Part shown: one piece after another, positions 1 through 64,000 of the stretch | Layout: each line of letters opens with the position of its first letter | Position numbering within the stretch: position 1 is the first letter of the stretch | DNA from: Glaciecola sp. | GTDB lineage: Bacteria; Pseudomonadota; Gammaproteobacteria; Enterobacterales; Alteromonadaceae | Direction: 5' to 3' | Length of the DNA stretch: 64,000 nt | Assembly (NCBI GenBank): GCA_029251505.1 | Contig: JAQXDG010000081.1 | Location: 48,758 to 112,757, forward strand | Made by a program: the position numbers and the translations under genes | The notes under the pieces: model-generated | Databases searched by the model: none | Told to the model about the DNA's origin: nothing | What the model saw: only the letters and a program-made list of their open reading frames with translations

Positions 1-1
1 G

Positions 2-232
2 GTGTTTTTACGTCCGACGATTGTCCGTGACGGCGTAACCATGAACAAAATGTCACACCGTAAATACAACTACATCCGTGCCGAACAACTTAAGCGTCAA
101 GCAGATGGTATTCCGTTAATGCCTAATTCTCAAGGCCCTAGCCTACCAGAGTGGAATGATGCATTGAGCTTACCACCATCATTTGAAGATTACTTGATGG
201 AAAAAGACAAGCAAGCGAACGATAACGACTAA
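2..232 (+). CDS. gspD: Type II secretion system secretin GspD, C-terminal fragment (gene starts before the window)
   Basis: Reads 'MFLRPTIVRDG...' typical of the secretin C-terminus and lies directly upstream of gspE; truncated by the window edge. Confidence 0.85.
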   Translation: MFLRPTIVRDGVTMNKMSHRKYNYIRAEQLKRQADGIPLMPNSQGPSLPEWNDALSLPPSFEDYLMEKDKQANDND

Positions 233-241
233 GGGTGACCA

Positions 242-1690
242 ATGGATATTAGCTTTAGTTTTGCCAAACGTCATCAAATCTTATTAGATCCGGTGACGCC
301 TACGGTTTTTTATACACAAGAAACCGCGCTTGAGGTGTTTGCTGAAGTGCGTCGCGCTTTTGGGAGCGGTTTTGCGTTGGAACAAGTGCCAACCGATAAA
401 TTTGAAACGTTACTCACGTCTTTTTATCAACGAGATTCTTCTGAAGCAAAACAACTAATGGAAGACTTAGGCAATGAAAGTGACTTGTTTGCGCTGGCTG
501 AAGAACTTCCTGATACCGAAGATCTTCTCGATAGCGAAGATGATGCGCCCATTATCAAACTCATCAACGCGATGCTCGGTGAAGCGATCAAAGAAGGCGC
601 CTCTGATATTCATATCGAGACATTTGAAAATCAACTTGTTGTTCGTTTTCGAGTAGATGGGGTTTTACGTGAAATTTTACGTCCCAATCGTAAAATGTCC
701 TCGATGCTTGTCTCGCGTATTAAAGTCATGGCTAAACTCGATATCGCTGAAAAGCGCATTCCTCAAGACGGTCGAATTTCACTAAAAATCGCTGGTCGTG
801 CGGTAGATGTGCGTGTTTCGACGATGCCATCGAGCCATGGTGAGCGCGTCGTATTGCGATTATTAGACAAAAATAACGTGAGATTAAACCTTGAAGATCT
901 GGGTATGACAGCAGCCAATCGTACTATTTTCTCTGACTTGATCCGCAAGCCTCATGGCATCATTTTGGTTACTGGTCCAACGGGTTCAGGTAAATCCACC
1001 ACCTTGTATGCAGGATTAAGTGAAATCAATTCCAAAGACCGTAATATTTTAACCGTTGAAGATCCCATTGAATTTGATCTGCAAGGGATTGGTCAAACCC
1101 AAGTCAACACGCGTGTCGATATGACATTTGCGCGCGGGCTTCGTGCTATTCTAAGGCAAGATCCTGATGTAGTCATGATCGGTGAAATCCGCGATTGTGA
1201 AACAGCAGAAATTGCAGTACAAGCGAGTTTAACCGGCCACCTAGTGTTATCCACTCTACACACCAATACCGCTGCTGGCGCCATTACGCGCTTAGAAGAT
1301 ATGGGCATTGAACCGTTTTTATTATCATCGAGCTTACTCGCAGTATTATCACAACGCCTAGTCCGTACCTTATGCATAGACTGTAAAATCCCACATGAAG
1401 CGACTCCCTCTGAGTGTGAAGTACTGGGATTAACGACGCCGCAAATCATTTATTCTCCAGGTGATTGTATTACTTGCAACCATACAGGCTATCGTGGCAG
1501 AACGGGTATTCATGAGCTACTCCGCGTCAATGAAGATGTCCGGGAACTGATGCATACTGGTAAAGGTGAGCAAGCCATCGAAAAATTGATCCGCAAAGAT
1601 ACGCCGAGCATCCGCTCTGATGGTTGCGATAAAGTCCTCAGTGGCGTGACTTCTCTGGAAGAAGTACTGCGCGTAACGCGCGAGGAATAA
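242..1690 (+). CDS. gspE: Type II secretion system ATPase GspE
   Basis: Walker [16 protein letters not shown], Asp/His box motifs ([18 protein letters not shown]), CxxC zinc motifs; operon context. Confidence 0.97.
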
Positions 1691-1696
1691 CGGTTT

Positions 1697-2923
1697 ATGG
1701 CAGCGTTTGCATTTGAAGCAGTCAATCCACAAGGCAAAACCAAGAAAGGCGTACTTGAAGGCGATAACGCGCGTCAAATACGTCAACAACTGCGTGAACA
1801 AGGACTGATCCCTGTTACTGTTGAGCAAGTCAAAGAACAACAAACAAACAAAAATAATGCATTTCAATTTACGTTATTCAAACCCAGTATCTCTGCTGGT
1901 GAATTAGCATTATTAACCCGTCAGTTAGCCACCTTAGTTGAAGCTGCATTACCGATTGAAGAGGCCTTATTAGCGGTCGCTGAACAGAGCGAAAAACCTC
2001 GTCAAAAGAATATGATGATGGCAGTGCGGTCTAAAGTAGTTGAAGGGTTTGGTTTAGCTGAAGCGTTAGGGGATTTTCCGAGTATATTTGATACCTTGTT
2101 TATTGCAATGGTAGCTGCAGGTGAAAAATCTGGGCACTTAGACGTGGTGCTTAACCGCTTAGCTGATTACACTGAAAATCGAGAAAAAACCCGCAGCCAA
2201 GTGATCCAAGCCATGATTTATCCGGGCTTGATGATGTTTTTTGCTGTCGCTATCACGGTTTTATTGTTAACCGTCGTCGTGCCTAAAATTGTCACCCAAT
2301 TTGAGCATATGGGGCAAGGCTTACCTCCTATTACCCAAATCGTCATGGATATTTCAACTTTTTTACAAGCATCCTGGATGTGGGTAGTGATTGCGTTAGT
2401 TGTTGCTATCATCGGCGCACAACGTACCTTACGCATTCCGGCCATGCAGCTCAAATTCCATCGCTGGATATTGGACGTGCCACTCATCGGTAAAGTCAAT
2501 CGTGGTCTAAATACCGCACGTTTTGCTCGCACCTTATCCATTTTAACTGCCAGTGCCGTACCGCTACTCGAAGCGATGAAAATTGCCAGCGATGTACTAC
2601 TCAATAAGCATATAAAAGCCCAAGTCGCTGAATCTGCGATCATGGTCAAAGAAGGCGCGAGTTTACGTGCCGCATTAGATAAAACCAAAATATTCCCGCC
2701 CATGATGATGCATATGATTGCCTCGGGCGAACGCTCTGGTGAGTTACAAGGAATGTTAGCTCGAGCGGCGGATAACCAAGACCGTGAATTTGAATCTCTG
2801 GTTGGTGTGTCACTCAAAGTCTTTGAGCCACTGCTAATCGTTTCTATGGCAGGCATAGTGCTGTTTATTGTACTGGCTATCCTGCAACCCATAATCGCAT
2901 TAAATAGCATGGTGAATACGTAA
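1697..2923 (+). CDS. gspF: Type II secretion system inner membrane protein GspF
   Basis: T2SF domains (GELALLTRQLATLVEAALPIEEAL; MIASGERSGEL), TM segments, operon position. Confidence 0.97.
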   Translation: MAAFAFEAVNPQGKTKKGVLEGDNARQIRQQLREQGLIPVTVEQVKEQQTNKNNAFQFTLFKPSISAGELALLTRQLATLVEAALPIEEALLAVAEQSEKPRQKNMMMAVRSKVVEGFGLAEALGDFPSIFDTLFIAMVAAGEKSGHLDVVLNRLADYTENREKTRSQVIQAMIYPGLMMFFAVAITVLLLTVVVPKIVTQFEHMGQGLPPITQIVMDISTFLQASWMWVVIALVVAIIGAQRTLRIPAMQLKFHRWILDVPLIGKVNRGLNTARFARTLSILTASAVPLLEAMKIASDVLLNKHIKAQVAESAIMVKEGASLRAALDKTKIFPPMMMHMIASGERSGELQGMLARAADNQDREFESLVGVSLKVFEPLLIVSMAGIVLFIVLAILQPIIALNSMVNT

Positions 2924-3348
2924 TGAAAAAAGCAACTGGTTTTACGCTTATCGAAGTAATGGTGGTCTTAGTGATCATCGGTATTATGGCCTCTATGGTC
3001 GTACCACAAATTTTAGGTAACCAAGAAGAAGCGCAGCTTAAAAAAGCCGCCATCGATATTCAAACCTTAGAAGGGGCGATGCAGATGTATAAGCTTAACA
3101 ACAATCGCTACCCGACCACTGAACAAGGTTTAGAAGCATTAGTCAGTGAACCCACGATTGACCCGATCCCTCGCGCGTATCGTGAAGGTGGCTATATCCA
3201 ACGTCTCCCGACGGATCCTTGGGGCAATGACTATCAGTTAATCTCCCCTGGAGAAGTAGGCGCGGTTGATATTTTTTCTAACGGCCCTGATATGGAACCC
3301 GGTACTGATGATGATATCGGTACGTGGAATCTCAACGACTACCTTTAA
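2923..3348 (+). CDS. gspG: Type II secretion major pseudopilin GspG
   Basis: MKKATG^FTLIEVMVVLVIIGIMA prepilin motif with Glu5; Ca-binding C-terminal region DIFSNGPDMEPGTDDDIGTWNL. Confidence 0.97.
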   Translation: MKKATGFTLIEVMVVLVIIGIMASMVVPQILGNQEEAQLKKAAIDIQTLEGAMQMYKLNNNRYPTTEQGLEALVSEPTIDPIPRAYREGGYIQRLPTDPWGNDYQLISPGEVGAVDIFSNGPDMEPGTDDDIGTWNLNDYL

Positions 3349-3367
3349 CTAAAACAATCAGACGTTT

Positions 3368-3988
3368 ATGATCCCTGCACAGCGCCAATCTGGATTTACC
3401 CTAATCGAAATCATGTTGGTGCTTGTCATCATGGGATTAGTGTCTGCGTACGTCGTCGTCAATGCGTTTGGTACTAATCCGTCCGATAAGCTCAAAACAG
3501 AAGCCCAGCGCTTTCATGCTATCGCAACCATGGCCTCTGATTTTGCGGTATTAAATCAGCTACAATTTGGTCTTGTGATTGATGATAAGCGTAACAGCTA
3601 TCATTTTGTAACTTTAGATGACAACGACAATTGGATCCCTATCCAACAGAATAACGCTTTTACTAAGCGCGAATTAGACAGCAATTATGCGCTCAAGTTG
3701 CAACTTGACGGCTTTGAGTGGGAAACTGAAGATTCCTTGTTTAGTAATAACACTTTGTTTGATGAAACATTATCTGTATCCAGTGATGGGGTCCAAATAG
3801 GTAAAGAAGAAGACATTCCTCCCCCGCCACCGCAAATACTATTTTTATCCAGTGGCGATATTACAGAGTTTACCCTGACCTTTAAGTTTTTCGATGCGCA
3901 GTTGGGTAATGAAACATTCAGTGTTAGCTCACAAGGGTATTTACCTTTGAAGCATGATTTAACTGCTGCCGATAAAGAGCGCCCTTAA
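3368..3988 (+). CDS. gspH: Type II secretion minor pseudopilin GspH
   Basis: Prepilin motif QSG^FTLIEIMLVLVIMG; position after gspG. Confidence 0.92.
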   Translation: MIPAQRQSGFTLIEIMLVLVIMGLVSAYVVVNAFGTNPSDKLKTEAQRFHAIATMASDFAVLNQLQFGLVIDDKRNSYHFVTLDDNDNWIPIQQNNAFTKRELDSNYALKLQLDGFEWETEDSLFSNNTLFDETLSVSSDGVQIGKEEDIPPPPPQILFLSSGDITEFTLTFKFFDAQLGNETFSVSSQGYLPLKHDLTAADKERP

Positions 3989-4422
3989 TGCAGATCTTTA
4001 GCCGGTTACCTCGCTTACGTCTCCCTACTTCAGCATTGCGTTACTCTCAACGAGGCATGACTTTGATTGAAGTCATGGTGGCATTGTTGATTTTTGGTTT
4101 AACGGGTAGTGCGGTGATGAAAGCAACAACAGAAAATTTATCTAGTGTTGGGCAATTACAAGATATTACCTTTGCGACTTTTGTTGCCAACAATCGGCTC
4201 GCTCAATTACACCTTGCGCGAGAATGGCCGATTAAAAACAATGAAAAAGGGCAAATGGATATGGCTAGCAGCACGTGGTATTGGCAACAAACCGTCACCA
4301 AAACTGCCGAAACTGAACTCATACAAGTCAGAATTACTGTTGCTACCGATGAAGCATACCGTCGTCCAATTACTGATGTGGTGAGCTTTTTTGCTAAACC
4401 GACCGCCAGTGGTGCGCCTTAA
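3988..4422 (+). CDS. gspI: Type II secretion minor pseudopilin GspI
   Basis: RG^MTLIEVMVALLIFGLTG prepilin motif; operon position. Confidence 0.93.
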   Translation: MQIFSRLPRLRLPTSALRYSQRGMTLIEVMVALLIFGLTGSAVMKATTENLSSVGQLQDITFATFVANNRLAQLHLAREWPIKNNEKGQMDMASSTWYWQQTVTKTAETELIQVRITVATDEAYRRPITDVVSFFAKPTASGAP

Positions 4423-5069
4423 TGCAAGCACAACGCGGATTTACCTTAGTTGAAATCTTGGTCGCCATTGCGATATTTTCATTAATTGCCGCGGCCTCTA
4501 CTGCTGTCTTGACCAATGTCATTGCTGCGTCAGAACAATCATCACAATCCATCGAACGATTACAATCACTGCAACGTGCTATGATGGTTATCGAGCGCGA
4601 TTTGTTACAAGCCGTAAATCGAGCACCACGGATTGGCGGTGTAGATAATAACACGACGGTATTTTTCGGTGGCGCCGGTGAAATGCAAAGCACCCATGAT
4701 GGTGTCAGTTTTGTCCGTAACGGCTGGCAAAATCCTATGTGGTTACTACCTCGTTCAAATATGCAAGGTGTCGCCTATCGCCTTAATAGCGATAATGTAT
4801 TGGAACGTCTGCACACCCTTTTTGTCGACAACGATTTAGGTATTGACCCCATAGTACGACCACTATTAACAGGCGTTACTGACTTGAATATCGAGTTTAT
4901 GGTGGCAATTAATTCACGTAACGAAATTAGTTGGGATGAGTCTTATAAAGGCACTAAAGTACCTAAAGGCATTGCCATTGAGATCACAACCAAAGAGTTT
5001 GGTGTGATCCGACGTGAATTCGCCCTGCTTGATCCGCCAGCGGTCCCTGCCCCAGAGGCAAGTTCATGA
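4422..5069 (+). CDS. gspJ: Type II secretion minor pseudopilin GspJ
   Basis: MQAQRG^FTLVEILVAIAIFSLIA; operon position. Confidence 0.93.
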   Translation: MQAQRGFTLVEILVAIAIFSLIAAASTAVLTNVIAASEQSSQSIERLQSLQRAMMVIERDLLQAVNRAPRIGGVDNNTTVFFGGAGEMQSTHDGVSFVRNGWQNPMWLLPRSNMQGVAYRLNSDNVLERLHTLFVDNDLGIDPIVRPLLTGVTDLNIEFMVAINSRNEISWDESYKGTKVPKGIAIEITTKEFGVIRREFALLDPPAVPAPEASS

Positions 5070-6055
5070 CTCGTTCACCTCTAGCGCAACAACGCGGCAT
5101 GGCATTGTTGATTGTGTTATTTATCGTCGCACTGGTGAGTGTACTTGCAACCGAGATGGGCAGTCGCTTACAACTACAAGTTCAACGTGCCAGTAATATT
5201 AAAGATAACAATCAAGCGTATTGGTACAGTATTGGTGCTGAGGCTTACGCCATGATCGCCATCAAAAACTTATATGAACTGGATGATGGCAATATCCATC
5301 TCGATCAACCTTGGGCACAACCCCTAGTTTATCCGATAGAAAATGGCCAAATTACCGCCACAATTACAGATTCTCAAGCATGTTTTAATATTAATGCATT
5401 AGCACAGCCCCCAAGCTCTTCTAACACTGGCGATCGCAATACCACGCCGGCTATGGACGCCTTTAGTGCGTTAGTTAGAAAAATAACCAATGGCGATACT
5501 TACACTGCGGATGTCGTTAGAGACTCGCTGGTTGATTATCTCGATGACAATACCAGCGCCCGCCCGTATGGCGCAGAAGATGACACTTATTTGGGTTTAC
5601 GCTATCCACATTTAAGCGCCAATACTCTCTTAACCGAAGTCTCCGAACTACGGTTAGTCAATGGCGTTAATGTCGAGTGGTTTGCTGATTTATTAAAATA
5701 TGTGTGCGTGCTACCACAAAACCAAAACTTGGTCATTAATATCAATACCCTTACTGAAGATGATGACATTTTATTATCTGCCGTCACAGGGCTATCCGTA
5801 TCAGATGCCCAATCATTAATCGAGTCACGCCCTGAGCGTGGCTATGAAACGGCGGCTGATTTTTTTGACGAGCCAGAAATGGCTGGTATCATCTTGTCGG
5901 ATACGCAACGAACATGGTTCAACACTACTACAGAGTATTTTACCTTAACGACAATTACTCAGTATAATGAGACACAGTTTACATTGACCAGCTTGATGCA
6001 TGTAACCAATCAAGAAAATGTCAGTGTCATTCAACGCACTTTTGGGAGAAGGTAA
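5066..6055 (+). CDS. gspK: Type II secretion minor pseudopilin GspK
   Basis: RG^MALLIVLFIVALVSVLA without Glu5, as is typical of GspK; size and position. Confidence 0.93.
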   Translation: MTRSPLAQQRGMALLIVLFIVALVSVLATEMGSRLQLQVQRASNIKDNNQAYWYSIGAEAYAMIAIKNLYELDDGNIHLDQPWAQPLVYPIENGQITATITDSQACFNINALAQPPSSSNTGDRNTTPAMDAFSALVRKITNGDTYTADVVRDSLVDYLDDNTSARPYGAEDDTYLGLRYPHLSANTLLTEVSELRLVNGVNVEWFADLLKYVCVLPQNQNLVININTLTEDDDILLSAVTGLSVSDAQSLIESRPERGYETAADFFDEPEMAGIILSDTQRTWFNTTTEYFTLTTITQYNETQFTLTSLMHVTNQENVSVIQRTFGRR

Positions 6056-6056
6056 C

Positions 6057-7298
6057 GTGGAACAACTCATCATTCGCTTAGGCGCACACGCTGAACAGGC
6101 TATCGATTGGGCGATCTGGCAAACCACCCAGCAAACTATTTTAGCTTCTGGTGTGTTACCCGATGCAGCGGCACTTGACACATTACAAGAACGCGCAGCT
6201 GGGAGACCCTTGACTGTCTTAGTTCCGTCAACTGAAGTGTTGTTACGGACCATTACCTTGCCCCCTGGAGCATCACGCAAAGTCATTCAATCCATTGGTT
6301 TTATGCTAGAAGATGATGTGGCATTAGATATTGATGAACAATTCATTGCATTAGGTCCCAAAGTAAATAATCAACAGATGGTAGCCATTGTTGCCGATGC
6401 GACTATGAATCAATGGTTGAGATGGCTAAGCGATGCAGGGTTACAGTGCCAGCGGATGCTCCCAGATATATTGGCACTACCCTTACCGATCGCAGCGGAT
6501 GATACTGTGCCGACATTAGCCAGTATGCAAATCCGAGAACAACTGTTATTGCGCAGTAGTTCATGGGCCGGCTGGGCAGGTGAAACATCCTGGTTAGCGC
6601 CGTTATTACAACAGCATATCCAACACCAAGGCAACCCCTTTGCACTGACACAATTTACCCAAGATGATATCTTTGCTAACAATGAGTTAGTCACTACGCA
6701 CACCGCTGAATTAGAATTACCGATGCATATTTTCGCACAGGGTATTGCACCGCAGACCGATTCTGGATTTATTGCTAGTACGTCATTTAACTTATGCCAA
6801 GGTAAGTACCAGCAAAAACAGCGTAGCTCAGGTCAATGGCAATATTGGCGAAGTGTTGCGGCTGTTGCCGTAATCGCTTTGGGTTTAGGCTTGGTAGATA
6901 AGAGCATAATGATCTATGATTTACAGCAACAAAATGATCAACTTAACAGTCAAATCCAACGTGATATTCAAAAAAGCTTTCCCGATATTGGTGCATATCG
7001 TGACGCAAGACGCGCGATCACTCAATATGTGAATCGTTTACATGATATGGGTAATGGTGTTTCAGGTGTCGATATGCTCACTAACCTCAGCAATGCTTTT
7101 GCAGCATCCAATGTCGAAGCGCAATCATTAAAATTTAACCATGACCGATCAGAGTTAAGGATCCAAGCGCAAGCGAAATCATTTGCGGATTTACAGACCT
7201 TTAAAAATCAAGCGCAGGCGATTGGCTATACCGTAGAAGAAGGTGCCATTAATAATCGCAACAATTTAGTCATCGGCACATTGACCATCAAAGGATAA
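6057..7298 (+). CDS. gspL: Type II secretion system protein GspL
   Basis: Operon position, actin-like cytoplasmic domain followed by a TM (VAAVAVIALGLGLVD). In-frame GTG at 6057, just after the gspK stop, is preferred over the tracked ATG at 6018. Confidence 0.9.
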   Translation: MEQLIIRLGAHAEQAIDWAIWQTTQQTILASGVLPDAAALDTLQERAAGRPLTVLVPSTEVLLRTITLPPGASRKVIQSIGFMLEDDVALDIDEQFIALGPKVNNQQMVAIVADATMNQWLRWLSDAGLQCQRMLPDILALPLPIAADDTVPTLASMQIREQLLLRSSSWAGWAGETSWLAPLLQQHIQHQGNPFALTQFTQDDIFANNELVTTHTAELELPMHIFAQGIAPQTDSGFIASTSFNLCQGKYQQKQRSSGQWQYWRSVAAVAVIALGLGLVDKSIMIYDLQQQNDQLNSQIQRDIQKSFPDIGAYRDARRAITQYVNRLHDMGNGVSGVDMLTNLSNAFAASNVEAQSLKFNHDRSELRIQAQAKSFADLQTFKNQAQAIGYTVEEGAINNRNNLVIGTLTIKG

Positions 7299-7301
7299 AT
7301 C

Positions 7302-7787
7302 ATGAACAAAAAAATGATCATTGAGTGGTTTGGTAAACTTGAAACCCGCGAACAATTATTATTAAAAATTGGCAGTATCATAATTGTTACAGGCTTATTC
7401 TACGGACTCGTGTGGGCGCCTATGAACAACACGATCACTCGCCAAACGGCGCTTTTAGGACAACAACAAACATTATCAACATGGATCGTACAACAAGAAG
7501 CAAAGGTCTTACAATTTCGACGTCAAGGACCGGGTAAAGCAACATTAAAAGGCTCCATCGTGCAAGCGGTCAACCAAACTGCCAAAGCTAGTAATATTAC
7601 CTTAACACGGATCCAACCCAGTAATGATGAAGTCCAAGTGTGGATTGATGAAATTGAATTTAATACGTTAATGGCGTGGTTAGATAACTTAGATAAAAGC
7701 GGCGTACAAGTATTACAAGCGGATATTAGTGAATCTGGCGGCGCAGGTGTGGTTAAAGTTCGCCGTTTACAACTAGGAAAATCATGA
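7302..7787 (+). CDS. gspM: Type II secretion system protein GspM
   Basis: Small single N-terminal TM protein in the gspL-gspM-gspN order. Confidence 0.9.
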   Translation: MNKKMIIEWFGKLETREQLLLKIGSIIIVTGLFYGLVWAPMNNTITRQTALLGQQQTLSTWIVQQEAKVLQFRRQGPGKATLKGSIVQAVNQTAKASNITLTRIQPSNDEVQVWIDEIEFNTLMAWLDNLDKSGVQVLQADISESGGAGVVKVRRLQLGKS

Positions 7788-8539
7788 AGTCTCGTATTGT
7801 CATAGTGCTTAGCGCACTACTCTTATTATTCATACTTGTCATTGCCAAATTACCGGCAAAGCACGTGGTTTACCGTGTCAACTTCCCCACTGGTATGGGG
7901 CTCTATGAAGTGTCGGGTACCATTTGGCAAGGCAGCGCCGCCAGTGCATTAGTGCACGGGCAAACACTGAATAATGTGACATGGGATATCTCCGTGTGGT
8001 CGTTATTGACCGGCACTATCAGTGCTGAAGTACACACTAACCAGCGCACAAATACGCATGTTAATGGTACTGTTGCCTATGCATTATTTTCTAGGATACT
8101 GAGTCTGCATAAGATGAACGCGACATTACCTGCAGAAATCATATTTGCTCAAGCCGCTCTTCCTGTACCGGTTATTGGTGCGGGTCAAATTGGGATTACG
8201 CTGTCTGATGCGAGCTTTGATGTCAGCCAACCTATGCCTATTTGTGAACAGCTCAATGGTTCAGGTAGTTGGCAAAATGCAGCAGTGTTAGTATCAAAGG
8301 GTATGGTAGATTTAGGTACGTTTAACGCACAACTGCGTTGTATCGATTCGGTGTATAACATTGAAGTAAAAGAACCGAACAAACTCGGTTTGTCCTTCAT
8401 TGCGTCCGGGAATAATCCACAACAACTTCGCATCAATGGACGGTTTAAATTGCCACCAGAGTTACCCGAAGAGATGCAACGAGTGGCTGAATTCTTAGGG
8501 CAACCTGATGCTCAAGGCTATACTCCCCTTAAATGGTAA
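7784..8539 (+). CDS. gspN: Type II secretion system protein GspN
   Basis: N-terminal TM, operon position, overlaps the gspM stop. Confidence 0.88.
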   Translation: MKSRIVIVLSALLLLFILVIAKLPAKHVVYRVNFPTGMGLYEVSGTIWQGSAASALVHGQTLNNVTWDISVWSLLTGTISAEVHTNQRTNTHVNGTVAYALFSRILSLHKMNATLPAEIIFAQAALPVPVIGAGQIGITLSDASFDVSQPMPICEQLNGSGSWQNAAVLVSKGMVDLGTFNAQLRCIDSVYNIEVKEPNKLGLSFIASGNNPQQLRINGRFKLPPELPEEMQRVAEFLGQPDAQGYTPLKW

Positions 8540-8671
8540 TAACATTTGGCGCGATTGCAGCAACAAAGCTGTTCAAAATATAAACACTCTCTTATTTATT
8601 TCGGGCAATTATTTGCGCTATTGCCGGTTCACGACAATAATTTAATAAAATAAGTCGAATAAAGATGGGTA

Positions 8672-9670
8672 ATGGATATATTTTCTGGCGAGCAAAAACC
8701 TTTAGGTTCTGAACAAGCAGCAAGACCTTACCGCATTTTAGTCGTGGATGATTCGCCGATGGATCTGCACTTTTTACTGAATGGCCTATCCGATAATTTT
8801 GTGGTGTCATTTGCTTCCTCTGCCAAAGAAGCATTGTCCCTCGCCAATCAATTCCCACAACCCGATTTAATGTTACTAGATGTCATCATGCCAGATATAG
8901 ATGGGTATGAAATGTGCGCGATGCTAAAAAACGATGTGAATACGCGTAACATACCGGTCATTTTTGTCACCGGAATGCAAGACACATCAGATAAAGCCAA
9001 AGGATTTAATGCCGGCGCTGTGGATTATATTACCAAGCCACTCGAGATCGCTGAACTTGAAGCCCGTGTACAGACTCATATTCGCTTAAAAGAACAATCG
9101 CAGTACTTAGAGTCTATGGCATATTTTGACCCGCTAACAGGGGTTCCTAATCGTCGTAAATATAATGAAGTACTGCAACGCGAATGGGCCCGTTGCATAC
9201 GCTACCATCATCAAATGTCGATGATCATCATCGATATCGATTTTTTTAAACAATACAACGAACATTATGGGCATAGCGAAGGGGATAATTGTTTAATTGC
9301 AGTATCGCGTTTACTCGAAAATCAAGGTGGCCGACCGACGGATTTATTTGCCCGTATCGGCGGTGAAGAATTTGTCATGCTCTTACCTGATTGCAATGCA
9401 GCTGGTGCGATGAAAAAAGCAGAAAAAATGCAAACCGTCGTCAATCAAGCTCAGGTCCCACACGCGGGTCTTCCAGACGAGCAATATATCTCCGTCAGTA
9501 TGGGCGTGGCATCAATCTTTCCAAGTCATGGTCAAGGTGCATTATCACTGTTCCAAGCAGCAGATGATGCCCTGTTTGCCGCTAAACGCGATGGTCGCAA
9601 CTGTATTTCAATCGGTAAAAGTGACACGACCCCAGGCATACACGGGGAAGAAGCTCGTCAACATCATTAA
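8672..9670 (+). CDS. Response regulator with GGDEF diguanylate cyclase output domain
   Basis: REC domain (VVDDSPMDL, LMLLDVIMPDIDGYEM, VTGMQD, KPLE) and GGDEF domain with RPTDLFARIGGEEF (RxxD I-site plus GGEEF). Confidence 0.95.
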   Translation: MDIFSGEQKPLGSEQAARPYRILVVDDSPMDLHFLLNGLSDNFVVSFASSAKEALSLANQFPQPDLMLLDVIMPDIDGYEMCAMLKNDVNTRNIPVIFVTGMQDTSDKAKGFNAGAVDYITKPLEIAELEARVQTHIRLKEQSQYLESMAYFDPLTGVPNRRKYNEVLQREWARCIRYHHQMSMIIIDIDFFKQYNEHYGHSEGDNCLIAVSRLLENQGGRPTDLFARIGGEEFVMLLPDCNAAGAMKKAEKMQTVVNQAQVPHAGLPDEQYISVSMGVASIFPSHGQGALSLFQAADDALFAAKRDGRNCISIGKSDTTPGIHGEEARQHH

Positions 9671-9680
9671 TCATTAATCA

Positions 9681-10403
9681 TTATAGGATGAATGGGATCT
9701 CATTGCGGTAATCAACCACACTTGGAAATTCCGTTACTCCTCGTAACGGTTTACGACTGTCTGGATTGTCCACACACAACAAATGTGCAATACCAAAGGT
9801 TTTCGCGGCATGTAAAATCGGAATACTATCATCGACGAACAATGTACGTTGCGGATCAAATGGGACATCTTGCTGTAAGGCTCGCCATAGCTGTTGCGAT
9901 TCTTTAGTTACGCCATAATCGTGAGTCGAAATTAATCGTGTAATATGTGAATCTAACTGTGTCATTTCTACTTTTAACGATAAACTCCCCCGATGTGCAT
10001 TCGTCACTAGCACGACTTCTCGTCCACTATTTTTCAGCGCATCTAAAAATGGGATAGTATCGTCGCGCAACGTAATGAGATGTTGAATTTCTCGCTTGGC
10101 AGAGACAATATCTAAGTCGAGTTTTTCTTGCCAAAAATCTAAACAATACCATTGAATTTCACCAAATACTTTAGCGCATTCAGCGGTCATATAAGCCTTG
10201 GTCTGTGCTAGGGGTTGGTTCAATTTCTCCGCTAATTTTTGCGGTATCACCTCCAACCAAAAATGATTATCAAAGTGCAGATCGAGTAACGTCCCATCCA
10301 TATCAAGTAACACTGTATCAATTTGTGACCATGGGACAAGCGGGTCATGTTGCATAACAATTTTCCTTATATCTGCAAGTAAAAAGGGGTATGATAAAAC
10401 CAT
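9681..10403 (-). CDS. yrfG: HAD family GMP/IMP nucleotidase (YrfG-like)
   Basis: DMDGTLLDLHFDNHFWLEVIPQKLA, VTNAHRGSLSLK, FVDDSIPIL HAD motifs; divergent from nudE as in relatives. Confidence 0.9.
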   Translation of the reverse strand: MVLSYPFLLADIRKIVMQHDPLVPWSQIDTVLLDMDGTLLDLHFDNHFWLEVIPQKLAEKLNQPLAQTKAYMTAECAKVFGEIQWYCLDFWQEKLDLDIVSAKREIQHLITLRDDTIPFLDALKNSGREVVLVTNAHRGSLSLKVEMTQLDSHITRLISTHDYGVTKESQQLWRALQQDVPFDPQRTLFVDDSIPILHAAKTFGIAHLLCVDNPDSRKPLRGVTEFPSVVDYRNEIPFIL

Positions 10404-10427
10404 TCATTGCTAATGTAACGTAAATCA

Positions 10428-11003
10428 TTGATGAGCAAAATAGATCCCAACAAACCCTTACCCGAAATCACTCATCGCACAATTGTTGCACGGAGTAAAT
10501 TCTTTCGCATTGAGCAAGTTGATTTAACTTTTTCCAACGGTGCCACACGGCAATTTGAACGCATGGCGGGTAAAGGTCATGGGGCAGTCATGATTGTGCC
10601 TTTTTATGATGATGATCATATTTTGCTGATCCGCGAATACGGAGCAGGCACACATCAATACGAATTAGGTTTCCCCAAGGGACTGATTGATGCTGGCGAA
10701 ACGCCGTTTCAAGCTGCTAATCGTGAACTTAAAGAAGAAGCCGGCTATGGTGCCAACGACTTATCTGACCTGATAAATGTCAGTATGGCTCCAACATTTT
10801 TTAATGCTAAGATGCATATCGTTATTGCCAAGGATTTATACCCTGAGCGCCTTGAAGGTGATGAACCCGAGCCTCTTGAGGTCGTTAAATGGCCCTTATC
10901 CAATATTGACGAATTATTAGCCAGAGATGATTTTACCGAAGCACGGAGTATAGCTGCGCTGCTTTTGATAGATAAACAACACAATGCAAATGCTATTAAG
11001 TGA
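10428..11003 (+). CDS. nudE: ADP compounds hydrolase NudE (Nudix)
   Basis: Nudix box GLIDAGETPFQAANRELKEEAGYGA; next to yrfG and cysQ. Confidence 0.92.
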   Translation: MMSKIDPNKPLPEITHRTIVARSKFFRIEQVDLTFSNGATRQFERMAGKGHGAVMIVPFYDDDHILLIREYGAGTHQYELGFPKGLIDAGETPFQAANRELKEEAGYGANDLSDLINVSMAPTFFNAKMHIVIAKDLYPERLEGDEPEPLEVVKWPLSNIDELLARDDFTEARSIAALLLIDKQHNANAIK

Positions 11004-11010
11004 GCCTTTT

Positions 11011-11829
11011 ATGCCATATCAACATTTACTTACCATTGCTCAAGATGCTGCCAAATTAGCTGGCGAAGCGGTCCTAGAAATCTACGATAGCGGCGATTTT
11101 ACCGAATATAGCAAAGACGACGATTCACCGGTTACCAGTGCAGATTATAGAGCCAATGAAATTATCATGGCGTTACTGCAGCAACATACACCGGATATTC
11201 CGATCATGTCCGAAGAAACAGAGCAGTTACAATTATCCGACCGTGCTGCATGGCAACGCTATTGGCTAATTGACCCTATTGATGGCACCCAAGAATTCAT
11301 TGCCCGCAGTGGTGATTTCGCTGTCAACATTGCGCTTATTGAAAATAACGAACCGGTTATTGGTGTGATTTACTGGCCTGCTGGGGAAAGCTTATATTAT
11401 GCGGTCAAAGGTAAAGGCGCATTTAAATCTTGCGCAGTCGAAAACAAACAGATTCATGTAAAGACATTTGTCGATCCGGCTAATGATCCCGTTGTTATTG
11501 CAATTAGCCGCAGACAAAAACGTGAAAATGTCCTCAAACGCTTAGATCAAGCCCGCACTTATCAAACGTTACCAGCAGGAAGCTGTTCTCTCAAAGCGTG
11601 CTTTATTGCCGAAGGTAAAGCTGACTTCTTCATGCGTTTAGGCGTGACTGGAGAGTGGGATACCGGTGCATCACAATGTATTGTATCTGAAGCTGGTGGG
11701 TTAATTCGTTCTGTAGATTTTGAGCCCATGAGTTACAATCAACGTGAATCACTCGAAAATCCAAACTTTGTCGTGTTAGGCGATCAATCGGTTGATTGGG
11801 CAGCCTTAGTTAACTATTACATTGATTAA
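11011..11829 (+). CDS. cysQ: 3'(2'),5'-bisphosphate nucleotidase CysQ
   Basis: Inositol monophosphatase family motifs WLIDPIDGTQEFI and GEWDTGASQCIVSEAGG; ATG at 11011 preferred over 10984. Confidence 0.92.
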   Translation: MPYQHLLTIAQDAAKLAGEAVLEIYDSGDFTEYSKDDDSPVTSADYRANEIIMALLQQHTPDIPIMSEETEQLQLSDRAAWQRYWLIDPIDGTQEFIARSGDFAVNIALIENNEPVIGVIYWPAGESLYYAVKGKGAFKSCAVENKQIHVKTFVDPANDPVVIAISRRQKRENVLKRLDQARTYQTLPAGSCSLKACFIAEGKADFFMRLGVTGEWDTGASQCIVSEAGGLIRSVDFEPMSYNQRESLENPNFVVLGDQSVDWAALVNYYID

Positions 11830-12048
11830 CTACTCTTGGTATTCTTGCGCATCTACGATATTAACACTCTCGTATAATTCAGAATACACTAACACCGCTT
11901 CACCTGAGCGCAATTTAGCAATCACTTGTTGTACCTTGGTGTCCAAGGGGACTTCTTCGGCGCCATAATCAGTGCCCTCGCGTAACACATAGGATTCTGC
12001 CACACTATACAAGATATCGGCGCTTAGTTCTTGGATAGGGATTATCAT
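11830..12048 (-). CDS. YheU family protein
   Basis: Short MIIPIQELSADILYSVAESYVLREGTDYG protein downstream of a yheT-like gene. Confidence 0.88.
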   Translation of the reverse strand: MIIPIQELSADILYSVAESYVLREGTDYGAEEVPLDTKVQQVIAKLRSGEAVLVYSELYESVNIVDAQEYQE

Positions 12049-13082
12049 TTTGTTACTCCTGAGTGCCCACTCCTATTTTGCTCCAAAGCAAGCTGCTCAG
12101 TAATAAATGCCACTAGTCGAGTTCCTAACCATGTTGATGTCGACCATGGCGTACCTTGTGCAAATCCCACATGTCCGCCGCGTGGACTATATTCGTAGGC
12201 AACACTGGGCGATAATGCTTGTGCGCCAGGTACTACCGCTTGATTCATAAAGGGATCATCCAACGCGTGCAGGACTAACGTCGGTACCGTAATATATTTT
12301 AAAAACTGCATCCCAGAGCATTTTTGATAGTAGTCATTTGCACTGGCAAAACCATGCAGTGGAGCCGTAATATTTTCATCGAACTTTTCAAACGTATCCA
12401 GATTGTTGATCTGTGATTCATCGATGCGGACTTTACCTTTGTAGTCTAATTGAGTGAATTTTTGCATTAAGGTCGAACGCATGCTGTTAAGCAGCTTACG
12501 TTGATATACTTGCGAAAATCCTTCAGATATGGCCTTAGCACACTCATCTAAACGCAACGGAGCTGATACACTGACACATGCCGAAAAAGGATTATCCACT
12601 TTGGTTTCACCCGCTAATTTCAACAACATATTACCGCCTAGCGAATACCCAACACCGCATAATGGGATATCAGGATAGCGCTGGCGCAATTTTTCGGTAA
12701 ACCACAATGCATCCGACGTTTCACCACTGTGATAAGCTCGATGAGTACGGTTAGGTTCGCCGCTGCAGCCACGAAAATGCATCAACACCACTTGCCAGGG
12801 TTTACCCAGACATGTCTGCACCATATCTTGAATATAATGTGAATCTTTAGAGCCTTCTAAGCCATGAAATAATACCACGACCGCTTGCGTCTCTTGCGGC
12901 TTGGGTCCCCATGCGAGATCCAAAAAGTCGCCATCCGGCGTATCTACACGCTCCATTGTCATTGGAACAAGACCCCTTTTCCCAAAAAAACGTGGCCAGA
13001 TGGTTTGCAAATGTGGATTTTTACACCAAGCAGGTGCTTGATAGGCGGCTAGATATTTTTGTCCAAATTGTGTGTTAAACAC
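12045..13082 (-). CDS. YheT-like alpha/beta hydrolase
   Basis: NPHLQTIWPRFF, FHGLEGSKDSHYIQ, GVGYSLGGNMLLK motifs; gene order. Confidence 0.92.
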   Translation of the reverse strand: MFNTQFGQKYLAAYQAPAWCKNPHLQTIWPRFFGKRGLVPMTMERVDTPDGDFLDLAWGPKPQETQAVVVLFHGLEGSKDSHYIQDMVQTCLGKPWQVVLMHFRGCSGEPNRTHRAYHSGETSDALWFTEKLRQRYPDIPLCGVGYSLGGNMLLKLAGETKVDNPFSACVSVSAPLRLDECAKAISEGFSQVYQRKLLNSMRSTLMQKFTQLDYKGKVRIDESQINNLDTFEKFDENITAPLHGFASANDYYQKCSGMQFLKYITVPTLVLHALDDPFMNQAVVPGAQALSPSVAYEYSPRGGHVGFAQGTPWSTSTWLGTRLVAFITEQLALEQNRSGHSGVTK

Positions 13083-13641
13083 TAGGCAATGCTCGCTGTG
13101 CTATAGATTCAATGTCTTTGGTAAGGGCGATAGCACCATTTTTCAAGACTTGATCCGAAATGTTATTGGCAATGTGCCCGTGCAAGTATAACCGAGTTTG
13201 CTGTAAGCGCATGTCTTTGTCGTTACCGTCATTAGTGTCAAGCAGTTGATCGTTAAGATGGGTTAATGCCCATTGAATCATCGCTTTTTGCTGTCTTTGC
13301 TCCGCAGCAAGCTCAGTGCTAAGAGCGGCTTTGTAGTCTGCGGAAGTTTTATCGCTGTGCGCTAAGCGAGCTTGACGAATCGGAGCAACATCGTTGTCAT
13401 GGGAATGCACAATTACCGTATTGAGTTGTTGTAGATTGTCCGCCGATAATACTCGATATCCACGCACATCACACCAAATCGCAAATAGCAGCCCGTTAAC
13501 ATGCCCATGATATTGATCTTGCCAGGCTATGCAATGTGCTTGCATACTCGGTAGTCCATATACCTTTACCGAGAACGCCCAGAAGTCATCGACCCAGATT
13601 TTGAGCACCGATATATCGTGGTTATCATTAGCAGAAGACAT
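13075..13641 (-). CDS. TIGR02444-like conserved protein
   Basis: Pattern FWAFSVKVYGLPSMQAHCIAWQDQYHGHVNGLLFAIWC; between yheT- and yheS-like genes. Confidence 0.8.
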   Translation of the reverse strand: MSSANDNHDISVLKIWVDDFWAFSVKVYGLPSMQAHCIAWQDQYHGHVNGLLFAIWCDVRGYRVLSADNLQQLNTVIVHSHDNDVAPIRQARLAHSDKTSADYKAALSTELAAEQRQQKAMIQWALTHLNDQLLDTNDGNDKDMRLQQTRLYLHGHIANNISDQVLKNGAIALTKDIESIAQRALPSV

Positions 13642-15581
13642 TAAGCAAACTGCTCATCAAATTCGGTTTGCGCTTCTTCTAGTGCTTCTTGGGCTTCGCA
13701 CCATGTTTCTTCGGCACTATCGTGTGCTTGTGTACTACTTGCTTGCTCAGAAAGTAATGTTTTGAGCTGTGCCTTTTGGCTATCTTCATACACACTAGGA
13801 TCGCTTAATGCAGCTTCAATCTGAGTTAATTTTGCTTGTGCGCGTTCCATGGCTTGTTCACTTTGGGTAATTTGTTTTCTCAAGGCCGCTGTCGCTTTTC
13901 GAAATTCGGCTTCTAAGCGTTTTTGAGTTTTGCGATCCACCGCAGTCGTATTACTGCTGTTAGCTTCATTGGGTGCCGATTGTTTGGCATTATCGGCCTG
14001 GCGCTCTTTTTTAGTTTCGTTTAATACCCATTGGGTATAGTCATCCAAATCACCACTAAATACGGCGACTTCTCCAGCATCAACCAAGTAAAAATCTTCG
14101 CACACCGAGGCTAATAATGTTCGGTCATGTGATACCAACACCATCGCACCGGTAAACCCTTGTAACGCAAAATTCAGCGCATCTCGCATTTCAAGATCCA
14201 AGTGGTTTGTCGGCTCATCGAGCAACAACAAATTGGGTTTGCGATATACAATCAACGCTAAGGCTAAGCGGGCTTTTTCACCACCAGACATTGGCTTAAC
14301 GATACTGGTTGCTTCATCACCATGAAAGCCAAATCCCCCTAAATAATCACGCAAGGCTTGCTCCGTCGCAGCACGATCGATGTGTTGTAAATGCGACAAT
14401 GGCGATCCTGCCATATCTAACGTATCCACTTGATGCTGAGCAAAATAGCCGATATCTAAGCCTTGTGAGGTCGTGTACTCACCGCTCATAGGCTGGTGTG
14501 CTTGGGCTAACAACTTAATTAAGGTCGATTTACCTGCGCCATTGCGTCCGAGCAAACCGATACGACTACCAGGCACCAAATTAAGTTTAACCTCATGGAG
14601 GATTACGTTATCGCCATAACCAATTTTGACTTTTTCCATTGCAACTAATGGATTGGGTAATTTAGCCGGCGGCAAAAACTCAAAACTAAAAGCACTTTGG
14701 GCATGCACAGGGGCAATTTCTTGCATTTTTTCTAGCTGTTTAATCCGGCTCTGTGCTTGTTTAGCTTTACTCGCCTTGGCTTTGAAACGATCGATAAACG
14801 ATTGCAAATGGGCGGTTTTGGCTTGTTGTTTGGTGTATTCTAACTGTTGTAAACGCAAGCGTTCAGAACGTTGACGTTGATAACTCGTATAATTCCCTTT
14901 GTAATGCAGCAATGTTGCAGATTCAAAGGACAGGACATGTTGCGCTATCGCATCGATAAAGGATTTATCATGTGAAATAAGCAGCAAGGTACCCGGGTAT
15001 TTTTGCAACCATTTCTCTAGCCAAATAACAGCGTCTAAATCTAAATGGTTGGTCGGCTCATCAAGTAACAAAATATCCGATGGACATAATAGTGCTTGCG
15101 CTAAGTTTAAGCGCATGCGCCAACCACCTGAGAAATCACTAACTGGTCGCGTCAATGCTTCGTTATTAAAACCTAGCCCCGCTAAGATAGTCGCTGCGCG
15201 GGCTTGCACATCGTAGGCACCGGCATCTTGTAATTGAGCATGTAATTGACCAATTAATTCCCCTTTTTCTTGTTGTTCAGCTGTCGCTAATTGCGATTGC
15301 AACGCCATCAAGTGTTTATCACCACTAATGACATAATCAAGTGCAGGCTCATCAGTATTAGGAGTATGCTGGGCGACCGCAACCATGCGCCATTCTTTAG
15401 GGATGTGGTACGAACCCGTCTCTAAGCTCAGTTGCTGTTGCAGTAACGCAAATAAGCTAGATTTACCACACCCGTTAGCACCAATGATGGCACATTTTTG
15501 ACCGGGGAAAATATCTAAACTGCTAGGCTCAAGTAAGGTTTTCGTGCCTCGCATAAAAGAGATATTGTTAAGTTTGATCAT
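13641..15581 (-). CDS. yheS: ABC-F family ATPase (YheS-like)
   Basis: Two ABC domains (GANGCGKSSLF, GRNGAGKSTLI), SGGWRMRLNLAQ and SGGEKARLALA signatures, LLLDEPTNHLDL twice, no TM. Confidence 0.95.
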   Translation of the reverse strand: MIKLNNISFMRGTKTLLEPSSLDIFPGQKCAIIGANGCGKSSLFALLQQQLSLETGSYHIPKEWRMVAVAQHTPNTDEPALDYVISGDKHLMALQSQLATAEQQEKGELIGQLHAQLQDAGAYDVQARAATILAGLGFNNEALTRPVSDFSGGWRMRLNLAQALLCPSDILLLDEPTNHLDLDAVIWLEKWLQKYPGTLLLISHDKSFIDAIAQHVLSFESATLLHYKGNYTSYQRQRSERLRLQQLEYTKQQAKTAHLQSFIDRFKAKASKAKQAQSRIKQLEKMQEIAPVHAQSAFSFEFLPPAKLPNPLVAMEKVKIGYGDNVILHEVKLNLVPGSRIGLLGRNGAGKSTLIKLLAQAHQPMSGEYTTSQGLDIGYFAQHQVDTLDMAGSPLSHLQHIDRAATEQALRDYLGGFGFHGDEATSIVKPMSGGEKARLALALIVYRKPNLLLLDEPTNHLDLEMRDALNFALQGFTGAMVLVSHDRTLLASVCEDFYLVDAGEVAVFSGDLDDYTQWVLNETKKERQADNAKQSAPNEANSSNTTAVDRKTQKRLEAEFRKATAALRKQITQSEQAMERAQAKLTQIEAALSDPSVYEDSQKAQLKTLLSEQASSTQAHDSAEETWCEAQEALEEAQTEFDEQFA

Positions 15582-15772
15582 AAATAAATAGTTCGGTGCC
15601 GGTAATGAATTCGCGCAGCATTATAGCATTATGCGCATTATACGTACCACCATTGACTCACATTTAACATCAGATCAGATCGACATATGGGTTAATATTA
15701 ATTGCAGTAACCTAATTATGCGCTTTTCACGTATAATAAATAAAATTAAATCTCCTTTAACACTAGGTAAAC

Positions 15773-15979
15773 GTGATGACGAATAAACTACGTAAACGCT
15801 TCATTGCAGGTGCAACCTGTCCAAAATGTAAATCCATAGATTCCATCATGTTGTATTTTGAAAACAACGTCGAAAAACTCCAATGTGTCAAATGTGATTA
15901 TAAAGATGTGCAGTCAGCAACGGATGTGTCAGCACAAGTCGCCGCTTCAGCCGATGTCATTGGGGTATTTAAGCCGTAA
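15773..15979 (+). CDS. YheV family putative zinc-ribbon protein
   Basis: Two CxxC motifs (CPKCKS, CVKCDY), 68 aa, divergent from yheS. Confidence 0.88.
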   Translation: MMTNKLRKRFIAGATCPKCKSIDSIMLYFENNVEKLQCVKCDYKDVQSATDVSAQVAASADVIGVFKP

Positions 15980-16093
15980 TTAATGCTTTGTGTTTAGATT
16001 GATTACAGGCTAAGCTAGGTAAATGCAGTTTTTTTTACACTGCCGCTACATATTTTTAACAACATCAATCACACGTATTTTCGAGAAGGATCA

Positions 16094-16333
16094 ATGCCTA
16101 TGCCATTTAATACTGAATTAACCGCAGAACTAAACCTTATCCTTAAGTTTCCCAGCACGAGTTTAATGCAAGGGCTCAAGATCCATCATGATGCAAATCC
16201 TGACGTGATCGCAGCAGCAAAACGATTATTTGATAAAGGGATTGTCACGCAAGCCGATGGTGGTTATTTAACAAATTTAGGCTACGATTTAGCTGATCAT
16301 GCCAAAGTCATTCAAGCTGCATTAGAGCATTAA
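16094..16333 (+). CDS. TIGR02647-like small conserved protein
   Basis: MPFNTELTAELNLILKFPSTSLMQGLKIHHDA... resembles this small gammaproteobacterial family. Confidence 0.75.
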   Translation: MPMPFNTELTAELNLILKFPSTSLMQGLKIHHDANPDVIAAAKRLFDKGIVTQADGGYLTNLGYDLADHAKVIQAALEH

Positions 16334-16380
16334 CAGCTCATTACTTAACAATGAGTCAATCATATCTTACATATATTAAA

Positions 16381-16641
16381 TTAATAATGTGGAGGTGGAG
16401 CTTCTTCATCTTGAGTTGCAATATTTGATGGTTGCATCGATTTAAGACGTTCCACCATGTGATTCATTTTATAGGTTATTTGTGCAAGTTGCTGTTGCTG
16501 TTGTGATAATGCATCATTAAGCGACTCTATAGTATCATCTTGAAACGCAACCTTACTTTCCAGATCCACGATGCGCGTATCTAGTTCATTCATTAATTCC
16601 GCATTCAAAACGGATGGAACTGTTGTCATATTTTTTGTCAT
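16381..16641 (-). CDS. slyX: SlyX family protein
   Basis: Coiled coil with the characteristic C-terminus LKSMQPSNIATQDEEAPPPHY; start placed at internal ATG (MTKNMTT). Confidence 0.92.
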   Translation of the reverse strand: MTKNMTTVPSVLNAELMNELDTRIVDLESKVAFQDDTIESLNDALSQQQQQLAQITYKMNHMVERLKSMQPSNIATQDEEAPPPHY

Positions 16642-16703
16642 GGTTGATAAACTTAATAATATCGATAACGGTAGTTTACCATTAACCCGATAGGATAGTA
16701 CAT

Positions 16704-17057
16704 TTACGGTGTCGGTAAATTCCACACTTCAGCATAGCCGCTGGAACTCAATGAAATCATCTGCTGTTCATCCAACAATACCGTCGATACACGACTAGTA
16801 TGGCGAAAATTAAATTTTTGACGATTTTGTTGCAACGACCAGACAGAAATTCCGTTATTAATACTCGAAACAACCGAAAGATTAGCTTTAGCATTAATAT
16901 CAGCAGCCAGAGCGCCTCCGACGGATTGATCGGTTTGTCCTGTCGATTCCGTTTCGGCAAGCCCGCAACCACTGAGCCAGATTGTAAATAAAACCAACAA
17001 AATAGGCTTAAATGGTTGGAAAATGGAACTTTTTAAAGTAGATTGCATCAATACCAC
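16704..17057 (-). CDS. Short putative lipoprotein with one to two WD40-like repeats (possibly truncated)
   Basis: Signal peptide with lipobox LSGC; repeats ending in ISVWSL and AEVWNL; lies between slyX and fkpA. Confidence 0.7.
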   Translation of the reverse strand: MVLMQSTLKSSIFQPFKPILLVLFTIWLSGCGLAETESTGQTDQSVGGALAADINAKANLSVVSSINNGISVWSLQQNRQKFNFRHTSRVSTVLLDEQQMISLSSSGYAEVWNLPTP

Positions 17058-17121
17058 GCTAACTTATTTTACTGGGTGTATATTTACCCAACCCATCCTC
17101 ACATAATGGAGAATTATTATA

Positions 17122-17880
17122 ATGAAACAGTCTTTAGCTGCCATCGCAGTCTTATCAGTATTAGGTTTAACGGCCTGTGGCGAACAAACTGAAGCAACAA
17201 CTGCTTCGCCTGAGACACAAGCAACTTCAGCAGCAAGTTTAGAAACTCCAGTTGCACGTCAATCGTATTCGATTGGTGCAAGCATGGGATCATTTGCATT
17301 AAGCCGTCAAAAGCAACTGGTTGAACTCGATATGACACTGGATATGGAAATCGTTCGTCAAGGTTTTAACGATGCATTAAATGGTCAACCCGCGCTAAGC
17401 TTAGAAGAAATGCAAACTATTATCCGTAATTCAGACCAAGAAGTACGTGCTAAACAAGAAGCTGCCGCTTCGGTTAGTGCACAACAAAACGTGGATGCCG
17501 GCAAGGCATTTTTAGCTGAAAACGCAGCCAAAGAAGGCGTTACAGTTACCGAATCTGGCTTACAGTATGAAGTATTGGTAGAAGGCACTGGCGTTAAACC
17601 ATTAGCAACGGATACAGTAAAAGTACATTACAAAGGCACATTAATTGATGGTACTGAATTTGATTCATCGTACTCACGTGGTGAACCAGCAGAATTTCCA
17701 TTAAACCGTGTCATTCCGGGTTGGACTGAAGGCGTTCAACTTATGAGTGAAGGAAGTAAGTTTAAGTTCGTTATCCCTTCAGAACTTGCCTACGGTGAAC
17801 GCGCAACAGGAAGCATTACGCCAAATTCAACATTGGTATTTGAAGTGGAATTATTAGACGTTTTAAACGACGAAGAGTAA
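17122..17880 (+). CDS. fkpA: FKBP-type peptidyl-prolyl cis-trans isomerase FkpA
   Basis: Lipoprotein-like signal (LTACG), FKBP N-terminal domain and FKBP core VHYKGTLIDGTEFDSSYSRGEPAEFPLNRVIPGWTEGVQLM. Confidence 0.94.
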   Translation: MKQSLAAIAVLSVLGLTACGEQTEATTASPETQATSAASLETPVARQSYSIGASMGSFALSRQKQLVELDMTLDMEIVRQGFNDALNGQPALSLEEMQTIIRNSDQEVRAKQEAAASVSAQQNVDAGKAFLAENAAKEGVTVTESGLQYEVLVEGTGVKPLATDTVKVHYKGTLIDGTEFDSSYSRGEPAEFPLNRVIPGWTEGVQLMSEGSKFKFVIPSELAYGERATGSITPNSTLVFEVELLDVLNDEE

Positions 17881-17920
17881 GGTTAGACGATTAGAGTTAG
17901 ATTTGCGCTGTGACGCCGAT

Positions 17921-17938
17921 CTATCGACTAGTCGATAG
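17921..17938. repeat. Perfect 18-bp palindrome CTATCGACTAGTCGATAG
   Basis: Read directly: CTATCGACT followed by its reverse complement AGTCGATAG, 40 bp after fkpA. Confidence 0.85.
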
Positions 17939-17963
17939 AATCAGATTACTCTCGAATTAGACA

Positions 17964-17990
17964 AACCCATTACGCGTTAATGGGTTTTTT
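17964..17990 (+). terminator. Rho-independent terminator after fkpA
   Basis: AACCCATTA-CGCGT-TAATGGGTT stem-loop followed by a T run. Confidence 0.85.
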
Positions 17991-18144
17991 ATATCTTTGC
18001 GTTACCCCATTAATTGGTTATATTTTTGCTTAATCAATGAAAGATAATTGGTAAAGTATCGGTCTTAATGATAGTTATTGGGCTGCATTCCTAATATTCG
18101 CTTTGTACTTACGTATATTTAATATTGAAAAAAGGAAGACCATT

Positions 18145-18489
18145 ATGAATAAATCGACAACAGCATCTTTAGCTATCGCATCATTATTATCTCTTGGCAT
18201 TGCTGCAGATGCACAAGCAGCAAAAGACAAAAAAGAAAAATGTTACGGTGTTGCATTAGCAGGTCAAAATGATTGCGGAAACTTAGCGGGCACTCACAGC
18301 TGCGCTGGTCAATCGACTATCGATAATGATATCGGTGAATGGAAACTCGTGCCTAAAGGTTCATGTCAAGAAATGGGTGGGTATTCGCGCCAAGACGCAA
18401 AGAAAATGTATCAATCTTTAAAATCCTCTGATGATAAAATGAAAGATAAAGCCAAGCATATGAAAGACAAATCCATGTCGATGAAATAA
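18145..18489 (+). CDS. DUF2282/BufA1-type bufferin precursor (RiPP precursor with signal peptide)
   Basis: RBS AAAGGAAG then ATG at 18145; signal peptide [25 protein letters not shown]; core [28 protein letters not shown]...KGSC with four Cys; followed by DUF692 and DUF2063 genes. Confidence 0.88.
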
Positions 18490-18533
18490 TTGGTCGCAAT
18501 ACATACATCGTCAACAATAGGGTGACACTCTGC

Positions 18534-19427
18534 ATGCCAACTTTAACGCAACCACAGATCGGTGTAGGATTACGTCACCCACATTACGAGGCAGCCCTAG
18601 CGGCACCTCACGGTGTCGATTTTGTGGAGTTTCATGCAGAAAACCTCTTTGCTCAAAGTGACTTACAGCAACAATTTATCCAAGATGTCGCGGCGCGATG
18701 GGATGTAAGCATCCATGGTACTGCGTTTGGATTGGGGTCAGTGTCACCCCCAACAACGCAAGCATTACAGGCATTAACCGAGCTAGTTAACGCAACTCAA
18801 CCTATCCTCGTTTCAGAACATGTCTGCTTTAATCGCGCTATGCTGCATGGCAAGTTATATCATGGCGGGGATTTATACCCGATCCCATACAACAACACAT
18901 CACTCGATGTACTTTGTCAGCATATCGATATTGTGCAACACCAATTACAACGGCCAATATTGCTTGAAAATCTCAGCGCCTACTTAGATGATATCGAACA
19001 TGAGTACACTGAAAGCGAGTTTTTGACATCGATGGTGCAGCGAACCGGTTGTGGGTTATTGCTCGATTTAAATAATATTCTTATCAACGAATATAATCAA
19101 AATAGCGTCAGTCCGCTTAATAACGCTATGACGTTTATTCGTAATTTACCTAACAATGCAATCCAAGAGATCCATTTGGCAGGTTTTACACCTAACAAAG
19201 TCAACGGCAAGTATGTCGATGATCATGCGCAACCGGTATACGATGAATGCTGGCAGTTATATGCTCAAACGCTAGCGTATACAGGGGTCTTGCCTACCTT
19301 AATCGAATGGGATAATCATTTACCTGATTGGTCGGTACTGCAAGCACAAGCTGAACAAGCGCGTAAGATTGCACTTGCTCACCGACAAACCGCAGATACG
19401 TTGGCTTCAACAGATGAATCATACTGA
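18534..19427 (+). CDS. DUF692 / MNIO family multinuclear iron oxidative enzyme (BufB/MbnB-like)
   Basis: IGVGLRHPHYEAAL, DFVEFHAENLF, SEHVCF, LLENLSAYL, TGCGLLLDLNNI, EIHLAGF motifs; ATG at 18534 preferred (GTG 18522 possible). Confidence 0.93.
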   Translation: MPTLTQPQIGVGLRHPHYEAALAAPHGVDFVEFHAENLFAQSDLQQQFIQDVAARWDVSIHGTAFGLGSVSPPTTQALQALTELVNATQPILVSEHVCFNRAMLHGKLYHGGDLYPIPYNNTSLDVLCQHIDIVQHQLQRPILLENLSAYLDDIEHEYTESEFLTSMVQRTGCGLLLDLNNILINEYNQNSVSPLNNAMTFIRNLPNNAIQEIHLAGFTPNKVNGKYVDDHAQPVYDECWQLYAQTLAYTGVLPTLIEWDNHLPDWSVLQAQAEQARKIALAHRQTADTLASTDESY

Positions 19428-20139
19428 TCTGGCTCATTGGCAAGCACAATTCATCACCTCGGTATTTTCTCAGGATCCACAAGCATCCAATTCGGGCATG
19501 GCGATTTATCGCAACAACCTGGTACTGACTCATAGAGCTAGCATCATGCTGACATTTTCTCGCACCTGCGCATTGCTTGGCGATAATGCCCATATAGCGA
19601 TTTATCGGTATTTAACCGAATTTGGAAAGGCTAGTTATGACTGGGCACTATGCGGTGAACATTTTGCGCAATCCTTAGCCCAACAACCAGAGTTAGCAGA
19701 ACAGTCTTATATCAGTGATATGGCTAAGTATGAATGGTGTCGCCACCAGATTAACCGTGCGCCTGCAAAACCCTTTAATCAATCGAGTATTGGGATGCTC
19801 AGTACTCACGATTGGTCTGATTTATATCTGGATTTAGCTCCAGGTTGGGGGTTATTTAGCAGTGATGATGATATTCCAACGATGTTTGTTGATGCGTTAG
19901 AAAAAAACACGCCTCCCGTTCTTTATGGGACACATCAAACGTGGGTCTGTTGGCGTAGTGGCAATGCACCGCAACAATTAATCGTACCAGCACAAACTCA
20001 GGTGCTCTATCAACATGCCTCTGCGATGAGTATTCGACAACTCGCCGATTTGGCTGAAGTTATTGACGTTGATTTGATGGTATGGCTAGCCTTGCTAATG
20101 CAAACAAAACAGCTATTTGGATTGCGCCTCTTAGATTAA
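19414..20139 (+). CDS. DUF2063 putative DNA-binding domain protein (BufC/MbnC-like partner)
   Basis: IYRNNLVLTHRASIMLTFSRTCALLGD N-terminal pattern; overlaps the 3' end of the DUF692 gene by 14 bp; ATG at 19414. Confidence 0.88.
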   Translation: MNHTDLAHWQAQFITSVFSQDPQASNSGMAIYRNNLVLTHRASIMLTFSRTCALLGDNAHIAIYRYLTEFGKASYDWALCGEHFAQSLAQQPELAEQSYISDMAKYEWCRHQINRAPAKPFNQSSIGMLSTHDWSDLYLDLAPGWGLFSSDDDIPTMFVDALEKNTPPVLYGTHQTWVCWRSGNAPQQLIVPAQTQVLYQHASAMSIRQLADLAEVIDVDLMVWLALLMQTKQLFGLRLLD

Positions 20140-20234
20140 GAAACTTAGCGTAAGAGTCAAACCCGAACAGCATTTAATATAATATGGGGCGCCGGGCGCA
20201 TCAGTGTTGACCATTACCTTGCTATCAAATAAGG

Positions 20235-20732
20235 CTAGGTTAACGATTTGACTTGCAACGACACCACTTTATTGGGGTTATGGGCAAGCTCAGACACCGC
20301 GACAAACCCCCATTTTTCATGAAATTGCAACGATGCTAGATTTGGAGGCTGAATATCAATTTCAGCACACAGCTGAGGAAAACCTTGCTCTAGCGCCCAT
20401 TGAGTTAAATACTCATACAATTGATGCCCTAAACGCTGGGCTCGATAGTCATGGTGTACCACAATCCGATCTACATATAAAAAAGCGGAGTAATGTTGGT
20501 CAAACCATTGATAATTGATACTCGCATAAGGACTCTTTGGACCGACCGCTAATAAAAACCCTACCACCTTACCAGCAACTTCGACCACAACATGTACACT
20601 TGATTGTGTGATTAATTGCGCTAACGCAGCGTCATCCAGCGGACTCAATACCGCTACCGAATAGTCATTTAATGCCAATACTTGTGCATGATCGCTAGGC
20701 GTCATGGTTCTGATCGTTACCGCTTCCGTCAT
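20235..20732 (-). CDS. GNAT family N-acetyltransferase
   Basis: DRIVVHHDYRAQRLGHQLYEYL acetyl-CoA binding motif. Confidence 0.88.
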   Translation of the reverse strand: MTEAVTIRTMTPSDHAQVLALNDYSVAVLSPLDDAALAQLITQSSVHVVVEVAGKVVGFLLAVGPKSPYASINYQWFDQHYSAFLYVDRIVVHHDYRAQRLGHQLYEYLTQWALEQGFPQLCAEIDIQPPNLASLQFHEKWGFVAVSELAHNPNKVVSLQVKSLT

Positions 20733-20752
20733 CTCTTTAGCTCATTATGTAG

Positions 20753-22402
20753 TTAATTACTCACTATCTCAGAAAAGTGACATGAAGCAAAGGGATCATT
20801 ATTCTGATCGTAAGAGACAGAAGTAACAGACATGATACCTAATAAAATATCAAAGAGATTATCATGACTCATGCGGGTACCTTTAGCTTGCGCAATACAG
20901 CCCAGATCCAAGTCGGTTGTTTCATTGTCTGCCCATAACAACATGGGCACGTGGGTTTGTGAGTCAGGGGCAACACTGTAAGGTAAACCATGTAAATAAA
21001 TACCTTTTTCTCCTAACGATTCACCATGATCCGAAATATACAATAACGAGGTATTGAGCTCTGTTGCCATAGCTGATGTTTTGAGTGAAGCAATAATTTT
21101 ATTCAGCACATAATCCGTGTAGGCAATCGTATTATCATATGTATTGATGAGTGCCTCATCGGTACAGTTTTGAATATCACTGCGCGGACAATCAGGCATA
21201 AATGTGCGTTTGTCTTGGGGATAACGTTTAAAATACGTAGGTCCATGCGACCCAATCATGTGTAATACAATGAACGTATTATCATGGGTTAAATTGCTAA
21301 GTTTCTCATTTAGTGGTGCAAGTAATACTTCATCAAAACAAAATTCGCCATCACACAGCGGATTCGATGACTCAGGTGTGATTTGCAGAGATGGCACGCG
21401 GGTACACACACCTTTACAACTGCCATTATTATTACTGATCCACAGTACATCAGCGCCTGCTGCAGCAATCACATCCACCACATTTTGTTGCGCATTGGCC
21501 TGACGATGATCAAAATCAGCATGATTTAAACGCGAAAACATACAAGGTACTGATACCGCTGTTGCTGTGCCGCATGAATGCATATCAGCAAACGAAATTA
21601 TATTTTCATTTGCGGTAAATTGATTGGTATTTTGCTCATATCCATTATAAGAAAAATTTTTCGCACGCGCCGTTTCACCTAAAACCATGACCGTGACGTG
21701 TTTTTTAGGATTCACTCGGTTAATGACAGGAGTAGGATCAAGCTGCGTAAACGGTACTGCAGGATATAAATAGGTGTTCTTGACATACTTGACTGTACCA
21801 TCGATCATTTTGTACGGAGTGATATAGCCAATCAATGGCTTGTTATTCCGCCCTACCGCCGCATAATCAGAATAAAAGACACTGGCGATGAGGCCAATCA
21901 CCACGACACTAGAAAAGACTAATTTACAGCGACTCGCTAATTCTGACAAAGCCGGTTTATAATCGATGTTGACCAACCCGATAAAGACCGCAGGCAGCAC
22001 ACCAAAGGCCAGAATAAACAACGCCGCATAACCATTCACATAAGAAAATGCTTCGGCAGTATCAGTCTCAAATGCATTTTGCACCATGCCATAATCAAAC
22101 ACGATCCCATAAGATAACGTGGCATAAAATAGTGCTGCCGATACGATCACAGTAGCAATTAATATTGGCTTGGTCAGGCCTTTCCATGCAAATAGACTAT
22201 GCATAATGACAATCACCATAAATAAAAATAATGGTAACGACAGTAAAAACAACAGATTGTATTGTGCTAACCCGGTAATGGCTTGGGTTGCTTTTTGTAA
22301 AAAAGGAAAGTTCAATATTAGCGTAATGTACGCACACGTGAGCATCACCAACTGGTTCGCCGAGAGGTGGGTATTGCGTATCTTGTTTATTATTTTTTTC
22401 AC
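20753..22402 (-). CDS. eptA: Lipid A phosphoethanolamine transferase (EptA/PmrC family)
   Basis: N-terminal TM domain, then sulfatase-like domain with VLGETARAKNFSYNGYEQNTNQF, GTATAVSVPCMFS, YISDHGESLGEKGIYLHGLPY. Confidence 0.9.
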   Translation of the reverse strand: MKKIINKIRNTHLSANQLVMLTCAYITLILNFPFLQKATQAITGLAQYNLLFLLSLPLFLFMVIVIMHSLFAWKGLTKPILIATVIVSAALFYATLSYGIVFDYGMVQNAFETDTAEAFSYVNGYAALFILAFGVLPAVFIGLVNIDYKPALSELASRCKLVFSSVVVIGLIASVFYSDYAAVGRNNKPLIGYITPYKMIDGTVKYVKNTYLYPAVPFTQLDPTPVINRVNPKKHVTVMVLGETARAKNFSYNGYEQNTNQFTANENIISFADMHSCGTATAVSVPCMFSRLNHADFDHRQANAQQNVVDVIAAAGADVLWISNNNGSCKGVCTRVPSLQITPESSNPLCDGEFCFDEVLLAPLNEKLSNLTHDNTFIVLHMIGSHGPTYFKRYPQDKRTFMPDCPRSDIQNCTDEALINTYDNTIAYTDYVLNKIIASLKTSAMATELNTSLLYISDHGESLGEKGIYLHGLPYSVAPDSQTHVPMLLWADNETTDLDLGCIAQAKGTRMSHDNLFDILLGIMSVTSVSYDQNNDPFASCHFSEIVSN

Positions 22403-22501
22403 CGAGAAAAACCTGACAACGAGGTGACTAGCACACTCTGGTTAATATATCGGGTGATAATAGATGATTAACCTTAAGTCGAGCTTAATAGCAAGGACAC
22501 A

Positions 22502-22975
22502 TCAGTATTCGATTGCGTTAACAAAATAGCAAATTTGTCCCTTGGGTGTTTGCACAATGACTTCGTCATCGACCACTTTACCAATCATTGCACGCGCTAA
22601 AGGGGAGTCAATTGAACAAGGAGCGCTATGCTTGTAAATTTCATCAGACCCAACGATTTGAATTTTTTTGACGTCGCCGTTTTCATCTTCCAGTGTGACC
22701 CACGCTCCAAAAAATACTTTGCCAATTTGTTCTTTGGTTGGCTCTATCACATTCACCGACTCCATACGCTTGCGTAAAAATCTCACTCGGCTGTGGATCT
22801 GCCGCAAACGACGTTTGTTCGTCTGGTAATCGGCATTATCAGACCGATCGCCCAGTCCTGCGGCCCACGCGACTTTTTGCGTGATTTCAGGTCGTTCTAT
22901 GCGCCACAGATAATCTTCTTCTTCTTTCAGAATGCGATAACCATTAGGCGTAATTAAATTGGCTTTTTTTATCAT
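22502..22975 (-). CDS. greB: Transcription elongation factor GreB
   Basis: LITPNGYRILKEEEDYLW...RPEITQKVAWAAGLGDRSDNADYQTNKRRLRQIHSRVRFL; start set at MIKKANLIT, the longer ORF is less likely. Confidence 0.93.
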   Translation of the reverse strand: MIKKANLITPNGYRILKEEEDYLWRIERPEITQKVAWAAGLGDRSDNADYQTNKRRLRQIHSRVRFLRKRMESVNVIEPTKEQIGKVFFGAWVTLEDENGDVKKIQIVGSDEIYKHSAPCSIDSPLARAMIGKVVDDEVIVQTPKGQICYFVNAIEY

Positions 22976-23159
22976 TGGTATGTAAACGTTTTTATCGATC
23001 AGGGAACGCCCTGCCTTCATTGCAACAAGAGGATTGTACGTCCAAAGCGAATTAGTTGCCATCAATAGTGCTAGTTCAATGTGGTTAATGATATTGAGTA
23101 TGGCACTCCCAAGACCCCTAGCGTATAATTGAATTTTCTAATCAAAAAAATTCTCCCTC

Positions 23160-25529
23160 ATGATTATACGTACGTTAGCTAACGAATTAGCTGTCAAAGA
23201 ATCGCAAGTCCAAGCCGCTGTTGCATTGTTAGATGAAGGCGCAACGGTCCCATTCATTGCCCGATACCGTAAAGAAGTGACCAACGGCTTAGATGATACC
23301 CAGTTACGTAATCTAGAAAGCCGTCTTAGTTATTTGCGTGATTTGCATGATCGTAAAGCGGTGATCCTCAAATCTATTAATGACCAAGGCAAATTAACCG
23401 ATGCCTTAAGTCATGCGATTAATACTGCCGAAAGCAAAACATTCTTAGAAGATTTATATTTACCTTACAAGCCGCGTCGTCGCACGAAAGGTCAGATTGC
23501 TATCGAAGGCGGCTTAGCCCCGTTAGCACACGCCTTATATCAAGATCCAGCATTAGATCCCCAAGCTACTGCCACCCAATATATTAATGTTGATGCGGGT
23601 TTTAACGATGAAAAAGCCGTCCTAGAAGGGGCAAAATTCATCCTGATGGAACAGTTTGCCGAAGACGCGCAACTGCTACAAAAAATTCGTCAACAAATGA
23701 CCCAGCATGGTTATTTAGTCAGCCAAGTAAACAAAGGTAAAGAGCGCGAGGCAAGTAAATTTACGGATTATTTTACGCATCAAGAAAAATTCAAAAACGT
23801 CCCTTCTCACCGTGCATTAGCGATGTTTCGTGGGCGTAACGAAGGCTTTTTGGCACTGAGCATCACATTAGATCCGCAAGCAGAAAACCCGAAAACTCAG
23901 CGCAGTGAATGCGAAGACATTGTTGCGCGACACGTCAATATTCGTGATCTCGGACGTGCCGCTGATGAATGGTTGCAAACCGTCGTCACTTGGACCTGGA
24001 AAGTCAAAGTGCTGCCTCATATGGAAACGGAAATGTTTAATGCGTTACGTGAAAAAGCAGAAGCCGAAGCGATTAATGTGTTTGCCAAAAACTTACAAGA
24101 TTTACTCATGGCGGCTCCTGCTGGTGCCGAAGTCACTATGGGTTTAGATCCAGGGATTCGTACTGGGGTCAAAATAGCCATTGTTGATGCCACCGGCAAG
24201 GTATTACATACTGGGACTATTTTCCCGCATCCTCCGCAAAACGCATGGGATAAATCATTACGTACTTTAATGACCATCTGTAAACAGTTTAAAGTCAATT
24301 TAATCAGTATTGGCAATGGCACCGGTTCGCGTGAAACCGATAAACTCGTTGCTGAAATGATGAAAGCCAACCCAGATTTAGGCGTGCAAAAAATCATTAT
24401 TTCTGAAGCCGGTGCATCCGTATACTCAGCATCTGAGCTAGCGTCACTCGAACTACCGGGTATGGATGTGTCCTTGCGCGGTGCAGTATCTATTGCGAGG
24501 CGCTTACAAGATCCCCTAGCCGAATTAGTGAAAATCGAACCCAAAGCTATCGGTGTTGGCCAATATCAACATGATGTCTCACAAAGTCAGTTAGGTCAGT
24601 CATTGACCCGTGTGATTGAAGATTGTGTCAATGCGGTTGGCGTGGATTTAAACACCGCCTCTCCGGCGTTATTAGCCAATGTATCAGGTTTAAATAAAAC
24701 CCTCGCCAACAATATTGTCGCCCATCGTGACGAACATGGTGCGTTTGATTCGCGTAAAGGGCTGTTGAAAGTAGCACGTTTAGGACCAAAGGCCTATGAA
24801 CAAGCGGCGGGTTTTTTACGCATTGTGGGGGGTAATAATCCGCTCGACGCGTCTTCTGTGCACCCTGAGGCCTATGAGGTTGTTGACAAAATATTGCATC
24901 ATACTCAGGTTGCGGTGAATGATCTAATTGGTAACACCGATCTGTTGCGTCAGCTCGCTCCAAACGAATTTATTGATGACAAGTTTGGTGAGCCCACTGT
25001 CAAAGATATTTTAAGTGAATTAGATAAACCCGGACGTGACCCTCGCCCAGAATTCAAAACCGCCACTTATAAAGAAGGCGTTGAAAGCATTAAAGATTTA
25101 GTGCCTGGAATGATTTTGGAAGGCGTCGTCTCTAACGTTGCTAACTTTGGTGCATTTGTGGATGTGGGCGTTCACCAAGACGGACTGGTACATATCTCCG
25201 CAATGACCGATGGTTTTATCTCTGATCCTCGAGATGTGGTCAAAACCGGTGATGTAGTCAAGGTAAAAGTGGTTGAAGTGGATGTTGACCGTAAACGCAT
25301 CGCATTTACCATGCGCATGGGTGATGATGTTGCTGCCAAAGCAAAAGGTCAACCTGCCGCCAACCAAAACGCAACAGGACGCTCTGGCAAGCCGCCTACG
25401 GGTAAATCTGTGCCGCGTGCTAGTGCTGACAAGCAAAACAATAACAACCGTGGAAAATCATCCGCTAAGCCAGCGAATGCCGGTATGGCAGATGCCTTTG
25501 CTGCGGCGTTTGCTAAAACTAAAAAGTAA
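23160..25529 (+). CDS. tex: Tex family RNA-binding transcriptional accessory protein
   Basis: Tex N-domain, YqgF-like [16 protein letters not shown], HhH region, C-terminal S1 domain. Confidence 0.96.
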
Positions 25530-25546
25530 TTTTTATTCTGCTCACT

Positions 25547-25576
25547 GAAGCGACGTTGTTATCCCCGCGTCGCTTC
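25547..25576 (+). terminator. Stem-loop between convergent tex and bioH, possible terminator
   Basis: GAAGCGACG ... CGTCGCTTC 9-bp perfect arms; only a weak T tract follows. Confidence 0.45.
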
Positions 25577-25612
25577 TACTGTACTAGCTTATGCGCTGTC
25601 TTATGCGTGGGC

Positions 25613-26446
25613 TTATGCTTGGATAAAGCGCGTAACGATATCGCAAAACTCGACTTTGTTAGAAATAAATGGGGCATGGGATACATGCTCCATTACCACA
25701 CTGTGTGCATGCGGTTGTAATACCTGAATTGCAGCGACTGCACGTTGTGGCACTAACGAATCTAAACGGCCGTATACGCGTAGCGTCGGTTGTTGAATAT
25801 TGCCTATCTGATTACGTAAATCCACTTGCTGCAATAATTTCAACCCCTGCAATAAACTCGCTTCACACGGTGCTGGATAAGCCTCAATCGCTTGTTTTAA
25901 TGCCTGCATATCATGCTTCGCTGATACCGAACCCATTGCTTGAATTGCCAAAAAACGTTGTACGGTTTTTTGATAATCCCGCGCTAATTGTGTTTCAAAT
26001 TGCAGTAACACTTTAGGTGCTATCCCCAACCAGGCTGATTCTTTGGCAGTCTCTTCAGTATCCGCGACCGCCATAAAGTGGGGTGTGGATGCCACTGTGA
26101 TCAACTTTAATACTTTTTGCGGATGACTCAGCGCCAATTGTTGCGCGAGCAAGCCACCTAAAGACCAACCTAAAATAATGGCATTATCGGGGATCACATT
26201 GGCAAGTTGTGCCACTGTTTCTTCTAGTTCAGCCAGAGGTATCGCTGCATTGTATCCAAATCCGGGTAAATCAATTAACTGCACTCGCATCGTCTCAGCT
26301 AACAAGGGCGCAACTTGATCAAACACGCCACTATTTAATCCCCAACCATGTAATAAAACAATATGCGGTAGGTTATTTCCAACGTTCGCGGGTAACTCAT
26401 CGGGTAAAACGGATCCAAGGATCCGGTGTTGTAAAATCGAGGTCAT
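25613..26446 (-). CDS. bioH: Pimeloyl-[ACP] methyl ester esterase BioH
   Basis: Alpha/beta hydrolase LLHGWGLNSGVF, GWSLGGLLAQQLAL; divergent from comF/gntX-like gene. Confidence 0.9.
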   Translation of the reverse strand: MTSILQHRILGSVLPDELPANVGNNLPHIVLLHGWGLNSGVFDQVAPLLAETMRVQLIDLPGFGYNAAIPLAELEETVAQLANVIPDNAIILGWSLGGLLAQQLALSHPQKVLKLITVASTPHFMAVADTEETAKESAWLGIAPKVLLQFETQLARDYQKTVQRFLAIQAMGSVSAKHDMQALKQAIEAYPAPCEASLLQGLKLLQQVDLRNQIGNIQQPTLRVYGRLDSLVPQRAVAAIQVLQPHAHSVVMEHVSHAPFISNKVEFCDIVTRFIQA

Positions 26447-26524
26447 GGTATGGTCAATATTGGCTGCGTGAAAGGGATTTTAATAGAACTACCAGTCTAA
26501 AGCAAAAACTATGAAAGGATCATT

Positions 26525-27253
26525 ATGAGACCGTCATCCCCATTAACCACAGAGCTAAAAGCCATGTGGCATCAATGTGTGTTATGCCAAGAGCCTACTA
26601 TTCTTACCGTCTGTGAGTTGTGTGAGTCTGATGCGGGTTTTATACAACATACTCTATTACGACAAAACCTTTGTGCTGTTAATGATACCGTGACCGCTGA
26701 TTATCTTGAGCATGATGCTGTTATAAATGCCAAATTTGATGAATTATGGATCTTGGGGGTATATCACTATCCATTGACGTATTTGATCCCTGCGCTTAAG
26801 TTTCATGGTCAACGCCACTTTGCCACCTTACTCGCACAGTGGTTTGTATTGTATCGGGTAAAATACATGACGGATTTACCGCAAGTCATTATCCCAGTGC
26901 CCTTGCATTGGCGACGCTTTTTACTGCGCGGGTATAATCAAGCAGAGCTGATCGCACAAACCCTCAGTCAGCATCTACATATACCGATTGCTAAAACAGA
27001 CAAAGATGCCTTAGTAAAACGACGACGCTATACCAAACCACAAAGTGAGTTAAATCAGGAACAACGCAGTCAAAATATGCAACATGTCTTTACTGTTAAC
27101 CCACAAGCCATCGCGCAATATCAACATGTCGTTTTAGTTGATGATGTGATGACTACGGGCGCGACGATTAATGATTTATGCAGAACAATCTATCGCCATG
27201 CACCACACATCAAAATCAGTGTATGGTGCATCGCTTTAAGCACTATCGAATAG
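26525..27253 (+). CDS. ComF/GntX family phosphoribosyltransferase
   Basis: N-terminal CxxC motifs (CVLCQ, CELCES) and PRPP motif VVLVDDVMTTGATIND. Confidence 0.92.
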   Translation: MRPSSPLTTELKAMWHQCVLCQEPTILTVCELCESDAGFIQHTLLRQNLCAVNDTVTADYLEHDAVINAKFDELWILGVYHYPLTYLIPALKFHGQRHFATLLAQWFVLYRVKYMTDLPQVIIPVPLHWRRFLLRGYNQAELIAQTLSQHLHIPIAKTDKDALVKRRRYTKPQSELNQEQRSQNMQHVFTVNPQAIAQYQHVVLVDDVMTTGATINDLCRTIYRHAPHIKISVWCIALSTIE

Positions 27254-29945
27254 TAATCAACTTTGCCATAAAGACCGCATTGGCCATCAACTTTTCAGTG
27301 CCACGCCAGTAACCTCGAAAGTTAACATTATCAGCAAATCCAATCACCTGACCACGACCATAAGGATGTGCCACAATCGCTGAGCTTTGTGCGATTAAAT
27401 CTTGCATTGCTTGAGCACTATAGCCGCCAAGTAATGGTTCCATCGAATACTTAGCAACACTAATAAACGGTTTATCCACGGCCTTGAGTACCATGTTGCT
27501 AGTTTTAAACATCGGCAACAGTGCATTCGGTTTAGCTTGATCGACTACGCCATACATTATTGGATGAGTCGTATCGACTAGCGCTTGATACGTGGCTCCG
27601 GCAACTAATTTTTGGGCATGATGCGCATCTTGGTCTGCAAAGTGTAAACCATCGTAACTAAACTCATTGTCAATCGCATCAGAGTCAAGCACACTAGCTT
27701 CTAATAAGCCTTGCTGTGCTAAGAACGCCGCACCACGCTTAGTCCCAATCGCGACACCACCATCTCGCACCCAGCTTTTAAGCGCATTAATATCACTATC
27801 ACTTAAATTACGATAACTGCCTGAAGCAAAGACGATGTGGGTAAAATCAGCCATATTGTTACTACTAATACGATCTTGATCGACAACCGCCACCGGCATC
27901 ATGAGGCGTGTATCAAAGTAATGCCAAATTTCACCGACTTCGGTTTCTGATATGCCGACACCGCCCACAATCATGACATTGGGTAACGTGGCAACTTGCA
28001 TGCTCGGGCTGCCTAAATCAATCCCTTGAGGGGTTAATCCAGAGGTTAAACCGACTAATTGCACCGTTAAATGGTCAGCCATAGTACGTAATTTTTCTTG
28101 CCATTGCGCACTACGCTGTAATCCTGCCGGAATGATAATCGTCCCTGCAGCAAACTGCTCTACTGCACCTGACTGTGTTTTTGCTGAAAACGGTTTACCG
28201 GCAATACGTGCCTGCAAGTCATTAGCTAACACTCGATACAACAACGCTGGTGCAGACGAATCATCCCACGTAAACACATACGCCACTTTCGATGCGACTG
28301 CATGATTCATGCTTGGTGAAGATTGTTGATTATCGGATAGCTGCGTCACAAGGGTAGCATCGACTTTGCGTGCTTCACGCTTAGTTAATGACGTAAATGC
28401 TAAATTATATGCCAATGCAATATTCCAATTAGAGACATCATAAAACGTATTATCCGGAAAGGATTGACGGGTCGAAAACAACGATGAAAGTAAGCGATAT
28501 TGTGGCTGTGCGGTCGTCACAAACAGCGCATTTCCCGCAGTAAATTCGATATTATTTACTTTGATATCACGAGTTAGCAGTGAAGTCGTAATATCATGAG
28601 CGTTGAGGTTGGCAACAATGGCTTGATTACGCTTCGCATCATGACTTAATGCGATGAGATAGCCGCCAACCTCATCTTGTTGTTGTAATGCTTGAGTCTC
28701 ACGGGTGAACTGGGCATGGTGCTGCAAAAATGACGACTTGTGTGCCAACGCACCTGTAAACGTCGAAAAACTCGTGGTCACTTGGTTTTTGATGGTTTGA
28801 GCAAAACTCAATTGACCGTTTATCGAATCTTGCAAGTGTCCGCGTGAGCTGGCTTGTTCAAATAAAATACCTACCGCGCCATGCGCATCAGGATAGGTTG
28901 AACCTTTACCATAATAAAAATCATCAAAACGTTCTTGAGTGAAATATAATTGCGCTTCATCATCCAATGCTTGTGCATGATATTCGCCCAAAATATTAGT
29001 TAAATCGACATTTTGATCTGCCGTTAATGGATTTTTTCGTGACGGCACGCCAGGTTGAAAGAAATACGTTTGGTCAGTATACATTTCATGGAAATCCGTC
29101 AGGATATGCGGGCGCCAAGCTTGAAATTGAGCAACACGAGCACGCGATTCAGGATGCGTTAACAACAACCAATCTCGATTCAAATCAAACCAATAGTGAT
29201 TGGTACGCCCGCTCGGAAACCGTTCTTTATGTTCACGATGTAACGAATTTGCTGATGGGTGCTTGCCTTTATGCATATTCGCCCATTGTGCAAAGCGCGC
29301 TAACCCATCTGGGTTCAGCGAAGGATCAAGCAATATCACAGCATTTTCAAGTAACTCATCCACTTGTGGACCTTGTGCCGCAGCGAGGTAATACGCAATC
29401 AACAACGCCGCGTTACTCCCCGATGGCTCATTGCCATGCACTGAATAGCCCATATACATCACTAATGGAGCCGACTTTTCAGGTACTTTTCCTGCCGTAA
29501 TTGTGGATTGATGTTTTGCCTTGATTTGCGAGATATTGCGCTGATTTTCTGGCGTAGAAACCGTCAGTAACACCAACCTTCGTTGTTCGTGGGTTAATCC
29601 TGTCGTCTCAAGCGTGACGCGATCAGACGCCGCTGCCACGGCGTCCATATACGCCAGTAATTGATCATGACGTACATGCCATGTGCCAACGGGGTAGCCC
29701 AAAACAGATTCTGGCGTAGGAATGGCTGGGTCAAATGTGACATCTGTTGGCAGATAATCCAAATCAGAATGTGCCAGAAACACCGCTTGTGGATTCGCAG
29801 GGTCAAAGTTGATTGATGCATCACTGCTGTGCGCGGTATGTTGTGCATGCTGTGCATGTGCCGCCGTTGACGCAGCTAAGCTCAACGTACACAGTAAAAA
29901 TAGTGTCTGACATGTTTTTTGCGAGGGTAGCAAGAACATATTCAC
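27243..29945 (-). CDS. M14 family zinc carboxypeptidase, secreted
   Basis: Signal peptide; zinc motif SVHGNEPSG; DPSLNPDG; RDWLLLTHPESRA; C-terminal GATase-like region. Confidence 0.9.
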   Translation of the reverse strand: MNMFLLPSQKTCQTLFLLCTLSLAASTAAHAQHAQHTAHSSDASINFDPANPQAVFLAHSDLDYLPTDVTFDPAIPTPESVLGYPVGTWHVRHDQLLAYMDAVAAASDRVTLETTGLTHEQRRLVLLTVSTPENQRNISQIKAKHQSTITAGKVPEKSAPLVMYMGYSVHGNEPSGSNAALLIAYYLAAAQGPQVDELLENAVILLDPSLNPDGLARFAQWANMHKGKHPSANSLHREHKERFPSGRTNHYWFDLNRDWLLLTHPESRARVAQFQAWRPHILTDFHEMYTDQTYFFQPGVPSRKNPLTADQNVDLTNILGEYHAQALDDEAQLYFTQERFDDFYYGKGSTYPDAHGAVGILFEQASSRGHLQDSINGQLSFAQTIKNQVTTSFSTFTGALAHKSSFLQHHAQFTRETQALQQQDEVGGYLIALSHDAKRNQAIVANLNAHDITTSLLTRDIKVNNIEFTAGNALFVTTAQPQYRLLSSLFSTRQSFPDNTFYDVSNWNIALAYNLAFTSLTKREARKVDATLVTQLSDNQQSSPSMNHAVASKVAYVFTWDDSSAPALLYRVLANDLQARIAGKPFSAKTQSGAVEQFAAGTIIIPAGLQRSAQWQEKLRTMADHLTVQLVGLTSGLTPQGIDLGSPSMQVATLPNVMIVGGVGISETEVGEIWHYFDTRLMMPVAVVDQDRISSNNMADFTHIVFASGSYRNLSDSDINALKSWVRDGGVAIGTKRGAAFLAQQGLLEASVLDSDAIDNEFSYDGLHFADQDAHHAQKLVAGATYQALVDTTHPIMYGVVDQAKPNALLPMFKTSNMVLKAVDKPFISVAKYSMEPLLGGYSAQAMQDLIAQSSAIVAHPYGRGQVIGFADNVNFRGYWRGTEKLMANAVFMAKLITIR

Positions 29946-30108
29946 TCCATTGTTTTTATTAGTTATTTGTTGGTATTGTCAGTAAAAAATGACATATTTG
30001 CAATTTTATCGTCCATAATTATCAAAAAGAGTGTAATACTTGACTGTTTTAGTCGGGTAATAGTGTTATTATATTTAAATATTGTTAGGGGTAACGAGGA
30101 AGCAACCT

Positions 30109-30687
30109 ATGATTAATATTTCAGAAACTGCCCAAGCGCATTTTGTTAAACTACTTAAAAACCAAGAAGATAACACCAATATTCGCGTATTTGTTGTTAA
30201 TCCAGGGACTGCCACAGCTGAATGCGGTGTGTCATATTGTACCACTGACGCTGTTGAAGCGACGGATGTACGCTTACCGTTTAATGGTTTCGATGCTGTC
30301 GTTGACCAAGAGTCGGCACCTTATTTAGAAGAAGCGTCGATTGATTTTGTGACTGACCAAATGGGCTCACAACTGACCCTTAAAGCGCCGAATGCTAAAG
30401 CACGAAAAATTGCAAGTGACGCCCCACTCATCGAGCGTGTTGAATATTTGATTCAAACCGAGATCAACCCACAATTAGCTAACCATAATGGTCAAGTAAC
30501 CTTAACCGGCATTACTGATGACGGAGTGGCTATTTTACAATTTGGTGGTGGTTGTAACGGCTGTTCTATGGTTGATGTGACACTTAAAGATGGCATTGAA
30601 AAACAAATGCTAGAACAATTTGCCGGCGAGCTTAACGGTGTGCGCGATGCAACCGAGCATGCGGCAGGTGAGCACTCATATTATTAA
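30109..30687 (+). CDS. nfuA: Fe-S biogenesis protein NfuA
   Basis: A-type-like N-domain plus Nfu domain with [20 protein letters not shown]. Confidence 0.95.
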
Positions 30688-30696
30688 GTTTCATTA

Positions 30697-30935
30697 ATGC
30701 GTCCGGCATTTAAACAATTCGTGATTAAATTCGGCGCTGATCCCCAAGGGAGTTGGCGCCGTTTTATTCTTGGTCTACTTATTTTTATAAGTGGTCGAGC
30801 GGCTTATTACTCACCACTCAGCCTCAATCAGCTTGGTTGGATAGCGTGTGTATCCTCGTGATGCTAATTGGTTTTGGGTTTGCGATGATTGGTTATGTCG
30901 GTATATTTGCTAGCCGATTTAATCGCTTACTGTAA
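30697..30935 (+). pseudogene. Small two-TM membrane protein, apparently split by a one-base frameshift
   Basis: Frame from ATG 30697: MRPAFKQFVIKFGADPQGSWRRFILGLLIFISG...; frame ending at 30935: ...LLLTTQPQSAWLDSVCILVMLIGFGFAMIGYVGIFASRFNRLL. The two halves join plausibly near the T5 run at 30782-30786. Confidence 0.45.
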
Positions 30936-32326
30936 AGCCACCCAAGATGCCCACCTAATGTTAGTCCGCGCATCGTTTGTAGCCCCAATAACGCATACCA
31001 CAAACCTAAATTCTCTAAGTCCAAGGTCAACCAGTAGACCAAGAAAAACCCAGCAAACGCACTCACAAACATACTATTACGCATGACATCTGCACGCGTT
31101 AACCCAATATAAATCCCATCCAGACAGTAACACCAATGAGCCAATAACGGTAACGCCACAATTAATCCATAGTATGGTTGAGCTGCCACAATAATGTCAG
31201 TTTGATTAGTTAGCAGCCCTAAAATGTCACTAAAACCCAATGCAAATAGAATGGCAAAGCTCAGTGCAAAAATACTCGACCACATGAAGCTGATTCCAAT
31301 GTTTTGCCATTTTTGACGTTGATCGGATTGTCCTTGTGCCTCGCCGATAAGAGCTTCAATCGCATTTGCAATCCCATCAAGCCCGAGTGCGATTATAACG
31401 AAAAATTGCATCAACAATGCGTTGATTGCTGCAGCCTCCACCCCATATCGAGCGCCTTGATAAGTAACAAAGGCCAGACACAGTTGTAAAAATATAGAGC
31501 GAATAAACAGATCCCGATTCAAGGATAACAAACGATAAAAACGTGCAAGACGAAACCAATCGGGACTTAACATACGGATAGATGATGAGGGGATGTTGTC
31601 TGTGCGTAACAATGCCGGTATTGCCGAGCATGGTAGTACTTGTTCACGACCTCTCACATAACGATATATCATCGCGATACTGGCGATACACATCAACCAT
31701 TCAGTGATAACAGTGGCATAAGCTAGCCCGGCAACGGATAAATCAAAGCCAAAGACCAATGTTAAATTGAGAACAATATTGGTTAAGTTACCTATGATTT
31801 GGATCCACATCACTTGCTTAGTACGTTGATGCCCCACCATCCATCCTATTAACACTAAGTTAAACAGGATAACCGGTGCATTTGCTACCCGAATCGAAAA
31901 ATAAGTATGTAACGACGATTGTGCTAATGTAGGCAGTTCCGTATAAGATTGGATCCAAGCAAGTAGCGGTGCACTAAGTAAATAAAGTCCAGCACCAAGG
32001 ACTAACGCACAGGTTAACCCTCGTGCGAGCTCATCAAACCACACTCGCTGAGCGGGTTCTTGTGTCAATGAAAACGCGCCATACTGCTGCGCAGCTAAGC
32101 CACTTATCGACATGCGCAAAAAACCCAACAGCCAAATAATTTGCGAGAGTAAAAATGTTCCTACCGCTGCCCCAGCTAATAATTGCGCATCACCTAGATG
32201 ACCTAATACAGCGGTATCAACTAGCCCTAATAGTGGTTGAGACAAATTTGCTAGGATCAGGGGGAGCGCCAATAACAATAATTTTTTTGATGAAGCAGAT
32301 CGCAGCACGGATAACCTTATATGCAT
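30893..32326 (-). CDS. MATE family efflux transporter (DinF-like)
   Basis: LILANLSQPLLGLVDTAVLGHLGDAQLLAGAAVG, 12 TM pattern. Confidence 0.92.
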   Translation of the reverse strand: MHIRLSVLRSASSKKLLLLALPLILANLSQPLLGLVDTAVLGHLGDAQLLAGAAVGTFLLSQIIWLLGFLRMSISGLAAQQYGAFSLTQEPAQRVWFDELARGLTCALVLGAGLYLLSAPLLAWIQSYTELPTLAQSSLHTYFSIRVANAPVILFNLVLIGWMVGHQRTKQVMWIQIIGNLTNIVLNLTLVFGFDLSVAGLAYATVITEWLMCIASIAMIYRYVRGREQVLPCSAIPALLRTDNIPSSSIRMLSPDWFRLARFYRLLSLNRDLFIRSIFLQLCLAFVTYQGARYGVEAAAINALLMQFFVIIALGLDGIANAIEALIGEAQGQSDQRQKWQNIGISFMWSSIFALSFAILFALGFSDILGLLTNQTDIIVAAQPYYGLIVALPLLAHWCYCLDGIYIGLTRADVMRNSMFVSAFAGFFLVYWLTLDLENLGLWYALLGLQTMRGLTLGGHLGWLYSKRLNRLANIPT

Positions 32327-32450
32327 AACACAGAATAGCTTATTAAGTTGGCACTTTACCGTAATTTACTTATACTATCTAACAATTATGCTGTCGTACT
32401 CTAGGTGCATGATAATCAAATCAATTTTCTTGTACAGGTCGCTATTAATT

Positions 32451-33563
32451 ATGTCTAGTCGTATTGTTTTATTATTATTGTTTTGTGTTTGCTGTGTGAA
32501 TGCAGCTTGGACCAAACAACCGGATGTTGCAGCTAAAACAGAAACATCAATTCCTACTGGAATGCTTGATAACCTTGTCATTTTACAGTATCACCATGTG
32601 TCGACTAAAACGCCAGCTTCGACTTCTATCGCGCCAGAGAAATTTGCTGAACATTTGGCACATTTATATCGTCATCATACTGTGGTTGATCTGTTTGACG
32701 CTATCAAAGCGCTCCGAACAGGGAACTCACTTCCCGATAAAGCCGTGGCGATTACGTTTGATGACGGGTTCAATAATATTTTACTCAACGCCCATCCGCT
32801 ACTCCGTAAATATGACTTCCCGTATACCATTTTTATTAACCCACAACGGATTGATAAAGACCGCAATCAACTGACGTGGAACGAAGTTAAACAGATGGCA
32901 CGAGAAAACGTCAAATTTGCAAATCATACACTGGACCATTTGCATTTATTGAACCGCGAATATCGCAACGGGGAAGAAGAATCTGACGCACAGTGGTTAA
33001 CTCGAATCATGTACAATATCGACCAAGCAGAGACATTAATTGAAAATCAACTTGGTTATTCGTTGCAATTTCTTGCTTATCCTTACGGCGAGTTTGATAC
33101 GTTTTTAGCGCAACACCTTGAACAACAAGGTTATATCAGTTTTGCACAACATTCAGGTGCGGTATTCAGTGGTAGTAATTTTAGTGCCCTACCTCGGTTC
33201 CCTGCAGCAGGTCGATACGCCAATATCAACACCTTAAAAGTAAAATTAAATAGCTTAGCAATGCCCGTTCTCGACAATAATATTCATTCACCCGTTGTCA
33301 ATGAAGAGGGCTTTCCGTCTACACTAAAACTGACTGTTGCCGCTGCTGATTTGAATATGAACGCCATGAATTGCTTTTTCCAAGGCCATATACAAGACAA
33401 GAAAATAATTGAAAATTTGGTGGAGGTCAGCTTGCCAGAGGACATTCCTTTAGGGCGGTCACGAATGAATTGTACTGCCCCAAGTAAGACACAACAAGGG
33501 CGGTTTTATTGGTTCTCTCAACCATTTTTTAAGGCGAACGAGAACCAAGTATTTCCTGATTAA
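32451..33563 (+). CDS. Polysaccharide deacetylase (NodB domain) family exported protein
   Basis: Signal peptide from MSSRIVLLLLF; LQYHHVSTKTPAS; AITFDDGFNN; FANHTLDHLHL; LAYPYGEFD. The ORF extends upstream to 32388. Confidence 0.88.
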   Translation: MSSRIVLLLLFCVCCVNAAWTKQPDVAAKTETSIPTGMLDNLVILQYHHVSTKTPASTSIAPEKFAEHLAHLYRHHTVVDLFDAIKALRTGNSLPDKAVAITFDDGFNNILLNAHPLLRKYDFPYTIFINPQRIDKDRNQLTWNEVKQMARENVKFANHTLDHLHLLNREYRNGEEESDAQWLTRIMYNIDQAETLIENQLGYSLQFLAYPYGEFDTFLAQHLEQQGYISFAQHSGAVFSGSNFSALPRFPAAGRYANINTLKVKLNSLAMPVLDNNIHSPVVNEEGFPSTLKLTVAAADLNMNAMNCFFQGHIQDKKIIENLVEVSLPEDIPLGRSRMNCTAPSKTQQGRFYWFSQPFFKANENQVFPD

Positions 33564-33582
33564 ACAAACACGACCTTCGTGT

Positions 33583-34275
33583 TTATTCGGCATGCCCATA
33601 GGCAATGACTTTAGGCATATCAGCAATGATTTGTGCCGTATCACTCATTGCGATTTGTCCGGGTGCATGTTGAGGCTTAAAGCGTCCGATAACTTGCCCC
33701 AGAGGATTAATCACCACCACTGAACCAGAATGATCGACCAGATAATTGGGATCATCAGTGCTTTGTGACATCGAATACATCATTCCCATACTACGTACCA
33801 ACGGATACAGTTGTTTATGCTCTGCTGTTGCACCGATAAACTCTGGATTAAAAAAGCCGACATACTCTGCTAAACGTTCAATCGTATCGCGCTTAGGATC
33901 GACTGATAAAAACCAGACTTTTATGGGTTGTTGATCTGCTGTAGCAATAATTTTTGGGTAGGCTTGATTCAGTGCAGCTAAGGTCGTTGGACAAATATCA
34001 GGACAGTAAGTATAGCCAACAAACGCTAACGTCCATTGTCCGGTAAGATCAGCATTGGTCATCGCTTGATTGTGATGATTAGTGAGTGTGAAGTCGACTA
34101 TTTTGCGAGCAATAGGATACCACTGCATGAAATCAGTACCTGATGGGTGCGCTTCACTCATTGAGGATATCGCTTTGTGCGATGGCATGGGTGCTGACGA
34201 TTTATTCATTTGATAACTGACTGCCAACCCAATAACAAACGCAACAGCAATAATAACTTTTACCAACATACTCAC
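33583..34275 (-). CDS. SCO1/SenC family copper chaperone
   Basis: FVGYTYCPDICPTTLAAL CxxxC motif, LSVDPKRDTIERLAEY, VDHSGSVVVINPLG. Confidence 0.94.
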   Translation of the reverse strand: MSMLVKVIIAVAFVIGLAVSYQMNKSSAPMPSHKAISSMSEAHPSGTDFMQWYPIARKIVDFTLTNHHNQAMTNADLTGQWTLAFVGYTYCPDICPTTLAALNQAYPKIIATADQQPIKVWFLSVDPKRDTIERLAEYVGFFNPEFIGATAEHKQLYPLVRSMGMMYSMSQSTDDPNYLVDHSGSVVVINPLGQVIGRFKPQHAPGQIAMSDTAQIIADMPKVIAYGHAE

Positions 34276-34311
34276 GCAGTAATTCCCTACTTAATTAAAA
34301 CTATGACACCA

Positions 34312-35238
34312 TTAAAGCGTAATAGGGATGTAATGATCAAGTAATAACACCACAAACAACACCATTAAATGAATAATGGAAAATCGGAACGTTTGCATCG
34401 CGGTGTGTTCATCAGGTGAATATTTTAGTTTGTAGGCATAATACAAAAAGCCAGCATTTAACACGCTAGAACCTGCAAGATAAATTAGATCCGCCATCCC
34501 TGCAAGGTAGGGTAATAAACACACTATGAACAACAATACCGTATATAACAAGACGAACGTTTTGGTATATTCAACACCATGTGTGACTGGTAGCATGGGT
34601 ATTTTTGCTTTTGCATAGTCTTTTTCACGATGAATTGCCAATGCCCAAAAATGCGGGGGGGTCCACGTAAAGATAATCAGTACCAGTAATAATGGATAGG
34701 CGTGGATCTCACCGGTTACGGCTGTCCAACCCAATAATGGAGGAATTGCTCCGGCTAACCCACCAATCACAATATTTTGTGGTGTGGCTCGTTTTAAAAA
34801 TAAGGTATAAATCCCGGCATAACCGACTAAACCCGCTAAGGTTAAAATTGCGGTTAATTGATTGATCCAAAGATCTAAAGCAACAAAGCCGAGAACACCT
34901 AAAATAAATGCAAAAGTAATCGCTTGCTTACTAGTTACACGTCCTTTGGCAACTGGACGATTGAATGTTCGCGCCATTTTACTATCGATTTCATGATCCA
35001 CAACATGATTAACCACTGCTGCGGCTGAAGACAAAGCCCCAATCCCAAATAACCCCACAATTAAGGTTTGTGCAGGGATCCATGTTTCACTCGCCAGACA
35101 CATCCCCACTAATGCTGTCAGTAATAACAATAGCACGACATTAGGTTTGGTCATTTCATAATAATCACGCCACGCGGCACGCTGTTGCTTGGCTGCTTGT
35201 TTGTTAGCAAGTTTACCTAATGAGGCACTATTGGGCAT
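34312..35238 (-). CDS. cyoE: Protoheme IX farnesyltransferase
   Basis: [25 protein letters not shown] prenyltransferase motif; next to heme A synthase. Confidence 0.95.
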
Positions 35239-35247
35239 GTTAATCTC

Positions 35248-36225
35248 CTAGACGCGACGATAAAGGGTATATGTGGTCATCACCATGACCAATAAAAGAC
35301 AAGCGGCGACAGCGTTATGTAACGTCGCAACGATAAGGGGTAATGAATATACAACATTACTAATACCCAACAATACTTGAGCTGTCAGCACTACCGCTAT
35401 CGTAATACTGAGTTTACGTACCATCTTAGAGTTAGCTTGGCGATACAGGCTGATAGCCAGCCACAATAAATATCCCGTCACAATAACGGCGCCAAAGCGA
35501 TGAAGAATATGCATGGTCATCCGTTCATTATAAGTATGTACGCCAAATTCATAACTTTGTGCGGCAGGCACGCTAAACGCGCCAACGAATTCTAATCGAG
35601 CTTGCCAATCCCCTTGGCAAATTGGTAAGTCCGTACAGGCTAACGAAGCATAATTTGCCGAAGTCCAGCCTCCAAGGGCAATCTGAGCAACCAGTAATAT
35701 CAACCCTAAAAATGCAAATTTAGCCATATCACGCATCAAAGAATTACCCATTGGTAATTGATAAGGTGTCATGCGTAAATACAACAAAAACAAACATGAT
35801 ATTACAGTAAAGCCACCTAATAAATGCCCCATCACCACAACAGGAAGTAAATTCAGTGTGACCGTCCACATACCAAGCGCACCTTGAAAGCAGACTAAAA
35901 ATAATAATAAAATCGGGAGTCTCAACGGCTGACCGACTTCGCGTTTAAACACAGCAATGCCCGCGATAATTAAAATACACAAACCGAGCGCACTGGCGAA
36001 ATAGCGATGGATCATTTCATTCCATGCTTTTTCTACTTCAACGGGCCTATCTGGAAACGCTTCGTTCGCGGCATCAATGGTCAACTCGGTCATCGGCACG
36101 CCTAACTTGCCATAACAACCCGGCCAATCAGGACAACCTAAACCGGCGTCCGTTAAGCGGGTATAGGCACCGAGAACTATTACAACAAGGGCCAACAAAA
36201 TGCTCGCCAAAACCAATTTCTTCAT
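35248..36225 (-). CDS. ctaA: Heme A synthase CtaA/COX15
   Basis: LTDAGLGCPDWPGCYG, EMIHRYFAS, LGGWTSANYASLACTDLPICQG. Confidence 0.95.
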   Translation of the reverse strand: MKKLVLASILLALVVIVLGAYTRLTDAGLGCPDWPGCYGKLGVPMTELTIDAANEAFPDRPVEVEKAWNEMIHRYFASALGLCILIIAGIAVFKREVGQPLRLPILLLFLVCFQGALGMWTVTLNLLPVVVMGHLLGGFTVISCLFLLYLRMTPYQLPMGNSLMRDMAKFAFLGLILLVAQIALGGWTSANYASLACTDLPICQGDWQARLEFVGAFSVPAAQSYEFGVHTYNERMTMHILHRFGAVIVTGYLLWLAISLYRQANSKMVRKLSITIAVVLTAQVLLGISNVVYSLPLIVATLHNAVAACLLLVMVMTTYTLYRRV

Positions 36226-36234
36226 GTATTTACT

Positions 36235-36828
36235 TCATCCTATTCTGGATAATTTCAGCAGTTTTTTGATATCCGAAAGTATGTCTCGACTAGCCTGTAC
36301 TGCTTGTTCTTTTTCTGGGTATAACGGATGCTTTAACATCCCGTTGTTCAACGTATCGACAATAAAAATACCATTAGGCGAGATATTTTTAAACATTTCA
36401 TTTACATTTTTTTCGGGTAATTGTAACGTTTTAAGTTCTTTATGCTGACCAAGGGCTATCTCGTCATGATTTGCAGTTGTAACAGGTATCACTTGCAATG
36501 CAGCTAACTCACTGTTTTCAGTAGTAATTATAAGTGGTTCAACACGATCCATATGCTTCCCTAGTGCAATGTGAATTTGCCCCATCGCATACAGCGCATT
36601 ACGGCAGGTGGCATCACATTTTTCTGGTAGCACGTACACTAAACGCCATAATGGTGGGAGATTGGCAAAGTCTTGGGCAAAATCAATCGGTGGTGACAAT
36701 AACTCACCACGATTAGTGGCTGCTTTATTAAACCACTCATTTTCTAGTGCAACCTTAGCTAATATTACGGGCAAGACAAACACCACGACGAGCGCAATAA
36801 TTGCTATTTTATTTTTCTTTTCTGCCAC
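36235..36828 (-). CDS. Cytochrome oxidase cluster-associated single-TM protein
   Basis: N-terminal TM and DATCRNALYAMGQIHIALGKHMDRV (thioredoxin-fold-like); conserved position between SURF1 and ctaA. Confidence 0.75.
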   Translation of the reverse strand: MAEKKNKIAIIALVVVFVLPVILAKVALENEWFNKAATNRGELLSPPIDFAQDFANLPPLWRLVYVLPEKCDATCRNALYAMGQIHIALGKHMDRVEPLIITTENSELAALQVIPVTTANHDEIALGQHKELKTLQLPEKNVNEMFKNISPNGIFIVDTLNNGMLKHPLYPEKEQAVQASRDILSDIKKLLKLSRIG

Positions 36829-36887
36829 TTGATACCTCTTTGTATTTAACTGAATATGGGAATAACTAAATGTTTATACCGTGCTTA

Positions 36888-37619
36888 TTATTTGGGATTT
36901 TCTTCTAGGTTCTGTGCCTTACGCCGACGTGCTATAAGATAAATCACAGCAGCTGCAATCGCTAAACCATACCACTGTAATGCATAGCCGATATGTTTTG
37001 CTGGCTCCATCACTACTGGTCGCCATTCGCGAACAAAATCTACACTCGGTTGTGTCACTGTAAGCATATAGGGCAACAATGGCAAATGAAGTAATTCGCT
37101 AATGCGCGTAAATTCAATTTGTTGAATGACTTTTGGAAAGACTCCATCAGCGATCGCAGTTTCTGTTATAAAACTATTTAAACCTGGAATACTGATCGCC
37201 CCAGACAGAGGCGCTTGTAATTCGTGTAAAGATGGGATCATCGGTAACGCTAAACGGTCTACACGCCCCGCTACCCAGCCTAGATTGACCAATAACCAAC
37301 CTTGTTTAGTGTTAACCGGTACGATTAGCTTAAATCCAACCTGCCCATTATGCTGTTGATTGTCTAGCCATAACAACGAAGTACTCGATGCTTTAGGATC
37401 AATACTGATCTGAACATCGCGCACGTCATCCAAAGCAAGCATAGGAAGTCGGTCATGAGTAATAACACCCTGCTCGCTGCGCTGGTTGATTTGTGCAATA
37501 CGTTCTTGCTTATCCAGATAACGGAAAACTTGCCATGTACCTAACACACATAATATCGTGACGACACACAATACAATTAAATGTGAAACTATAGTCAAAA
37601 CATTGCTATGATGTGGCAT
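36888..37619 (-). CDS. SURF1 family cytochrome oxidase assembly protein
   Basis: N-terminal TM with LGTWQVFRYLDKQERI, GWLLVNLGWV, C-terminal HIGYALQWYGLAIAAAVIYLI. Confidence 0.92.
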   Translation of the reverse strand: MPHHSNVLTIVSHLIVLCVVTILCVLGTWQVFRYLDKQERIAQINQRSEQGVITHDRLPMLALDDVRDVQISIDPKASSTSLLWLDNQQHNGQVGFKLIVPVNTKQGWLLVNLGWVAGRVDRLALPMIPSLHELQAPLSGAISIPGLNSFITETAIADGVFPKVIQQIEFTRISELLHLPLLPYMLTVTQPSVDFVREWRPVVMEPAKHIGYALQWYGLAIAAAVIYLIARRRKAQNLEENPK

Positions 37620-37657
37620 TGTTTTTCATTATTGTATTGTAAATATAAAGGTCTCTT

Positions 37658-37867
37658 ATGCTCATTAAAATCCTTATCGGAAGTTTATTAATTATTATGA
37701 TCATTAGTTTATTTCAAGCGATGCGTGTCATGCTTGGTAGCGGAAAAGCGGATACTAATATGTCTAAATTTATCGGGCGAAGGGTACTGTTATCTGCCAT
37801 CATTATTGGGTTGATTATCATTGGCGTTGCCACTGGTCTGATTGAAGCAAATCCAAGACCGTATTAA
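37658..37867 (+). CDS. DUF2909 / twin transmembrane small protein
   Basis: 69 aa, two TM segments, in the cytochrome oxidase cluster on the opposite strand. Confidence 0.8.
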   Translation: MLIKILIGSLLIIMIISLFQAMRVMLGSGKADTNMSKFIGRRVLLSAIIIGLIIIGVATGLIEANPRPY

Positions 37868-37869
37868 AT

Positions 37870-37902
37870 AAAAAACCAGCGTACAATTAACGCTGGTTTT
37901 TT
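37870..37902. terminator. Bidirectional terminator between the DUF2909 gene and coxIII
   Basis: AAAAAACCAGCG-TACAATTAA-CGCTGGTTTTTT. Confidence 0.85.
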
Positions 37903-37911
37903 GTTACTTGT

Positions 37912-38799
37912 TTATAATATATAAACAAAGAAAAATAACATAACCCAAACCACATCAACAAAATGCCAGTACCAACTGCCCGCTTGGAATGCGAAATGAT
38001 TATCAGGCGTAAAGTGTCCTTTTTGGATCCGGAACCACAATACTATTAATATTACCGTTCCTAACGTCACATGCATGCCATGAAATCCAGTCAACATAAA
38101 GAACGTATTACCATACATCCCTGAATCAAGAGTCAAACCAATTTCATACGCATGGATATATTCTTCAACCTGAAGCGCCAAAAAGATACAACCCAAGATA
38201 ATGGTTAAGCCTAACATCCACGATAATTGTTTGCGTTTATCTTGCTCTAAACCAACATGCGCATAATGACAAGTGACCGAAGAGGTTAGCAGTAATAGCG
38301 TGTTAATCAAGGGTAAGCCAAACCAACCCATCTGAGTCGATTCTGTGCCACCCGGAGTTTGTAGTAGCGGCCACACGGCCTCGAATCCTGGCCATAAGAC
38401 TTCATTAGTCATCGCGTTATTAGACGCTCCCCCTAACCACGGGATTGCAATGGTACGTGCATAAAATAATGCGCCAAAAAAGGCAGCAAAGAACATGACC
38501 TCAGAAAATATAAACCAAGCCATACCTTGTCGATATGAACGACTCAGTTGCTCCGAGTACAACCCTGACATCGACTCATGAATTTGATTCCTAAACCAGC
38601 CTGTCACCATAAATATTAATGTGGCGATACCCGCGAGTAAGATCCATTCACCATGCCCTTCTTTCCCTTTTGATACCTCTACGGTAAAGGTACCGGCTCC
38701 TACCGCAATTAAAAATAATGCTACGGCGCCAATGATCGGCCAGATACTTTGCTCTGGGACGTAATACTTTTGATATTCTTTTACTTCTTGCTGTGCCAT
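37912..38799 (-). CDS. ctaE: Cytochrome c oxidase subunit III
   Basis: FFMLTGFHGMHVTLGTVIL, WYWHFVDVVWVMLFFFVYIL. Confidence 0.96.
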   Translation of the reverse strand: MAQQEVKEYQKYYVPEQSIWPIIGAVALFLIAVGAGTFTVEVSKGKEGHGEWILLAGIATLIFMVTGWFRNQIHESMSGLYSEQLSRSYRQGMAWFIFSEVMFFAAFFGALFYARTIAIPWLGGASNNAMTNEVLWPGFEAVWPLLQTPGGTESTQMGWFGLPLINTLLLLTSSVTCHYAHVGLEQDKRKQLSWMLGLTIILGCIFLALQVEEYIHAYEIGLTLDSGMYGNTFFMLTGFHGMHVTLGTVILIVLWFRIQKGHFTPDNHFAFQAGSWYWHFVDVVWVMLFFFVYIL

Positions 38800-38810
38800 G
38801 ACGGCCTCCT

Positions 38811-39389
38811 TTACTCTGATGCTTGAGCCTGTGCTTCTGCGACTTTTTGTGCCGCAGCAGTGACATCATACAAAGTATATTGAACGGTAAAATACGTGAC
38901 ATCTTCAGGTATTTGCGGATCGACATAAAATTGCATTGGCATCAATGCGTCTTCACCCGCTAGCAATGGTTGGTTATTAAAACAAAAACATTCCGTTTTA
39001 TTTAAGTATAACGCCGCAGTTCCAGGTGATACTGAAGGGATCGCCTGCCCAACAATATCTCTAAATGCCGGATTTTTCACATAAAACTCGACTTGATTAA
39101 GCTCACCTGGATGAACTTGAATGCGTTTCGTTTTTGCTTCAAATGCCCACGGCATACCTGTAGTGGTTTTGGTTATAAACTCAATCGTAACCAAACGAGA
39201 TCTGTCTATATCAGTTGCTTCATAAACAATTGCAGTCTCATTAGTCTTGCCATTAATACCCGTTATGTCACAAAACACATCGTACAAAGGCACTAACGCA
39301 AACCCAAACGTAAACATCCCAAACACAATCACCACTAGTTTCACCACTAGCTTATTATTCTGATTGCTCGATGTTGACTGGTTCATCAT
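38811..39389 (-). CDS. ctaG: Cytochrome c oxidase assembly protein CtaG/Cox11
   Basis: VPLYDVFCDITGINGKT, NKTECFCFNNQPLLAGE copper-binding motif. Confidence 0.95.
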   Translation of the reverse strand: MMNQSTSSNQNNKLVVKLVVIVFGMFTFGFALVPLYDVFCDITGINGKTNETAIVYEATDIDRSRLVTIEFITKTTTGMPWAFEAKTKRIQVHPGELNQVEFYVKNPAFRDIVGQAIPSVSPGTAALYLNKTECFCFNNQPLLAGEDALMPMQFYVDPQIPEDVTYFTVQYTLYDVTAAAQKVAEAQAQASE

Positions 39390-39421
39390 TCGTGCCTTTT
39401 AGGTTTATGAGTTAAGTACAA

Positions 39422-41023
39422 TTACTTAATTATCGGCGGTGTCTCAAAAGTGTGATACGGGGCTGGCGATGGAATTTCCCATTCTAGTCCCTCAGCACCT
39501 TCCCATACTTGGGCTGACGCCGGCTCACCTTTTTTGCGACACGCTTTAATTAACAACGCTAAGAAAATCAATTGTGATAATCCAAACGCAAATCCACCGA
39601 TGCTGATCCATTTATTAAAATCAGCAAACTGTAATGCATAATCAGGAATTCGACGTGGCATACCAGCTAGTCCCACAAAATGCATTGGGAAAAATAAAAC
39701 ATTTACCGACACCAACGATGCCCAGAAGTGCCACTTCGCCAATGTGTTGTCATACATCACACCGGTCCATTTTGGTAGCCAATAATAAGCCGCCGCCATG
39801 ATTGAGAATATCGCACCGGTCACTAATACGTAGTGGAAATGAGCAACAACAAAATACGTATCGTGATATTGAAAATCAACAGGCGTAATTGCGAGCATTA
39901 GTCCCGATAAACCGCCAATGGTAAATAACACAACAAATGCGATTGCAAATAACATTGGAACTTCAAATGTCATTGAACCCCGCCACATCGTCGCTACCCA
40001 GTTGAACACTTTTACGCCCGTAGGTACCGAAATTAGCATAGTCGCAAACATAAAGAACATCTCTGCAGCTACCGGCATCCCGGTTGTAAACATATGGTGC
40101 GCCCATACAATAAACGACAGTAATGCAATCGATGCCGTGGCATAAACCATTGAGGCATAGCCAAATAAAGGTTTGCGCGCAAACGTCGGAATAATGTGCG
40201 AAATAATGCCAAATGCAGGCAAGATCATAATGTAGACTTCAGGATGCCCAAAGAACCAAAATATATGCTGGAACATGACGGGATCACCGCCACCAGCGGC
40301 ATTGAAGAAACTGGTACCAAAGTACTTATCAGTCAAGACCATGGTTACGACACCGGCTAAAACTGGCATCACCGCAATTAATAAAAACGCAGTGATTAAC
40401 CAAGTCCAGACGAACATCGGCATTTTCATCCACGTCATACCTGGTGCACGCATGTTCCAAATGGTCACAATGACATTAATTGCCCCCATGATGGAAGAGA
40501 TCCCCATAATATGAACTGAAAACACAAACAAGGCTGTACTATCACTACTATAGGTTGTTGATAACGGCGCATAGAAAGTCCAACCAAATGCAGGTCCGCC
40601 CCCTTCCAAAAATAAGGAAGACAACAAGATCAAAAATGCAAATGGTAAGATCCAAAAGCTCCAGTTATTCATGCGCGGCAGTGCCATATCCGGCGCACCA
40701 ATCATCATCGGGATCAGCCAGTTGGCTAATCCAGTAAATGCTGGCATAACCGCACCAAACACCATAATCAAACCATGTACTGTGGTCATTTGATTAAAGA
40801 AATTAGGGTCGACTATCTGTAAGCCCGGTTGAAACAACTCGGCACGAATGATCATTGCCATCGCCCCACCGGTCAAAAACATAATAAAAGAGAACCATAA
40901 ATACAAGGTGCCTATGTCTTTGTGGTTGGTTGTTAACAACCAGCGTTTAATCCCTTTAGGGATATGATGATGGTGGTGTTCATCATGCTCGTCATGATGA
41001 AGTGTATCAGTAGCAGTACTCAT
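39422..41023 (-). CDS. ctaD: Cytochrome c oxidase subunit I
   Basis: [36 protein letters not shown] heme/CuB ligand motifs. Confidence 0.97.
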
Positions 41024-41035
41024 GTGGCGTGCCTC

Positions 41036-42190
41036 CTATTTACCATTTGCGTATGTGTGCACTTCGGATGCTTGAACAATATCACCTGTATTGTTGCCCC
41101 ATGCATTACGTTGATATGTGATTACCGCAGCAATCTCTGAGAGTGTTAATTGTTTAGAAAAAGCTTGCATGGCGGTACCCGTTCGACCATTGAGTAAGAT
41201 ATCAATGTGACCAGTACGATCTTTCAATGCTACTGCACTGCCTTTAATTGCGGGAAATACGCCTGGCAGACCTTCACCATTTGGCATATGACACGCTGCA
41301 CATTTGGCTAAATAGACTTTTTGACCCGAAGTCATCAAGTCATCCATACTCATGTTCATCGCTAACAAGCGGTTTTCTTCTGCTTTCGCAGTTTCAATCG
41401 CGGCAATTTTTTCAGCTTTCCACTCTTCATACTCTTGTGGGGTTTTAGCAATAACTACAATTGGCATAAATCCATGATCTTTACCACATAGCTCTGCGCA
41501 TTGACCGCGATAAACGCCAGGCTCATTGACGTTAGTCCAGGCTTCATTGATAAACCCAGGGTTGGCGTCTTTTTTAATTGCAAAATCAGGTACCCACCAT
41601 GAATGTATAACATCATCAGAGGTAATCAAAAATCGTACTTTTTGACCGGTAGGAATGACTAGCGGACGATCTACTTCGAGGAGATAGTTTTCACCTTTAG
41701 CAAATTTGTTTCTAATCTGTTCTTGCTGAGTGGCCAAAGTCGAATAAAATTCAACATCAGAATCCATGTATTTATAATGCCACTTCCACTGTGATCCAGT
41801 TACTAACACGGTCATATCAGCTTCAGAGGTATCTTCCATCGCTATCAAGGTTTTTGCAGCAGGGAACGCCATTAAGATCAGAATAATAAAGGGAACGACG
41901 GTCCAGGCAATTTCAACTTTGACACTCTCATGAAAGTTGGCTGGTTTCGCACCGCGAGATTTACGGTGTAAAAACATCGAAATAAACATGACACCAAACA
42001 CAACGACAGCGATACCGACACATACCATAAACATCAACATGTGTAAGTCGTAGACTTGGCTACTAATATCAGTGACACCAGAACGTAAGTTCAGATCACT
42101 CCGTCCTTCTGATTCTAACGATTGTGCCAATGTCGGCAAGGTTATAAACATTGTTACTATTGTGACAAACATCTTTGTGAGTAGGTTCAC
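41036..42190 (-). CDS. ctaC: Cytochrome c oxidase subunit II with fused C-terminal cytochrome c domain (caa3-like)
   Basis: CuA motif YRGQCAELCGKDHGFMPIVV and C-terminal heme motif CAACHMPNGEGLPGVFPAI. Confidence 0.96.
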   Translation of the reverse strand: MNLLTKMFVTIVTMFITLPTLAQSLESEGRSDLNLRSGVTDISSQVYDLHMLMFMVCVGIAVVVFGVMFISMFLHRKSRGAKPANFHESVKVEIAWTVVPFIILILMAFPAAKTLIAMEDTSEADMTVLVTGSQWKWHYKYMDSDVEFYSTLATQQEQIRNKFAKGENYLLEVDRPLVIPTGQKVRFLITSDDVIHSWWVPDFAIKKDANPGFINEAWTNVNEPGVYRGQCAELCGKDHGFMPIVVIAKTPQEYEEWKAEKIAAIETAKAEENRLLAMNMSMDDLMTSGQKVYLAKCAACHMPNGEGLPGVFPAIKGSAVALKDRTGHIDILLNGRTGTAMQAFSKQLTLSEIAAVITYQRNAWGNNTGDIVQASEVHTYANGK

Positions 42191-42467
42191 TAACCACCTC
42201 CGTGAGAGTTAAACTCGCCTTAACAATCCTAATACGATGTCGTTATGTTCAGACTGAAGGTCATAACGAATCACTAGTTGTTAAGTATACTTATACTTCA
42301 TGTGAATTAGATGTTAAACAATGTGCATAGAATAAACAATGTTTTTATAGGGAATAAATAGAAATAATTGTTATATGAAAACTATGGGGGGTGCTAACTG
42401 CGGAATCAAGTGCCTTTTATCGACTGGACGTAAATTAGTAATTGATTTATATATATTTATTTTGGGT

Positions 42468-42513
42468 AAAAAAAAGGCAACGTTCGAGTTATCAGACTCA
42501 AATGTTACCTTTT
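42468..42513 (-). terminator. Rho-independent terminator of lexA
   Basis: Minus strand: AAAAGGTAACATTTGAGT-CTGATA-ACTCGAACGTTGCC followed by T8; long stem with two wobbles and one mismatch. Confidence 0.8.
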
Positions 42514-42552
42514 ATGTATTTGTTGATCGCGTTTTGCTACTCAGCTTATGGA

Positions 42553-43176
42553 CTACATCCAATCTGCATTTCTAATGACACCGACCGCTATTCCTTCGAT
42601 ATTGAAGGACTCTTCGGCTAAATCGACTTTTATCGGAGTAAACTCTTCATTTTCGGCATGAAGCAAGACATGTTGTCCATTTTTTTCTAAGCGTTTGACG
42701 GTAACATCATCGCCGACACGGGCAACGACAACCTGACCATTATGGACATCTACGGTACGGTGTACCGCTAATAAATCACCATCTAAAATACCAATATCTT
42801 TCATCGACATCCCATTGACGCGCAATAAGAAGTCCGCTTGTGGATGAAACAAATTAGGATCAACTTTATAATGTGATTCCACATGCTCTTGTGCCAAAAT
42901 AGGTTCACCCGCTGCAACTCTTCCAATCAACGGCAAACCCATCTCTTCAGGTATATCATCTAATGGAATATTTAATTTTATGCCACGCGAGGTTCCAGCA
43001 AGGATCTCAATCACGCCTTTGCGCGCTAAAGCTTTAAGATGTTCTTCCGCAGCATTCGGTGATTTAAAGCCTAAGTGTCTAGCAATTTCGGCGCGAGTCG
43101 GCGGCATACCGGTTTCAATCATCGTTGCTTTAATCAGATCAAGTACTTCTTGTTGTCGAGGTGTTAGTGGACGCAT
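42553..43176 (-). CDS. lexA: LexA SOS repressor
   Basis: [15 protein letters not shown]; Ala-Gly cleavage site GRVAAGEPI; catalytic VNGMSMKD and [14 protein letters not shown]. Confidence 0.97.
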
Positions 43177-43183
43177 AACCAGC

Positions 43184-43199
43184 CTGTTAATTAATACAG
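43184..43199. promoter_or_regulatory. SOS box 1 (LexA operator) CTGTTAATTAATACAG
   Basis: Perfect CTGT-N8-ACAG eight bp upstream of the lexA start. Confidence 0.9.
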
Positions 43200-43200
43200 T

Positions 43201-43220
43201 TACTGGTAGTATATCCAGTA
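43201..43220. promoter_or_regulatory. SOS box 2 (LexA operator) TACTGGTAGTATATCCAGTA
   Basis: TACTG-N10-CAGTA dyad matching the extended gammaproteobacterial SOS box, with CTGG/CCAG cores. Confidence 0.8.
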
Positions 43221-43305
43221 TTATTTTAAATACAAGTCCCTTTAATATCCCTATTTTGTTTTTACATGTATAATTGCGAAAATTTTATAGGTGAACATCA
43301 ACCCC

Positions 43306-45744
43306 ATGTCCTTTTTGAGAAAATTATTTTTATCTTTGTTGTATTGGCCCATTCGCTTATGTGTCAAGCCACACACAATCCCTGCCGATGTGACGGGTGA
43401 GTTGGGCATCGATCCCAACCGACCTATTATTTATATATTACATACTGACTCAGTGACTGACCAACTCGCTCTTGCTTTTTCGACTAAACGCTTAGGTTTA
43501 CCGAGCCCTTTATCTCCCTCAGCCTTTGGTAACAATGAACATGTCTCTTGCTTGTATTTGCACACTCAAACCCCTTTGTTCAGCAAAAAACCGGGCAAAA
43601 CCAATATCGAGTCGCAATTTACTCAACTGTTTCATACCCATAGAGAACAGCCTGATCTAGATATTCAAATGGTTCCGGTATACATAACTTGGGGTCGAGC
43701 ACCGGAAAAATCCAAGCCGGGTTTCTCCGATCTCATCGTTGATGTCGCCTCGCCAAGTTGGTTGCGTAAGATATTTATCGTGTTGTTTTTGGGGCGTGAT
43801 AATTTTGTGTCATACTCTAAAGCGGTGTCTTCACAGTTTATGGCGCAACAGCATGGCACTGATGAACACATTGCTCGTAAATTGCTTCGTGTAGCTGCAA
43901 CGCACTTTCAACGCAAACGCCAAGGATTAAACGGCCCTACGCTTCTAGAGCGTCAAACGTTACATTCCGCTGTAGTGGGTTCTGATTCTGTCAAACAAGC
44001 GATGCGTGAGTTAGTCCGTAGCAAAAACGTCTTACCTGCTAAAGCCAAACAAGAAGCCCATAAGTATTTAGATGAAATTGCAGGTGATTATCGTGAGGGC
44101 TTAATCCGTTTTGCTAATCGGATCCTTACCCCAATTTGGAATAAAATTTATAATGGCATTACCGTATCTAATGCATCTAAAGTCCGTGAGCTATCCCGTA
44201 ACGGCCATGAAATCATTTATGTACCTTGTCATCGCTCGCACATGGATTATTTACTACTGACCTCTGTTATTTATAATGAAGGCTTAGTCACTCCTCATAT
44301 TGCAGCTGGGATTAATCTTAATTTTTGGCCAGCAGGTCCTATATTTAGAAAAGCAGGCGCATTCTTTTTACGCCGAAGTTTCGCTGGAAACAAGCTCTAT
44401 ACCGCAGTATTCCGTGAATATTTAGAGTTATTGTTTAACAAAGGTTATTCTGTCAAATACTACCCAGAAGGGGGGCGCTCACGCACCGGCAGATTACTCC
44501 CTCCAAAGACCGGCATGTTAGCGATGACCATTCAAGCCATGACTAAAGGGATCAATCGCCCTGTGAGTCTGGTGCCGGTTTATATTGGCTATGAAAATGT
44601 CATGGAAGTCAGTAGTTATGTCAAAGAACTAAAAGGTAAATCAAAGAAAAAAGAATCGCCTTTACAAGTCCTTGGTGCTATCAAAAAATTACGTAATTAT
44701 GGTCACGGCTATCTTAATTTTGGAGAACCGATCCAGCTAAATCAATTTTTGGACCAACACGCTAAGGGTTGGAGCCTCCCCGTTGACCAAGACGATATCC
44801 ATAAAAAACCACAATGGCTAACCCCAGCAGTAAACCGATTAGCCGATGATATCATGTTAGAGATTAATAAATCAGCCGCACTCAATGGGATGGCATTAGT
44901 ATCATTATGCTTATTAGCAAGCAAAACGATGACCATGAGTCAAACCGAAATGGAACATGCAATCAGTGATTATTTGACGTTATTCCGCACATTACCTTTC
45001 TCAGATACCATGTCGATCCCTGAATATAATGCGTCAGAATTAATTACTAATACCTTATCTTTAAAGCGTCTACAGACCGAAACTGACGAGTTTGGGACAT
45101 TGATATCTCCGCAGCCAGATAACGCGGTGGCCCTAACTTATTATCGCAATAACATTATTCACCTGTTTGCATTGCCTAGTCTAATTACTGCTCTGGTGTT
45201 TGCTAAAAATGGCTGTGAAAAGTCGTTTATTTTAACGACCATAAAAACGATCTATCCCTTATTACACAAAGAACTGTTTATCTATTTTACAGTAGATGAA
45301 GCACTCACTTATGCCGATGAATGTATTTCACAACTCAAAGCACAAGGGCTGTTAGTCCAATCAGGGCGAAAAATAATGCCTCCCGCCTCCACTGATGCAT
45401 CGTTTCATAGTGCATGGCTACTGGCACGTGTAATGCAAGATACGTGGCAACGTTATGCGATTGTCTTAACAGTATTAACCAAAAACGCAGGTGTGAGCAG
45501 AGGTGAATTAGAACGTGAATCTCGTAAAATCGCCGAACGTTTATCAAGTTTATATGGGGTGAGTTCTCCGGAATTTTCGGATAAAAATGTTTTTGCGACG
45601 TTAGTCAATGGATTACGTGAAAATGCGTTATTAACATCGGATGATAGCGGTGCGTTGCATTTAAATGACAACTCCACCGCGTTACATGATTTGGTCAATC
45701 AGATTGTCTGGCCAGAAATAGTCCAGCACTTACAAAAAATCTAA
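43306..45744 (+). CDS. plsB: Glycerol-3-phosphate 1-O-acyltransferase PlsB
   Basis: VPCHRSHMDYLLL, YYPEGGRSRTGRLLPPKTGML, VSLVPVYIGYENVME acyltransferase motifs. Confidence 0.96.
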   Translation: MSFLRKLFLSLLYWPIRLCVKPHTIPADVTGELGIDPNRPIIYILHTDSVTDQLALAFSTKRLGLPSPLSPSAFGNNEHVSCLYLHTQTPLFSKKPGKTNIESQFTQLFHTHREQPDLDIQMVPVYITWGRAPEKSKPGFSDLIVDVASPSWLRKIFIVLFLGRDNFVSYSKAVSSQFMAQQHGTDEHIARKLLRVAATHFQRKRQGLNGPTLLERQTLHSAVVGSDSVKQAMRELVRSKNVLPAKAKQEAHKYLDEIAGDYREGLIRFANRILTPIWNKIYNGITVSNASKVRELSRNGHEIIYVPCHRSHMDYLLLTSVIYNEGLVTPHIAAGINLNFWPAGPIFRKAGAFFLRRSFAGNKLYTAVFREYLELLFNKGYSVKYYPEGGRSRTGRLLPPKTGMLAMTIQAMTKGINRPVSLVPVYIGYENVMEVSSYVKELKGKSKKKESPLQVLGAIKKLRNYGHGYLNFGEPIQLNQFLDQHAKGWSLPVDQDDIHKKPQWLTPAVNRLADDIMLEINKSAALNGMALVSLCLLASKTMTMSQTEMEHAISDYLTLFRTLPFSDTMSIPEYNASELITNTLSLKRLQTETDEFGTLISPQPDNAVALTYYRNNIIHLFALPSLITALVFAKNGCEKSFILTTIKTIYPLLHKELFIYFTVDEALTYADECISQLKAQGLLVQSGRKIMPPASTDASFHSAWLLARVMQDTWQRYAIVLTVLTKNAGVSRGELERESRKIAERLSSLYGVSSPEFSDKNVFATLVNGLRENALLTSDDSGALHLNDNSTALHDLVNQIVWPEIVQHLQKI

Positions 45745-47279
45745 TCACTGCCTAAGAAAAATTGATAAGCAGCGTTGCCTGTATGCTCTTGGTACGTATA
45801 ACCAAGGGCATGTAAGTGCTCTTCAAAATCTGCGCTTAAATACTCTGGTAAATCAAAACCAACTAACACTAGCCCTTCAGCCGCGCCATGGTTACGATAA
45901 TGAAAGAGCGTAATATTCCAACGCTCGCCCAACGTTTTCAGAAAGTGCATTAATGCGCCTGGATATTCTGGGAACTCAAAGCCAAATACGCGCTCTGCAA
46001 TCGCCACCGGCGGCTTTCCACCCACCATATGTCGGATGTGCAGTTTTGCTAATTCATCATTAGATAAATCAATCGCTTCATAACCATTTTCCGCTAAGGT
46101 CGCCGTCAGCTCGGCATACTCTTCTAGCCCGCGTTTGAGTTTAACACCGACAAAGACATAAGCTTGTTGGGCATTGGCGAACCGGTAATTAAACTCGGTA
46201 ATATTGATCCCACCTAACACTTCACAAAAGCGTTTAAACGAACCGGTGACTTCAGGTATTTTAACCGCAAATACCGCTTCTTTTCGTTCACCCAATTCAC
46301 AGCGCTCAGACACATAACGCAACGTATGGAAATTAATATTCGCACCACATAAAATCCCACCAAAATGATGCCCAGTGACTTTATGCGTTTGACAATATTG
46401 ACGGATACCAGCAATCGATAATGCGCCCGCAGGTTCAGCGATCACACGTGTATCATCAAAAATATCTTTTATGGCTGCACAGATCTCATCATTACTTACC
46501 GTGATAACTTCATCAACATATTGCTGACATAAACGGAATGTTTCAGTGCCAATGGTTTTCACTGCCACACCGTCAGCAAAAATACCAACCATCGGTAATG
46601 TAACCGGCTCTCCGGCTGCTAAAGCGGCTTTTAGGCAAGCTGATTCTTCTGATTCTACTGCGATAATTTTGATTTCGGGTTTCAGTTGCTTAACATAAAC
46701 TGCAATCCCTGCGGCTAAACCGCCCCCACCTACCGCTACAAATAATGTATCTAAATCCGGTTGTTGCTCTAACATTTCACGCGCAATCGTACCTTGCCCC
46801 GCAATCACATCAGGATCATCAAATGGCGGAATGTACGTTAACCCCCGCTCCGCACATAATGCTTGAGCGTACTTAGATGCAGTATCAAAACTCGTTCCAT
46901 GTTGCACGATTTCAACCCACTTACCACCGAAGCGACGCACCGCATCCACTTTAATATCAGGAGTGGTTTCTGGCATCACGATGGTGGCATGGATCTTCTT
47001 TTGTTTCGCCGCGTATGCCATACCTTGCGCATGATTACCCGCAGATGCAGCAATCACACCCTTAGCAAGTTGCTCGTCACTAAGCTGGCTAATACGATTG
47101 TAAGCACCACGCAATTTAAAGGATTTTACAGGTTGCTGGTCTTCACGTTTCAAATAAATCTGGTTGCCAAGTTCACTCGACAACCGATTCATCAAGACAC
47201 AATCCGAATTGACTGCAGCCTCATAGACTGGGGCAAGCAGGATTTTCTTTAAATATTCATTGGGACTTACATGGCTCAT
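45741..47279 (-). CDS. ilvA: Threonine ammonia-lyase, biosynthetic
   Basis: KREDQQPVKSFKLRGAYN PLP lysine motif, two C-terminal ACT-like regulatory domains. Confidence 0.96.
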   Translation of the reverse strand: MSHVSPNEYLKKILLAPVYEAAVNSDCVLMNRLSSELGNQIYLKREDQQPVKSFKLRGAYNRISQLSDEQLAKGVIAASAGNHAQGMAYAAKQKKIHATIVMPETTPDIKVDAVRRFGGKWVEIVQHGTSFDTASKYAQALCAERGLTYIPPFDDPDVIAGQGTIAREMLEQQPDLDTLFVAVGGGGLAAGIAVYVKQLKPEIKIIAVESEESACLKAALAAGEPVTLPMVGIFADGVAVKTIGTETFRLCQQYVDEVITVSNDEICAAIKDIFDDTRVIAEPAGALSIAGIRQYCQTHKVTGHHFGGILCGANINFHTLRYVSERCELGERKEAVFAVKIPEVTGSFKRFCEVLGGINITEFNYRFANAQQAYVFVGVKLKRGLEEYAELTATLAENGYEAIDLSNDELAKLHIRHMVGGKPPVAIAERVFGFEFPEYPGALMHFLKTLGERWNITLFHYRNHGAAEGLVLVGFDLPEYLSADFEEHLHALGYTYQEHTGNAAYQFFLGSD

Positions 47280-47280
47280 T

Positions 47281-49128
47281 TTAGATATCTTCTAGTTTAG
47301 ACGGATCACGAACGGCACCTTTGTCAGCACTGGTCGCTAACATCGCGAAATTACGCAGTGCTAATGACACTTTACGCTCACGATTAACCGGCTTGTATGG
47401 ACGTTCACGTGCTTCCATTGCAGTGCGACGAGCTTGTAATTCAGCATCATCAAGCACGACATTCATGGTACGGTTTGGAATATCAATCGCAATCATATCG
47501 CCTTCTTCGACCAAGGCTAAACCACCGCCACTGGCTGCTTCAGGAGAACAATGACCAATCGATAAACCCGACGTGCCTCCGGAGAAACGACCATCGGTAA
47601 TTAATGCACAAGCAGCACCTAAACCTTTCGATTTAAGATAGGTTGTTGGATAGAGCATTTCTTGCATGCCTGGTCCGCCTCGAGGGCCTTCATAACGAAT
47701 GACAACCACATCACCGGCGACGACTTCATCCGCTAAAATAGCATTAACAGCATCATCTTGTGATTCATAGACGCGTGCTGGACCGGTAAATTTATGAATA
47801 GACTCATCTACACCTGCCGTTTTAACAATACAGCCATTTTCGGCTAAGTTACCAAACAAGACGGCAAGACCACCTTCTACACTATAGGCGTGCTCAATAC
47901 TACGAATACACCCGTTTTCACGGTCACTATCACTTTCATCCCAGCGACAGCTTTGACTAAACGCTTGTGTTGTACGAATGCCCGCTGGCCCTGCTCGGTA
48001 GAATTTGTCTGCTTCAGGATTATCACGCGTGATATCCATCGACGCGATAACCTCTGCGACGGTACCACCGGCAACGTGTTGCGAATCTCCGTGTAATAAA
48101 CCGGCTTTATTTAATTCATTCAAGATCCCCATAACACCACCGGCACGATGCACATCTTCCATATGATATTTAGGGGTTGAAGGAGCTACTTTACAAAGAT
48201 GCGGGACTTTACGCGATAAACGATCAATATCATCCATCGTGAAATCAATTTCACCTTCAATTGCTGCAGCTAATAAATGCAAAATAGTATTGGTCGAGCC
48301 ACCCATCGCAATATCTAAGCTCATGGCATTTTCAAACGCATTAAAGTTTGCAATATTACGTGGCAAAATACTTTCATCATCATCGCCATAATAGCGTTGA
48401 CATAATTTAACGATTTCTTGACCGGCACGAATAAATAACTGCTCACGATCGGAATGCGTTGCCAACATTGAGCCATTGCCTGGTAGTGATAATCCTAACG
48501 CTTCGGTCAAACAGTTCATCGAGTTGGCAGTAAACATGCCAGAACACGACCCACATGTAGGACACGCTGAGCGCTCAATCTCGTCCGAATCTGCATCAGA
48601 AATATTATCATCCGCACCCGCAACCATTGCATCGACTAAGTCTAGTTTGATGATTTGATCAGACAGCGTGGTTTTGCCCGCTTCCATTGGTCCACCAGAA
48701 ACAAAAATAACCGGTACGTTTAAGCGCATCGCTGCCATTAACATCCCTGGGGTAATTTTGTCACAGTTTGAGATACAAACAATCGCATCAGCACAATGTG
48801 CATTCACCATGTATTCAACAGAATCGGCGATGATTTCTCGCGAAGGCAAGCTATAAAGCATACCTGCATGCCCCATCGCAATGCCATCATCAACCGCAAT
48901 GGTATTGAATTCTTTGGCGACACCACCGGCCGCTTCAATGCTACGAGCAACCAGTTGACCCATGTCTTTTAAATGCACATGACCCGGTACAAATTGTGTA
49001 AATGAATTGGAAACCGCAATAATTGGCTTCCCAAAATCACTGTCTTTCATTCCTGTGGCTCGCCACAAGGCACGAGCACCAGCCATATTACGGCCTTGAG
49101 TGGTCGTTGCTGAACGAAGTCTTGGCAT
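47281..49128 (-). CDS. ilvD: Dihydroxy-acid dehydratase
   Basis: [58 protein letters not shown]. Confidence 0.97.
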
Positions 49129-49171
49129 AATATTTCTCTCTTTTTTTAACGCTAAATCAACAATCTTAAAT

Positions 49172-50104
49172 CTATTTGTAAACCGGCGTTAACCAGTTCC
49201 ATTTATCAGGGGTTTGGCCATTGAACAAACCGAAGAACATATCTTGGACTTCTTTAGTAATCGGTCCACGTCCACCATTACCAACCGCGATACCATCAAC
49301 ACTGCGCACTGGCGTGACTTCTGCGGCAGTACCACACATGAAGATTTCATCAGCCAAGTACATAGATTCGCGCGGAATGTTTTCTTCGCGGATTTCATAA
49401 CCTAATTCTTTTAATAATGTCATACACGTATCACGTGTAATACCGGGTAAAATTGCGGCTGTTTTTGGTGTTGTCATAACGACTTTGTCACGAATAACAA
49501 AAATATTTTCGCCCGCGCCCTCTGAAACATAACCATTCACATCCAGCGCAATCCCTTCACCATAACCATGGCGTCTAGCTTCCATTGAAATCAGCTGTGA
49601 AGACAAGTAGTTACCACCCGCTTTAGCGCCAGTTGGTAACGTATTAGCGGCCAATCGTGACCATGAAGATATGCCGGCATCGACACCGTGCTTAAGGGCT
49701 TCTTCACCTAAATATGCCCCCCATTCAAAGGCCGCAATACTGAGTTCGGTTTCTTGTCCAAAAGGAACTTGAATACCCATGCCTAGATCACCATAAAATG
49801 CGATTGGACGGATATATGCTGATTTTAAATTATTGGCCCTAATGATATCCATCGTGGCTTGATTCACTTGCTCAAGAGTATATGGAATAGTCATACGATA
49901 AATTTTGGCGGAATCAAATAGTCGACGGGTATGTTCTTGCAAACGAAACACACACGTTCCTTGATCGGGCGTATTGTAGGCACGGACCCCTTCAAACACA
50001 GATGAGCCATAGTGAATTGCATGCGTCATCACATGTACCTTCGCATCTTGCCAAGGCATGATGTCACCGTTAAACCAAATTTTTTCTGCTGGGGTTTTAG
50101 CCAT
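49172..50104 (-). CDS. ilvE: Branched-chain amino acid aminotransferase
   Basis: [35 protein letters not shown]; start set at ATG 50104 (MAKTPAEK). Confidence 0.96.
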
Positions 50105-50467
50105 TGTTTTTCCTTTATCGTATACCAGCACGCGCAATTTTTTGTGAAATAACGTGCAAAATGGATTATCTAAACGTATTGATAATACACCCTAAACACA
50201 CTTTCTGATAGCGCAGGATGATAGTACCAACGTAATTTTTAGTTTGGCAAGTTGAGCATAAGCGAGATAATGTCGTATTCACTGATGCTTAAAATATGGT
50301 CACTGATAGAGCGAACGCTCCGAATGCATAGTAAGCCTGAATTTTTTATAAAATGCAACACTGATCGTTCGTCTAGTTTTTACTTTTTTCGTAAAATCCT
50401 GTCCTACCCTTTGCGTGCCTTTCTATAAGCTTAACTCATTACATAGTTTATCGATTAAGGATTTAAT

Positions 50468-52015
50468 ATGGCACTTGCCGTTGTTTATGCCCGTAGCGCC
50501 TTTGGAATAGAGGCACCATTAATTACCATTGAGGTACATATATCTGCCGGATTACCCGCATTTAACCTAGTCGGTTTACCGCATCGCAGCATCTCTGAAG
50601 CACGTGAGAGAGTCCGCAGTGCCATAATTAATTCGGGTTATACGTTTCCCGCCCAACGCATTACCATTAACTTATCCCCTGCGGATTTACCTAAACATGG
50701 CTCGCGCTTCGATTTAGCGATTGCAGTGGGCGTCCTCAGCGCAAGTGGACAAATCAATCAACAACATTTACATCATTATGAGTTTTTAGGTGAACTCGCA
50801 TTATCCGGCGAGTTACGTCATGTTGAAGGGATATTGGTCGCAGGTCTTGCGCTTCCTCCCGACAAAACATTGGTCTCCAGTCAAGCCAATCGTAACGAGT
50901 TAAGTGTGTTACCAAATATTAATGCGTTGAGTGCACTGCATTTACGTGAGGTCGTGGCGCATCTCAATAACACGCAAGCATTAATCCCAATAACGCATAC
51001 ACCGCAACCCGCAGAGGAGTATTTCCAAGGATTGGACTTTGCCGATGTCATGGGGCAAGCACAGGCAAAAAGAGCCTGTTTAGTTGCCGCCGCAGGTGGG
51101 CATAATTTACTCATGTATGGCCCTCCTGGCTCCGGAAAGACCATGCTAGCTCAACGAATTGCCACGATTTTACCCGCGCTATCACAACAACAAGCATTGG
51201 AAAATGCATCCATAAATAGCGTGGGTGGACTCAATGTTAATGCGTTATGGCGGCAGCGTCCGTTTCGCCAACCCCATCATAGTGCATCGATTCCGGCATT
51301 AATCGGCGGCGGAGTGCGCTTTAGCCCAGGAGAAATATCTCTGGCACACAATGGTGTCCTATTTTTAGATGAACTCCCTGAATTTACCGCCAATGCCTTA
51401 GAGCACTTACGACAGCCACTAGAAGCTAAAACGATTACCTTGGCCAAAGCACAATATAATATGACACTACCTGCTAATTTTCAGCTTATTGCCGCCATGA
51501 ATCCAAGTCCGACTGGGGATATTTATGATGGACGTAGTACTTATGACCAAAATATGCGGTATTTACAGAAGGTATCTGGACCGTTATTAGACCGAATCGA
51601 TATCCAGATTGAAGTCAAAAAAGTCAATCTCAATCAAGTCAAAAGCGTGTCTCTGCCGTCACTGGCTCCAGCCATAATTGAGCCAGAGGTCAGATCGGCA
51701 CAATTGAAAACACAGGTTATCGGCGCACAACGGATCCAATTTAACCGGCAAGGAGTGTTAAATGCGCATTTGTGTCCAAAACGGATCAACGAATTTTGTA
51801 TCTTAAACACGCTGTCTGAGGACTTTCTCGGCTGTGCAATTGAAGAGCTGGGGTTAACAGCAAGGGTTTATCATCGTGTGTTAAAAGTCTCACGCACGCT
51901 TGCAGATTTAGACACATCAGATTCAATTGAATTACCGCATATTCAGATGGCGTTAAGTTACCGAGCATTTGATCGGTTTGTACACCATTACGCTCGTCAT
52001 GAACAGCTTTTGTAG
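50468..52015 (+). CDS. comM: YifB/ComM family Mg-chelatase-like AAA ATPase
   Basis: VGLPHRSISEARERVRSAI, MYGPPGSGKTMLAQRI, RPFRQPHHSAS. Confidence 0.95.
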   Translation: MALAVVYARSAFGIEAPLITIEVHISAGLPAFNLVGLPHRSISEARERVRSAIINSGYTFPAQRITINLSPADLPKHGSRFDLAIAVGVLSASGQINQQHLHHYEFLGELALSGELRHVEGILVAGLALPPDKTLVSSQANRNELSVLPNINALSALHLREVVAHLNNTQALIPITHTPQPAEEYFQGLDFADVMGQAQAKRACLVAAAGGHNLLMYGPPGSGKTMLAQRIATILPALSQQQALENASINSVGGLNVNALWRQRPFRQPHHSASIPALIGGGVRFSPGEISLAHNGVLFLDELPEFTANALEHLRQPLEAKTITLAKAQYNMTLPANFQLIAAMNPSPTGDIYDGRSTYDQNMRYLQKVSGPLLDRIDIQIEVKKVNLNQVKSVSLPSLAPAIIEPEVRSAQLKTQVIGAQRIQFNRQGVLNAHLCPKRINEFCILNTLSEDFLGCAIEELGLTARVYHRVLKVSRTLADLDTSDSIELPHIQMALSYRAFDRFVHHYARHEQLL

Positions 52016-52052
52016 GATGTTACTTGCTCTGCACGACTTATCCAATAGCGCC

Positions 52053-52916
52053 TTACAAATCAAACATGGCGTGGATTTTAGGTTCATGTTGATTGGCTTT
52101 CAGGCAACACAGACCTATTTGGTATGATTCAATATCATCAATAGTAATAGCGGTCACTTGATTCAATAACGATGAACTATTTAATACAATTGTCGGGACA
52201 ATACCAATGCCAAAGCCTAGCGCAACCATACTAACAATGGCTTCATTGCCTCCAACAGAGGCATATACCTTGGGTCGAATGCTATGCTCTGCAAACCAGT
52301 GATGAACGATGCGCTTTGACGGCCCACTTTCTGGCATAATGATTTGATGCTGGCTCCACTTGATCTGCTTAAGGCGCGTGATCCCTAGGCTTTTTGGCAC
52401 TATTAAGACTAACGGTACCGTATCAATCGCTTTGAATTTAATATCATGATGCATTTGCGGGGTTTGAATAGAGATCGCCACATCTGCTTGACCTTCTAAT
52501 ACTTTATTTATCGAGAGCGCCGGATCGCCCGTCACTAATTTAATATCTACCTGGGGATGTAATGCCCGATAGTTATTAAGCATTGCCGGTAAATGAGAGT
52601 GTGCTGCAGTGACCGAACAATATACGCTTAATTCACCATTCAGCTGTTGCTCTTGTTGAGCTAAATCAGATTGCAGCGTCTGCCAATTTGCGAGCGTCTC
52701 AGTGCTAAAGGTTAAAAATAATCGACCACTTTGCGTTAGCGACACTTCTCGATTATTTCGCTCAAACAGACGCGTGCCAACGGATTGTTCTAAACGTTGA
52801 ATGGCACGACTCAGCGTTGAAGGGGTAATAAACATCGCTTGTGCCGTTTGACCAAAATGTAACGATTGCGCTAAATGATTGAACATTGCTAAACTTTTAA
52901 TATCCACGGAAGTCAT
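52053..52916 (-). CDS. ilvY: HTH-type LysR transcriptional activator IlvY
   Basis: LysR N-terminal HTH (MFNHLAQSLHFGQTAQAMFITPSTLSRAIQRLEQ); divergent from ilvC; start MTSVDIKSL. Confidence 0.93.
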   Translation of the reverse strand: MTSVDIKSLAMFNHLAQSLHFGQTAQAMFITPSTLSRAIQRLEQSVGTRLFERNNREVSLTQSGRLFLTFSTETLANWQTLQSDLAQQEQQLNGELSVYCSVTAAHSHLPAMLNNYRALHPQVDIKLVTGDPALSINKVLEGQADVAISIQTPQMHHDIKFKAIDTVPLVLIVPKSLGITRLKQIKWSQHQIIMPESGPSKRIVHHWFAEHSIRPKVYASVGGNEAIVSMVALGFGIGIVPTIVLNSSSLLNQVTAITIDDIESYQIGLCCLKANQHEPKIHAMFDL

Positions 52917-52938
52917 CAACCCCTTGCCAAATATGGTT

Positions 52939-52967
52939 ATTGCACATATTGCAATATAGTTTTGCAA
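52939..52967. promoter_or_regulatory. Candidate IlvY operator: ATTGCA-CATAT-TGCAAT dyad plus an adjacent TTGCAA
   Basis: Perfect interrupted dyad (LysR T-N11-A type) in the ilvY-ilvC intergenic region, followed by another TTGCAA. Confidence 0.6.
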
Positions 52968-53113
52968 ATATATCATTTTTCAATACATTAATCTTGCACT
53001 ATATTCACTACCAATCGTCACTGATTACCCAAATTAATTGCATACAATGAGAAAACTGGCTTGTATGTCATTCTGAGCGAACATTTATTAGCTTGAAACT
53101 TATAGAGAAGACA

Positions 53114-54598
53114 ATGGCAAATTATTTTAATACCTTACCTTTACGCGTACAGCTTGATCAACTTGGTCAATGCCGTTTTATGGACAGAAGTGAATTCGCA
53201 ACAGGTTGTGATTTTCTAAAAGGCAAAAAGATTGTCATTGTAGGTTGTGGTGCTCAAGGCCTAAACCAAGGTTTAAACATGCGTGACTCAGGCTTAGACG
53301 TAGCATATGCATTACGTCAAGCAGCTATCGATGAAAAGCGTGAATCATTCCAACGTGCATCTGATAATGGTTTCGTTGTTGGCACTTACCAGGACTTAAT
53401 TCCTACTGCTGATATCGTGTATAACCTTACTCCAGATAAGCAGCATGCATCAGTTGTTGAAGCTGTTATGCCATTAATGAAGCAAAACGCAACATTATCT
53501 TATTCTCACGGTTTTAATATCGTTGAAGAAGGTCAGCAGATTCGTGAAGACATTACAGTTGTGATGTGTGCACCAAAATGCCCAGGTACTGAAGTGCGTG
53601 AAGAATACAAACGTGGTTTTGGTGTCCCTACCTTAATTGCTGTTCACCCTGAAAATGATCCACTAGACCAAGGTTGGGAAATTGCTAAAGCATTAGCATC
53701 TGCAACCGGTGGTGATCGTGCAGGTGTGCTTGAATCATCTTTTGTTGCTGAAGTTAAGTCTGACTTAATGGGTGAGCAAACTATCCTATGTGGTATGCAA
53801 CAAACGATGGCCATCCTTGCTTATGATAAAATGGTCGCAGACGGTGTTGATCCAGCATACGCCGGCGCATTGATTCAATACGGCCTAGAAGCGATCACTG
53901 AAGCACTTAAGATCGGTGGTGTAACGAACATGATGGATCGTTTATCTAATCCAGCCAAAATTAAAGCTTATGACCTATCGGTTGAATTGACTGAGTTGCT
54001 ACGTCCTTTATTCGAAAAACATCAAGATGACATCATCAGCGGTGAATTCTCTAGAACGATGATGATCGATTGGAGCAACGATGATGCAAACTTATTAAAG
54101 TGGCGTGAAGAAACGCGTTCATCTGGTTTTGAAAATGCACCAGTATACGAAGGTACCATTGACGACCAAGAGTTTTTCGATAAAGGTATACTCTTAGTTG
54201 CGGCAATCAAAGCCGGTGTTGAACTTGCGTTCGATGTCATGGTTGAAGCTGGAATTTTACCAGAATCAGCATATTATGAGTCACTTCATGAGACACCATT
54301 AATTTCAAACACGATTGCACGTAAGCGTTTATATGAAATGAACGTTGTTATTTCTGATACTGCTGAATACGGCAACTACTTATTCGCTCATGCAGCAATT
54401 CCATTAATTGCTGAACACATTATGCCTAAAATGACGAGTGAATACATTGGTGGTGGCTTAACGAATACTTCAAATGCCGTTGATAACATGCGTTTAGTTG
54501 AAGTGAACAAAGCGATCCGTGAGCACGGTGTTGAGTGGGTTGGTGAAGAATTGCGTGGTTATATGACTGACATGCAAGCAATTATCGAAACCAACTAA
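53114..54598 (+). CDS. ilvC: Ketol-acid reductoisomerase (class II)
   Basis: [68 protein letters not shown]. Confidence 0.97.
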
Positions 54599-54674
54599 AA
54601 CAGATTATATCGCGTTGTGCTAGCACAACGAGATGACCTTCTGTCGTTAGGTGCTTTACTTTAAAGCCCTTTTG

Positions 54675-54699
54675 CCCGGCCAATTTGGCCGGGTTTTTT
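54675..54699 (+). terminator. Rho-independent terminator of ilvC
   Basis: CCCGGCCAA-T-TTGGCCGGG followed by T6. Confidence 0.92.
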
Positions 54700-55006
54700 C
54701 GTTTTAGCCCGTTGTTTTATCTGGGTGAACAATACTCTCCGACTCCACAATATGAGTGTTGCTATTTTGCAACGCTGCTATCACGTTACTTACCCCCAAA
54801 AATACTCAATTTTGTAAGTTAATAACGGCACTTTAGGTTAGAGATCACTGAATATCTAGCTTAGCGCCCCCCGCAAATCCCATCAATATCAACTGTGTCG
54901 CTAAATAGCAACACCATGAAGTAACCGCTAAAATAACTTATTGATTTTGTTGTATAAAATACATGGCATATAAAGTGCATTATGTGTTTTGAGTTGAGTA
55001 AAGTGT

Positions 55007-55065
55007 GGTACTAGTACCCTTGTAACCTGCTTGAAGCAACAATTAACTCAGCTTAGAGCAGGTTA
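55007..55065. repeat. Palindrome GGTACTAGTACC followed by inverted repeat TAACCTGCT/AGCAGGTTA
   Basis: Read directly: 12-bp palindrome 55007-55018; arms 55023-55031 and 55057-55065; upstream of the 113-aa ORF. Confidence 0.7.
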
Positions 55066-55127
55066 ACGCTTTTAACAGTACTTTCTCTATTTCACTCACT
55101 CAATCAATTTTTTAAAGGGATGTACAT

Positions 55128-55469
55128 ATGAACACAAATGAAATTACACGCTATACCCGGATCGGAGAATGGGTTTTTGAAGTCAAAATGGTACGTGCTT
55201 TAAAAGTACAAAATTATGGTGACCCATACACATCATGTGCTTCCATGACAATCAATGGTAGTGATCTGTATATTGATTCACAAATGACTCGTGACGGCGA
55301 TGATTTCAATAGAAAAGACTTTTTAACCTTTTATAAATTTTGCCAACAAATGGAAGTACAACACGCCTGTTATGACAAAATCAAAAATGGTGATCGTAGC
55401 CCTCGTAAAATTGAGATAATTCAAAGCAGCCAAGTTAAGCCGGTTGTACAGTTAGGAAAAGTTTCTTAG
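55128..55469 (+). CDS. Uncharacterised 113-aa protein
   Basis: Intact ORF with purine-rich AAAGGGATG upstream of ATG and a downstream terminator; no family recognised. Confidence 0.7.
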   Translation: MNTNEITRYTRIGEWVFEVKMVRALKVQNYGDPYTSCASMTINGSDLYIDSQMTRDGDDFNRKDFLTFYKFCQQMEVQHACYDKIKNGDRSPRKIEIIQSSQVKPVVQLGKVS

Positions 55470-55568
55470 TCTACGCCCCCAAAATAAATGCGTATTTAGA
55501 TATTAAAGAACCCCGTTCAACAACAATAAAATCACACACACAAATATTCACTTTAGTTAGACATCAAG

Positions 55569-55591
55569 CCACAGTAAATGTGGTTTTTTTT
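55569..55591 (+). terminator. Rho-independent terminator after the 113-aa ORF
   Basis: CCACA-GTAAA-TGTGG followed by T8. Confidence 0.75.
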
Positions 55592-56837
55592 ATGCTTTGG
55601 AGGGTGTTATGGATTGTGCTGACTTACCCGCAAATTGAAATAACATCAAACTCACCACACCAAAAAAACTAAATCCAATAATTATCGGCGTGATCGTTGC
55701 GTTCAAGTAACTATCGATAAATAGTGCAATAGGCACCGCAATAGCGGAACTAATCGCACCTATTAACGCCGCGCCTATACCGGCGACTTGTCCAAGCGGT
55801 TGCATCGCAAGTGAATTCATGTTGCCAAATAAAATTCCAACAAAAAAGAAATCAACAAATAATCCGCCAATGAACATGCCTACAGGAGGTAAGCCAGAAT
55901 AATATAAAGTCATTATTAATAATCCAAAGGACGTTAATATGTGTCCATGTAAGGCAATATGACACAAACGTAACATGCCAAATTTTTCGACCAATTGTGA
56001 ATTAATAAAAGAGGCAACCCCAATAGAAAAGGCCAACGTCGCAAAGATATAAGGGAACCATTCACCCATCTTATACATTTCTTGAAAAACGGTTTGTGAG
56101 GCGCTAATGTACGCCAAAAATCCACCAAAGATACAACCAGTCAACACAATATATGCCATAACTTGACGGTGCGTTAAAATATACAGCGCAGACTCACGGG
56201 TTTGCGATAACGAAAAAGGCTGACGTACATCTTTAGTTAATGTTTCGGGTTGGCGCAGCATAAACCAGATGCCAGTCAAAGCTCCCATCACTAAAAATCC
56301 AACTAAAATATACCACCAACCGGCAAATTGCATGATCAGCTGCCCGATAACCGGTGCCAACATAGGTACTAATACAAACACCATCATGATAAATGACATG
56401 ACTTTTGCCATCTGATCACCCACATAGATATCTCTGATAATGGCCATCGCGGAGATCCGCGGTCCAGATACGCCAAATGCCTGAACAAATCGTCCAAATA
56501 GCATCATTTCCATCGTCGTTGCCAACATGCAAATCACGGTGCCAATACTAAAAATCGTGAGCCCTAATAAAATACTAGCTCGACGACCTTTAGAATCCGC
56601 AAAAGGACCAAAAAAAAGTTGTCCAAATGCCATACCAATAAAGAAAATACTCACCAAGAAATGGTTTTGTTGTGAGCCACTACTATTTAGTTCATCACCC
56701 ATAATCGATAACGCAGGCAAAATTGCATCAATGCACAGTGCCACCAACGAGGTTAGCATTGCCATCAAGGCGATAAATTCAACCATAGGTAACGTCGGTT
56801 TTGCATGAACGGTATAGTCGTCAGTAGGCGTAGTCAT
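55590..56837 (-). CDS. MFS multidrug transporter (Bcr/CflA-like)
   Basis: LSIMGDELNSSGSQQNHFLVSIFFIGMAFGQLFFGPFADSKGRR motif, 12 TM pattern. Confidence 0.9.
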   Translation of the reverse strand: MTTPTDDYTVHAKPTLPMVEFIALMAMLTSLVALCIDAILPALSIMGDELNSSGSQQNHFLVSIFFIGMAFGQLFFGPFADSKGRRASILLGLTIFSIGTVICMLATTMEMMLFGRFVQAFGVSGPRISAMAIIRDIYVGDQMAKVMSFIMMVFVLVPMLAPVIGQLIMQFAGWWYILVGFLVMGALTGIWFMLRQPETLTKDVRQPFSLSQTRESALYILTHRQVMAYIVLTGCIFGGFLAYISASQTVFQEMYKMGEWFPYIFATLAFSIGVASFINSQLVEKFGMLRLCHIALHGHILTSFGLLIMTLYYSGLPPVGMFIGGLFVDFFFVGILFGNMNSLAMQPLGQVAGIGAALIGAISSAIAVPIALFIDSYLNATITPIIIGFSFFGVVSLMLFQFAGKSAQSITPSKA

Positions 56838-56890
56838 TATTTTCTATTTTGATTGAGTTAGACCGCGCAAGGATACGCAATTGTCTGCAC

Positions 56891-57475
56891 TTAGGCTAGG
56901 TCTTTGATCTTGCCATTACGTAAACTATAGATCCAACTGTGTACGTTTAAATCTTGCCCTCGAGCTAGAGCATCTTTGACAATAGACGACTTGGAGACAT
57001 TATCAGCTTGTGTGAGAACATTGAGTTCACATAAGCGAGCGGCTTTGGCTTCGCCGACCAAACCACCTAATTCATCATCATGAAATGCAGCAATATCCTT
57101 AATATGCCCTAACCAGTTATCTATCAAACCGAGAGGCTCATTCGTCAAAGCTGCATCAATGCCACCACAGCCATAATGACCACACACGATCACATGTTTT
57201 ACCTTAAGCACGTCCACCGCATATTGTAATACCGACAAGCAGTTAAAATCGGTATGCACCACTAAATTAGCCACATTGCGATGAACAAAAATATCACCGG
57301 GTAATAAATCTACAATTTGATTAGCTGGGACGCGTGAATCAGAACACCCAATCCATAAATAAATAGGCGATTGCTGTTGGGATAAGGTATCAAAAAACTC
57401 AGGATCACGCGCCATCGTCTCATCGGCCCATTTGATATTGTTATCCAGTAAACGTTTTATCTCTGGCATTGTCAT
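56891..57475 (-). CDS. can: Beta-class carbonic anhydrase
   Basis: IGCSDSRVPANQIVDLLPGDIFVHRNVANLV and VCGHYGCGGIDAAL. Confidence 0.95.
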   Translation of the reverse strand: MTMPEIKRLLDNNIKWADETMARDPEFFDTLSQQQSPIYLWIGCSDSRVPANQIVDLLPGDIFVHRNVANLVVHTDFNCLSVLQYAVDVLKVKHVIVCGHYGCGGIDAALTNEPLGLIDNWLGHIKDIAAFHDDELGGLVGEAKAARLCELNVLTQADNVSKSSIVKDALARGQDLNVHSWIYSLRNGKIKDLA

Positions 57476-57490
57476 TTCCTTTTATTATTT

Positions 57491-58393
57491 TTATTTAGTC
57501 GCAAATATCGGACTAATGCGCTGCAACGGCAGTTTGCCCATCGCGCACGCATTACCCAATAAAATCAACAATACCCCAACCGCAGATAACATTGACCATT
57601 GATAATCTTCAAATATTGTAGACACGATAAGTGCAACAATCGGATAAATTAGCACCACATACGCTGCGCGATCAGACCCCATTTGTTGGACTAATTTCAT
57701 GTAACAGCCAAACGCAATCACTGAGCCAAAGACGGCTAAATAACATAACGCGATATAAAATGAAGGAGCGGTAGGTAAGACTAGCGGAGTTTGCGTTACG
57801 AGCAAACCCAGTCCAATTAACCCGCTACCGTATAGCATAGTATAAAAGTTGAAACTGACTACAGGTACTGTTTCGAGAGTCTTTTCGGATACAATATTGC
57901 CAACGGATGCACTGGTAAACGAACCTAACGCAAACAAGATCCCAAGAATGATATAGCCTTGTTGTTCCATGCCTTTCAACTCTGGAACAAAAATCGCCGC
58001 AATGCCGATAAAGCCAAGCGTTGCGCCGACGACTACATCAAAGCGGATAGGTTTGCCCAATAACACGCGACGTAAGATCACGTTAAAATACACCACACTA
58101 GAACTCATCAATGCCAGCAACGCACTGACAATATGTTGCTGAGCCGCATACAAAAATGAATAGTCCAACGCATATAAAAACAAACCACCAGCAAGAAATG
58201 CTCGATGGATACGCCATGAAAATTTTAATGGGTAGCCTTTAAATAGGACAATCAAACCTAAACATACAGCAGCGATAAAAAAGCGGATGCCAACCGAATA
58301 GGTGGGATTAATCACATCCAGTTGAAAATTGATGGCAAACCACGTCGTCCCCCAGATCAGGGTACATAGAATAAAATAAGCGGCATTAGGCAT
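57491..58393 (-). CDS. EamA/DMT family transporter
   Basis: Ten-TM EamA pattern (ILCTLIWGTTWFAINFQL); start placed at MPNAAYF. Confidence 0.9.
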   Translation of the reverse strand: MPNAAYFILCTLIWGTTWFAINFQLDVINPTYSVGIRFFIAAVCLGLIVLFKGYPLKFSWRIHRAFLAGGLFLYALDYSFLYAAQQHIVSALLALMSSSVVYFNVILRRVLLGKPIRFDVVVGATLGFIGIAAIFVPELKGMEQQGYIILGILFALGSFTSASVGNIVSEKTLETVPVVSFNFYTMLYGSGLIGLGLLVTQTPLVLPTAPSFYIALCYLAVFGSVIAFGCYMKLVQQMGSDRAAYVVLIYPIVALIVSTIFEDYQWSMLSAVGVLLILLGNACAMGKLPLQRISPIFATK

Positions 58394-58394
58394 C

Positions 58395-59654
58395 TTAAGT
58401 TCTGATCTGCCCGTCACCGAACACAACAAATTTTTGCGTGGTTAACGACTGTGCGCCCATAGGCCCATATGCATGCAGTTTAGAGGTTGAAATGCCAATC
58501 TCTGCGCCTAATCCCAACTCGCCACCATCAGAAAAACGAGATGATGCATTGACCATAACCACTGCAGAATTAATTTGCTGTAAAAATGCTTGTTGATGGG
58601 CTTTGTCTTCAGACACGATCACCTCAGTATGCCCTGAATTATGTGCTTGAATATGTGCCACGCCAGCGTCAAAATCATCGACCACGCGCACGGCAATCTC
58701 CATCGCTAAGTACTCTGCAGCCCAATCCGCTTCTGTGGCGAGTTGGGCATCGGGTAAATCAGCAAAATACGGTAAGCTATCGGGACATGCATGAACTTTA
58801 ACTTGGTGACGTGCAAACATCAAAGCAATGCGCGGTAACAATGTTGCCGCAACCGCACGGTGAATCAATACAGTTTCTAATGAGTTACACACACTGGTAC
58901 GCTGGGTTTTGCCATTTTCTAAAATCGCGATGGCTTTGTCAGCATCCGCAAATTCATCGATGTACAGATGACACACCCCTTTAAAATGTTGGATCACTGG
59001 AATTTGGCTATGCGTTGATACAAACCGGATCAAGCCTTCGCCGCCACGAGGAATGATTAAATCAATCGATTCATGTAATGTGAGCATCGTGTTCATAATC
59101 GCACGGTCAGGATCTGGGATCACTGTCACCGCAGCACGATCAATCCCCTGTGCATCGAACACTTCATGCAGACATTGTGCTAACGCCATGTTGGAATGTA
59201 AGGCTTCTTTACCGCCACGCAAAATCACCGCATTGCCCGCTTTAAAGCACAACGCCGCCGCATCGATGGTCACATTCGGTCGTGATTCATAAATCATTCC
59301 GATGACACCTAATGGAATGCGCATTTGCCCGACTTGTATGCCACTTGGCATGGTTTGCAATTCACTGATCGCACCCACGACTTCCGGCTGAGCCGCAATT
59401 TGCTCCACCGCAACCGCAATCGCTTCGATACGCTGCGCATCGAGCATTAAGCGATCTTGCATCGCTGCATCCATATTTTCGGCTTGCGCATGCGCTAAAT
59501 CTTGGGCATTGGCCGTCATAATCGTTGCTGTATTGTTGCGAAGCGCAGTCGCAATATCACGTAATACCCTATTTTTTTTGTCCGCAGATAAGTTAGCCGT
59601 AATTAAAGCGGCTTTTTTTGCTTGTTGCGCGGCAGTGGTAATACAAAAAGTCAT
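58395..59654 (-). CDS. proA: Gamma-glutamyl phosphate reductase
   Basis: PLGVIGMIYESRPNVTIDAAALCFKAGNAVILRGGKEA; next to proB. Confidence 0.96.
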   Translation of the reverse strand: MTFCITTAAQQAKKAALITANLSADKKNRVLRDIATALRNNTATIMTANAQDLAHAQAENMDAAMQDRLMLDAQRIEAIAVAVEQIAAQPEVVGAISELQTMPSGIQVGQMRIPLGVIGMIYESRPNVTIDAAALCFKAGNAVILRGGKEALHSNMALAQCLHEVFDAQGIDRAAVTVIPDPDRAIMNTMLTLHESIDLIIPRGGEGLIRFVSTHSQIPVIQHFKGVCHLYIDEFADADKAIAILENGKTQRTSVCNSLETVLIHRAVAATLLPRIALMFARHQVKVHACPDSLPYFADLPDAQLATEADWAAEYLAMEIAVRVVDDFDAGVAHIQAHNSGHTEVIVSEDKAHQQAFLQQINSAVVMVNASSRFSDGGELGLGAEIGISTSKLHAYGPMGAQSLTTQKFVVFGDGQIRT

Positions 59655-59666
59655 GTTATTTCTCTT

Positions 59667-60800
59667 TTATAAAATAATTAAGTTATCGCGATGGATCACT
59701 ACATTTGCAGGTGTATAACCTAATATGCGCTCAATTTGGTCGCTATGATGCCCTTTAATGTGTTGCATTTCTTGACTGGAAAACAAGGCAATGCCTTTGC
59801 CTATATGCAGATTATCATGCATCACGTCAACGGCGTCGCCTGGTTGAAAATCGCCCGAGACACTCACCAACCCGCGCGGTAATAATGATGCACCTTGATT
59901 CACCAGTGCGTGCGCGGCTCCCGAATCAATATGAACCCGACCTTTGCTTTTTAGGGTATGCTTTAGCCACTCTGAACGTGCCGTGTTACTGGTATCTTGC
60001 GCTGTAAATAATGTCCCTTTACAACGCCCCTCTGCTAATAAAGAAAACACCTCAGGATCTTTGCCATTGACAATCAAAGTCTGGATCCCAGAAGCGGTAC
60101 AGCGTTGCGCTGCTTGGATCTTGGTTTGCATCCCGCCAGTACCGACACTACTGCCGGCACCACCGGCCATGGCTTCAATGTCAGGCGTAATATGTTCAAC
60201 TTTATCAATCAAGTTGGCTTGTGGATTTTTGCGAGGATCGGCATCAAACAAACCATCAATATCAGAGCAAATAATGCAGGTATCGGCTTGCGCCACTAAC
60301 GCCGTATACGCGGCTAAATTATCATTATCACCTACTTTGAGTTCGTTAATGGCCACCGTGTCATTTTCGTTCACAATCGGGATCGCGTGATGACGAAGCA
60401 ATTCTCTCAGGGTATTTTGAATGTTAACGTAACGCTGACGATCATGCAGATCATCCATGGTTAATAATATTTGCGCACAAGGCTGATCAAAAAAACGCGC
60501 CCAATTTTGCATCATTTGCGTTTGCCCAATTGCAGCCATAGCTTGTTTTTCTGCAATTGATGGCGGGTGATTCAATGGCATCGAGCTACGCCCAGCCGCG
60601 ACGCTACCCGAAGAAACAATGATGATTTCTTTGCCTTGGGTTAACGCAGTGGTAATAAATTTAGCGATCGCTAACAAATACTGAGCAGAGCAACCCGCAT
60701 TCGCGCCACCTGGAGCAATCAACGAACTACCTACTTTTAGAACGGCACGTTGCCATGAGAATACTTGCATAATTTTCTTCAGAAAAGGGTTAATAATCAT
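59667..60800 (-). CDS. proB: Glutamate 5-kinase (with PUA domain)
   Basis: VLKVGSSLI, IIVSSGSVAAG, IPIVNENDTVA, GTGGMQTKIQAA; C-terminal PUA domain. Confidence 0.96.
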   Translation of the reverse strand: MIINPFLKKIMQVFSWQRAVLKVGSSLIAPGGANAGCSAQYLLAIAKFITTALTQGKEIIIVSSGSVAAGRSSMPLNHPPSIAEKQAMAAIGQTQMMQNWARFFDQPCAQILLTMDDLHDRQRYVNIQNTLRELLRHHAIPIVNENDTVAINELKVGDNDNLAAYTALVAQADTCIICSDIDGLFDADPRKNPQANLIDKVEHITPDIEAMAGGAGSSVGTGGMQTKIQAAQRCTASGIQTLIVNGKDPEVFSLLAEGRCKGTLFTAQDTSNTARSEWLKHTLKSKGRVHIDSGAAHALVNQGASLLPRGLVSVSGDFQPGDAVDVMHDNLHIGKGIALFSSQEMQHIKGHHSDQIERILGYTPANVVIHRDNLIIL

Positions 60801-60957
60801 AAAATTAGATAGTGTAAGAATACGGTATTTACAATAATAAACAACCTAGACCACCTGCTATATTAGGCTATTTTCATTCCTTTTTTCCCCTTTTTAAAAA
60901 ATTAGAGTATCATATATGCCTTAAAATTATATCAACCTTACAAATAGGAATCATTAA

Positions 60958-63429
60958 ATGCGTCGTATCTTACTTGCATTATGTGCACTTACGTTACTCC
61001 CAATCAGCACTCTTCATGCTGATGCTATCAAGCAAACTAAAGGCAATTTTGAAGATAAATTCCGTCAACTTGATGAAGTATTACCTACACCTAACGTCTA
61101 TCGTAATGCTGCCGGTGAACCAGGCCATCAATATTGGCAACAGCAAGTCGACTATACGATTGCCGCACGCTTAATTGAAGATCAGCGTCGTCTAGAAGCG
61201 ACTCAAGACATCACGTATTACAATAACTCTCCAGATACGTTGAAGTACTTGTGGGTGCAACTTGACCAAAACAAATTTAAAGATGACTCAATGTCTGCGC
61301 TTACCACTACATTTGGTGGGATTGGCAACCGTGGCCCAGGCACCAAAAGCATCTCCGATGACGAACCGGCACAGATTTCTTTAAGTGCGCTACGTCGTCA
61401 GCAATTTGTCGATGATACCGAGCTGGGTTATACCATTAGCCGTGTCGTTGATGGTTTAGGCAATACATTAAGCTATACGACCGTCGGTACACTTATGCGT
61501 GTCGATTTACTGACTCCGCTTAAATCGGGCGAACGTACCCGTTTTACGATGGATTTTGCCTTTAACATTGTTGAAGAAGATGCCGTATCAGCACGTGCTG
61601 GTTACGAGCACTTTCCTGATGATGCGCGTGAAGGCGGCAATGATATTTTCTTACTTGCTCAATGGTTCCCGCGTTTAGCAGCCTATACCGACTATGAAGC
61701 TTGGACCAATAAAGAGTTTATTGGTCGTGGTGAATTTACCTTAGAATTTGGCAACTACGATGTGTCATTGACGGTTCCTGCCGATCACATTGTTTCTGCT
61801 ACTGGTGTGCTACAAAACCCGAAAGATGTGTTAACTGCTGAACAACAACGTCGTTTAGAACAAGCTAAAACCGCTGAACGTACCGTTTTTGTTGTTACCG
61901 AAGAAGAAGCGTTAGAAAACGAAAAAGCTGGCACTTCTGATAGCAAAACATGGCGCTTTACGGCTAAAAATGTGCGTGATTTCGCATGGGCATCCTCTCG
62001 CAAGTTCATGTGGGATGCACGTGGTTATCAGCAAGGTGGCAATGTCATGCCTGTAGTTATGGCGATGTCATTTTTCCCGAAAGAAGGTGGCGATTTATGG
62101 AAAAAGTATTCCACGGAATCGATTATCCACACGATGGATGTGTACACACGTTTCTCTTTTGATTATCCGTATCCAGTCGCGCAATCAGTCAATGGACCGG
62201 TTGGCGGAATGGAATACCCAATGATCACGTTTAACGGCCCACGTACTGAGTTACAAGATGATGGGTCACGCACGTATTCTCAAGCTGAAAAACGTTTCCT
62301 AATTGGCGTTGTTATCCACGAAGTCGGTCATATTTACTTCCCTATGATCGTCAACTCTGACGAGCGTCAGTGGACGTGGATGGATGAAGGTTTAAACAGC
62401 TTTTTAGATGGTGTTGCCGGCCGTGAATGGGATCCGACCATCCCTTGGGGTGTAGAGCCGCGTGATATTACCGGTTACATGAAATCCAGCGTGCAAGTGC
62501 CAATCATGACGCAGTCTGATTCAGTCTTACGTTTAGGTCCTAATGCCTACACTAAGCCTGCTGCTGCCTTAAATATTTTACGTGAAACGATTTTAGGTCG
62601 TGAATTGTTTGATTTTGCTTTTAAAGAATACGCACAGCGTTGGATGTACAAACGCCCGACTCCATCTGATTTTTTCCGCACAATGGAAGAAGCATCAGGT
62701 GTTGATTTGGATTGGTTCTGGCGTGGTTGGTTCTACACAACAGACCATGTTGATATCTCGATTGATCGCGTGTACCAATTACGTTTAGATACAGAAGATC
62801 CTGATATTGATTTTGCTCGTGAGCGTCAAGAAGAGCTTGATAAGCCAAAATCGTTAACGGATGAACGCAATAAAGCTGAAGGTAAAGAGTTATGGGTTGA
62901 TCGTTTTTCTGACATCAATGATTTCTATGACGAAAACGACCGCTTTACAGTGACGAACAAAGAACGTAACTCGTACAACAAATTCTTAAAAGATCTTAAA
63001 CCTTGGGAGCGTAAAGCCCTTGAGCGTGCGGTAGCTGAAGATAAACATTACTACGTGATGGATTTTTCTAACCACGGTGGCTTAGTCATGCCAATCATTT
63101 TGGAAATGACGTTTACTGATGGTAGTACCGATATGATGCGTATTCCTGCTGAGATCTGGCGTCGTACTCCTAAAGCGGTGAGCAAACTGATTATTACTGA
63201 CAAAGAGTTAGCCTCGGTCACCGTTGATCCACGTTGGGAAACGGCTGATGTTGATACGCAAAATAACCATTATCCGCGCCAAATCATCAAGTCGCGTATC
63301 GAGTCATATAAATCAAAACCACGCAGTGGCAAGGTTTATCGTGACATCATGCATGACAGCACGACGGAATTAAAAACCGAAGAAGATGATGCGACTGAAG
63401 ATGGTGCAACTGATGACAATGAAGGTTAG
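60958..63429 (+). CDS. M1 family metallopeptidase, exported
   Basis: Signal peptide; zinc motif VIHEVGHIYFPMIVNSDERQWTWMDEGLNSFL; GGMEYPM in place of GxMEN. Confidence 0.9.
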   Translation: MRRILLALCALTLLPISTLHADAIKQTKGNFEDKFRQLDEVLPTPNVYRNAAGEPGHQYWQQQVDYTIAARLIEDQRRLEATQDITYYNNSPDTLKYLWVQLDQNKFKDDSMSALTTTFGGIGNRGPGTKSISDDEPAQISLSALRRQQFVDDTELGYTISRVVDGLGNTLSYTTVGTLMRVDLLTPLKSGERTRFTMDFAFNIVEEDAVSARAGYEHFPDDAREGGNDIFLLAQWFPRLAAYTDYEAWTNKEFIGRGEFTLEFGNYDVSLTVPADHIVSATGVLQNPKDVLTAEQQRRLEQAKTAERTVFVVTEEEALENEKAGTSDSKTWRFTAKNVRDFAWASSRKFMWDARGYQQGGNVMPVVMAMSFFPKEGGDLWKKYSTESIIHTMDVYTRFSFDYPYPVAQSVNGPVGGMEYPMITFNGPRTELQDDGSRTYSQAEKRFLIGVVIHEVGHIYFPMIVNSDERQWTWMDEGLNSFLDGVAGREWDPTIPWGVEPRDITGYMKSSVQVPIMTQSDSVLRLGPNAYTKPAAALNILRETILGRELFDFAFKEYAQRWMYKRPTPSDFFRTMEEASGVDLDWFWRGWFYTTDHVDISIDRVYQLRLDTEDPDIDFARERQEELDKPKSLTDERNKAEGKELWVDRFSDINDFYDENDRFTVTNKERNSYNKFLKDLKPWERKALERAVAEDKHYYVMDFSNHGGLVMPIILEMTFTDGSTDMMRIPAEIWRRTPKAVSKLIITDKELASVTVDPRWETADVDTQNNHYPRQIIKSRIESYKSKPRSGKVYRDIMHDSTTELKTEEDDATEDGATDDNEG

Positions 63430-63435
63430 TCGATA

Positions 63436-63954
63436 ATGAGTATACGAACGACATTATTGCTATGTCTGATCGTGATGCTTAGTATGCCGGTGTGTAGTGT
63501 GTCTGCACACCAGCAAAAATCAGGCTTAACGACTGTACTATTTAATCCTCACACCAATAATATTGAAGTGATGCATCGTGTTTATATGCACGATGCAGAA
63601 CATGCTGTGAAAACCTTATTTGATAAAACGGCCGATATTATCAAAAGTGCAGAGACTCAAGCCCAATTCGCGGAGTATGTCGCTCAGCGTTTTGCATTAT
63701 ATGATGAACTTGATCAAGCGTTTGCGTTGGATCTAGTCGGTTTTGAAGTGGAAGGTCAACATTTTTGGATTTACCAAGAAACCGCAACACCTCCGAATAT
63801 AGGTAAAATTAGTGTGCGCCATGATGTGTTACGCGATATTTGGCCAGAACAAAATAACTTAATTAACTTTGAAGGTAAAGGACAAGTGCAATCGCTTGAG
63901 TTTGCTGATAATGTGGAATTATTGAGTGTGGAGTTTGCACCTCACGCGCACTAA
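63436..63954 (+). CDS. Small exported protein, DUF6702-like
   Basis: Signal peptide and HQQKSGLTTVLFNPHTNNIEVMHRVYMHDAEHAV; seven bp downstream of the M1 peptidase gene. Confidence 0.65.
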   Translation: MSIRTTLLLCLIVMLSMPVCSVSAHQQKSGLTTVLFNPHTNNIEVMHRVYMHDAEHAVKTLFDKTADIIKSAETQAQFAEYVAQRFALYDELDQAFALDLVGFEVEGQHFWIYQETATPPNIGKISVRHDVLRDIWPEQNNLINFEGKGQVQSLEFADNVELLSVEFAPHAH

Positions 63955-64000
63955 ATTATTGCATTTAAACGTATCAAGGTTATTTTACACTACACATAAT

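Follow-up and report, generated by a model that had tools for sequence, protein, structure and literature searches.

Bufferins are a known kind of peptide, with thousands of members in published surveys, and DoxX is, to our knowledge, a core partner in most bufferin operons that has no established role. The Buf1 system of Caulobacter makes thiooxazoles and chelates copper (PMC12452194), with only the two central cysteines of its peptide modified and the outer two forming a disulphide. In Cupriavidus, the gigPABT operon is copper-induced (PMC10304878). The enzyme pair FonBC favours a small residue after the cysteine, and Asp249 of FonB is the proposed catalytic base (PMC13097082). Operons of this kind also occur in stress regulons: the neisserial sigma-E, with the consensus GTMAGBWTT-N12-13-CGTCTAAH, has a regulon made up of msrAB and NMB2140-2145, an operon that holds a DoxX-like gene and rpoE (PMC2893595), and H. 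influenzae RpoE2 controls msrAB together with a doxX/DUF692-type/DUF2063 operon (PMC7907618).

Here we describe a related locus in a window of 64,000 nucleotides, by which we mean the whole stretch of DNA that was analysed, from an uncultured marine bacterium of the Opacimonas/Glaciecola group (Glaciecola sp., assembly GCA_029251505.1, contig JAQXDG010000081.1, positions 48,758 to 112,757). The locus is very probably a Buf1-type bufferin (captophorin) operon, bufABC, from which doxX has been deleted and whose probable ECF-sigma transcription is shared with msrAB. Three features are new here: the natural loss of doxX, whose scar can still be read, the promoter-like element that an operon of the DUF2282 type has in common with msrAB, and a genus-specific methionine tail on the precursor.

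The three genes lie in the order bufA-bufB-bufC, all co-directional on the forward strand, which is the gene order of Buf1 operons. BufA (18145-18489, 114 residues), whose ATG at 18145 is preceded by AAGGA, is the bufferin precursor and matches DUF2282 (PF10048) at 9.3e-25, with 86.8 bits against a cut-off of 22.4 and the domain covering residues 30-79. BufB (18534-19427, 297 residues) is an MNIO (DUF692/MbnB_TglH_ChrH) enzyme that matches PF05114, formerly DUF692, at 2.1e-80 and 270 bits; its ATG start was preferred over an upstream GTG because the relatives align at the ATG. BufB also matches 3bww, TglH and MbnB, and its best model in the NCBIfam library is MNIO_BufB, at 277 bits, below the curated cut-off of 310. 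BufC (19414-20139, 241 residues) is a PME1-type partner, made of DUF2063 and a C-terminal domain, and passes PF09836 barely (3.8e-6; 27.5 bits against 27.2). An earlier note, made from the letters alone, had named these three reading frames as a bufferin-type cassette, with a 14-bp overlap between the DUF692 and DUF2063 genes and cysteines 33, 44, 53 and 74 in the 114-residue form of the precursor; the frames, the overlap (19414-19427) and the cysteines are all present as described, and the domain search that the note had proposed, reported above, gave significant matches to all three families. Its assignment to bufferins, specifically the Buf1/DUF2282 type, holds on family, gene order, cysteine pattern and active-site residues. 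The doxX remnant just 3' of the operon and the promoter-like element 5' of bufA, both described below, had gone unmentioned. In the whole genome, this is the sole locus detected for DUF2282, DUF692 or DUF2063. Upstream, an intrinsic-terminator-like hairpin (17963-17987, forward strand), a stem of 10 pairs followed by a T run, would close the preceding FKBP-type isomerase gene and set it apart from the buf operon.

The best 80 loci found for comparison come mostly from marine gammaproteobacteria, and 76 of them have both precursor and partner beside the enzyme. The same-genus relatives include Opacimonas viscosa (G002) and three Glaciecola-labelled metagenome genomes (G001, G004 and G005), in which the locus is syntenic. 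With G001, the relative nearest to the window in this block, as reference, dN/dS is 0.05 for bufA, 0.09 for bufB and 0.13 for bufC, rough figures since dS is near saturation, and comparable with those of the neighbouring GNAT (0.08) and eptA (0.11) genes. These values indicate that bufABC is under purifying selection; together with the synteny, this selection across same-genus species rules out chance reading frames.

The block has its own history. Identity with the sister genome G005 is 95-99% up to about 17.9 kb of the window and 91-97% after 23.1 kb; between 17900 and 23070, a stretch holding the buf, GNAT, eptA and greB genes, it is mostly 54-85%, with about 90% near 22.1-22.5 kb. The block was probably exchanged by recombination in the lineage of either the window or G005, as this pattern of divergence suggests. 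The greB-like gene is oppositely oriented in G005. The gene near the buf operon at 20753-22402 (reverse strand) encodes an EptA-like phosphoethanolamine-lipid A transferase, which scores 579 bits on NCBIfam P_eth_NH2_trans and below every MCR cut-off; an EptA-like gene was seen at this place in G001 and G005, and not in G002 and G004. In G001, a divergent gene for an AraC/cupin-like regulator (L055 6979-7851, reverse complement) stands between the FKBP gene and bufA; similar genes, their family judged by eye, lie near the buf loci of G011 and G028 and are absent from the window. YHS-like genes occur immediately 5' of bufA in G011 and G028. One DUF2282 precursor of G028 (Alteromonas sediminis), at L060 8197-8484, stands alone behind YHS-like and thioredoxin-like genes, and a second one, about 16 kb off, has an adjoining MNIO gene, so that one enzyme possibly serves two precursors.

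The precursor carries the marks of a Buf1 peptide. Judged by eye, the N-terminus of BufA appears to be of the Sec type, with a basic start, a hydrophobic stretch and AQA|A before KDKK, and those of its relatives are similar. Its four cysteines, at residues 33, 44, 53 and 74, form a pattern also found in relatives. By analogy with Caulobacter Buf1, the expected modification targets are Cys44 and Cys53, the central pair (codons 18274-18276 and 18301-18303, spanning 18274-18303), rather than all four. The small residues that follow them (Cys44-Gly, Cys53-Ala), as opposed to those after the outer pair (Cys33-Tyr, Cys74-Gln), fit modification of the central pair. The expected product is 5-thiooxazole, as in characterised homologues, and not the oxazolone/thioamide of methanobactin (PMC13097082). 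A PDB sequence search with BufA gave no match. A Buf2 bufferin was ruled out by the score on the NCBIfam BufA2 model (23 bits against 60) and by the number of cysteines, four and not 6 or 12, and a captophorin of the oxazolin/EGKCG kind by the lack of EGKCG repeats in BufA. A methanobactin-like chalkophore system for copper uptake has in its favour a shared MNIO superfamily and a weak similarity of BufB to MbnB (39 bits, cut-off 325), and deserves hardly any credence when BufB scores 277 bits on its own model, the cassette contains neither an MbnA-like precursor nor MbnC, and the precursor bears an apparent Sec-type signal besides its four cysteines.

The enzyme and its partner both look intact. 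In seven BufB proteins, residues H61, H96, E145, D178, N180, H214, D230, H231, E258 and D260, among which are the presumed metal ligands and catalytic base, are invariant, and Asp260, in the motif LIEWD, presumably corresponds by alignment to Asp249 of FonB. Because partners outside the genus share only about 20% identity with BufC, its structure was modelled; a PDB sequence search with BufC had returned nothing credible. The model (pLDDT 91.4) has two domains, helical at the N-terminus and alpha/beta at the C-terminus, and the sole significant PDB matches in a fold search were chain A of the TglHI entries (TglI), at an E-value of 4e-5 and over the whole length of BufC. The Pfam match and the predicted fold together mark BufC as a PME1 partner, with DUF2063 plus an RRE-type domain. 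Residue 49 of BufC (19558-19560) is a serine, in place of a proline found in 43 of the 49 BufC proteins aligned.

What sets the operon apart is the gene that is missing from its 3' end. Every same-genus genome that can be read at this place, five in number (G001, G002, G004, G005 and G009), has a DoxX-family gene of about 146 codons after bufC, and two of the encoded proteins, when scanned, matched PF07681 at about 1e-16. A DUF692 fragment in G009 was considered as a pseudogene and rejected, as it is a contig end; that contig has a partial bufB, bufC and doxX. In the window, only 95 bp separate bufC from the GNAT gene, and within them lie the last 20 codons of doxX (bufD/gigT), FNIIWGAGRISVDHYLAIK followed by a stop, at 20173-20232 on the forward strand. 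The remnant is identical to the 3' end of the G001 doxX at 43 of 60 nucleotides, in register, whereas 2000 shuffles gave at most 33 of 60. The search for DoxX in the rest of the genome, which is 97.7% complete, gave nothing; taken with the remnant, this means that doxX was deleted and left a scar. Comparison with the sister species thus indicates that the operon ancestrally had doxX as its fourth gene and lost it in the window's lineage. The deletion site lies well inside the contig, away from any contig-end effect, and only the reads could exclude an assembly error as the source of the apparent deletion.

The loss can be read in two ways. In one, which we consider improbable, the remaining genes ceased to be useful after the deletion and the locus is early in decay: doxX is cut to 20 codons, Ser49 replaces a mostly conserved proline in BufC, and the same-genus genomes in which neither DUF2282 nor DUF692 was found (G003, a single contig, and G006-G008, which are less complete) make the locus dispensable. 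Set against these signs, bufABC has no frameshift or stop, its dN/dS is as low as that of the adjoining GNAT and eptA genes, with no relaxed selection seen in these values on bufB and bufC after the doxX loss, the catalytic residues of BufB are intact, and 15 of the 76 related loci retain bufABC with no adjacent doxX. In the reading we prefer, a working Buf1 operon, doxX is a frequent core gene that is not obligatory, and the operon here is without it; the BufB score below its curated cut-off, the bare pass of BufC on Pfam and its Ser49 count against this reading. The deletion of doxX beside intact bufABC suggests that, even with no DoxX, the pathway to the peptide may be of use, and the window's lineage offers a natural contrast to its doxX-bearing sister species.

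A promoter-like element precedes the operon. It reads TGAAAG-N17-GGTCTTAA (18038-18068, forward strand), ends 76 nt before the bufA ATG and has the architecture of ECF-sigma promoters. The motif was defined by eye from an alignment of the bufA upstream regions of the window, G005, G001 and G004; the region of O. viscosa (G002) does not align, and the motif was then found in it, giving five species in total and the consensus TGAAAG-N17-GGTCTWWA. Its frequency in the genome (one exact site, one in the control; three with one mismatch, three in the control) proves nothing by itself, and the support comes from position and conservation. The core, TGAAAG-N17-GGTCT, recurs before msrAB at exactly -66 in the window genome, G001, G004 and G005, four species in all, its position kept in the last three despite diverged spacers; among more distant species, a loose version stands upstream of msrAB in G003, G007 and G009, and none was found there in G006 and G008. 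The gene msrAB encodes MsrA, thioredoxin and MsrB parts in one protein, which is anchored to the membrane at its N-terminus. The same core also precedes YHS-domain-like and SOUL-like genes in G001 (L149) and G004 (L153), where the YHS match is below the Pfam cut-off and the SOUL family was judged by eye, and a further site in relatives precedes a thioredoxin-like gene.

The -10 part and the spacing of the motif resemble the neisserial sigma-E consensus. This likeness to the Neisseria and Haemophilus regulons, together with the shared motif, suggests that bufA and msrAB belong to a common ECF-sigma regulon like those of the two genera. If so, the element links a bufferin of the DUF2282 type to the repair of methionine sulfoxide and extends the regulon logic of Neisseria and Haemophilus, which have another precursor type, to marine Alteromonadales. 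Three ECF candidates are encoded in the genome (L154-L156), with RseA-like, DUF3379 and ChrR-like partners (assigned by eye except for DUF3379); none of the three genes has the motif upstream, and its assignment to one of them was dropped. Control by NrsF/sigma-F as in Caulobacter was rejected, with no NrsF in eight genomes. Upstream of bufA homologues, a CueR-like dyad was absent from 78 loci and an E. coli-type sigma-E promoter was not found; sites in a sigma-70 promoter scan near bufA were no more numerous than in shuffled sequence.

The company that bufA keeps in this motif also admits a different function, in which the main task of the peptide would be to handle oxidants (hypochlorite or reactive sulphur, for instance) or a metal other than copper, with copper binding in second place. 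The motif is common to bufA, msrAB and, in relatives, the YHS/SOUL and thioredoxin-like genes, the RpoE2 regulon of H. influenzae is responsive to HOCl (PMC7907618), and Caulobacter sigma-F responds to chromium (PMC3511200); however, those thiooxazole peptides that have been characterised bind copper as a rule (PMC13097082, PMC12452194), copper induces gig (PMC10304878), and copper itself causes oxidative damage, so that the msrAB link fits both functions. We regard oxidant defence as possible, if doubtful, and the product as best taken, by analogy with Caulobacter Buf1 and Cupriavidus gigPABT, to be periplasmic and copper-related.

The C-terminus of BufA adds a feature of its own. Residues 88-114 (18406-18486, forward strand) form a methionine-rich extension with five methionines, ending in MSMK. 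After the fourth cysteine, the window's BufA has six methionines, the four other same-genus proteins have 4-6, and in the remaining 74 relatives the number never exceeds three; the tail ends in MSMK in four of the five same-genus proteins and in MSSMK in one. Among the proteins compared, the tail is thus specific to the genus. Methionine-rich motifs in periplasmic copper proteins often bind Cu(I), and MsrAB repairs oxidised methionine; a functional link of the tail to both would be attractive. In its fullest form, which is unlikely though worth stating, the genus's bufferin would be a two-site copper peptide, with a thiooxazole core and a conserved methionine-rich tail, its end set with closely spaced methionines, that the co-regulated MsrAB keeps reduced, working without DoxX in the window's lineage. 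Were this true, that lineage would be a natural test of whether bufferin function needs DoxX.

These observations can be assembled into a pathway for the Buf1-type operon, with its chemistry, export and copper binding drawn from homologues. The operon and the gene for membrane-anchored MsrAB would probably be transcribed by one and the same ECF sigma factor. The BufA precursor would be held by BufC for BufB, which, in the cytoplasm, would oxidise Cys44 and Cys53 to 5-thiooxazoles. The peptide would then be exported by Sec, with formation of a Cys33-Cys74 disulphide, and in the periplasm it would bind copper and so buffer an excess. As doxX is deleted in the window's lineage, the peptide would work there, if at all, without DoxX.

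Among the known systems, methanobactin MbnABC shares with this locus an MNIO enzyme and a partner acting on cysteine, and differs in its leader-type precursor, which lacks a Sec signal, its oxazolone/thioamide product and its role in copper uptake. The captophorins fontiphorin, oxazolin (HvfA) and gonophorin follow the same PME1-dependent MNIO route, here predicted, to 5-thiooxazole copper-binding peptides; their precursors have EGKCG repeats, whereas that of the window is of the DUF2282 family. The captophorin loci of Neisseria and Haemophilus lie in an ECF regulon with msrAB, as suggested for the window. Cupriavidus metallidurans gigPABT is alike in gigP (a four-cysteine precursor), gigA (an MNIO-type protein) and gigB (DUF2063), but it adjoins rpoQ/rsqA and keeps the DoxX-related gigT, whose equivalent is deleted in the window. 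Buf1 of Caulobacter vibrioides (CC3254-CC3257) has the same order of a DUF2282 four-cysteine precursor, an MNIO enzyme and a DUF2063 protein, and its precursor has a Sec signal of the kind that is apparent in BufA here. In contrast to the window, with its 20-codon remnant, it has doxX; an ECF sigma/anti-sigma pair (sigma-F/CC3252) lies nearby, whereas the window's genome has no NrsF match, and its promoter motif is GTAACC-N16-CGAA, as against TGAAAG-N17-GGTCT here.
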